Of a DNA stretch of 38,596 nucleotides, positions 1 through 38,596 are shown piece by piece. Made by a program: the position numbers and the translations under genes. This DNA is from Patescibacteria group bacterium (lineage in GTDB: Bacteria > Patescibacteriota > Patescibacteriia > UBA2591 > UBA4787), in NCBI GenBank assembly GCA_028715115.1, contig JAQUSN010000001.1, forward strand, positions 347,150 to 385,745, written 5' to 3'. The first letter of the stretch is position 1. Each line of letters starts with the position of its first letter. The notes beneath the pieces are model-generated. The model searched no databases and was not told where the DNA came from. It was given only the letters and a program-made list of their open reading frames with translations.

Positions 1-1
1 A

Positions 2-43
2 AGTCCTCTATATCGGATGACAAATTTAATAAATTTGGCATGA
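2..43 (+). CDS. possible 3' end of an upstream gene (partial)
   Basis: A frame open from base 2 reads 13 codons and stops at TGA 41-43. That stop overlaps the tsaE start codon as ATGA, a common arrangement for coupled genes. Too little remains to identify a product. It could equally be a chance open frame. Confidence 0.3.
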   Translation, partial: SPLYRMTNLINLA

Positions 44-486
44 AAACACATATTTCTCACTCTACTAACGAAACATTGTTATTTGGCCAGCTTTTAGCCA
101 AAGATTTGCGCGGCGGCGAAACCCTAGCCTTGACTGGCGATTTAGGATCGGGCAAAACGGTTTTAACCAAAGGCCTGGCCATAGGCTTGGGTATAAAAAA
201 TATCATCAACAGCCCGACTTTTGTTTTAATGAAGGTTTATCAAAACAAAAAATCAATCCGTCGGCCGGCGGATAAAATAAAATATTTGATACACGTCGAT
301 GCTTATCGTTTAACTTCTAGTAAAGAATTAATGGATATTGGCCTAGGAGATTGGTTTAATAAAAAAAACGCGATCGTGGTCATTGAATGGGCGGACCGCG
401 TTAAAAATATCTTGCCAAAAGGGGCAATTAAGATTAAAATTAAGATTAATCATAAAAAGAACCTTCGTAAGTTTACGATAGTTTAA
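40..486 (+). CDS. tsaE: TsaE, tRNA threonylcarbamoyladenosine biosynthesis ATPase
   Basis: TsaE is the P-loop ATPase that works with TsaB and TsaD to make the t6A modification at position 37 of ANN-decoding tRNAs in the cytoplasm. The 148-residue protein has a Walker A motif (GDLGSGKT, about residues 33-40), the family motif SPTF near residue 58, HVDAYRL near residue 86 and EWADR near residue 116. Its length is normal for the family. The ATG at 40 may overlap the stop of a gene running in from the left edge. It sits just upstream of valS in the same direction, with a 15-base gap. No Shine-Dalgarno site is visible; the start is preceded by AATAAATTTGGC, a version of the start-site motif also seen before yidC and rplU. 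Confidence 0.93.
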   Translation: MKTHISHSTNETLLFGQLLAKDLRGGETLALTGDLGSGKTVLTKGLAIGLGIKNIINSPTFVLMKVYQNKKSIRRPADKIKYLIHVDAYRLTSSKELMDIGLGDWFNKKNAIVVIEWADRVKNILPKGAIKIKIKINHKKNLRKFTIV

Positions 487-501
487 TAAAAATTTTTTAA
501 A

Positions 502-4897
<4,396 letters not shown>

Positions 4898-4926
4898 ATT
4901 TTTATTAAATTAACGTTAAAAATCGG

Positions 4927-4951
4927 ACGGCCTTAAAATGCCGTTTTATTT
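4927..4951 (+). terminator. probable terminator after ligA
   Basis: A short hairpin ACGGC / GCCGT with an 8-base loop is followed by TTTATTTT. It lies 30 bases after the ligA stop. The stem is only 5 bp, so termination is likely but not certain. Confidence 0.5.
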
Positions 4952-5083
4952 TAGTTTCAACGCCCCATCGCGTGTTAAATAGAGCCAAAATGCCATCTTG
5001 CGAGTTTGCGAGCCGAAGGGTTGACTTTGTCTCCGTAGTTTTTCCAAGGCGGCTTGATTTTGCACAGTTTTTGCACCTTTAAA

Positions 5084-5111
5084 TTGACAAATTCCTTAAA
5101 AGCGTTATAAT
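5084..5111 (+). promoter_or_regulatory. sigma70-type promoter for the 82-residue gene
   Basis: Consensus TTGACA (5084-5089) and TATAAT (5106-5111) are separated by 16 bases, about 30 bases before the ATG at 5140. This is one of the best consensus promoters in the window. Confidence 0.75.
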
Positions 5112-5139
5112 GATTATGTAAATAATTTAGTTCTTTGCT

Positions 5140-5388
5140 ATGAGAACAGAGAGACCAATCACCACCTTGGCCTATCCATCGCCAGAGCAGCTGGTTGACG
5201 AAAAAAGAGAGATTCTAGATGAACTCTATCGCAGAAAGAATGAAAAGGAAGAGGTGCAAGGCATCATCGATTGTCTCCCCGTAACCACGAGCGACAGAGA
5301 GCGCATTCTTTCACTCCAGGCGGAGCTAGCAAGAATTGACGCTGAAATAGTCGCTCTTCAGAACCGATTGAGAGAAGTTGGTGACTAA
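5140..5388 (+). CDS. small coiled-coil protein, unknown function
   Basis: I do not recognise this 82-residue protein. It is highly charged. From about residue 15 to the end it has heptad-like spacing of Leu and Ile (EILDELYRRKNEKEEVQG, then LSLQAELARIDAEIVALQNRL), which suggests two antiparallel helices or a coiled coil. It has no signal peptide or membrane segment. The gene has its own consensus promoter and a strong terminator at 5474, so it is a single-gene unit. Its base composition is more GC-rich and its codon choice more balanced than the neighbouring ligA and gatA, which hints at recent acquisition. It is real as a transcription unit with fair confidence; the function is open. Confidence 0.6.
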   Translation: MRTERPITTLAYPSPEQLVDEKREILDELYRRKNEKEEVQGIIDCLPVTTSDRERILSLQAELARIDAEIVALQNRLREVGD

Positions 5389-5473
5389 ATGGCACGAATG
5401 GAATTTGCCGGACTAAAAGAGTTGATGGGCGGGCCTAAAATTAAGACAGGTCTCATTTCCATCAATGAGAATG

Positions 5474-5508
5474 AGCTTTATTGTATTCAATAAGGCTTTT
5501 TTGTTTTG
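5474..5508 (+). terminator. intrinsic terminator after the 82-residue gene
   Basis: Stem AGCTTTATTG (5474-5483) pairs with CAATAAGGCT (5488-5497), one mismatch in ten, with a 4-base loop. It is followed by a run of T (TTTTTTGTTTT). Confidence 0.75.
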
Positions 5509-5566
5509 TCGAAAGAAGGACAAAAGGAAAATGTGGTTTTACGTTTTCTTGAAGCGACTACAAAAC

Positions 5567-5583
5567 ACAGGGCATGGCCCTGT
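5567..5583. other. perfect hairpin ACAGGGC/GCCCTGT
   Basis: A 7-bp perfect stem with a 3-base loop lies about 60 bases upstream of the gatC start. No strong T-run follows (CTATTCTTT), so it may be a weak terminator or a dispersed palindrome. Confidence 0.45.
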
Positions 5584-5607
5584 CTATTCTTTATGACTTT
5601 TGTTTCC

Positions 5608-5635
5608 TTGCCAACTTAAAATTAGTTAGTATAAT
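5608..5635 (+). promoter_or_regulatory. promoter for gatC
   Basis: TTGCCA (5608-5613) and TATAAT (5630-5635) with a 16-base spacer lie 13 bases before the gatC ATG at 5648. The resulting leader would be very short, about 5-8 bases. Confidence 0.6.
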
Positions 5636-5647
5636 ATATCTATCAAT

Positions 5648-5932
5648 ATGTTAAACCAGGAACAAATAAAGCATTTGGCTAAATTGGCGCGGCTCGACTT
5701 GACCGAGGCCGAATTATTGAAATATCAAAAACAAATTTCTGATGTTTTAGAATTTGTTGGCCAATTACAGAAGATTGACGCGGCCAATTCAAAAGAGAGG
5801 CTAGTCAAAAATATTGCGCCCTTACGCGAAGATATTGGTGAAATTCGTTCCGACGAAGATCAAGAAAACCTATTAAACCAAGCGTCGCTAAGGGAGGGAA
5901 AATTCATTAAAACTAAGGGCGTTTTTGAATAA
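5648..5932 (+). CDS. gatC: Asp-tRNA(Asn)/Glu-tRNA(Gln) amidotransferase subunit C
   Basis: GatC is the small subunit that holds GatA and GatB together in the enzyme that amidates Glu-tRNA(Gln) and Asp-tRNA(Asn). The 94-residue length and the motifs IKHLAKLARLDLTE at the N-terminus and APLREDIGE then LREGKFIKTKGVFE near the end fit the family well. It has its own promoter and lies upstream of gatA in the same direction. The pair is split by a 221-bp inserted element (5938-6158). No gatB is present in the window. Confidence 0.93.
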   Translation: MLNQEQIKHLAKLARLDLTEAELLKYQKQISDVLEFVGQLQKIDAANSKERLVKNIAPLREDIGEIRSDEDQENLLNQASLREGKFIKTKGVFE

Positions 5933-5937
5933 ATATG

Positions 5938-6158
5938 CCCAGTAACAAAACTTCACCAGTCCGCTGAAGCGGACTGAAAGTTATGTTATGTGAGGCAAAT
6001 AACCATCGAGATTATCTATATTAGATATATTTTAGATATTTTAAGATGCCGAATCGCTATATTTACAAAAATAATAATTATCTAATTTTACTACTTAATT
6101 AATTTAAATTAATGCTGATTGTTAAATCGGCATCTTAAGTGAAGTTATTGTTACTGGG
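5938..6158. mobile_element. empty (MITE-like) copy of the GIY-YIG element, between gatC and gatA
   Basis: The left end CCCAGTAACAAAACTTCAC (5938-5956) and right end GTGAAGTTATTGTTACTGGG (6139-6158) are inverted copies with one base inserted. Both ends match the GIY-YIG-carrying copy at 10711-11020. Direct TATG repeats flank it (5934-5937 and 6159-6162). Inside are a GC-rich hairpin (5957-5976), an AT-rich stretch and a 12-bp inverted repeat TTAAGATGCCGA / TCGGCATCTTAA (6041-6052, 6127-6138). The first eight codons of the nuclease frame are preserved before it goes out of register and stops, so this is probably an internally deleted and decayed copy. Confidence 0.75.
5957..5976. repeat. palindrome CAGTCCGC-TGAA-GCGGACTG
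   Basis: A perfect 8-bp stem with a TGAA loop inside the empty element. Its TCCGC / GCGGA arms resemble the outer arms of the palindromes at 17870 and 33504. Confidence 0.55.
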
Positions 6159-6159
6159 T

Positions 6160-7587
6160 ATGCTTAATAATCTAAGTATCAGCCAAGTTCATCAAGGCTT
6201 AAAGAATAAAGAATTTTCGGCTAAAAATTTAGTCGAAGATTATTTCAAAATTATTAAAGAAAAAGATGGAGAAATAAACAGCTTTATTACCTTAATGGAG
6301 AAAGAAGCTTTGGGACAAGCAAAAATAGTCGATCAAAAAATAAAACAAAAAAAATTTGGTAATAATTTACTGGAGGGAATTCCTTTAGTGATAAAAGACA
6401 ATATTTTAATTAAGGGTGTTTTATGCACGGCCGCTTCAAAAATTTTAGCCAACTATCGGGCTACTTATGATGCGACAGTCATAAAAAAATTAAAAGAAAT
6501 TAATTCAATTTTTTTGGGCAAAACCAATTTAGATGAATTTGCTATGGGCGCTTCGAGCGAAACTTCTTATTTTGGTCCGGTTAAAAATCCGCATAATCTA
6601 TCCTGTGTGTCGGGTGGAAGTTCGGGCGGATCGGCCGCAGCCGTAGCCTCGGGAATGTGCTTGGGGGCGCTTGGTTCGGATACGGGCGGGTCTATTCGCC
6701 AGCCGGCTAGTTTTTGCGGCGTGGTCGGGCTAAAGCCGACTTATGGTCGCGTGTCACGTTATGGATTAATTGCTATGGCTTCTTCTTTAGACCAGATCGG
6801 TGCTTTAGCAAAAACAGTTGAAGACGCGTCTATTATTTTAAAGGGCATTGAAGGTGGCGATGCCAAAGATTCAACCAGCCGAACTCCTAATTTTCCGATA
6901 GAGCTGCCAAAAAATATTGACTGGCGTAATATAAAAGTTGGTTTGCCGAAAGAATTTTTTTCTCATGGTCTTGATCCGCAAATCAAAAAACTCATTGATA
7001 ATTTAATAAAAAAAATATCTGATGCCGGTGCCAAAATAATTGAAGTAAGCTTACGCAACTTAGACTACGCTTTAGCGTCTTATTATATTTTAATGCCGGC
7101 CGAAGTTTCGGCTAATTTGGCTCGCTATGATGGCATTCGTTATGGCCACTGCGAACAAAAAGAAAGCTTATTAGAAGTTTATTTAAAGTCGCGCACCAAT
7201 GGTTTTGGCGATGAAGCCCGAAGAAGAATTATTTTAGGCACCTTTGTTCTTTCGGCCGGTTATTATGAGGCCTATTATCATAAGGCCCAACAGGTCAGAG
7301 AGCTGATTACTGGGGATTTCGAAAAGATTTTTAAAGAAGTTGACTGCCTCATCACGCCGACTACTCCAACGACCGCCTTTAAAATAGGCGAAAAAATAGA
7401 CAATCCTTTGGCTATGTATTTATCAGATATTTATACGGTTCCGGTTAATTTAGCTGGGCTGCCGGCTATTTCTTTGCCAATCGGCCAGGTGGATCGGCTG
7501 CCCGTTGGACTGCAGATTATCGGAGATCATTTTGAAGAAAATAAAATTTTAGATATTGCCAAAACCATAGAAAGCATGCTATTATAA
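6160..7587 (+). CDS. gatA: Asp-tRNA(Asn)/Glu-tRNA(Gln) amidotransferase subunit A
   Basis: GatA is the amidase subunit that releases ammonia from glutamine for the GatCAB complex. It shows the amidase-signature fold: Lys in VIKDNILIKG, the Ser-rich loop GGSSGGSAAA and the catalytic region SDTGGSIRQPASFCG, giving the Ser-cisSer-Lys triad. Downstream is the family sequence GLKPTYGRVSRYG. I place the start at the ATG of 6160, giving 475 residues. An upstream GTG at 6139 is in frame, but those seven codons are the right end of the inserted element. The ATG lies exactly at the element border, so the insertion must have separated gatA from its original leader and from gatC. Confidence 0.95.
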   Translation: MLNNLSISQVHQGLKNKEFSAKNLVEDYFKIIKEKDGEINSFITLMEKEALGQAKIVDQKIKQKKFGNNLLEGIPLVIKDNILIKGVLCTAASKILANYRATYDATVIKKLKEINSIFLGKTNLDEFAMGASSETSYFGPVKNPHNLSCVSGGSSGGSAAAVASGMCLGALGSDTGGSIRQPASFCGVVGLKPTYGRVSRYGLIAMASSLDQIGALAKTVEDASIILKGIEGGDAKDSTSRTPNFPIELPKNIDWRNIKVGLPKEFFSHGLDPQIKKLIDNLIKKISDAGAKIIEVSLRNLDYALASYYILMPAEVSANLARYDGIRYGHCEQKESLLEVYLKSRTNGFGDEARRRIILGTFVLSAGYYEAYYHKAQQVRELITGDFEKIFKEVDCLITPTTPTTAFKIGEKIDNPLAMYLSDIYTVPVNLAGLPAISLPIGQVDRLPVGLQIIGDHFEENKILDIAKTIESMLL

Positions 7588-7655
7588 TTTGACATATATT
7601 TTAAATGTGTTTTAATATTTTTATTAATTAAATTTAATCTATTAATCAAATTTTT

Positions 7656-8285
7656 ATGGAAGAAATACAAATGCAACCAACGCCATCTCCAAAAAAGAAA
7701 CTTTGTTTTTTTCGGTCAACTAAATGTTCCTTTTGGACCGGACTAGTAGTTGGCATATTAGTTTTAGCGATAGTCTTTACTATTGCCATACTTACACACG
7801 CGATTAGTTTTAAATTCAATAAAGCTGCTGCGCCGAAAACAGAAGACCAGCAACAACAGGCGACCGGCATGGAAGCTAACGTCGTTGGTCAGGCTGGAAC
7901 GTTCTTAGAGGTTAATGAGCCGGTTTGTAAAGAAAATGGCAAGGTGGCTATTTATGCGTTTTCAACCAGCTGGTGTCCTCACTGCCAATGGGCTAAGCCG
8001 ATGTTTGAAAAGGTGGCCAAAGAATACATAGCTAAGGGTAAAATTGTAGCTCATAATTGGGAGCTAGATACCAATGACGACACTTTAACTACTGCCAAGG
8101 AAACGTCGATCCCAGCCGATGCGACTGCGCTTTACGAAAAGTATAACCCGCAAGGATCTATCCCGACCTTTATTTTTGGCTGCAAGTATTATCGTATTGG
8201 TACTGGTAACGAGAGAAGCGGCGATACGGCTGCCGAAGAAAAAGAGTTCAGAGATCTTATCGATAAATTATTGTTAGAAAAGTAA
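7656..8285 (+). CDS. membrane-anchored thioredoxin-like protein
   Basis: This 209-residue protein has a short cytoplasmic N-terminus rich in Lys, one membrane helix at about residues 27-50, a Gln-rich linker and a thioredoxin-fold domain. The CPHC active site (Cys107-Cys110, in SWCPHC) is followed by KPMFEKVAKEY as in thioredoxins, with the cis-Pro region GSIPTFIFGCKYY later. It should face the outside and exchange disulfides in secreted proteins. Such anchored thioredoxins are common in Patescibacteria. It lies alone between gatA and lgt. Whether it acts as an oxidase, reductase or isomerase cannot be told from the motif. Confidence 0.85.
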   Translation: MEEIQMQPTPSPKKKLCFFRSTKCSFWTGLVVGILVLAIVFTIAILTHAISFKFNKAAAPKTEDQQQQATGMEANVVGQAGTFLEVNEPVCKENGKVAIYAFSTSWCPHCQWAKPMFEKVAKEYIAKGKIVAHNWELDTNDDTLTTAKETSIPADATALYEKYNPQGSIPTFIFGCKYYRIGTGNERSGDTAAEEKEFRDLIDKLLLEK

Positions 8286-8354
8286 AGGATATTAAATTTT
8301 TTGTTGCCTCTCGCTCGTTTGACAATAAATTAAATAGAAAAATTTACTTTTTTC

Positions 8355-9173
8355 ATGTCCGAATTAGTAAAAATTTTTCATAATTATCGACCCCAGCCGA
8401 TTTTAGTTCAGTTGGGGCCGATTTTTATTTATTTTTATGGGGTTTTAATAGTTTTTGCTATTATTTTTGGTTTTTATTTGACCTGGAAACTAATTAAAAA
8501 GTATCGGATTAACATCAGCTTTGATGAATTAGTTAATTTAACTATTTATTTAATTATTTTTGGCCTGATCGGCGCTAGGCTCTATCATGTATTAACCGAA
8601 ATTAATTATTATATCGCGAAGCCCTGGGAGATTTTTTATTTTTGGCAGGGGGGATTGGGAATTTTTGGCGCGCTGATAGCTAATTTTATTTTTCTATTTT
8701 TTTACGGACGGAAAAGGGGTTATTCCCTTTGGTTTATATTAGACCTTCTGGCGCCGGCGTTATTATTGGGAGAGGCGATTGGCCGTTTCGGTAATTGGTT
8801 TAATCAAGAAAATTTTGGCTACCCGACTTCATTGGCCTGGGGCATTCCTATTGAATTAATTTATCGGCCGATACAATATGTTTCTTTCGAGTATTTTCAT
8901 CCGACCTTTTTTTATCAATTTATTTGGAATATTTTTGTCTTAATATTTTTAATATTTATTATTAAAAAAATAAAGATGGGCCGCGGTTTAATCTTTGGTT
9001 GGTATCTTGTTTTATACTCACTTGGCCGTTTTATAATAGAATTTTTGCGCGTTAATTATCAACCGATGATTTTAGATTTACGGCTTGCTCAATTGGTTTG
9101 TTTGTTGCTTTTCGCGTCGGGGCTTTATTTGATTTTTTTTAGAAAAACAAGGAAATTATCAACAATTAATTAA
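8355..9173 (+). CDS. lgt: prolipoprotein diacylglyceryl transferase
   Basis: Lgt moves diacylglycerol from phosphatidylglycerol to the lipobox Cys of prelipoproteins, the first step of lipoprotein maturation in the cytoplasmic membrane. The 272-residue protein has about seven hydrophobic helices. It carries the signature GEAIGRFGNWFNQENFG (about residues 138-154), with the catalytic Arg and the conserved Asn, and the N-terminal IYFYGVLI stretch. The C-terminal GRFIIEFLR also fits the family. It precedes dnaA in the same direction, with a 167-base spacer full of hairpins. Confidence 0.95.
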   Translation: MSELVKIFHNYRPQPILVQLGPIFIYFYGVLIVFAIIFGFYLTWKLIKKYRINISFDELVNLTIYLIIFGLIGARLYHVLTEINYYIAKPWEIFYFWQGGLGIFGALIANFIFLFFYGRKRGYSLWFILDLLAPALLLGEAIGRFGNWFNQENFGYPTSLAWGIPIELIYRPIQYVSFEYFHPTFFYQFIWNIFVLIFLIFIIKKIKMGRGLIFGWYLVLYSLGRFIIEFLRVNYQPMILDLRLAQLVCLLLFASGLYLIFFRKTRKLSTIN

Positions 9174-9215
9174 CATTTTTTCCCCCCAAAAGTTTGTTTT
9201 TTGAAAGCGATTAAC

Positions 9216-9313
9216 TATACTTACTAAGTGCTTTTTAATTAGTAAGTATAAGGGGCATTAAACCCCTTGTTGCCAGCGCTCACTCGGAAAAGAAAAAATA
9301 ATTTTTTTCTTTT
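9216..9313. other. cluster of three hairpins upstream of dnaA
   Basis: Three inverted repeats stand in a row. TATACTTACTAA / TTAGTAAGTATA (9216-9227, 9239-9250) is a perfect 12-bp stem. AAGGGG / CCCCTT (9250-9255, 9263-9268) is 6 bp. AAAAGAAAAAA / TTTTTTCTTTT (9288-9298, 9303-9313) is a perfect 11-bp stem. They fill the lgt-dnaA spacer and may act as terminator, attenuator or part of a replication origin. Only one imperfect DnaA box (TTATCAACA, 9156-9164) is nearby. Confidence 0.6.
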
Positions 9314-9340
9314 TACTTGCTCGCTTGCCAATAAAATATT

Positions 9341-10702
9341 ATGTTAGACAAAGATAAGTTGTGGCAGTCAGTGTTGGCCGAACTGGAAATAGTTTTGCCG
9401 CGAGCCAGCTTTTTAACTTGGCTACAAAACACAAAAATAATGTTTTTAGACGAGGAGGTGGGAGAAATAATTGTCGGCGTTTCGAATAATTTCACTAAAG
9501 AATGGCTGGAAAAAAAGTATCATAAAATAATTTTGAATATTGTTCAAAATTTAACCGATCATAAAATAAAAAAAATAAAATATCAGGTTGAATCTGCCGG
9601 CGTGCCGATAAAAACTCCGACTGTCGATATCAAAAGAATTATTATTTCCACTAAAGAGGAACCGGAAGAAAAAAATGGCGTTGGCTTCAACTCGCGCTAC
9701 ACTTTCGACAATTTTGTGGTTGGCAAAAGTAATGAATTGGCTTATGCAGCTTCCCTGGCTTCCGCCGAAACGCCGGGTAAAAAATATAATCCTTTATTTA
9801 TTTATGGGGGTGTTGGTTTGGGCAAGACCCATTTACTTCAAGCCATCGGCCATACCATTTTAAAAAAGAATCCTCGCGCGAAAATCCTTTACACCAATGC
9901 AGAAAAGTTTACTAATGAATTTGTTAATGCTTTGCGCAACAAAACTATCGACAAATTCAAAAATACCTATCGACAGATGGATTTGCTTTTGGTTGACGAT
10001 GTGCAGTTTATGGCCGGCAAAGAGGGTACGCAAGAGGAGTTTTTTCATACTTTTAACGATTTATATCAGCACGATAAGCAGATAGTTTTAACTTCTGATC
10101 GTTTGCCTAAGGCTATTCCGGCCCTAGAGGAAAGGTTGGTTTCTCGGTTTAATAGCGGATTAATCGCCGATATTTCTTCACCTGATCTAGAAACTAGAAT
10201 TGCTATTTTAAAAAGCAAGGCCATGGAAAAACGATATAATATTGATCCGGAATTAATTCAATACTTGGCGGTTCATATTCAGAAGAATGTGCGAGAGCTC
10301 GAAGGCGCTTTGGCAAAAGTTATGGCTTATCATGAGCTTAATAAAACTGCGCCGACTTTAGAATCGGTCAAACAAATTGTGAGTGGACTAAGCCACCAAA
10401 ATAAAAAATCACTCATTACCATTAAAGATATTATTAACGCGACGGCAGATTTTTATGGGATCAAAGTCTCTGATTTAGTTGGTACGTCGCGCCGTCGAGA
10501 ATTAGTTAATCCCCGACAGGTGGCTATGTTTTTAATGAGAGAAGAATTAAACTCCTCGTTTCCTTTGATTGGTCAAGAAATGGGAGGAAGAGATCACACT
10601 ACGGCTATTCATTCGTACAATAAAGTGAAAAGGGAAGTAGAAAATGAAAAGCGCATTAAGCAAGAAGTTGATTATATTAAGCAAAGATTATACGCGCAAT
10701 AA
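9341..10702 (+). CDS. dnaA: chromosomal replication initiator DnaA
   Basis: DnaA binds origin boxes and opens the origin for replication. The 453-residue protein shows all four domains. Domain I is at the N-terminus (WQSVLAELEIVLPRASFLTWL). The AAA+ domain has Walker A GGVGLGKTHL near residue 150, Walker B LLLVDDVQF and sensor sequences around LTSDRLP and ERLVSRFNSGL. The C-terminal DNA-binding domain has the signature GGRDHTTAIHSYNKV near residue 418. The start is ATG 9341. The gene is followed after 8 bases by the GIY-YIG element, not by dnaN as in many bacteria. Confidence 0.97.
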   Translation: MLDKDKLWQSVLAELEIVLPRASFLTWLQNTKIMFLDEEVGEIIVGVSNNFTKEWLEKKYHKIILNIVQNLTDHKIKKIKYQVESAGVPIKTPTVDIKRIIISTKEEPEEKNGVGFNSRYTFDNFVVGKSNELAYAASLASAETPGKKYNPLFIYGGVGLGKTHLLQAIGHTILKKNPRAKILYTNAEKFTNEFVNALRNKTIDKFKNTYRQMDLLLVDDVQFMAGKEGTQEEFFHTFNDLYQHDKQIVLTSDRLPKAIPALEERLVSRFNSGLIADISSPDLETRIAILKSKAMEKRYNIDPELIQYLAVHIQKNVRELEGALAKVMAYHELNKTAPTLESVKQIVSGLSHQNKKSLITIKDIINATADFYGIKVSDLVGTSRRRELVNPRQVAMFLMREELNSSFPLIGQEMGGRDHTTAIHSYNKVKREVENEKRIKQEVDYIKQRLYAQ

Positions 10703-10707
10703 TTTGT

Positions 10708-11004
10708 ATGCCCAGTAACAAAACTTCACAGGTGTTCTTCACTTATGTGCTTCGTAGCCTAAAAGATGATTATGCCTACGTAGGCTATACCGATAATCTA
10801 AAGAAACGTTTAGAAGAACACCAGAAGGGCAAAAGTTTTGCTACCAGGCTTAGACGCCCATTTAAGTTAATCTATTTTGAGGCATGCTTGAATGAACAAG
10901 ATGCCAAACAAAGAGAAAAATATTTAAAAACTACCAATGGTCGACGATTTTTAATTAAAAGATTAAAACACTATCGTGCCAAAACAGTTTGGCATCTTTG
11001 GTGA
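10708..11004 (+). CDS. GIY-YIG nuclease domain protein
   Basis: A 98-residue single-domain nuclease. The GIY-YIG motifs are TYVL (Tyr13) and YVGYT (Tyr24), followed by Arg34 in LKKRLEEH and Glu70 in DAKQREKYLK, the usual catalytic Tyr, Arg and Glu. The family cuts DNA at one strand per active site and includes homing endonucleases. The protein lacks the UvrC partner domains, so an annotation as excinuclease subunit C would be wrong. Its ATG is the left TATG flank of the element, and codons 2-7 are the left inverted repeat. The stop codon is the TGA that opens the right repeat (TGGTGAAG), so gene and element are coextensive. Confidence 0.85.
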   Translation: MPSNKTSQVFFTYVLRSLKDDYAYVGYTDNLKKRLEEHQKGKSFATRLRRPFKLIYFEACLNEQDAKQREKYLKTTNGRRFLIKRLKHYRAKTVWHLW

Positions 11005-11020
11005 AGTTATTGTTACTGGG
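10711..11020 (+). mobile_element. GIY-YIG nuclease element, full copy, between dnaA and the pilB-like gene
   Basis: The 310-bp segment begins CCCAGTAACAAAACTTCAC (10711-10729) and ends GTGAAGTTATTGTTACTGGG (11001-11020), terminal inverted repeats shared with the copy at 5938-6158. Direct TATG repeats flank it (10707-10710 and 11021-11024). It carries one gene, a GIY-YIG nuclease filling nearly the whole element. A 12-bp inverted repeat AAGATGCCAAAC / GTTTGGCATCTT (10898-10909, 10987-10998) lies near the right end. The best explanation is a small mobile element whose nuclease promotes its spread; mobility itself is inferred. Confidence 0.75.
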
Positions 11021-11021
11021 T

Positions 11022-12719
11022 ATGTCTATTTTTAAATCAAACTCCAAGCCAACCTTGGCCAGCGACGAAACAGCAGAAAAGCTTCAGAACCGGCTGGAAG
11101 ATATTCAGGGCAAAGAACTTGAAGAGCAAACTAACCAACGGGCCTTTACTCTAGGATTGCCTTATATTAATTTAACCGCCTTCCCAATAGCGCCCGAAGC
11201 GTTAGCTTTAGTTTCCGAAGAAGACGCTAAGCAATATCACATTATTTGTTTTTATAAAAATGATCGCGAAGCTAAATTGGCCACCATTGATCCCGAAAGC
11301 CACTCTATGGCTGAATTTCGCGCTAATTTTGGCCACGCTCATGATCTTAAAACTGAGCTATATTTAATTTCATCGCTCAGCTTTAATCATGCTTATAAAT
11401 TATATGCTGCTTTACCCAAGGTCAGCAAAATAATTCAGGGCGTTGAGATTAAAGAAGAAGATTTGAAAAAATTTCAAGCGCAGATTTCTAATTTTTCCGA
11501 CTTAAATCAGCAAATTCAAAAAGTTTCTATTTCTGATTTATTAACCCTGCTTATTGCCAGCGCCATTCAATCGCGGAGTTCTGATGTCCACATTGAAGCC
11601 GAAGAAAATGAGATAAAAATAAGGTTTAGAATCGATGGCGTGTTAATTGAAGTTGCCGCTTTGGCCAAAAAACTTTGGCCACAGGTAATTTCTCGTTTAA
11701 AATTAATTTCCGGTCTGAAGATTAATGTCACAGATCGGCCGCAAGACGGCAGATTTACTATTTATTTAACTGACGACAAGGTTGATGTGCGTGTTTCTTG
11801 TTTACCAACTGCTTTTGGTGAAAGCGTGGTTATGCGTTTGCTTCGCTCCGCGTCGGTCGGTTTGGGCTTTGAAGATTTAGGGCTTCGTTCGCCAGCTTTT
11901 GACCAATTGTCCAAGCAAATCGTCCGGCCAAATGGCATGGTTATTACAACCGGCCCAACCGGCAGCGGTAAAACGACTACTTTATATGCAATTTTGAATA
12001 AATTAAATAATCCCGAAACTAAAATTATCACCCTCGAAGATCCGATCGAATACAAACTAAACGGTATTAATCAAAGTCAAGTTGATTATGCCAAGGATTA
12101 TACTTTTGCCAAAGGATTAAAATCGATTTTGCGCCAAGATCCGGACATAGTTATGGTCGGCGAAATACGCGACTTGGAAACAGCGGAGACTGCCATCCAG
12201 GCGGCCTTAACTGGCCACTTAGTCGTTTCTACTTTACATACCAATGATGCGGCTGGCGCCATTCCAAGATTTTTATCCATCGGCGTTAAACCATATCTTT
12301 TATCGCCGGCCTTAAATGCCATTATGGGACAACGGCTGGTGCGAAAAATTTGTTTAAGCTGTAAAAAAGAAATTACACTTGATCAAGAAGTTTTAGAAAA
12401 AGTTAAAAAATTACTAACCGACTTACCGGCAGATAAAAAGCAAGCCATTGGTTTCAATGAAAACTGGCAGCCCAAGTTTTTTACTGGTAGTGGCTGTCCG
12501 TCTTGCCATGGCCTTGGCTATCAGGGTCGCCTTGGTATTTATGAAGTTTTATTAATGTCGCCGGAAATAGAAAAGGTAATTTTGTCTGGCCAAGTTTCGG
12601 AATATCAAATGCGCGACTTAGCTAAACAGCAGGGTATGATTACTATGGCTCAGGATGGTTTGCTTAAAGCGCTTGATGGACTAACTACGGTTGACGAAGT
12701 GTTTAGGGTGGCGGAATAG
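11022..12719 (+). CDS. PilB/GspE-type secretion ATPase
   Basis: A 565-residue hexameric ATPase that powers assembly of type IV pili or a related secretion machine on the inner face of the membrane. An MshEN-like N-domain (LGLPYINLTAFPI, about residue 40) is followed by the core with Walker A GPTGSGKTTT, the Asp box LEDPIEY, Walker B GEIRDLETAETA and the His box STLHTNDAA. A four-Cys zinc site (CLSC, then CPSC) sits near the C-terminus, as in PilB. The start is set at ATG 11022, right at the element border; an in-frame TTG at 10989 reads through the inverted repeat and is not credible. No other pilus genes are in the window. It resembles PilB more than PilT because of the N-domain. Confidence 0.9.
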   Translation: MSIFKSNSKPTLASDETAEKLQNRLEDIQGKELEEQTNQRAFTLGLPYINLTAFPIAPEALALVSEEDAKQYHIICFYKNDREAKLATIDPESHSMAEFRANFGHAHDLKTELYLISSLSFNHAYKLYAALPKVSKIIQGVEIKEEDLKKFQAQISNFSDLNQQIQKVSISDLLTLLIASAIQSRSSDVHIEAEENEIKIRFRIDGVLIEVAALAKKLWPQVISRLKLISGLKINVTDRPQDGRFTIYLTDDKVDVRVSCLPTAFGESVVMRLLRSASVGLGFEDLGLRSPAFDQLSKQIVRPNGMVITTGPTGSGKTTTLYAILNKLNNPETKIITLEDPIEYKLNGINQSQVDYAKDYTFAKGLKSILRQDPDIVMVGEIRDLETAETAIQAALTGHLVVSTLHTNDAAGAIPRFLSIGVKPYLLSPALNAIMGQRLVRKICLSCKKEITLDQEVLEKVKKLLTDLPADKKQAIGFNENWQPKFFTGSGCPSCHGLGYQGRLGIYEVLLMSPEIEKVILSGQVSEYQMRDLAKQQGMITMAQDGLLKALDGLTTVDEVFRVAE

Positions 12720-12733
12720 AAAAATATAAATAA

Positions 12734-12768
12734 AAAAAATAACACTCTTTAAAGTGCTATTTTTTATT
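12734..12768. terminator. bidirectional terminator between pilB-like gene and murD
   Basis: Stem CACT / AGTG (12743-12746, 12753-12756), extended by AATA / TATT pairs, is flanked by A-runs on the left and T-runs on the right. It can therefore stop both of these convergent genes. Confidence 0.6.
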
Positions 12769-12771
12769 AAA

Positions 12772-14154
12772 TTATAGATTTTTTACTAGTTTAATAAATT
12801 GCTTACCGCGGTCGAATTCGTTTTTAAACATTCCGAAACTGGCGCAAGCAGGGGAGAGTAAAACGATTTGGCCCGGCTTGGCTATTTCTTTAGCCGCTTT
12901 AATTGCTTGATTAAAATTATCAAATTCAATGATATCCTTAACCGGATATTTATTTTTTTTAAGCGTTTGGATGAATTTTGGCGTAGCCGTGCCTGAAAGC
13001 ATTATAATTCTTTGGCAGGTTTTTTTTATTTTTGGCGCCAGTTCATCAAAGGAAAGATTTTTATCCGCCCCGCCGGCAATTAAAATAATATTTTTATTCT
13101 TGCCCAAGGCAGCAAGAGCGGCGACGGTTGCTCCGGGATTCGTAGCAGTTGTGTCGTTATAATATTTGACACCATTAACAGTGCGAATTAGCTCTAAGCG
13201 GTTAGCTACGCCCGAGAAGCTGTTAACGGCCCTTTGAATAATCGTCGGTTTAATACTCGTCAAAAAAGCCGTAGCTACGGCGGCTAAAATATTTTCTAAA
13301 TTATGTTGACCTGGCAATTTTGTTTTACTTAAAGATATCAGGCGGCGGATTGATTTTTTATCGTCGACAATAATGGAATTATTTTTAAGGCTGAAAAATA
13401 TTTGGCAATTTTTTGGCCGAAGATTAGTCTTGGCAGAAAAAAAGACCAAGCTGGCCGGAACTTCATTTCCCAGGCGGCGGCAAATCAGATTGTCATAATT
13501 TAAAACAGTAAATTGGTTGCGACACTGGCCTTTAAAGATATTAGCTTTAATCGCTACATACTTGGCCATAGTTTTGTGGCGGTTTAAGTGATCGGGGAAG
13601 ATATTAGTGATAATGGAAATATCTGGTGAAATTTTTAGATTCTCCAACTGAAAAGACGATAGTTCCAAAATAAAAACATTATTTTTATTCAAAGATAGGA
13701 GTGGAGTAGCGCCGATATTGCCGCCCAATTCAACAGATTGCTTAGCGGTTTCTAAAATGTGCTTTATTAAATGAACCGTAGTTGATTTGCCCTTGGTGCC
13801 GGTTAAAGCGATTGTTCTGCCGTTAAAACGTTGTCCGAACAGTTCGATATCACTGGTAACAGGAACATGAGCTTGGCGGGCTATTTTAAGATATGGCGAT
13901 TCGATCGGCACCGCTGGATTTTTAATAATTAAATCAGCCTGGCGGAAATCGCTAGCCCGATGTTGGCCTAAGATGCATTTAATTTTTAATCCAGCCAATT
14001 TTTTCAAGGTTGGCAAAAGAGTTTTGCGGTCGCGTAAATCAGTGACAGTAATTTTTGCGCCTTGATGACTAAGCCATTTTATCACGCCTAAACCGCCGCC
14101 GACTAGGCCGAGCCCCATAACCAGAACTTTTTTGTCTTTAAGATGATTAGTCAT
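12772..14154 (-). CDS. murD: UDP-N-acetylmuramoylalanine--D-glutamate ligase
   Basis: MurD adds D-glutamate to UDP-MurNAc-L-Ala in peptidoglycan synthesis in the cytoplasm. The 460-residue protein has an N-terminal Rossmann-like domain (VLVMGLGLVGGG, residues 10-21), the Mur ligase P-loop GTKGKSTT near residue 118, the LELSSFQLE segment typical of MurD, and the C-terminal ligase domain with YYNDTTATNPGATVAAL. The last residues include LLSPACASFGMFKNEFDRG, a MurD hallmark. It is the last gene of the long minus-strand run. Its presence shows that the organism makes at least part of its own cell wall precursor. Confidence 0.96.
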   Translation of the reverse strand: MTNHLKDKKVLVMGLGLVGGGLGVIKWLSHQGAKITVTDLRDRKTLLPTLKKLAGLKIKCILGQHRASDFRQADLIIKNPAVPIESPYLKIARQAHVPVTSDIELFGQRFNGRTIALTGTKGKSTTVHLIKHILETAKQSVELGGNIGATPLLSLNKNNVFILELSSFQLENLKISPDISIITNIFPDHLNRHKTMAKYVAIKANIFKGQCRNQFTVLNYDNLICRRLGNEVPASLVFFSAKTNLRPKNCQIFFSLKNNSIIVDDKKSIRRLISLSKTKLPGQHNLENILAAVATAFLTSIKPTIIQRAVNSFSGVANRLELIRTVNGVKYYNDTTATNPGATVAALAALGKNKNIILIAGGADKNLSFDELAPKIKKTCQRIIMLSGTATPKFIQTLKKNKYPVKDIIEFDNFNQAIKAAKEIAKPGQIVLLSPACASFGMFKNEFDRGKQFIKLVKNL

Positions 14155-14181
14155 AAGACGATTATAGCTAAATTAAGCATA

Positions 14182-14217
14182 AAAATCAACCCCCACTTTC
14201 TTAGAAAGTGGGAGTTG
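14182..14217 (-). terminator. terminator after the HPF gene
   Basis: Perfect 9-bp stem CCCACTTTC / GAAAGTGGG (14192-14200, 14204-14212), extended by CAAC / GTTG. On the minus strand it is followed by ATTTTT. It separates HPF from murD, so murD may need its own promoter or rely on readthrough. Confidence 0.65.
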
Positions 14218-14253
14218 AGATTAGAATTAAGGCCAAAATTTAAATACTTTAAT

Positions 14254-14601
14254 TTAAATACTTTTGCTCTCTCTAATGACCCGGCGAGTTATTTTTTTCT
14301 TAACTTCTCGTTTTTGTTTATTTTTTTCTAATTGTTTCTTAATTTTAGCGACGACGATATCGGCCGCTTCCAGAATGTTGCTTGCCATAGCGCTGGCCAT
14401 AATTTTTCTTTTGGTCATAATCAGGCAGACTTCGAGTTGCGTTGATTCTTCTTTAGCGCGAACCGGATGATATTTTAAATCTACATTTATTTCTTTAGAT
14501 TCTGGCGCAAGATGAATCAGTTTTTCAATTTTTTCTTCAAAAGAATCCTTAATTTGTCCGATTAGATTAATGTGTTTAATGAAATAATTGATTCGTTCCA
14601 T
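14254..14601 (-). CDS. hpf: ribosome hibernation promoting factor, short form
   Basis: The HPF/RaiA family binds the 30S decoding centre and stops translation in starved cells, forming inactive ribosomes. The 115-residue protein has the beta-alpha-beta-beta-beta-alpha pattern of the S30AE domain (INYFIKHINLIGQI, then EVCLIMTKRKIMASAMASNILEAADI) and a basic C-terminal tail (KKQLEKNKQKREVKKK). It lacks the C-terminal dimerisation domain of long HPF. It is followed by a clear terminator on the minus strand. The family call is good; the exact subtype (HPF or YfiA) is less certain. Confidence 0.8.
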   Translation of the reverse strand: MERINYFIKHINLIGQIKDSFEEKIEKLIHLAPESKEINVDLKYHPVRAKEESTQLEVCLIMTKRKIMASAMASNILEAADIVVAKIKKQLEKNKQKREVKKKITRRVIRESKSI

Positions 14602-14672
14602 AAAAAAATATAAATTAATTAATGCCGATTATTGCTAGACAAATGAGTGCCGGCAGTAAAGGGCTTAATCCT

Positions 14673-15947
14673 TTATTTTTCGCCTAATATTATTTTTAAG
14701 GTTTTTTCTACTCCTTGGCGGGCGATAACCAATTCAATCGTATCGCCGGGTTTATGTCCCTGGACAATATCAGTTAGGTTGTAATATTGATTAATGGGCA
14801 TACCATCTGCCTTCACAATCAAGTCCTTATCTTTAATGGCCGCTTTATTGGCCGGGCTATCTTTAATCGGGGTGCCCCAAACCAAAGCATTTTGATTAAG
14901 GTTTTTATATTCAGGCAAGGTAGTATTGATTTCGGCTAAACTTAAGTAATTAATGCCCAAGAAAGGATGGGTAATTTTTTTATTATTTAGAACCTGATTA
15001 ACGCTCGCATTAAATTGCCAACATGGCTTGATGGAGTTTTTGTCGGCCACTATACCGATAATTGAGCGATCAAGGCTGACCACTGGCGCGCCGACATATT
15101 TTTGATCAACAGGAGAGGATAGAAGAATATAATTCGAAAATTGGTCTGTTGAGTGAATTAAATCGGTCGGTTGTTTAACAATATGCCAATTAGGGTTGCT
15201 GATAGAATTAATAATTAAACTATTATCCGGAGCAAAAATAATCACTTCTTGCCCAGGAGTAATGTCTTGTTGAGCGGTCATTTTCATGGCAGTTAAGTCT
15301 TTTAATGAAGACTTAACAAAGACTACGCCATTGGCTTGGTCGAAAATTATTTTTTCCGCCGGAGCTATCGATTGGCCGTTAATAACAGAATATTTTTTTT
15401 GCCAATCGTTAAAAATTTGTTTACCAAACACTAGCCAACCGTCACTTGTTAGCGCAAAGCCGCGTCCGGCAGCCCCTTGGTTATAATATGATTGATCTAA
15501 AATAGAATTACTGTCGGTAGTTTTGGTGGCAAAAATATTCACCAATTGGGCGTTAAAATCCTTGGCCAGCTCGTCAACGCGAGAATCTTGGGTAACGGTG
15601 ATCTTTTTTTCAGTGGTTAGGTTAACCTGATTGGCTGGTAAATATTTAGAGAGATTAATTTCTTGCCCGAAAGGAATTTTTATTTTTCCGTTTGCTAAAA
15701 TATAAATTCCTCCACCCAGACCTGCCAGCGCGCCGAATATTATTGCTAAAATTATTATTAACCACAAAGAACGTGTTCGCCCTGGTCGATAGAAATTATC
15801 ATTTTGGGCAGAATAAATCTGCTCGATTTTTTCTGCTGATTGTTTTCTCTCTTGGTCTTGCGCCATAGATCTTTCGTTTTCTTTTATTTTTACAGTGGTT
15901 GGTCGTTCTTGATTATCGGTAACGGTAACCCTTGATCCTTGAGCCAT
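14673..15947 (-). CDS. HtrA-like pseudoprotease with PDZ domain
   Basis: A 424-residue protein with a charged cytoplasmic N-terminus, one membrane helix (about residues 59-85), a trypsin-like HtrA domain and a C-terminal PDZ domain (about 330-420, NKAAIKDKDLIVKADG). All three catalytic positions look lost. The NNHV-type His segment reads GKQIF (Gln177). The Asp segment TDIAVL reads NGVVFV (Gly207). The GNSGG Ser segment reads KYVGA (Val285). It is probably a non-proteolytic binding protein outside the membrane. The start at 15947 overlaps the next gene by 58 bases; an internal ATG at 15866 (residue 28) would remove the overlap. An intact HtrA begins at 38063. Confidence 0.75.
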   Translation of the reverse strand: MAQGSRVTVTDNQERPTTVKIKENERSMAQDQERKQSAEKIEQIYSAQNDNFYRPGRTRSLWLIIILAIIFGALAGLGGGIYILANGKIKIPFGQEINLSKYLPANQVNLTTEKKITVTQDSRVDELAKDFNAQLVNIFATKTTDSNSILDQSYYNQGAAGRGFALTSDGWLVFGKQIFNDWQKKYSVINGQSIAPAEKIIFDQANGVVFVKSSLKDLTAMKMTAQQDITPGQEVIIFAPDNSLIINSISNPNWHIVKQPTDLIHSTDQFSNYILLSSPVDQKYVGAPVVSLDRSIIGIVADKNSIKPCWQFNASVNQVLNNKKITHPFLGINYLSLAEINTTLPEYKNLNQNALVWGTPIKDSPANKAAIKDKDLIVKADGMPINQYYNLTDIVQGHKPGDTIELVIARQGVEKTLKIILGEK

Positions 15948-16606
15948 AATTGTAAAATTATTAAATTAAAAATAGATGAAATTAAACCGTTAATATGGAA
16001 GTTAACGGGCAAAAAACTGATGCTTAAATATAATTCAGCTAAAACAAGGCTCACTATAAGAATTTGCCATTTATTCTTTTTTAATTCATCGGCCTTGGTG
16101 GCTCTAATAAAATAAAAGTAAACCCATAGATTAATGGCCCACGAAGGGATAATGGTCAGCCAAGGCGAAATGCCTAAAAATAAAGACAAAGCGCTTAATT
16201 CAGCCAGAAAACAAAAAATGGTGACAAAAATTATCCAACGCGAAGACCTCTCTAGGCTATAGGGCTGGTAAAGCCGTGGTTGGTAAAAATAATAAAATAT
16301 AGTCGAAAGAATATACCAATAAAATAAACTAGCGGCAATAAGATATAGGTGGTAGAAAAAACCATGTGATAGAAATAAAGAAAAAAGAGAGCTGGTTAAA
16401 ATCAGAATTATTAGCTGGATATAGGTTGGCCAAATGGCGCGAATTTTTTCTTTTAATAGAATATAGAGCAAAACAGCGCTAACAGTTAGAAGCAAGCTCA
16501 GGCCTATTAATAAAAAGTAGGGACCAGGCACAAAAAATAAAACTTCGAACAATAAAAAAATAAATGCCGGTAAAATAATTGGTATTTTTCGAGTAAAAAA
16601 ATTCAT
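15890..16606 (-). CDS. multi-pass membrane protein, unknown function
   Basis: A 238-residue protein made almost entirely of hydrophobic helices, about seven, starting at residue 9 and ending near residue 225 with a short polar tail. I see no family motif. Aromatic residues (Phe, Tyr, Trp) are very frequent. It lies directly upstream of the HtrA-like pseudoprotease gene and overlaps its longest reading frame by 58 bases, so the two are probably cotranscribed and may work together in the membrane. The function is unknown. Confidence 0.7.
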   Translation of the reverse strand: MNFFTRKIPIILPAFIFLLFEVLFFVPGPYFLLIGLSLLLTVSAVLLYILLKEKIRAIWPTYIQLIILILTSSLFSLFLSHGFFYHLYLIAASLFYWYILSTIFYYFYQPRLYQPYSLERSSRWIIFVTIFCFLAELSALSLFLGISPWLTIIPSWAINLWVYFYFIRATKADELKKNKWQILIVSLVLAELYLSISFLPVNFHINGLISSIFNLIILQLWLKDQGLPLPIIKNDQPL

Positions 16607-16610
16607 GTTT

Positions 16611-16952
16611 TTAGATTATGTTTTTGATTTCTATCCAATTTCCGGCCGCATCGTCAAAACGGTAGAAGTTGACGCGCTCACTCACTTCGTTATCTGAAAA
16701 AACATAATCAATCACCGCCTTGCCGCCGATTCTTTTATTGGATAGAACTTTTTTATCAACTAATTTTGGTTGTGAAATTTTTTCAATTCTCGTTTTACCC
16801 ATCGGGCCCGTAAATTCAACAACCTCTTTTCGTCCAGTAATCTTTCTGCCGTCGTGGGTTTCTTCGACCAAAAAATCTTCTTCGCTTTTTGCATCAATAC
16901 CAAATTTTTCTTCAATTAGATAAATTATTTCTTCCCATTTATTAGTATTCAT
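16611..16952 (-). CDS. conserved-looking small hypothetical protein
   Basis: A 113-residue soluble protein when started at the ATG of 16952 (NTNKWEEIIYLIEEKF follows). A longer frame to 16994 would overlap the next gene and is less likely. It is rich in charged residues and predicted beta strands (KITGRKEVVEFTGPMGKTRIEKI, in pieces) and ends in WIEIKNII. I do not recognise the family; similar small proteins of CPR genomes are usually unnamed. It sits 5 bases after the DUF5667-like gene and 4 bases before the membrane protein gene, so it is part of the same operon. Confidence 0.6.
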   Translation of the reverse strand: MNTNKWEEIIYLIEEKFGIDAKSEEDFLVEETHDGRKITGRKEVVEFTGPMGKTRIEKISQPKLVDKKVLSNKRIGGKAVIDYVFSDNEVSERVNFYRFDDAAGNWIEIKNII

Positions 16953-16957
16953 ATATT

Positions 16958-17596
16958 TTATGGCCAAAGAGTATTGAATATTTTTTTTGTCCAACTGTCG
17001 GCTTTTTTGCCAGCGCTTTTTGCCTTATCTTGCAGCGCTTCTTTTTGTTCACCGGCAATTAAAATTTTTAAAACTTGATAAGCACGTTGGTTGGCGCTGA
17101 AGGCCGCGCTAAATTTTTCTTCTACCGCCGCCGGAACATTATTTTTATAAAGAGCGGTTAAAAATGTTAGTTGTTGTTGCAGTTTTAACAATAGGATTTG
17201 TCCGTCTTGATCTAAGGAACGGTTTTCTTTGCGAACTTCTTCTAGGTTATTAATGGCCAGATTTAATTCAGTCAAATACATGTCAAAAGCGCGCAAAGCC
17301 AATTCGTCTTTACCTTGTTGTTTCAATGCCTGATATTCTTTTAATCTTTCTTGGGCAAACCTTAAAGCAATCTTGGCTTTATTCTTGGCGCCAAAAGTAG
17401 TGAAATATTCTATTTTTTCTTTGGTGGTTTTTAAAAAATAAAAAGTTTGTCCGGGCAGAACATTAAGAGAGTCAGTTAGGCCTTTAAGTTGGGGTTGATT
17501 GGTTACATCGCTGTTAGTGGTTTGGGTCTGCGCTATTAGGGGTTGAAGTGGGGCCAGAAGGATTAAAAGGCCGAGTACGACAAGAAGTGTTTTCAT
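16958..17596 (-). CDS. secreted DUF5667-like helical protein
   Basis: A 212-residue protein with a signal peptide (LLVVLGLLILLAPLQPLIA, cleaved near residue 22) and a mostly alpha-helical body. The segment LPGQTFYFLKTTKEKIEYF, followed by AKIALRFAQERLKEYQAL, matches the pattern of DUF5667 (P-G-x-x-x-Y-x-x-K, then L-x-x-A-x-x-R-L-x-E). This family is common in Patescibacteria and Actinobacteria and has no known function; it is presumed to be extracytoplasmic. The C-terminal half is rich in Lys and Ala and ends in KIFNTLWP. It leads the small-gene cluster 16958-14673 on the minus strand. Confidence 0.7.
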   Translation of the reverse strand: MKTLLVVLGLLILLAPLQPLIAQTQTTNSDVTNQPQLKGLTDSLNVLPGQTFYFLKTTKEKIEYFTTFGAKNKAKIALRFAQERLKEYQALKQQGKDELALRAFDMYLTELNLAINNLEEVRKENRSLDQDGQILLLKLQQQLTFLTALYKNNVPAAVEEKFSAAFSANQRAYQVLKILIAGEQKEALQDKAKSAGKKADSWTKKIFNTLWP

Positions 17597-17638
17597 AAAA
17601 GATATTTAATTGTTATCTTTCAATGTCTTTATTATACT

Positions 17639-18220
17639 TTATTTGGTAAATTTTGGGAAGGATTGGATAGTGTTGGCGAATGAGCAACCACAATATTTTT
17701 GTCGGTAAAAGTTATATTTTTTTGATAGTTCGCGCTCCCGTTGAGTGGTTAAGTTTTTGTCGGCCTGAAATCGATAATATTTTATGCCTTTTTCTTTGGC
17801 TAATACTTGACCAAATTCATCAATTAAGGTGGTATTTTTAAAACGGCTTAAGCCAAGGGTAGTAGCAAATCCGCCGTTCGCCAACTGGCGAAGCGGACCA
17901 AAATTGTTTTTATGCGCTATGGAAGCGGTTCTGTTTAGGCGGAATTTAAAACAAGCGTCGCAGCGGTGGCCGTTTTCCGGTTCTTGCTCTAGTCCTTTAA
18001 CTGCTTCGCGCCATTCTTTGTTATCGTAATCGTCGACAATCAGCGGTAGCTGATAAATTTCAGCTAATTTTTTAACGTCAACTAAACGCCGTTCGTATTC
18101 TTCTTTTGGTTCAATGTTCGGGTTATACCAGAATAAGGTTAGAGAAAATTTATTTTTTAATAATTCGATAGGTATTATTCCGCAACTGGCGCAACAAACA
18201 TGTAATAAAAGTTTTGGCAT
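17639..18220 (-). CDS. queH: epoxyqueuosine reductase QueH, with in-frame palindrome insert
   Basis: QueH converts epoxyqueuosine to queuosine, the last step of the hypermodification at position 34 of GUN-decoding tRNAs. The 193-residue protein carries the family cysteines: HVCCASC at residues 8-13, HRCDACFKFRLNRTA in the middle, and YRQKYCGCSFAN near the end. These bind an iron-sulfur cluster and a further metal. Between the helix ending HKNNF and the motif GFATTLGLS is an extra GPLRQLANG. That stretch is encoded by a GC-rich palindrome (17870-17897) found elsewhere in the window. It is 4 bases upstream of the EamA transporter stop, on the same strand. Confidence 0.9.
   Translation of the reverse strand: MPKLLLHVCCASCGIIPIELLKNKFSLTLFWYNPNIEPKEEYERRLVDVKKLAEIYQLPLIVDDYDNKEWREAVKGLEQEPENGHRCDACFKFRLNRTASIAHKNNFGPLRQLANGGFATTLGLSRFKNTTLIDEFGQVLAKEKGIKYYRFQADKNLTTQRERELSKKYNFYRQKYCGCSFANTIQSFPKFTK
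17870..17897. repeat. GC-rich palindrome inside queH
   Basis: TCCGCC-G-TTCGCCA-AC-TGGCGAA-GCGGA forms a stem-loop of 7 plus 5 bp. The same sequence, one base longer, is at 33504-33532 in a spacer. Here it is read in frame as part of QueH. Confidence 0.7.
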
Positions 18221-18223
18221 ATT

Positions 18224-19132
18224 TTAGGCTAAGGTAATAATTAAAATACTAGCGACAATTAAGACAATGGCAAACGTTTTAATCAGAATGGTTTTAATAC
18301 TTAATGATTCTTTTAAAATTTTTGGTCTGAACATGCTTAAAATAAGAGTCAGAATAAAAACAAAGACCGGCTGGATAACGCTGACCGTAGCAACGTAAGT
18401 GATTTTAGTAAATGGTACGGCTAAAAGAAATAATAGGTTGCCGAAGAAGTAAATTAAATGTGCGAAAATAATAATTTTAAGAGTTGGACGATTGGTTTTA
18501 AAGAATTGCCATGTTTGCTGGCGAGCCGAGGCGGAAAAGACCAGAAAGCTGATAGCCATAATAGAAAATCCAATAGCATTGAGGGCTAGTAATGGCCAGG
18601 GAGAAATTTGGCTTAAAACATATTTGTCAATAATCTCAACTCCAGGTTCAAAAATAGCGGCTCCAAGCAATATTAACAAAAAGGCGCCACATATTCTGAT
18701 TGGCGCTTTAATCGACTCTTTTTTAAGCGAAATAATAATTGTACCACTGATGGCAAAAAAGATGGCCAGCCATTTAATTGGCGAGATGGATTCATGGAGT
18801 AATAACCAGGCCCAAATAGCCACAAAAATAGGAAAAATATAAAAAATAGTAATAACGCGTGAAACATCTTCTTTGGTCAGAGCTTTATAAAAAATAAGCC
18901 AATTAAGGCCCATTAACAATCCGCTTAAAATTGATAAACCGATAATCGGCCAAGACAAATGGAGTGGCGGAAGAAAAGCAAATACTATTAACCCAAAAAT
19001 TAACCAAGCTATACCGCCAATAATAAAATAAATCAAAAAATTATTTATTCTTTTTTCTAAAATAAATTTGTCGAAGACGTTACAAATACTGAAAATCAAA
19101 GTAGACAGGACAATAAAAAGCAACCAGACCAT
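18224..19132 (-). CDS. EamA/DMT-family membrane transporter
   Basis: A 302-residue protein with about ten hydrophobic helices in two similar halves, as in drug/metabolite transporters. The first half has the family-like turn LSGLLMGLNWLIFYKALTKEDVSRV with nearby ISPIKWLAIFFAISGTIII. The second half repeats the theme (FGNLLFLLAVPFTKITYVATVSVIQPVFV, in pieces). The substrate cannot be inferred. The start codon lies 3 bases downstream of the MFS gene stop, and the end is 4 bases before queH, so the three are one operon. An exporter of small metabolites is the usual role. Confidence 0.85.
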   Translation of the reverse strand: MVWLLFIVLSTLIFSICNVFDKFILEKRINNFLIYFIIGGIAWLIFGLIVFAFLPPLHLSWPIIGLSILSGLLMGLNWLIFYKALTKEDVSRVITIFYIFPIFVAIWAWLLLHESISPIKWLAIFFAISGTIIISLKKESIKAPIRICGAFLLILLGAAIFEPGVEIIDKYVLSQISPWPLLALNAIGFSIMAISFLVFSASARQQTWQFFKTNRPTLKIIIFAHLIYFFGNLLFLLAVPFTKITYVATVSVIQPVFVFILTLILSMFRPKILKESLSIKTILIKTFAIVLIVASILIITLA

Positions 19133-19134
19133 AT

Positions 19135-20322
19135 TTATAACAGATTAATTAATAGACTAAATAGCGCAGCTAGGATAAAAATTATTTTAAATCCGCCGAT
19201 CCAAAGTAATCCCAAGATTAACAGGCCCATTAAGATTCTTCCCAAGATATCGCTAATTTCCATCAGTACGGTATATTCATCAACATATGATCCGCGATCG
19301 GCTGCTTTCTCATACATTAGAGCCGAAAATGGCGTGTTTAACAGAACGGCGGTAAAGGAATGTATGGTGCCGATAACGAAAATCTGAAAAGCAGTTGAAA
19401 TAATGGTTTTTAATAGCCAACCAACAGAATAGATAAATGAACCGTAACGTAAAATTTTTTTCTTGTTGAATTTATCGGTGTATTGGCCGGTGAAAAGGTA
19501 CAAAAGGATGGTTCCGCCGATAATTAGGGCTGAGACGGCGCCTACGGCTAAGTATTGTTTTTCTAATAATTGATAAATAAAAATAGGCCAAATAATGGCG
19601 CCAACTAAATCTTGCGCGCCGTTAGAAATGTAGGCAATTCGCAGATTGGCATTTTCTTTTTTTGCCCACTCTTTGAAGGTTTGCCAGAAAGAAAATTCAA
19701 ATTTTACCGGCACGGGCGTTAAAAAGAAAAGGGGTATGACCGATAAGCCGACGATAATTATACCTAGGATAAACATGAAATTAAAACCATATTGGTAAAG
19801 GACAAAACCAGCGAGAAGAGGCGCGGCCATGCTGGTGATGTATCCAACTATGGCCACATAGGCAACTTGTTTTCCTCGGGAATCACGATGGGTAATATGG
19901 GTAAAATTAGTATGGTAGGGAGTCCAGTAAAGCATTCTGAAAATCGTCAAAACAGCGATAGCTAAAATAGAAAAGACTAATGGATTGTTTTTAAAATAGA
20001 ACAGAAAGAGATAAAATAACACCGAAATTAATCTAGCACTAATCATTGATTGCTTTAGGCCAATTTTTGACATAATAATTGCTCCCAACGGAACGAGCAA
20101 TCCGAAAAGCGTATAACCGATGATGTAAAAAATAATTACCAGAGAAAGTGATTGATGATATGCTTCTAAAAGAAAAATAGGCAAAAATAAGCCTATCATG
20201 CCGTCAATGATTTTTAAGATCAGCTGATAGCAGCAAATTATTTTAAAATCCTTAGAAAAATAAGAGATGTTTAATAATTGAGAAAGGCCTTTTCTGGAAC
20301 GGATGGCTGTTAATTCTTCCAT
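19135..20322 (-). CDS. MFS transporter
   Basis: A 395-residue membrane protein with about eleven or twelve helices. The stretch after helix 2 (IIMSKIGLKQSM) resembles the MFS loop 2-3 motif. The second-half loop TGQYTDKFNKKKILRYGSF is a clear copy of the MFS motif A (D, then KK and R). The N-terminus has a cytoplasmic extension of about 20 residues. The substrate is unknown. It is preceded by a palindrome and a remnant related to the end of rarA, and followed directly by the EamA gene. Confidence 0.85.
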   Translation of the reverse strand: MEELTAIRSRKGLSQLLNISYFSKDFKIICCYQLILKIIDGMIGLFLPIFLLEAYHQSLSLVIIFYIIGYTLFGLLVPLGAIIMSKIGLKQSMISARLISVLFYLFLFYFKNNPLVFSILAIAVLTIFRMLYWTPYHTNFTHITHRDSRGKQVAYVAIVGYITSMAAPLLAGFVLYQYGFNFMFILGIIIVGLSVIPLFFLTPVPVKFEFSFWQTFKEWAKKENANLRIAYISNGAQDLVGAIIWPIFIYQLLEKQYLAVGAVSALIIGGTILLYLFTGQYTDKFNKKKILRYGSFIYSVGWLLKTIISTAFQIFVIGTIHSFTAVLLNTPFSALMYEKAADRGSYVDEYTVLMEISDILGRILMGLLILGLLWIGGFKIIFILAALFSLLINLL

Positions 20323-20327
20323 AAAAT

Positions 20328-20383
20328 TTATTTTTTGTTTTTGGGTTGATAATATTTTTTACCTTTTAGGCGGGTGGCGTAAA
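20328..20383 (-). pseudogene. decayed second copy of the rarA 3' end
   Basis: On the minus strand this spacer reads YATRLKGKKYYQPKNKK and then a stop, closely like the true RarA tail (PTHLKDRKYYKPQKK). The DNA is similar too (CCACCC, CCTAAAAG and AAAATATTA are shared). It looks like a tandem duplicate of the rarA end, or the old tail left after a recombination. No start or coding body remains. Confidence 0.45.
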
Positions 20384-20389
20384 CCCGCC
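20369..20389. repeat. palindrome GGCGGGT/ACCCGCC
   Basis: A perfect 7-bp GC-rich stem with a 7-base loop, flanked by TTAGG and CCTAA. It overlaps the rarA-tail remnant and lacks a T-run on either strand, so it is more likely a dispersed palindrome than a terminator. Confidence 0.5.
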
Positions 20390-20416
20390 CACCTAATATT
20401 AAAATATAAATTTTTA

Positions 20417-21700
20417 TTATTTTTTATTTTCATTTTGTTTTTTTTGAGGTTTGTAATATTTTCTGTCTTTTAGGTGGGTGGGTAAATATTCTTGTTCAAT
20501 TTTGGCGCCAGGATAATTATGCGGATAAAGATAATCTTCACCATAACCTAACTCTTTCATTAATTGTGTGGGCGCGTTACGCAAATGAAGTGGTACCGGT
20601 AGATTTAAAGTTTTTTTTACGTCAGCTTCGGCCGCCAAAAGACCCGCGTAAGAAGCGTTGGATTTTGGCGCGGTTGCCAGATAAGTCACTACGTGCGCTA
20701 GATTAATTTTTGCTTCGGGCAAGCCAACGTATTCCACGGCCCGGCTCGCAGCATTGGCCATTAAAAGGGCCATGGGATCTGCATTAGAAATATCTTCAGA
20801 GGCGAAAATAATCATGCGTCGGGCGATAAAGCGCGGATCTTCACCGGCTTCTAGCATTCGTGCTAGCCAATATAAAGCTGCGTCAGGATTTGACCCGCGC
20901 ATTGATTTAATAAAAGCCGAGACAACATTATAATGTTCTTCGCCGCCCTTATCGTAAATTAGGGCTTGGCGTTGTAAAATGTTGGCGAAAATAATTTTGG
21001 TCAAATGATACGTATCACTCGCATCGGACCTAGCTACATTAAGGGCGATTTCTAAAATATTAAGCGGTAAGCGCGCATCGCCATTAGAGGCTTGAATTAA
21101 AAATTCGAGCGCATCTTTGGTGATTTTTATTTTATTATTTCCCAAGCCATTATTTTTATCTGATAAGGCGCGCTTAATGATCAGAGAAATATCCTTTGGT
21201 CTCAGGGGCTCAAGAACGAAAATCCGACAGCGCGACAAAAGAGGGGAGATAACTTCAAAAGAAGGATTTTCGGTGGTGGCGCCGATTAAAATTATCGAAC
21301 CTTCTTCGACGTAGGGCAAGAAAATCGCTTGCTGCGATTTATTAAAACGGTGGATTTCGTCTATAAAAACGATCGGCGCTGATTTTTCCCTCATACTTAT
21401 TTGTCGGGAGTTGGAAAAATTAGCTCGCGCCTGTTCTAAAAATTTTTTTATATCTTTAGTACTTGCTTCGACGGCCGAATATTGGATGAATCCCAATCCG
21501 GTTTGGCTGGCAATGATACGAGCTAAAGTGGTTTTGCCTGAACCGGGCGGACCCCAAAAAATCATCGAAGGAATTTGTTTTTGTTCGATAAGTGGCCGTA
21601 GGGGTCCGTTTGGACCGACGATTCTTTCTTGGCCAACAAAATCGGCCAAGCTGGTCGGCCTTAATTTCTCTGCTAATGGTCGTTGATTTTTTTCGTTCAT
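20417..21700 (-). CDS. rarA: replication-associated recombination ATPase RarA/MgsA
   Basis: RarA is an AAA+ ATPase related to clamp loaders that acts at stalled replication forks. The 427-residue protein shows LRPTSLADFVGQE at the N-terminus, Walker A GPPGSGKTTLA near residue 50, Walker B IVFIDEIHRFNKSQQ, sensor 1 GATTENPSFEV and the Arg finger region LLSRCRIF. The C-terminal oligomerisation domain has the family sequence IKSMRGSNPDAALYWLARML and ends with YLPTHLKDRKYY. Length and order of motifs are normal. It heads the minus-strand run and is divergent from the foreign beta-propeller gene. Confidence 0.95.
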   Translation of the reverse strand: MNEKNQRPLAEKLRPTSLADFVGQERIVGPNGPLRPLIEQKQIPSMIFWGPPGSGKTTLARIIASQTGLGFIQYSAVEASTKDIKKFLEQARANFSNSRQISMREKSAPIVFIDEIHRFNKSQQAIFLPYVEEGSIILIGATTENPSFEVISPLLSRCRIFVLEPLRPKDISLIIKRALSDKNNGLGNNKIKITKDALEFLIQASNGDARLPLNILEIALNVARSDASDTYHLTKIIFANILQRQALIYDKGGEEHYNVVSAFIKSMRGSNPDAALYWLARMLEAGEDPRFIARRMIIFASEDISNADPMALLMANAASRAVEYVGLPEAKINLAHVVTYLATAPKSNASYAGLLAAEADVKKTLNLPVPLHLRNAPTQLMKELGYGEDYLYPHNYPGAKIEQEYLPTHLKDRKYYKPQKKQNENKK

Positions 21701-21774
21701 AATATATTTATCTAATTATTATAACATAAAGTCGCCACTTGACAAAGGGGTAAATTTTGAGAGAATTATCAAAT

Positions 21775-21781
21775 AGGAGGT
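21775..21781 (+). promoter_or_regulatory. strong Shine-Dalgarno site AGGAGGT
   Basis: This full-length site lies 3 bases before the ATG at 21785. Most genes in the window have none, so it is a mark of the foreign origin of this gene. Confidence 0.7.
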
Positions 21782-21784
21782 GCC

Positions 21785-23152
21785 ATGATAAAGCACTTTT
21801 TCGTTTTAGGGCTCGTGTTTGCGACGTCCTGGGCTAACTGGCCGATGTTTCGGCATGACAGTCAGCATTCAGGGCGAAGCAATTTTGACTTAGGACCGTC
21901 GCTGATTTGGCAACGTCAACTCGGCGATTCGGTTTCGGTCAAAACCTGTCCGCTCGTGGTTGAGCGCGAGAGCGGAGATGCGGTTCTTATTGGTAGTCAA
22001 TCAGGCTTACATGCTTTTTCGTCAAGTGGCGAGAGCTTGTGGGTCAGTTTGATCGGCTTGATTGAGTATGCGCCACTTGTAGTTAGCGGCGATACCGGCA
22101 TCTGGCTTGTGGCTAGTGAAACTCTTTTCGGCCTATCTTGGTCGGGAGAGATAAGGTCGCGGCTAAGAGTCGGCGTATCAGGCGGCCACTTAAGCGGTTT
22201 TGGCAATCGGTTTTACGTCTTAGCCGACGATCGGCTTTGGGCGTTAGACCGTACCGGTCGCTTGTTGTGGCAAACCGAAGATCTGGGTCCGGGCTTTGAG
22301 AACACGTCGGCGGTAGTCGATACGGCCACGGGTAATGTCTATGTGATAACGTTGGGCAATACCCTGGCTTATTACGATTACCGTCTCTACGGGTTTGATT
22401 CGCTTGGCGGGCAGTTTTTCCCGCGCAAAGAAGAGCTTCTCTTCTGGCCGGGCGGCTGCCAATTGTCGCCGGTTATTTCTAGCGACACGTTGTACTTTGG
22501 TCTGGTCTACAGCTTCGGCTGGCAATCGGGCCTACTCATCTACGATCTCGCAGGCAATCTGCTACACGCGCTGTCAGAAGATGATGGATTGGGCTATATT
22601 ACTCCGGTTGTACATGACAGTACCATCGTGTTGTCTAGCATCGGGTTCAACAACAGACTCAAGTCCTATCAGTCTTGCCAACTGCAGTGGCTGTACGCGC
22701 TTGAACCGGGTTACTCATCGCCGGTAGTTGATGACAGCGGGAATTTGGCCGTTGGTACGATCGGCGGTCAGTTCCTTGTTTTCAATTCTAACGGCGGAAT
22801 CGGTTTCGAATATGACAGTTTGGCGGGTCAAGTTAGTTCGCCGGCTGTCGATGACTCGGGCGCCATTTACGTGGCCACTGACGCTGGTTGGCTGTATAAG
22901 TTTGCCGCCGAACCAACGGGCGCGACAGAACCGGAAGTTCATCCGCAAGTACAAACCGCGATCGTTAGCTCAAATCCGTTCGCCGAACAGGTTAGCATCG
23001 TTAGCCAGCGACCCTTTAAGATTTACGATCTGACGGGTCGTCTGGTTTTCGCTGGCCAGCCTGGTCGTCTTAACTGGGGAAGGGACGTTACTAGAGGAAT
23101 CTACTTTGTCGAGACGGGCAAAGCAGTCCTCAAGCTCGCAAAAGTGCAATAG
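21785..23152 (+). CDS. secreted PQQ-like beta-propeller protein with type IX-secretion-like tail
   Basis: A 455-residue protein with a signal peptide (IKHFFVLGLVFATSWA) and a series of propeller blades containing W, G and SSPVVDDSG-type repeats (for example SPVVDDSGNLAVGT and SPAVDDSGAIYVAT). The last 70 residues look like a type IX secretion C-terminal sorting domain: SSNPFAEQVSIVS, FKIYDLTGRLVFAG, RGIYFVETG and a short basic end. Such proteins are typical of Bacteroidota, Cloacimonadota and WOR-3, not of CPR bacteria. Base composition is much richer in GC than the flanks. A textbook Shine-Dalgarno (AGGAGGT, 21775-21781) and its own terminator support recent transfer. Its cargo role is unknown. 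Confidence 0.8.
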   Translation: MIKHFFVLGLVFATSWANWPMFRHDSQHSGRSNFDLGPSLIWQRQLGDSVSVKTCPLVVERESGDAVLIGSQSGLHAFSSSGESLWVSLIGLIEYAPLVVSGDTGIWLVASETLFGLSWSGEIRSRLRVGVSGGHLSGFGNRFYVLADDRLWALDRTGRLLWQTEDLGPGFENTSAVVDTATGNVYVITLGNTLAYYDYRLYGFDSLGGQFFPRKEELLFWPGGCQLSPVISSDTLYFGLVYSFGWQSGLLIYDLAGNLLHALSEDDGLGYITPVVHDSTIVLSSIGFNNRLKSYQSCQLQWLYALEPGYSSPVVDDSGNLAVGTIGGQFLVFNSNGGIGFEYDSLAGQVSSPAVDDSGAIYVATDAGWLYKFAAEPTGATEPEVHPQVQTAIVSSNPFAEQVSIVSQRPFKIYDLTGRLVFAGQPGRLNWGRDVTRGIYFVETGKAVLKLAKVQ

Positions 23153-23189
23153 GGGCTGGACAACCAGCCCCTTTGTATTATTTTTTTCT
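23151..23189 (+). terminator. strong intrinsic terminator after the beta-propeller gene
   Basis: A 9-bp perfect GC-rich stem AGGGGCTGG / CCAGCCCCT with an ACAA loop is followed by TTGTATTATTTTTTT. It begins at the stop codon. Confidence 0.85.
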
Positions 23190-23209
23190 CTTGTGGATAA
23201 GTAGGTCTA

Positions 23210-23238
23210 TTGACAATCCCTTTTATTTGTTTTATACT
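23210..23238 (+). promoter_or_regulatory. promoter for clpP
   Basis: TTGACA (23210-23215) and TATACT (23233-23238) with a 17-base spacer. The ATG is 43 bases further on. A perfect DnaA-box sequence TGTGGATAA lies just upstream (23192-23200). Confidence 0.75.
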
Positions 23239-23280
23239 CTCATCAAAGGTTTTAATATAGTAATTGGTTTAATATAAATT

Positions 23281-23859
23281 ATGCAACTTATTCCGACGGT
23301 TATAGAAAAATCGTCACAGGGAGAAAGGGCATATGATATTTATTCTCGGCTTCTAAAAGAGAGAATCATTTTCTTGGGTGATGTTATCGATGATAATGTC
23401 GCCAATACTGTTATTGCTCAGCTACTTTTTTTGGAAAGCGAAGATAAGGAAAAAGACATTAAACTTTATATTAATACTCCCGGAGGATCCGTAACAGCTG
23501 GTTTAGCAATTTATGACACGATGCAGTATGTAAAACCAGATGTGTCTACCATTTGTGTTGGCACCGCTGCTTCAATGGGCGCGGTTCTGCTCGCTAGTGG
23601 AGCAAAGAAAAAAAGATTTGCTCTGCCCAACGCTGAAATCATGATTCACCAAGTCATGGGCGGCGCCGAAGGTCCGGCCATTGATGTAAAAATCAGAGCC
23701 GAACATATTTTACGCGTGCGAGACCGCATTAACAAAATTTTAGCCAAGCATACCAATCAGACTCTGGTTAAAATAGAGCACGACACGGATCGCGATTATT
23801 TTATGAGCGCCGAAGAGGCCCTCAAATACGGGGTTATTGATAAAATCATCAACAAATAG
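23281..23859 (+). CDS. clpP: ATP-dependent Clp protease proteolytic subunit
   Basis: ClpP is the serine peptidase that forms a two-ring barrel and degrades proteins fed by ClpX, ClpA or ClpC. The 192-residue protein has the catalytic triad Ser98 (GTAASMGA), His123 (MIHQVMGG) and Asp172 (DRDYF). The N-terminal sequence [31 protein letters not shown], in parts, matches the family, including the processing and axial-loop region. Length is standard. It has its own promoter and no nearby clpX. A complex hairpin region follows before rny. Confidence 0.97.
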
Positions 23860-23892
23860 CTGATCAACAACTTAGATTTTCTTTTTTAAAAG

Positions 23893-23963
23893 CCGAGTCA
23901 AGGTCTCGGTCTTTTGTTTCTTCGCAAGGCATTGCGGTTAGAAACAAAAGACCCTGTAAGGGT
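23893..23963 (+). promoter_or_regulatory. three overlapping hairpins between clpP and rny
   Basis: CCGAG / CTCGG followed by TCTTTTG looks like a terminator for clpP. It overlaps a perfect 13-bp stem, GGTCTTTTGTTTC (23908-23920) with GAAACAAAAGACC (23941-23953), whose 20-base loop holds CGCAA / TTGCG. That stem shares its last bases with a third hairpin, ACCC / GGGT (23951-23963). The stems are partly exclusive, as in an attenuator. Confidence 0.55.
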
Positions 23964-24014
23964 AACATTAATTAAGTTATAATTATTATTTTAACGTAAC
24001 GTATAAGAGGACTT

Positions 24015-25532
24015 ATGATTTATACTGCATATTTATTAATTGCTTTAGTAGTTGGCGTGGTGATTGGTTATGTGGCACGCAAGGTCATTGCTCAAAAAAG
24101 AACTGCTTCGGCAGAAGCCAAGGCAGAAGAATTAATTCGCAATGCCAAAACTAAACAGCAAGAATTGTTTTTTAAAGCGCGCGAGGAAGCGCTAAAAATC
24201 ATCGAAGAAGCGAAAAAAGAAGAACAATCTCACCGGCAGGAATTAAAATCAGCCGAAGAGCGGTTTGAGAGACGCCAATCGATGTTTGACAAAAAATTAT
24301 TGGAGCTCGAAGAGAATCAAAAAGAACTAACTGATCGAGCGGCTCGTTTAGAGGAAGCGAAGGTTAAGATTAAAAAAATCTACGAAGACGCTAAAGTAAA
24401 ATTAGAAGAAATTTCTGGTTATAGCAAAGAACAGGCGCAGCAAGTTTTGTTTGAACAAATCGAAAAAGACAATCAGGATATTGTTTTAGAACGAATAAAA
24501 AAACTCGAGAAATTTGGTTCAGATCAAATCGACAAAAAAGCCAAACAAATGCTTTCCACTGCCATGGAACGCTTAGCTTCATCTGTTTCAACCGAACGTA
24601 CGACCAGCTCCGTTAACCTTCCTTCAGATGATATGAAGGGTAGAATTATCGGGCGCGAAGGCAGAAACATTAAAGTCATCGAGCAATTAACAGGCGTAGA
24701 AATCGTAGTTGATGATACGCCAGAAGTTATTTTTGCTTCAAGTTTTAATCCGATTCGTCGGCAATTAGCTAAAAGAACCCTGGAAAAATTAATTGCCGAT
24801 GGTCGCATTCAGCCGGCGCGTATTGAAAAATACGTCGAAGAAGCTAAAACAGAATTAATTCAAGAAATTAAATCGGCTGGTGAAGACGCGGTTTATCAAC
24901 TTGGCATCGCCGGACTCGATCCCAAATTGGTGCAATTACTTGGTCGATTAAAATATCGAACTAGTTATGGCCAAAATGTTTTACAGCACTCAATAGAAAC
25001 AGCTAATCTTGCCGCAATTTTGGCTTCTGATTTGGGGGTCAATGTGGCCATGGCTAAAAAGGCAGGCTTATTGCATGATATCGGCAAGGCCATTGATCAT
25101 GAAACCGAAGGCACTCACCCGGAGATTGGCCGTGACTTAGCTAAAAAATATAATTTGCCAGAAGAAATAATCACTGCTATTGGCACGCACCACGAAGATC
25201 ATCCGCCAATCATCGAAGCGGTTATCGTTAAAGTGGCCGACGCCTTATCAGGCGCTCGACCTGGCGCGCGACGTGATAGTTACGAAGATTATATTAAGCG
25301 TCTAGACGATTTGGAACAAGTTGCCAAAACATTTAAAGGTGTGGACAAAGTTTATGCTATTCAGGCTGGTCGAGAAATCAGAGTGTTTGTACTGCCGCAA
25401 GAAGTTGATGATTTGGCTGCAGCTAAATTAGCGCGAGCCGTTGCTGATAAAATAGAAGCTGATTTAAAATATCCAGGCGAAATAAAAGTAACGGTTATTC
25501 GCGAAAGCAAAGTGGTAGAGTTCGCCAGGTAG
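24015..25532 (+). CDS. rny: ribonuclease Y
   Basis: RNase Y is a membrane-bound endoribonuclease that starts mRNA decay. The 505-residue protein has an N-terminal membrane helix (residues 3-22), a long coiled coil (about 30-180), a KH domain with GRIIGREGRNIKVIEQLTG near residue 210, and an HD domain with the metal-binding LLHDIGKAIDHE near residue 348. The final domain ends with VTVIRESKVVEFAR, as in the family. A GAGG-type Shine-Dalgarno lies 5 bases before ATG 24015. The next gene, ymdB-like, is a known neighbour of rny in Firmicutes too. Confidence 0.96.
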   Translation: MIYTAYLLIALVVGVVIGYVARKVIAQKRTASAEAKAEELIRNAKTKQQELFFKAREEALKIIEEAKKEEQSHRQELKSAEERFERRQSMFDKKLLELEENQKELTDRAARLEEAKVKIKKIYEDAKVKLEEISGYSKEQAQQVLFEQIEKDNQDIVLERIKKLEKFGSDQIDKKAKQMLSTAMERLASSVSTERTTSSVNLPSDDMKGRIIGREGRNIKVIEQLTGVEIVVDDTPEVIFASSFNPIRRQLAKRTLEKLIADGRIQPARIEKYVEEAKTELIQEIKSAGEDAVYQLGIAGLDPKLVQLLGRLKYRTSYGQNVLQHSIETANLAAILASDLGVNVAMAKKAGLLHDIGKAIDHETEGTHPEIGRDLAKKYNLPEEIITAIGTHHEDHPPIIEAVIVKVADALSGARPGARRDSYEDYIKRLDDLEQVAKTFKGVDKVYAIQAGREIRVFVLPQEVDDLAAAKLARAVADKIEADLKYPGEIKVTVIRESKVVEFAR

Positions 25533-25533
25533 T

Positions 25534-25556
25534 CCTGCCTGCCGGTAGGTAGGGAG
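25534..25556. repeat. palindrome CCTGCCTGCC/GGTAGGTAGG
   Basis: A GC-rich hairpin just after the rny stop, with two G-T pairs in the stem and almost no loop. CAGGCAGG sequences also occur at 33470-33488. It is followed by GGAGGTTTGACC with no T-run. Confidence 0.45.
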
Positions 25557-25700
25557 GTTTGACCGTCATAAAATTGCGACCATAAACCAAAAACTTTAAA
25601 TTAAACGAGGCAAAACCATTGGTAATTAATATTAATCAGGTCAGAGGCTGGAGCAATGTCAAATTTCTACCAACCTGGTTCGCCAGATAAAACAACAACA

Positions 25701-26519
25701 ATGAAAATACTTTTTTTTGGAGACGTATTCGGCAAGATGGGGCGATTAGCCCTGGTTAAAGAGTTGCCTAAGATTAAAAAAAAATGGCGACCCGACTTAA
25801 CCTTAGCTAATGTTGAAAACATGGCCCACGGTAAGGGCGTGACCATCAAAACACTTCGACAATTAAGCGAGGCTGGCATTGACGCTTTTACATCTGGAGA
25901 TCACTTCTGGTCAAAGAAGGAAGAACTTGATAAAATTAAGAAATTAGAGATACCTATTATTAGGCCTGACAATTTTAAAGGTAAATTGGCCGGTCGCGGC
26001 CACTTGGTCATAAAATGCAATAAAAAAAATGTTTTACTCGTTAATTTAATGGGTCGGACATTCTCCAAATATCAAGACGAACGCGGAGTCAGTACTTTAG
26101 CTAATCCTTTTAAGGTGGCCGACAAGATATTAAAAAAGTATCCGCGCGTTAAAATTAAAATAGTTGATTTTCACGGCGAAGCTACTTCGGAAAAAGTCAG
26201 CCTGGGTCATTATTTGAATGGGCGAGTATCGGCGATTTTAGGCACTCATACGCACATACCGACGGCCGATGAACAAACTTTATCTAGAGGCACCGCCTAT
26301 ATCACTGACGTCGGCATGGTTGGCCCAAAAGATTCGGTCATTGGTGTGGAAAAAACTGTTATTTTGGATAGATTTTTACATGACATTTTTACTGGACCGA
26401 TTAAAATGGAAATTCCTGAAACAGGCTCGGCTGTCATTAATGGAGTTGTTGTTGAGATTGACGATAAAACGGGCCAAGCTAAAAAAATTAGCAGAATAAA
26501 TCAAGAAACATTAATTTAG
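25701..26519 (+). CDS. ymdB: YmdB-like metallophosphoesterase (TIGR00282 family)
   Basis: A 272-residue binuclear metallophosphoesterase related to B. subtilis YmdB, which hydrolyses cyclic nucleotides and influences biofilm formation. It has metal ligands in FFGDVFGKMGR near the N-terminus, ANVENMAHGKG, TSGDHFW, FHGEATSEK and GTHTHIPTAD. The frame is open to 25656, but the ATG at 25701, directly before KILFFGDVFGKMG, fits the family start, so the 15 earlier codons are probably not translated. It follows rny, the same order as in Firmicutes. Confidence 0.88.
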   Translation: MKILFFGDVFGKMGRLALVKELPKIKKKWRPDLTLANVENMAHGKGVTIKTLRQLSEAGIDAFTSGDHFWSKKEELDKIKKLEIPIIRPDNFKGKLAGRGHLVIKCNKKNVLLVNLMGRTFSKYQDERGVSTLANPFKVADKILKKYPRVKIKIVDFHGEATSEKVSLGHYLNGRVSAILGTHTHIPTADEQTLSRGTAYITDVGMVGPKDSVIGVEKTVILDRFLHDIFTGPIKMEIPETGSAVINGVVVEIDDKTGQAKKISRINQETLI

Positions 26520-26532
26520 TAATTGATATCTT

Positions 26533-26670
26533 ATGCCAAAGAGAACCTATCAACCTAAAAAAAGAAAGAGAACTCGCTGCCATGGTTTCTTAAAAAGAAT
26601 GAGAAGCCGCACTGGTTGCCAAGTGATTAAACGCCGCCGAGCCAAAGGACGCAAAAAATTAACCGTTTAG
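26533..26670 (+). CDS. rpmH: 50S ribosomal protein L34
   Basis: A 45-residue, very basic protein that starts [18 protein letters not shown] and continues [22 protein letters not shown], the L34 signature. The usual N-terminal sequence MKRTYQP is recognisable, with one extra residue (Pro). It lies 13 bases after the ymdB-like gene and 100 bases before rnpA, the classical rpmH-rnpA-yidC order. Confidence 0.96.
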
Positions 26671-26704
26671 CCACTACTAATTTACAAATCTTTTACCCTT
26701 TAGT

Positions 26705-26737
26705 CCGTCCCGTTTACTGAACGAACGGGTCCAGGAC
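26705..26737. repeat. hairpin CCCGTT/AACGGG between rpmH and rnpA
   Basis: A 6-bp perfect GC-rich stem with a 9-base loop, flanked by GTCCGT and GTCCAGGAC. There is no T-run, so it may be a processing site or a dispersed palindrome. Confidence 0.4.
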
Positions 26738-26770
26738 GAATATACAAATTACGAATTGATTTTTAATTTT

Positions 26771-27109
26771 ATGTTAGACAGAGCTCATCGTTTAACAAAA
26801 GACATTGATTTTGAGAAGCTGGCGAAGAGTGGGCGAGCGGTCTATGGTGGCGAACTTGCCTTGAAGTGGCGTAAAAATGATTTAGCGCAATCGCGCTTTG
26901 GCTTTGTCATTTCGACCAAGGTTTCAAAAAAAGCAGTCGTGCGCAATAAAATCAAGCGCCGAATGCGCGCCATAGTTCGTTTAAGTTTAAGCAAAATTAA
27001 GCCCGGTTATGATATAATGATTTTAACCAGGACCGAAATCGTAAAATTATCTTACGCCGAGCTAAAGTCGAAACTAGAATTATTATTAAAACAAGCTAGT
27101 TTACTATAG
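26771..27109 (+). CDS. rnpA: ribonuclease P protein component
   Basis: RnpA is the basic protein that helps the RNase P RNA cut the 5' leader from pre-tRNA. The 112-residue protein starts LDRAHRLTKDIDFEKL, the family N-terminus, and has the RNR-type motif as KKAVVRNKIKRRMRAIVR, followed by PGYDIMILTR. The ATG at 26771 is preferred over an in-frame start at 26756, because the first five extra codons do not match the family. The neighbours rpmH and yidC confirm the call. The RNase P RNA gene was not found in the window. Confidence 0.95.
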   Translation: MLDRAHRLTKDIDFEKLAKSGRAVYGGELALKWRKNDLAQSRFGFVISTKVSKKAVVRNKIKRRMRAIVRLSLSKIKPGYDIMILTRTEIVKLSYAELKSKLELLLKQASLL

Positions 27110-27148
27110 TTAGTAAAATAACTTCATTAATTTTTTAACAATTTTGGC

Positions 27149-27901
27149 ATGATACAAATATATAAAACAGTACTTTATCAACCATTGTTAAATCTTTTAG
27201 TTTTCTTGCACAATATTTTACCCGGGCATGACTTGGGTTTAGCTATTATTATTGTGACGATTATTATTCGTTTAATCCTATGGCCGTTGTCGCAAAAATC
27301 AGTCCGCTCGCAAAAGGCACTGCAAGACCTTCAGCCCAAACTAAAAAGTTTACAGGAAAAATATAAACAAGATAAACAGAAATTAGCCGCGGCTATGATG
27401 GAGCTTTATCGAGAGAATAAAATTAATCCTTTTTCGTCATTTTTGCCGTTATTGATTCAATTTCCGATTTTAATCGCCGTCTACCAGGTTTTTTTAAACG
27501 GCCTAAAGTCTACTCAGTTGGTTCTTTATTCGTTTATTCATAATCCAGGCGCGCTTAATAATGTTGCTTTTGGATTTTTGAATTTATCCAAACCGAACTT
27601 AATTTTGGCGGTTATTACTGGTGCGATTCAGTATTGGCAGACCAAAATGCTGGTTAAGTCTACGCCGCCAGCTGCAGTGGCGGGTAAAACTGGCGCCAAA
27701 GACGAAGGCGTGATGGCGATTATGAATAAACAGATGTCGGTGATGATGCCTCTTTTAACGGTTTTTATCGGCATTGCTTTGCCGAGCGGTTTAATGATTT
27801 ATTGGTTAGTAGGTTTGCTTTTGACCGTTTTGCAGCAAAAATTGGTTTTCAAACAGTCTACCAACGCTCAGTCAACATCAAATACGACACCAAATAAATA
27901 A
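27149..27901 (+). CDS. yidC: membrane protein insertase YidC/Oxa1, short form
   Basis: YidC inserts and folds membrane proteins, alone or with SecYEG. The 250-residue protein is the short type without the periplasmic domain of Gram-negative YidC. After a first helix it shows IIRLILWPLSQKSVRSQKALQDLQPKLKSLQEKYKQD, in parts, the cytoplasmic hairpin with the conserved Arg in the first cavity helix. It then has PLLIQFPILIAVYQVF and LPSGLMIYWLVGLLLTVLQQ at the end. The ATG is preceded by AATTTTGGC, a variant of a recurring start-site motif. Confidence 0.95.
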   Translation: MIQIYKTVLYQPLLNLLVFLHNILPGHDLGLAIIIVTIIIRLILWPLSQKSVRSQKALQDLQPKLKSLQEKYKQDKQKLAAAMMELYRENKINPFSSFLPLLIQFPILIAVYQVFLNGLKSTQLVLYSFIHNPGALNNVAFGFLNLSKPNLILAVITGAIQYWQTKMLVKSTPPAAVAGKTGAKDEGVMAIMNKQMSVMMPLLTVFIGIALPSGLMIYWLVGLLLTVLQQKLVFKQSTNAQSTSNTTPNK

Positions 27902-27904
27902 TTT

Positions 27905-28165
27905 ATGTTGGTTAAAGAAAAAATAATCGGCTTGCCGGTTTACACTCAATCAGGAAAGCTTTTAGGCAAAGTTATCGATTTAGAATCGGCGCCACAAAGC
28001 GAGTTGGTGATAAGGTACATTGTCGAACCCGATGGTTTAATAAAAAATATCATCGGCGTCCAATTATCAATTTCTCCCCAGCAGATAATTTCTTTAACCG
28101 AAGAAAAAATGATCGTTGAAGATAATTGTCAAAAAATTAAAAGCCAGGCAACGCTTTCGGCTTAA
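27905..28165 (+). CDS. PRC-barrel-like small protein
   Basis: An 86-residue protein with GLPVYTQSGKLLGKVIDLE at the N-terminus, the pattern of a PRC-barrel domain (strand, G-x-x-(L/V)-G-(K/R)-(V)-x-D), followed by strand-rich sequence and a short polar tail. PRC barrels occur in the ribosome-maturation factor RimM and in photosystem H subunits; small free-standing ones have no fixed role. It begins 3 bases after yidC, so the two are probably coexpressed. The family call is by pattern only. Confidence 0.65.
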   Translation: MLVKEKIIGLPVYTQSGKLLGKVIDLESAPQSELVIRYIVEPDGLIKNIIGVQLSISPQQIISLTEEKMIVEDNCQKIKSQATLSA

Positions 28166-28204
28166 ATTTCTCAATTTTTTATTTAAGTGATAAGAATATA
28201 GGGG

Positions 28205-28222
28205 TCCCGACTCAGGTCGGGA
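28205..28222. repeat. palindrome TCCCGAC/GTCGGGA
   Basis: A perfect 7-bp GC-rich stem with a 4-base loop (TCAG), 20 bases before lepA. It has no T-run and looks like a dispersed palindrome rather than a terminator. Confidence 0.5.
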
Positions 28223-28241
28223 GAAAATTAAAAATTTCCGT

Positions 28242-30077
28242 ATGTCATTTCTGATTAGAAATTTTTGCATTATCGCGCACGTTGATCACGGTAAGTCAAC
28301 CCTGGCTGACCGTTTTTTAGAATTGACTAAAACTATTCCACAAAACAAAATGCAGCCGCAATATCTTGACCGCATGCCCTTGGAGCGTGAACGGGGGATT
28401 ACTATTAAATTGCAGCCGGTGACTATGGAATATGCGTCAAAGGGCGTTTCATATATGTTGAACTTAATTGATACACCCGGTCATGTGGATTTTTCTTATG
28501 AGGTTTCGCGGTCTTTAGCTGCGGTGGAAGGTGCGATTTTATTGGTTGATGCCGGCCAGGGCGTGCAAGCGCAAACCTTGGCTAATTTGTATTTAGCAAG
28601 GCAGCAAGATTTGGCCGTCATCCCGGTGATTAATAAAATAGACTTGCCTAACATAGATCTTGAAACCAGTAAGCGCGATTTGAGCAATCTATTAAAAATT
28701 TCGCCGGAGGAAATAATTTTGACTTCAGCTAAAACCGGAGTTGGCGTAGAGAAAATTTTGGAAGAAGTGGTAAAAAAAGTTCCACCGCCGCAAGGCAATC
28801 CTTACCAGCCCCTGCGCGCTTTGATTTTTGATTCGGTTTACGATGAATATCGAGGAGTAATAATTTTTGTCCGCGTTTTCGACGGCCAAATTAAAGCCGG
28901 CGAAAAAATAAAAATGTTAGCCAACGCCGCCGAAGCAGAGGTGCTCGAAGTCGGCATCTTTGCTCCAGAATTAAAAAAACAAGACAATCTATCGGTTGGA
29001 CAAATCGGCTATATTGTCACTAGCTTAAAAGAAATCGACAAGACTCGTGTCGGCGACACGGTCACGGACTTAAAATTTTCGACCTTGCCGGAAATTTTAG
29101 CCGGTTATCAAGAAGCGAGGCCAATGGTTTTTGCAGGTCTTTACCCGCAACAAGGCGCTTACATTAATAAGTTGCGCGCCGCGTTGCAAAAATTAAAATT
29201 AAACGATGCTAGTTTGTTTTTCGAGCCCGAACGTTCATCGGCCTTGGGCTTTGGTTTTCGCGCTGGATTTTTAGGATTGCTTCATTTAGACATCATCAAA
29301 GAGCGGTTGAAACGGGAATTTAATATCGACCTTGTTATTACTACGCCTTCAGTCGCTTATCAAATCATTTATAAAAACGGGGAAGAAGAGACCATGCATC
29401 GGGCGCAAGAAATGCCTGATCCTTCGCAAGTAGAGAAGATCCTTGAACCCTGGGCAAAAGTGGAAATTTTGTCGCCGACTAAACATGTGGGCGCGATTAT
29501 GGAGCTCGTTAACGAATATAAAGGAAGGTTTGTCTCTATAGAATATCTTGGCGATCCATCAGTAGACGGACCAGTCAATGGACCGACTGGCGGACAGCGC
29601 GCCTTGATTCATTATCATATTCCTTTTGCGCTTCTCTTGGCTGATTTTTATGATAAACTTAAGAGCGTCAGTTCAGGCTATGCTTCGATGTCTTATGATT
29701 TTTTGGATTATGAGTCGGCTGACGTGATTAAACTTGATATTTTGGTAGCCGAAGAGCCGGTCGAAGCCTTTGCTTCTATTGTTTATCGCGATGACGCTTA
29801 TTTTCACGGCCGCCGCATTGTTGAAAAATTAAAAAAAGTTTTGCCCAAGCAAATGTTTGAAGTAAAAATCCAAGCGGCTTTAGGCGGCAAGATAGTGGCT
29901 GCGGAACGGTTGCCGGCGATACGCAAAGATGTGACGGCAAAATTATATGGCGGCGACGTGACGCGAAAAATGAAATTATTAAATAAGCAAAAAAAGGGTA
30001 AGAAAAAAATGATGCAAAGAGGGGTGGGCAAGGTTGATATTCCGCCCGAAGCCTATTTAGCAGTGTTAAAGAAATAA
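28242..30077 (+). CDS. lepA: elongation factor 4 (LepA)
   Basis: LepA is a translational GTPase that acts on ribosomes during initiation, 30S assembly or stress. The 611-residue protein has G1 AHVDHGKSTLADR near residue 12, G2 in the ERERGITIK region, G3 DTPGHVDFS and G4 NKIDLP. It then has the domains shared with EF-G and the LepA-specific C-terminus (KLKKVLPKQMFEVKIQAALGGKIVAAERLPAIRKDVTAKLYGGD, in pieces). The final stretch with many Lys (KQKKGKKKMMQRGVGKVDIP) is the LepA hallmark. Length is normal. Confidence 0.97.
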   Translation: MSFLIRNFCIIAHVDHGKSTLADRFLELTKTIPQNKMQPQYLDRMPLERERGITIKLQPVTMEYASKGVSYMLNLIDTPGHVDFSYEVSRSLAAVEGAILLVDAGQGVQAQTLANLYLARQQDLAVIPVINKIDLPNIDLETSKRDLSNLLKISPEEIILTSAKTGVGVEKILEEVVKKVPPPQGNPYQPLRALIFDSVYDEYRGVIIFVRVFDGQIKAGEKIKMLANAAEAEVLEVGIFAPELKKQDNLSVGQIGYIVTSLKEIDKTRVGDTVTDLKFSTLPEILAGYQEARPMVFAGLYPQQGAYINKLRAALQKLKLNDASLFFEPERSSALGFGFRAGFLGLLHLDIIKERLKREFNIDLVITTPSVAYQIIYKNGEEETMHRAQEMPDPSQVEKILEPWAKVEILSPTKHVGAIMELVNEYKGRFVSIEYLGDPSVDGPVNGPTGGQRALIHYHIPFALLLADFYDKLKSVSSGYASMSYDFLDYESADVIKLDILVAEEPVEAFASIVYRDDAYFHGRRIVEKLKKVLPKQMFEVKIQAALGGKIVAAERLPAIRKDVTAKLYGGDVTRKMKLLNKQKKGKKKMMQRGVGKVDIPPEAYLAVLKK

Positions 30078-30110
30078 TATCCCAATATTCTATAGAATGT
30101 TAGAATGTCG

Positions 30111-30135
30111 TAAATTTTTTAATAATTTTGGTATG
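30111..30135 (+). repeat. 25-base start-site repeat, copy 1
   Basis: This 25-base sequence, ending AATAATTTTGGTATG at the start codon of the PH-domain gene, is identical to 30860-30884 before rplU. Shorter variants precede yidC (27129) and tsaE (22). Confidence 0.7.
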
Positions 30136-30714
30136 GAATTTCAGCATAACGAGAAAATAATTAAGGTGGTTTATCGCTCCTGGTTGGCATACTTTCTGGC
30201 CATATTTTTTGCTTTACTTCTTGTTGTCGCGGCGTGTTTTTTTATCGTGCCGCTTTTTAATTTTGGCTGGTGGGGCAAAGCCATTTTCTGGCTGGTCATT
30301 GTCTTGGGCGTGTTTTTGGGCCTGCGCACCATTATTGTCGCTTTTACTAGCCGATTAATTATTACTAATCAACGCTTAATTTTCTATTGGCGCCAGGGCT
30401 TGTTTAACCAAAGCATCGTTAAAATCGACTTCGAACAAATTAAAAATATCAGTTTAGTGGTTAAAGGATTCTTAACGACTATTTTTAAATTCGGCGTCTT
30501 AACTATTAGTCTAAATAATCAACCGGAAATTATTAATTTTTCGCCAATCAGTCAGCCTTATCAAATTCAGGAGCTTTTATTGCAATTGCAATCTAAAAAA
30601 AGAAAAGCCAACGTCGAAGAAATGGACGATTATGAACTGATCGACCTGGCGCGCCAGATCCGCCATCGCTTGGGGCGAGATGTCTTGCGCCGCGTGGCCG
30701 ATGAACAAGAATAG
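30133..30714 (+). CDS. membrane protein with bacterial PH-like domain
   Basis: A 193-residue protein when started at ATG 30133. Residues 15-70 hold two membrane helices (LAYFLAIFFALLLVVAACFF, then AIFWLVIVLGVFLGLRTIIV). They are followed by a bacterial PH-like domain: SRLIITNQRLIFYWRQGLF, then IKNISLVVKGFLTTIFKFGVLTI, the usual strands of PH_2 proteins. The role is unknown; such proteins often sit in the membrane and may sense envelope state. The frame is open further up to 30097, with a start that would add KFFNNFG; this upstream part repeats before rplU and is probably regulatory DNA, not protein. Confidence 0.75.
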   Translation: MEFQHNEKIIKVVYRSWLAYFLAIFFALLLVVAACFFIVPLFNFGWWGKAIFWLVIVLGVFLGLRTIIVAFTSRLIITNQRLIFYWRQGLFNQSIVKIDFEQIKNISLVVKGFLTTIFKFGVLTISLNNQPEIINFSPISQPYQIQELLLQLQSKKRKANVEEMDDYELIDLARQIRHRLGRDVLRRVADEQE

Positions 30715-30726
30715 GCGAGAAAAGTC

Positions 30727-30755
30727 TTGACAAAAAAGTAGTGACATGTTATCTT
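30727..30755 (+). promoter_or_regulatory. promoter for rplU
   Basis: TTGACA (30727-30732) and TATCTT (30750-30755) with a 17-base spacer. The transcript would have a leader of about 120 bases before the ATG at 30882. Confidence 0.65.
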
Positions 30756-30790
30756 ATTTAAATAATAAATAATAGCTCGTAAATTTCGAC

Positions 30791-30823
30791 CGTAATTAAT
30801 GTTACTCCTCCTTACGTCGGAGT
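30791..30823 (+). promoter_or_regulatory. possible structured leader of rplU
   Basis: Two interleaved stems can form: CGTAA / TTACG (30791-30795, 30812-30816) and ACTCC / GGAGT (30804-30808, 30819-30823). They would make a pseudoknot or two alternatives. This may be an L21 autoregulatory leader; evidence is weak. Confidence 0.35.
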
Positions 30824-30859
30824 GCTCAAAATTATGGAAGAAACTTACGAACTTCGTTC

Positions 30860-30884
30860 TAAATTTTTTAATAATTTTGGTATG
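30860..30884 (+). repeat. 25-base start-site repeat, copy 2
   Basis: Identical to 30111-30135 and again ending at the true start codon, here that of rplU. Confidence 0.7.
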
Positions 30885-31202
30885 AATTTCGCGATTATCA
30901 AAACTGGCGGCAAACAATATTTAGTCAAAGTTGGCCAAACTTTATTTTTTGAAAAATTAGCCGGCGCTAAAGATAAAAATTATTCTTTTGACCAGGTTCT
31001 TCTCGTTGGCGATGAGAAGGGCGAAGTGGTTAAAATCGGCAAGCCATATTTATCCGGCGCGAGCGTGGATGCCGAAATTTTAGGCCAGATCAAAGGACCC
31101 AAGGTTCACGTGATGAAATTTAAAAGCAAGGTTCGCTATCATCGTAATGTCGGCCATCGCCAACAGCTGACTAAGGCAAAAATCACCAAGATTACTGCAT
31201 AA
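30882..31202 (+). CDS. rplU: 50S ribosomal protein L21
   Basis: L21 binds 23S rRNA in the large subunit. The 106-residue protein starts NFAIIKTGGKQYLVKVGQ, the family N-terminus. Its C-terminus carries the signature KVHVMKFKSKVRYHRNVGHRQQLTKAKI (in parts), with the conserved basic loop. The frame is open from an ATG at 30822, but the first 20 codons do not match L21, so 30882 is chosen. The usual partner rpmA (L27) is not next to it; a strong terminator and a noncoding region follow instead. Confidence 0.95.
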   Translation: MNFAIIKTGGKQYLVKVGQTLFFEKLAGAKDKNYSFDQVLLVGDEKGEVVKIGKPYLSGASVDAEILGQIKGPKVHVMKFKSKVRYHRNVGHRQQLTKAKITKITA

Positions 31203-31226
31203 AATAAAATTTATTTTTCGATAAAA

Positions 31227-31254
31227 AACGGGCGTTAATGCGCCCGTTTTTGTT
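31227..31254 (+). terminator. terminator after rplU
   Basis: Stem ACGGGCG / CGCCCGT, with a loop of about 6 bases (TTAATG), is followed by TTTTTG. It is a canonical Rho-independent site. Confidence 0.85.
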
Positions 31255-31282
31255 ATAGTGGATAATTTGTGTATAAGGAAAA

Positions 31283-31311
31283 TTGACAATTTTTATAAAA
31301 TATAATAATAT
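31283..31311 (+). promoter_or_regulatory. promoter of the large noncoding RNA
   Basis: TTGACA (31283-31288) and TAATAT (31306-31311) with a 17-base spacer, inside an AT-rich stretch that ends just where the GC-rich region begins. Confidence 0.7.
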
Positions 31312-31317
31312 TATAAT

Positions 31318-32139
31318 TGTCTCAGAGACACCCTCCATTTCTGCGCCTCTGAGATGGTCAGGATTAAAACTCCTGATTCGCCGGAAGAGGCTAGAGCATC
31401 GAAATTCACTCACACAGTGGTTTCGGGAGAAACTTCCTCAAGAAGCGGAGGGTCACCACGTCGGGCGGGCTTGTTTTGAGCCGGCATCCAAATACCTCGT
31501 GCGGCAGGTCTACTGTCCAACCACGAGAACATCGGCCGGCCTGCGCCCATACGTCCTCTGGAGGTGTGAGAAGGGTGTTTCATCTCTCTCTTGTGCCCGA
31601 GGATGGGTGCCCGACGATACAGCGTGGCCGCTTTATGCGCGCCACATCGCAACCGCGGATCATGCGCCCTCGGAATGTGGGGCGCATTACAACGGGAGCT
31701 AAGAGCTCGGCTTCTCAAACCGGCTCGGTCAAAGCCGGCTCAGAATGCTCCGCTTTCATAACCGCGGTTTCTACACACGCATCGCCGCTGTTCCGGCTGC
31801 GAGACGAGTCTGGAGTTCGGCGGAGTCTCAACCCCGCGAATATCCGATAGTCTCGGGATTTGCTCGACCTCGGGCATCCCCACATATGCCTTGAACATCC
31901 CGGCGATTGCAAGGCGACCAGCCCACTAGGCGGTCGCAAAACCCCCGATCAGGAATGTTGCTGACCCCTCTAAGTAGTGGCGAGCGAATGTGGAGAGGGC
32001 AGAACTTCCGCCGGGGACCAACGCAGAGCTCAGACATAGGCCGCTATCGGGTGCGAACGCCTTCGCATTCGGAGCCAGCCTTTCTGGCATCTGCACGTCC
32101 GACATGCGGGCGGCCCCTTGGCCGCCCGCTCTTCTTTGT
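31318..32139 (+). ncRNA. candidate large structured noncoding RNA, about 820 nt
   Basis: This GC-rich block stands out from its AT-rich surroundings and begins right after a promoter and ends in a strong terminator. Open frames in it are short, overlap on both strands and match nothing recognisable. Many local hairpins can be read: CTCAGAG / CTCTGAG (31321, 31347), TCAGGA / TCCTGA (31358, 31371), CTCGTG / CACGAG (31496, 31522) nested in CCGGC / GCCGG (31481, 31535), ATGCGCCC / GGGCGCAT (31662, 31680), CCGGCT / AGCCGG (31720, 31733), GCGACC / GGTCGC (31914, 31932), CCCTCT / AGAGGG (31966, 31994), TGCGAA / TTCGCA (32052, 32062), GCCAG / CTGGC (32074, 32084). It lacks the marks of tmRNA, RNase P RNA and SRP RNA. 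Size and style recall GOLLD- or ROOL-type giant RNAs, but I cannot assign a class. Confidence 0.7.
32106..32139 (+). terminator. terminator of the large noncoding RNA
   Basis: Perfect 10-bp stem GCGGGCGGCC / GGCCGCCCGC (32106-32115, 32120-32129) with a CCTT loop, followed by TCTTCTTTGTTTT. Confidence 0.85.
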
Positions 32140-32171
32140 TTTAATTAGAAATTAATGCACAGGCAAAAACC

Positions 32172-32199
32172 TTGACTATATTCTAAAAAACATTATTAA
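32172..32199 (+). promoter_or_regulatory. promoter of the second noncoding RNA
   Basis: TTGACT (32172-32177) and TATTAA (32194-32199) with a 16-base spacer. TAATAT at 32197-32202 is an alternative -10. Confidence 0.55.
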
Positions 32200-32207
32200 T
32201 ATATATT

Positions 32208-32382
32208 GATCGAATCTCAATCACCGAGCGGCTATATAGCACTCATGGAGGTAGCTAGCCGTAAAGCTGGGTAAAGGGCGACTACTTTTGCGCTTAGCCA
32301 GTTGTCCCTAGCATCGGTGAACACGCTTTGTGCGTGAGTACCCCCTGGGGCCGGGCAGCTATGCTGTTCGGCCCTTTTCTTT
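32208..32382 (+). ncRNA. candidate small structured noncoding RNA, about 175 nt
   Basis: A second GC-rich unit with its own promoter and terminator. A 7-bp stem TCACCGA / TCGGTGA (32221-32227, 32314-32320) closes a domain holding CGGCTA / TAGCCG (32229-32234, 32256-32261) and CTGG / CCAG (32267-32270, 32298-32301). Bases GGG (32276-32278) could pair with CCC (32306-32308) to form a pseudoknot. A hairpin CACGC / GCGTG (32322, 32332) and the terminator follow. I see no SRP, 6S, tmRNA or RNase P signature. No protein frame of note is present. It could also be a leader of mutM, but the terminator lies between them. Confidence 0.65.
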
Positions 32383-32386
32383 TATA
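32348..32386 (+). terminator. terminator of the second noncoding RNA
   Basis: A stem of 12 pairs, GGGCCGGGCAGC / GCTGTTCGGCCC, including two G-U pairs, with a TAT loop, followed by TTTTCTTTT. Confidence 0.85.
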
Positions 32387-32467
32387 TTAGCCCTTGAAAT
32401 ATTTTAGCGAATAAGCTATACTTTAATAATTAATATTTTACTTCATGAATTTTATTAAAAAATTTTT

Positions 32468-33310
32468 ATGCCCGAATTACCAGAGGTCGAAACAATAAAA
32501 ACTCAGCTTAATAAAAAAATTCGTGACAAAAAAATAAAATTAGTCGAAATTCATTTGGGTAAAATACTGCAGGGCGTTTCTGAAGAAAAATTCAAAAAAA
32601 TTGTCACCGATAAAAAAATAAAAAACATCGAACGCCGAGCCAAGTTAATAATTATAAATTTATCGGGAGGATTTTCGATAGTAGTTCATCTTAAAATGAC
32701 GGGCCAACTTTTGTACTTTAAAAATCAACAGACCTTCGAAAATTATCAAAATAAAAAAGGCGCGCACTTTGTTTATAATTTTACCGATGGGAGCTTAATA
32801 GCACACCTTGATACGCGCCAATTCGGTTACGTAAAAATTTTAAAAACCAAAGACTTGGATAATCTTTTTAAAAAAGAAGCGTTCGGTCCGGAACCCTTGG
32901 CAAAAAATTTTACTTTAAAAGTTTTCAAAAATTTATTAACTAAAAGACCCAGGACAAAAATTAAACCGCTTTTAATGGATCAGGCTTTTATCGCCGGCGT
33001 AGGCAATATTTACGCTCAAGAAGCTTGTTGGGCGGCTAAAATTTTTCCCACTCGCACAGCGCAAAGTTTGACTTCGCAAGAAGTTCGCGCTCTTTATCTA
33101 AATTTAATTAAAATATTATGCTTGGCGGTCAGTTGCCGCGGATCGTCGGTCGATAATTATCTTGATACTGAAGGTAAGCAAGGTGAGTATGTGCCGCGCT
33201 TAAAGGTTTATAATCGTGAAGGAGAAAGGTGTTATCGCGGAGACGGCGTGGTAAAAAAAATGACCTTAGCCGGACGAGGAACCTATTATTGTCCAAATTG
33301 TCAAAAATAA
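32468..33310 (+). CDS. mutM: formamidopyrimidine-DNA glycosylase (Fpg/MutM)
   Basis: MutM removes 8-oxoguanine and other oxidised purines and cuts the abasic site. The 280-residue protein starts PELPEVETI, with Pro2 as the nucleophile and Glu3 catalytic. Lys in HLKMTGQL and the helix-two-turn-helix segment around AGVGNIYAQEACW fit the family. The C-terminal zinc finger is unusual: Cys255, Cys275 and Cys278 are present (GRGTYYCPNCQK), but the expected second Cys is Gly258 (CYRG). The finger may be metal-poor or use another ligand. The start ATG 32468 is certain, because Pro2 must follow it. Confidence 0.95.
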   Translation: MPELPEVETIKTQLNKKIRDKKIKLVEIHLGKILQGVSEEKFKKIVTDKKIKNIERRAKLIIINLSGGFSIVVHLKMTGQLLYFKNQQTFENYQNKKGAHFVYNFTDGSLIAHLDTRQFGYVKILKTKDLDNLFKKEAFGPEPLAKNFTLKVFKNLLTKRPRTKIKPLLMDQAFIAGVGNIYAQEACWAAKIFPTRTAQSLTSQEVRALYLNLIKILCLAVSCRGSSVDNYLDTEGKQGEYVPRLKVYNREGERCYRGDGVVKKMTLAGRGTYYCPNCQK

Positions 33311-33378
33311 AAATAAATTATAAGTTGGTATAATCTTTAATCTCACTTCAGGTTTGGCCAGCCCGCCATAGTCTGAGC

Positions 33379-33451
33379 CGGGGTATAGCGTAACGGCTAA
33401 CGCGCTCGCTTCGGGTGCGAGAGACTCTGGGTTCAAATCCCAGTACCCCGA
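33379..33451 (+). tRNA. tRNA-Pro (anticodon CGG)
   Basis: Acceptor stem CGGGGTA / TACCCCG with the C1-G72 pair typical of bacterial tRNA-Pro. The anticodon arm is CTCGC-TTCGGGT-GCGAG, giving anticodon CGG. The T arm is CTGGG-TTCAAAT-CCCAG. The discriminator is A and no CCA is encoded. It reads CCG codons. Confidence 0.93.
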
Positions 33452-33487
33452 TTTAGGCGATGGCAGGCCTGTCTATTGGCAGGCAGG

Positions 33488-33542
33488 CGGGGACCGTGAT
33501 CCGTCCGCCATTCGCCAACTGGCGAAGGCGGACTCGTCCCCG
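33488..33542. repeat. long nested GC-rich hairpin after tRNA-Pro
   Basis: Outer arms CGGGGAC / GTCCCCG (33488-33494, 33536-33542) enclose the palindrome TCCGCC-A-TTCGCCA-AC-TGGCGAA-GGCGGA (33504-33532). The inner palindrome is shared with queH (17870-17897). The whole may be a mobile palindromic repeat or a terminator-like structure. Confidence 0.65.
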
Positions 33543-33550
33543 ATAAAATT

Positions 33551-33796
33551 ATGAAAAGAAAAAGAGTAGACTTATTCGTGAATATTTGTATTCCTGTCCT
33601 AACGGTTTTGGCTTATATTATTATCGGGCTAAAATTGCCGCAGTGGGGATTAGTCGTGAATTTGGCGGCGCAGCCGTTTTGGTTTTATGCCGCCTGGAAG
33701 GCCTACAAAGAGGCGAATCAAGTCGGTATTTTAATCACCAGTACGATCATAAGCTTGGCGTTAATTTTTGGCATTTTAAACTATTGGGTATTTTAA
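33551..33796 (+). CDS. small membrane protein, unknown function
   Basis: An 81-residue protein with three likely membrane helices (about residues 8-27, 32-50 and 58-78) and a basic N-terminus (KRKR). Aromatic residues cluster in helix 2 (PFWFYAAWKAYKEA). I do not recognise a family, but small membrane proteins of this form are common in CPR genomes. It ends one base before the next gene, so they are likely cotranscribed. Confidence 0.65.
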   Translation: MKRKRVDLFVNICIPVLTVLAYIIIGLKLPQWGLVVNLAAQPFWFYAAWKAYKEANQVGILITSTIISLALIFGILNYWVF

Positions 33797-33797
33797 T

Positions 33798-34091
33798 ATG
33801 AGAAGAACAATCTTTACGATTTTAATCGTTACCGTTATAGTTTTAGTCGGCCTTTTTTTGGCCTATAGAATATTAAAGAAAGGCTTTGATGAAGTTGAAA
33901 CGAGCAAGGTTCCGATTATGAGCCAATGTAAAAATAAAATAGTTTATACGCTTGATATGGATGCCGATAAGATGCTTTTACAAGAGGATTGTTTAAGTCG
34001 TCGCGGTTATTTTAATCTTTGCGGTAGTGTTTGTTCGGCCAAGGGGCGGCCAACAATTACCGTTTGTGCTTATACTTGTGAGCTTAAATAA
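33798..34091 (+). CDS. membrane-anchored Cys-rich small protein
   Basis: A 97-residue protein with an N-terminal membrane helix (residues 5-24) and an outside domain of about 65 residues with six cysteines (in SQCKN, EDCLS, NLCGS, SVCSA, TVCAY and YTCEL). The even number and the position outside the membrane suggest three disulfides. No metal-binding or enzyme motif is evident. It is followed at once by tRNA-Glu. The anchored thioredoxin at 7656 could be its oxidation partner, but this is only a guess. Confidence 0.65.
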   Translation: MRRTIFTILIVTVIVLVGLFLAYRILKKGFDEVETSKVPIMSQCKNKIVYTLDMDADKMLLQEDCLSRRGYFNLCGSVCSAKGRPTITVCAYTCELK

Positions 34092-34110
34092 AAAAGTAGT
34101 TGTTTAATAG

Positions 34111-34184
34111 GGCGCGTTCGTCTAGTGGTAGGACGCCAGGCTTTCACTCTGGCAACAAGGGTTCGATTCCCTTACGCGCTACCA
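34111..34184 (+). tRNA. tRNA-Glu (anticodon TTC)
   Basis: Acceptor stem GGCGCGT / ACGCGCT with a G-U first pair. The anticodon arm is CCAGG-CTTTCAC-TCTGG, with anticodon TTC. The T arm is AGGGT-TCGATTC-CCTT. The D arm is GTCTAGTGGTAGGAC. CCA is encoded at 34182-34184. It reads GAA and GAG codons. Confidence 0.95.
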
Positions 34185-34200
34185 ATTTATATCCGTGATT

Positions 34201-34746
34201 ATGTTTAAAAAAATTACCTTCATCGTTATTTTCTTAATTATTATTGTCAGCATCGGTTATTTGCTGTTTTATTTTTCGTCCAGGCCGGCCGAATTAAGCG
34301 AGAGAGAAAATATTACTTTTGATCCGCGCAATTGCACATATATGATTGACGAAAAAGTCATTGTTCTTAAAAATGGTTATTCAGAGGAGATAATCCCAGG
34401 GTCGTCGGCAAAGCTTATTACAAAATATTTTGGCAATACAGTGTCGGGAGATTTTAACGGAGACGGCTTAACGGATGAGGCTTTTCTTCTTACCCAGGAA
34501 TCCGGCGGAAGCGGAGTTTTTTATTATGTTGCCGTGGCCCTAAGAGTGCAAAATGGTCCTTCAGGTCTTAATGCGATTTTTCTCGGCGATCGCATTGCCC
34601 CGCAGACCACTAATTTTCAAGACAACGAAATTATAGTTAATTATGCTGATCGCCAATCAGGAGAACCAATGACCACGTCGCCGTCGGTTGGAATTTCTAG
34701 ATATTTTAAAGTTGACAGCGATCGTTTAGTCGAAATCAAAAAATAA
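34201..34746 (+). CDS. membrane-anchored hypothetical protein, FG-GAP-like motif
   Basis: A 181-residue protein with an N-terminal membrane helix (about residues 5-27) and a soluble outside domain. The segment GDFNGDGLTDEAFLLTQ resembles a calcium-binding FG-GAP repeat. It is found in a recurring CPR family of small anchored proteins that I know only by appearance. An in-frame GTG at 34195 would add two residues; ATG 34201 is preferred. It starts 16 bases after tRNA-Glu. The function is unknown. Confidence 0.7.
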   Translation: MFKKITFIVIFLIIIVSIGYLLFYFSSRPAELSERENITFDPRNCTYMIDEKVIVLKNGYSEEIIPGSSAKLITKYFGNTVSGDFNGDGLTDEAFLLTQESGGSGVFYYVAVALRVQNGPSGLNAIFLGDRIAPQTTNFQDNEIIVNYADRQSGEPMTTSPSVGISRYFKVDSDRLVEIKK

Positions 34747-34785
34747 ATTATTTATTAGTGTAGAATAAAAAAATACGGGAACGGC

Positions 34786-34810
34786 AACGGGGTTGTCCCC
34801 GTGTTTTTTA
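34786..34810 (+). terminator. terminator after the FG-GAP-like gene
   Basis: Stem ACGGGG / CCCCGT with a TTGT loop, followed by GTTTTTTATT. Confidence 0.8.
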
Positions 34811-34842
34811 TTCCCGCCCAAAAGTATTTTTATAAAAAAAGA

Positions 34843-34872
34843 AAACACCCCGGCATATTTCAGCTGGGGCGT
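34843..34872 (-). terminator. terminator of the 56-residue minus-strand gene
   Basis: On the minus strand, GCCCCAGC pairs with GCCGGGGTG around a short loop and is followed by TTTTCTTTTTTT. Confidence 0.75.
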
Positions 34873-34934
34873 TGCATGGGCGTGCACTCGGGCCTCCATG
34901 GTGAATTGCGAGCGCCGTGCATGGCTCGAAGAGC

Positions 34935-35105
34935 CTACTTTTGGCAGCGGAGGTATATGACCTCGGGCATTCCCCGCACTGCGACGACCTCGCCGCTGCT
35001 TGTCCGGAGTAGTCCGGGCACAAAACAGATCACAGGCCCTGCCGGTGGCGGAATCTGTCTTGCCGCGGAGGTAGATGCGGGGTCCTTGGTATCTTTCGAT
35101 TTCAT
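34935..35105 (-). CDS. small GC-rich gene, 56-residue protein of unknown function
   Basis: An ATG at 35105 opens a 56-codon frame on the minus strand ending at TAG 34935-34937. It has a clear Shine-Dalgarno (AAAGGA, 6 bases before the ATG). A promoter of TTGACA and TAATAT with a 17-base spacer lies upstream, and a terminator lies downstream. The protein starts KSKDTKDPASTSAARQIPPP and ends EVIYLRCQK; it is Pro-rich at first, with a strand-like end. The DNA is GC-rich like the noncoding RNA region and unlike the neighbours. The function is unknown. The unit could also be a structured RNA, since hairpins continue past the stop (GGCTC / GAGCC). Confidence 0.55.
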   Translation of the reverse strand: MKSKDTKDPASTSAARQIPPPAGPVICFVPGLLRTSSGEVVAVRGMPEVIYLRCQK

Positions 35106-35143
35106 GTTCATTCCTTTCTTGAGTCTTCTTCGAACTTAATTAG

Positions 35144-35172
35144 ATATTAGCATATTTTGGACCTTTTGTCAA
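35144..35172 (-). promoter_or_regulatory. promoter of the minus-strand small gene
   Basis: On the minus strand TTGACA (35172-35167) and TAATAT (35149-35144) are spaced by 17 bases. Confidence 0.75.
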
Positions 35173-35193
35173 TCCTTGCATAAAAATTTTGGT

Positions 35194-35283
35194 ATGAAGG
35201 CTAATATTAGTGTTCACTTATTTTTTAGCTGTGGTATAATTTTTTCATTATTATGTTTCTTTGTTTATGTTTACTTTAAATGA
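35194..35283 (+). CDS. possible 29-residue membrane peptide overlapping the HD gene start
   Basis: ATG 35194, preceded by AAAAATTTTGGT like the recurring start motif, opens a 29-codon frame with one hydrophobic stretch (CGIIFSLLCFFVYVYF). It ends at TGA 35281-35283, inside the first codons of the next gene in another frame. It may be a leader peptide or chance; the likely promoter at 35213-35240 lies inside it, which argues against expression. Confidence 0.2.
   Translation: MKANISVHLFFSCGIIFSLLCFFVYVYFK
35213..35240 (+). promoter_or_regulatory. promoter for the HD-domain gene pair
   Basis: TTCACT (35213-35218) and TATAAT (35235-35240), spacer 16 bases, lie 27 bases before ATG 35267. Confidence 0.55.
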
Positions 35284-35929
35284 AGTTAAGAAAAATCCGC
35301 AAATTATAGAGTTTATCAACCAAACTGTAGCTTCGTTAAAGGCTTTAGCTTATACTGAACATGGCCCTCGCCACTTAGGCTTGGTTTCGGACCGCGCTAG
35401 AAATTTAGCTAAATGCATTGGTTTAAATAAGATAGAGCAAGAATTAGTTGCCATTGCGGCTTATTGCCACGACATCGGTAATTTCTTGGGCCGAACAGAG
35501 CATCATTATTGGGGAGCGTTGTTGTTTCATCAAATTTTTCAACAAAATTTTTCCGCTCGCGACCTATCACAAATCATTCAAGCCATTACTAATCACGATA
35601 AAGAAGAGATGAAGTTTTCTAGTAAAATTTCCGCGGTCTTGGTCATTGCTGACAAATCGGACGTTCACCGCTCGCGAGTCATTGATAATTCGCCAGACAA
35701 TATCGCCAAAGACATTCATGACCGTGTTAACTACGCCACGACCGACAGTAAATTAAGAATTGATAAAAAAAATAAAAAAATCATTTTGACTCTAAAGATT
35801 GACACCAAGTTCGTGCCGATTATGGAGTACTTTGAAATTTTTACTGGAAGAATGACTTATTGCCGCACCGCTGCTGATTATCTAGGTTATAAATTTAATT
35901 TAGTGATAAATAATATTAAATTATTATGA
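35267..35929 (+). CDS. HD-domain phosphohydrolase
   Basis: A 220-residue soluble protein with HD-domain metal ligands: TEHGPRHLGLVSDRARNLA (His), AAYCHDIGNFLGRTEHHYWGA (His-Asp pair) and ITNHDKEEMKF, followed by VLVIADKSDVHRSRV with the fourth ligand Asp. HD proteins hydrolyse phosphate esters, often of nucleotides. The pattern with HDIGN and IADKSDV resembles the HD superfamily of small metabolite or cyclic nucleotide hydrolases. The frame opens at TTG 35261, but ATG 35267 is preferred. The stop overlaps the start of the next HD gene. Confidence 0.82.
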   Translation: MFTLNEVKKNPQIIEFINQTVASLKALAYTEHGPRHLGLVSDRARNLAKCIGLNKIEQELVAIAAYCHDIGNFLGRTEHHYWGALLFHQIFQQNFSARDLSQIIQAITNHDKEEMKFSSKISAVLVIADKSDVHRSRVIDNSPDNIAKDIHDRVNYATTDSKLRIDKKNKKIILTLKIDTKFVPIMEYFEIFTGRMTYCRTAADYLGYKFNLVINNIKLL

Positions 35930-36477
35930 TGCGGGCTGAAGCTTTAAAATTAGTCGAAGAAAAGATTCAAAATAAAAATTTAATCAAACATTGCCTGGCC
36001 GTGGAAGCAGTCATGGCTGCTTTGGCGCAAAAATTCGGCCAAAATAAAGAACAATGGGCGCTAGCTGGTTTGCTTCATGACATTGATTATGAACAAACCA
36101 AAGACAAACCAGAACAACATAGCCTAATCGGCGCGCAGATGCTGACGGAGTTAAACATTGATTCTGAAATCATCCAGGCCATTAAGGTTCATAACGATAT
36201 GCATCAATTGCCGCGACAAACCTTGATAGATAAGTCCTTGTTTTGTGCCGATCCGATAACCGGACTAATCGTGGCCTCAACGCTAGTTTTACCTAATAAA
36301 AAAATTATTGAATTGACGCCGGAAAATGTTTTGAATCGTTTCAAAGAAAAAGGCTTTGCTAAGGGTGCCAATCGCGAGCATATTGCCATGTGTTCGGAAA
36401 TAGCCTTAAGCCTGGAAGAATTTGTCAGAATTAGTTTAGGGGCTATGCAAGCCATTAATAATGAAATTGGGCTATAA
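35926..36477 (+). CDS. HDIG-domain hydrolase
   Basis: A 183-residue protein with HCLAVEAVMAALAQKFG, then LAGLLHDIDYEQTKD and IKVHND, with SLFCADPITGLIVAS near the middle. These are the His, His-Asp, His and Asp ligands of an HDIG-type HD hydrolase. It is similar in type to the gene before it but not a close copy. The first codons overlap the stop of that gene (TTATGATG), so translation is coupled. Two HD hydrolases in tandem suggest nucleotide or signal-molecule turnover; the substrate is unknown. Confidence 0.85.
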   Translation: MMRAEALKLVEEKIQNKNLIKHCLAVEAVMAALAQKFGQNKEQWALAGLLHDIDYEQTKDKPEQHSLIGAQMLTELNIDSEIIQAIKVHNDMHQLPRQTLIDKSLFCADPITGLIVASTLVLPNKKIIELTPENVLNRFKEKGFAKGANREHIAMCSEIALSLEEFVRISLGAMQAINNEIGL

Positions 36478-36478
36478 T

Positions 36479-36667
36479 ATGGAATGTCGGCAAAAAAATA
36501 ACATTAAAAATTGCCCGTGCACTTGGCCTAACTGTGAAAACAAGGGAATCTGTTGCCTTTGTTTAAAATATCATCGCGATAAAAAAGAGTTGCCGGCTTG
36601 TTGTTTTTCGCCCGAAGTGGAGAAGACGTTTGATCGCTCGATAAAAAAATTTTTAGCAGAACAATAA
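36479..36667 (+). CDS. Cys-rich DUF6485-like protein
   Basis: A 62-residue protein with eight cysteines in ECRQ, CPCTWPNC and KGICCLCLKYH, plus PACCFSPEVEKTFDRSIKKF near the C-terminus. That order matches what I recall of DUF6485, a small presumably zinc- or iron-sulfur-binding family. The start is taken at ATG 36479, two bases after the preceding stop, rather than the in-frame ATG at 36461 inside the HDIG gene. It is probably part of the HD operon. No function is known. Confidence 0.7.
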   Translation: MECRQKNNIKNCPCTWPNCENKGICCLCLKYHRDKKELPACCFSPEVEKTFDRSIKKFLAEQ

Positions 36668-36690
36668 TCTTAATTCGTAAATTTTAAATT

Positions 36691-36984
36691 ATGACCAATT
36701 ATTTGGGGCTCTATTATGGCTCAACCGCTTATTCTGTGGTTATGGCCTTACTTTTACTCTGGTCTTTACCTTGGAAGGGCGTAGCCTTATGGCGAGCTGC
36801 TAAAAAAAATCATACGGTTTGGTTTATCGTATTCTTAATCCTGAATACCATTGGTATTTTGGAAATTTTATACATCTTTGTTTTTTCGAAGATGAAAGAA
36901 GGCGAAATAACCGTTGAAGAAAAAAATTGGTTAACCAAATTGTGGGAGAAAATTTTACGCTTTTTAGGAATTAAAAAGTCTTAA
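36691..36984 (+). CDS. DUF5652-like membrane protein
   Basis: A 97-residue protein with two membrane helices (about residues 13-28 and 43-66) and a charged tail. The sequence WKGVALWRAAKKNHTVWFIVF followed by NTIGILEILYIFVF (in parts) matches the DUF5652 pattern, which is frequent in CPR bacteria. The function is unknown. It lies 23 bases after the Cys-rich gene and 4 bases before the radical SAM gene. Confidence 0.75.
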   Translation: MTNYLGLYYGSTAYSVVMALLLLWSLPWKGVALWRAAKKNHTVWFIVFLILNTIGILEILYIFVFSKMKEGEITVEEKNWLTKLWEKILRFLGIKKS

Positions 36985-36988
36985 GACG

Positions 36989-37699
36989 ATGATTTTTCGC
37001 GGCTGGCAAAAAAATTCGCTCATTGAGTGGCCTGATAAGATTTCAACCGTTGTTTTTGTCGGCGGTTGTACTTTTGCTTGTCCGTGGTGCCATAATCGCG
37101 ATTTAGTATTTTCTCCGGAAAAATTCGAAGCCATTGACGGACAAACAGTTCTAGATTATTTAGCGGAAAATAGAAAATTTCTTGATGGCGTCATGATCAG
37201 CGGGGGAGAGCCGCTCGCAGGACTAGAGGTAAAAAGCAAAGCGGACGATTTTCTCGGTTTTGTTGAAAAAATCAAAGAATTAGGCCTGGGCGTGGGCATT
37301 GAGACTAATGGTTCTAACCCCGACTTTTTAGAATATCTGTTGAAGAATGACTTGATTGATTATGTGGCCATGGACATTAAGGCGCCACTCGTGCCGGAAA
37401 AATATAAAACCTTAAGCGGAGTAGACGTTGATTTAGAAAAAATAAAAAAGAGCATTGAGCTCATAAAAAATCTGGCACTTGATTATGAGTTTAGAACTAC
37501 CGTAGTGCCTGGTATGTTGACAGAAAAAGATTTAATAGATGTTGCCGAGGCAATTAAAGGCGCAAAGAGATTTTATCTACAGGAGTTTAAACCAGAATTA
37601 GTGCCGCATTGGCCGCATAAACCATTTTTAAGGCAGGTGAGCGCACGGCTAAAAGAAAAATTAAAAGATTATTTTGAAATATTTGACATTAGATTATAA
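36989..37699 (+). CDS. radical SAM activating protein (NrdG2-like)
   Basis: A 236-residue radical SAM enzyme with the CxxxCxxC motif Cys27, Cys31 and Cys34 (GGCTFACPWCHN) that binds a 4Fe-4S cluster. GGEP near residue 72 and the later TNGSNP and DIKAP segments fit the glycyl-radical activase group of TIGR02495 type. These activate the anaerobic ribonucleotide reductase NrdD by making its glycyl radical. No nrdD is in the window. The start at ATG 36989 leaves the family N-terminus FRGWQKNSLIEWPDKIS. It implies an anaerobic or microaerobic lifestyle. Confidence 0.85.
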   Translation: MIFRGWQKNSLIEWPDKISTVVFVGGCTFACPWCHNRDLVFSPEKFEAIDGQTVLDYLAENRKFLDGVMISGGEPLAGLEVKSKADDFLGFVEKIKELGLGVGIETNGSNPDFLEYLLKNDLIDYVAMDIKAPLVPEKYKTLSGVDVDLEKIKKSIELIKNLALDYEFRTTVVPGMLTEKDLIDVAEAIKGAKRFYLQEFKPELVPHWPHKPFLRQVSARLKEKLKDYFEIFDIRL

Positions 37700-37713
37700 A
37701 AATATGTAAAACC

Positions 37714-37740
37714 AAAGATTGAATATAATGTTCAATCTTT
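37714..37740. terminator. perfect AT-rich hairpin between the radical SAM gene and the alkyltransferase gene
   Basis: A 10-bp perfect stem AAAGATTGAA / TTCAATCTTT with a 7-base loop, followed by GATATTATTT. It probably acts as a terminator. Confidence 0.55.
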
Positions 37741-37750
37741 GATATTATTT

Positions 37751-38056
37751 ATGTTAACTAAATTTCAACAAAAAGTTTATGATGCCGTTAGAAAAATACC
37801 TCGTGGCAAAGTGGCTAGTTATCAGCAAGTCGCAATCTTTTTGGGCAAAAAATATGCGACAAGAGCAGTCGGTCAAGCTTTAAACAAAAACCCCTTTGCA
37901 CCAAAAACGCCTTGCCACCGCGTAGTATATAAGAACGGACAATTGGGCGGTTATAAATTTGGTTGCCGAAATAAGCGACAAATGCTTTTAAAAGAGGGCA
38001 TTAAATTTAATAAAAATAACCGAGTTTTGTCAAAATATTTTTTAAAGATTAAATAA
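37751..38056 (+). CDS. alkylated-DNA cysteine methyltransferase domain protein (Ogt/ATL type)
   Basis: A 101-residue protein covering only the C-terminal DNA-binding and active-site domain of O6-alkylguanine transferases. It has GKVASYQQVA, RAVGQALNKNP and the active-site PCHRVV with the acceptor Cys, followed by GGYKFG. A full Ada/Ogt would also have an N-terminal domain. Because the Cys is kept, it may be an active small methyltransferase rather than an ATL, in which it is replaced. The start is ATG 37751; the frame opens slightly earlier at 37739. Confidence 0.88.
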   Translation: MLTKFQQKVYDAVRKIPRGKVASYQQVAIFLGKKYATRAVGQALNKNPFAPKTPCHRVVYKNGQLGGYKFGCRNKRQMLLKEGIKFNKNNRVLSKYFLKIK

Positions 38057-38062
38057 ATTAAT

Positions 38063-38596
38063 ATGAAGTTTCAAATCAATAAATTTTTTATTTTAGTCAT
38101 CGTTTTGGCTTTAGTCGGCGGAGGAGCGGCCGGAACCATTACCAGTTATTATATGGCGAAAACGTCTTTAGATCAGATAAAGATCGCGAGCTATGATCAA
38201 AATTTGCGGGCTCCTATTCTTAATCAGCCGACCAACGGAAGTAATGATAAAAATACCAATAATCAGGATGTTGACACAGAGCAGTCGGTCGTGACGGCTG
38301 TTCAAAAGGTTAGCCCAGCCGTAGTAAGCATTGTTGTTAGTCGTCAGGTGGCACAAAATTCAATAAGTTTTTCCCCGCAAGATTTTTTTGATTTAAATTG
38401 GCCGTTTGGCAATTCACAAAATCCTAATCAGCAACAGCCAAGCACCAGCTTACGAGAGGTTGGCGGGGGAACGGGCTTTATCGTCTCGGCGGCTAATGGT
38501 TTAATTTTGACCAATAAGCACGTAGCGCCTGACAATCAATCGGTTTACGAGGTTTTGACTAGCGATGGACAAAAAATACCAGCAACGTTTGTGGCT
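38063..38596 (+). CDS. HtrA/DegP-type serine protease (partial, runs off the right edge)
   Basis: The first 178 residues of a trypsin-like protease. A signal anchor (about residues 8-31) is followed by a Gln- and Asn-rich linker, then VVTAVQKVSPAVVSIVV and GGGTGFIVSAANGLILTNKHV with the catalytic His153. The Asp and Ser parts and any PDZ domain lie beyond 38596. Unlike the pseudoprotease at 14673-15947, the NKHV segment is intact. The protein should act outside the membrane in protein quality control. It is 6 bases downstream of the alkyltransferase gene. Confidence 0.9.
   Translation, partial: MKFQINKFFILVIVLALVGGGAAGTITSYYMAKTSLDQIKIASYDQNLRAPILNQPTNGSNDKNTNNQDVDTEQSVVTAVQKVSPAVVSIVVSRQVAQNSISFSPQDFFDLNWPFGNSQNPNQQQPSTSLREVGGGTGFIVSAANGLILTNKHVAPDNQSVYEVLTSDGQKIPATFVA

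Follow-up and report, generated by a model that had tools for sequence, protein, structure and literature searches.

The stretch of Patescibacteria DNA analysed here (the window; 38,596 nucleotides) carries, between the genes rplU and mutM, a GC-rich block at 31318-32139 that is very probably a genuine noncoding RNA gene. Its neighbourhood comprises lepA, a YidC-family insertase, rplU and mutM, with no phage genes recognised nearby, and a tRNA-Glu lies 2.0 kb downstream. Directly after the block stands a second, smaller RNA-like unit. The features of the locus are as follows.

30822-31202, + strand: rplU (ribosomal protein bL21), upstream neighbour (Pfam PF00829, E 4.6e-33)
31228-31249, + strand: terminator-like hairpin of rplU (AACGGGCG/CGCCCGTT) followed by TTT, between rplU and the block (read from the sequence)
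31283-31311, + strand: promoter of the large RNA, TTGACA-17-TAATAT (promoter scan, 10/12 consensus positions)
31318-32139, + strand: candidate large noncoding RNA gene, ~790-820 nt, its start inferred from the promoter
32106-32139, + strand: intrinsic terminator of the large RNA, a 10-bp all-GC hairpin at 32106-32129 and then a T-rich tail
32172-32200, + strand: possible weak promoter for the second RNA, TTGACT-17-ATTAAT (visible in the sequence but not reported by the promoter scan)
32205-32380, + strand: second candidate noncoding RNA, ~175 nt, closed by TCACCGA/TCGGTGA (fold z -2.6)
32347-32375, + strand: strong terminator of the second RNA (terminator scan)
32468-33310, + strand: mutM (formamidopyrimidine-DNA glycosylase), downstream neighbour (Pfam PF01149, PF06831)
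33379-33451, + strand: tRNA-Pro(CGG), 1.2 kb downstream of the large RNA

Structured RNA genes typically stand out as GC-rich in AT-rich DNA. At 58.7% over 31318-32100, the GC content of the block is close to that of the genome's 47 tRNAs (56.7%) and far above that of the genome (38.6%) and of the flanks (16-23%), bearing out an initial annotation of the window that had described a GC-rich block in AT-rich DNA; the promoter and the terminator that it had placed at 31283-31311 and 32106-32139 were both recovered. Because rplU ends in a terminator-like hairpin of its own and a promoter and terminator frame the block, the latter reads as a separate unit, and on this architecture it would be transcribed independently.

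A protein gene at the block was considered and rejected, as the sequence has neither codon periodicity nor a protein family nor a positive hexamer score. Its period-3 power is 0.57, compared with 0.76 for shuffled sequences and 2.7-6.4 for neighbouring genes, GC is evenly spread across all three codon positions, and the longest stop-free run does not significantly exceed that of shuffles (p 0.13). None of the six open reading frames on the two strands of the block matched Pfam, PHROGs or NCBIfam, and each has a hexamer coding score below zero. The earlier statement that the block holds no convincing protein therefore withstood a search for the protein family or coding signature that would have contradicted it.

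The plus strand of the block folds with a z score of -7.5 at 822 nt, terminator included, and -4.5 without the terminator, and 0 of 20 shuffles folded as well; the minus strand gives -3.4 and -2.4 with and without the terminator region. Fixed 250-nt windows of the block reach modest z scores only (about -1 to -3, unexceptional in this genome on a scan too coarse to rank the block), so that the fold signal resides in the whole molecule, and stronger local folding is seen in other intergenic windows of the same genome. The minimum-energy structure contains 28 stems of at least 5 bp, 19 of them with a mean pairing probability above 0.8, where at least ten hairpins with stems of 5-10 bp had been read by eye in the initial annotation. 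One predicted 8-bp helix closes a 640-nt multibranched domain, and a further domain at the 5′ end is predicted to be closed by 31330-31336/31447-31453; close to the 5′ end, UCUCAGAG and CUCUGAGA can also be read from the sequence as possible 8-bp partners, whose pairing would form a pseudoknot across this 5′ domain. The elements of the predicted fold on which the argument below turns are these.

31460-31467, + strand: 5′ strand of the 8-bp helix closing the 640-nt multibranched domain (pairing probability 0.97)
31942-32016, + strand: arm ending in an H18-like hairpin (basal helix 31943-31947/32012-32016, probability 0.99; apical helix 31968-31972/31991-31995, probability 0.96)
31973-31988, + strand: 23S rRNA domain I (H18-like) loop AGTAGTGGCGAGCGAA, 16 nt found without change in the 23S of this genome
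32096-32103, + strand: 3′ strand of the domain-closing 8-bp helix, partner of 31460-31467, just before the terminator

The 16 nucleotides at 31973-31988 (AGUAGUGGCGAGCGAA) match a conserved loop of the 23S rRNA of this genome (C1:168589) letter for letter, which was the one clear match in a BLAST search against its own rRNA, and occur nowhere else in the genome besides 23S, even when two mismatches are allowed. From the 23S map we take this domain I hairpin loop to be that of H18, hence 'H18-like'. In the block the 16-mer is predicted to cap a stem (probability 0.96) with which a 75-nt arm ends, so that the hairpin context of the 23S loop is retained along with its sequence. The loop can be read as a G-bulged AGUA/GAA motif, two base pairs (G-C and U-G) and a GGCGA pentaloop. 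The pattern that we use to define the loop outside rRNA is AGUAGYGGCGAGCGAA closed by a stem, and 31973-31988 fits it. Opposite the variable Y stands a G, and either base at Y, C or U, can thus pair with it (C-G or U-G). Beyond this hairpin the block has no likeness to 23S; a reading of the block as a fragment of whole 23S was rejected, a single hairpin being common to both.

It is very unlikely that the block is a real RNA gene whose 16-nt likeness to 23S is coincidental. A shared word of at least 16 nt is moderately rare by chance (6/5000 shuffles, 3/995 genome pieces), and a frequency of about 0.1-0.3% among comparable sequences leaves coincidence some room; yet the match coincides with exactly one conserved loop, placed in a hairpin as it is in 23S, and the same loop recurs flanked by stems in noncoding contexts of other Patescibacteria and of phages, as described below.

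Few large structured RNAs are known from bacteria, and most of these have no assigned function. No Rfam covariance model reached its gathering score in the block and none gave a credible match at E up to 10, so that the model search that the initial annotation had proposed as a check places the block in no Rfam family. Even with E allowed to reach 10, cmscan finds none of RNase P, SRP, 6S and tmRNA in the block, in keeping with the earlier remark that it lacks the marks of tmRNA, SRP RNA and RNase P RNA; the comparison then drawn with GOLLD, ROOL and OLE holds for size but not for family, as none of the three models matched at the gathering score or at E up to 10. A stand-alone RNA of ~800 nt, structured and noncoding, is still the best reading of the block, as first proposed, although the H18-like hairpin at 31973-31988 and the second RNA unit had been overlooked.

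A highly diverged housekeeping RNA, with RNase P RNA as the obvious candidate, is an extremely improbable identity for the block. The idea draws on the genome itself, in which RF00010 and RF00011 have no match at E up to 10, whereas 20 of 24 relatives searched have an RNase P RNA; yet the cmscan of the block lists none, no P4 consensus (CR-I/CR-V) is seen in it, and the tmRNA lies elsewhere (C2:27727-28076). As the assembly is 98.6% complete and in three contigs, the RNase P RNA gene may lie in a gap.

Searches with blastn for homologues of the whole block, covering its own genome, 96 relatives, the order, 380 genomes of the phylum, phages and plasmids, returned only 23S fragments and chance matches, in a thinly sampled lineage (one other genome in the family, zero others in the genus). 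Gene order around rplU is not preserved across 29 relatives, and position is therefore no guide for locating the RNA in them. The lack of a homologue among the relatives searched, together with a base composition unlike that of the genome, could be taken to mean that no functional RNA is encoded here and that the GC-rich DNA is foreign or in decay, such as a dead gene or rRNA debris. We consider this quite improbable: the block shows no sign of periodicity or of similarity to proteins, its rRNA likeness is confined to one hairpin, and it is framed by a promoter and terminator, passes into AT-rich sequence at both ends and folds better than its shuffles.

Scans of the genome collection, the phylum and the class found the bulk of motif matches in other genomes to be 23S, and four Patescibacteria genomes to contain non-23S copies of the loop beyond the 23S copy of each. 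These lie in small RNAs of ~110-150 nt. That of L153 follows tRNA-Pro and tRNA-Met and has a closing stem and a terminator; that of L252 has a closing stem (TTTGAAATATT/AATATTTCAAA) and a terminator; that of L290 has a promoter, a closing stem and a strong terminator; and that of L224 (3658-3815) carries the loop twice in tandem, each copy on a stem of its own, within a closing stem (CTCATCGGT/ACCGATGAG) followed by a T-run. None of the four matches Rfam, and all are dissimilar to 23S outside the loop. They share with the block the same loop on a stem, a unit that ends in a terminator or T-run and the same phylum, but differ in length (the block has ~800 nt) and have nothing alignable with it outside the loop: no alignable sequence beyond the hairpin was found between the block and any other loop-bearing RNA, and MAFFT gave no useful alignment of the short hairpins. 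When these four genomes and the block's own are taken together, two of the five have one base at Y in the RNA and another in the host 23S, so not all copies are fresh from host 23S.

Viral contigs were scanned for the same 16-mer (33 loci, of which 28 remain after removal of 23S contamination) and for the reversed motif as a control (46 loci). The raw count is not enriched (33 versus 46), and enrichment is seen in context only: a tRNA lies within 3 kb of 9/28 real loci versus 0/46 controls (Fisher p 6e-5), a flanking helix of at least 5 bp is present at 10/28 versus 3/46 (p 0.003), and the open frame is shorter than 100 codons at 11/28 versus 4/46 (p 0.002), counts that are not fully independent because some loci are near-duplicates (L104/L105, L091/L106, L102/L107 and L110/L111). 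Several of the copies in large phages lie within tRNA-rich noncoding regions, long stretches around the loop lack codon periodicity in L121, L114 and L104, and in the homologous pairs L091/L106 and L114/L121 the loop is kept exactly while the flanks have diverged. Across 20 non-rRNA, noncoding copies that were not chosen for their stems, and in which the loop is constant by design of the search, the flanking helix lengths sum to 103, whereas 20,000 permutations of the flanks averaged 59 and never exceeded 86 (p < 5e-5). The stem of the loop hairpin is retained by compensatory change among copies, and such variation with compensation is what a genuine hairpin module is expected to show.

GOLLD and ROOL, whose structures have been solved by cryo-EM, occur in tRNA-rich phage regions, and GOLLD has been reported ribosome-bound in pull-downs (PMC12286853). 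The block resembles them in its size of 600-800+ nt, its extensive structure and its nearby tRNA genes, the last a weak likeness because mutM stands between; it differs in matching neither model, in its chromosomal housekeeping setting, with no sign of a phage or prophage among its neighbours, and in its 23S-like hairpin. It could be a self-assembling large RNA of this type, with the H18-like hairpin serving merely as a stable building block and having no ribosomal partner. Size, fold and the helix that closes the 640-nt domain are compatible with this, as are the tRNA genes beginning 1.2 kb downstream and the placement of several phage loop copies in tRNA-rich noncoding regions, as published for GOLLD and ROOL (PMC12286853). 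We nevertheless judge it unlikely, given that GOLLD, ROOL and OLE all fail to match in Rfam and that, with the caveat that copies were sought by exact match, the exact GGCGA pentaloop in unrelated RNAs and the tandem copies in L224 suggest recognition more than stability alone.

Our preferred reading, which we hold at about even strength, is that the block would encode a large structured RNA that presents an H18-like hairpin to a protein of the large ribosomal subunit or to a factor in its assembly. Its parts differ in strength. The hairpin is probably a genuine functional mimic; that it binds a ribosomal protein or assembly factor is a possibility that we place at, or slightly under, an even chance. 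In the mechanism we propose, the large RNA would act as a scaffold displaying a 23S domain I-type hairpin at the tip of an arm, the hairpin would be a docking site for a protein whose binding site in the 50S subunit is this loop, and the RNA might either titrate the docked protein or be tethered by it. Among ribosomal proteins, L4 and L24 bind the 5′ domains early (PMC2672003), but we found no statement on the H18-like loop. OLE RNA, which has been proposed to sequester RpsU in a pocket resembling the ribosomal one (PMC12286853), provides a precedent for a large RNA that mimics the site of a ribosomal protein. It is likewise a large RNA, and its proposed ribosomal-site mimicry is the same kind of idea; the block differs in having no match to the OLE model and in that the part mimicked is a 23S hairpin of the large subunit.

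More tentatively, and with less confidence than for the block itself, the scattered loop-bearing RNAs of Patescibacteria and large phages might constitute a group of rRNA mimics of ~110-800 nt that share the H18-like loop and would bind ribosomal proteins or assembly factors, with the block as the giant chromosomal form; it is part of the same tentative reading that some phage members may also display the 23S GTPase-associated-centre hairpin. We found no earlier report of such rRNA-mimic RNAs in the literature searched, whose coverage excludes many journals. Large RNAs as such are already known, but neither a large RNA that displays a hairpin of 23S nor the scattered small RNAs that bear its loop seem to have been described in that literature, and there is a real chance that the H18-like loop marks a new RNA class. 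An exact ribosomal loop that recurs with compensating stems offers a testable handle on a giant RNA; should the loop prove to recruit a ribosomal protein or an assembly factor, the giant RNA would gain a molecular role, and this would suggest that phages and bacteria with tiny genomes alike influence translation with fragments of rRNA placed outside the ribosome.

Several further observations concern other RNA loci. The second RNA unit beside the block (32160-32390) has no Rfam family and no blast relative. Strong local folding occurs in other long intergenic stretches of the genome (for example C1:391362, C2:27625, C1:285650 and C2:178397), C2:27727-28076 being the tmRNA, which lies outside the block. 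RNase P RNA went undetected in all contigs of the genome, which may reflect a gap, strong divergence or real loss. Two matches to orphan RNA families were recorded for C1 of the same genome, one to DUF3800-V at L041:2083-2179 (82 bits) and one to LOOT at L048:4957-5078 (81 bits).

Among the viral loci, L092 has on its reverse strand, ~185 nt upstream of the loop, a look-alike of the 23S GTPase-associated centre (GGAAGCAGCTATTCATCTAAGGGGTGCGTAACAGCTCAC) that adjoins tRNA-like genes with inserts, as judged by eye. In L104 an exact 21-nt 23S hairpin (ATGTTGGCTTAGAAGCAGCCA) lies upstream of the loop, ~808 nt upstream of position 12357, in an order reversed relative to 23S, and a type-P5 twister and a tmRNA follow downstream. 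Finally, the viral loci L093:930-1075 and L102:140-295 resemble tRNA genes, but where the anticodon arm would lie they seem to have an insert of ~100 nt that holds the loop.
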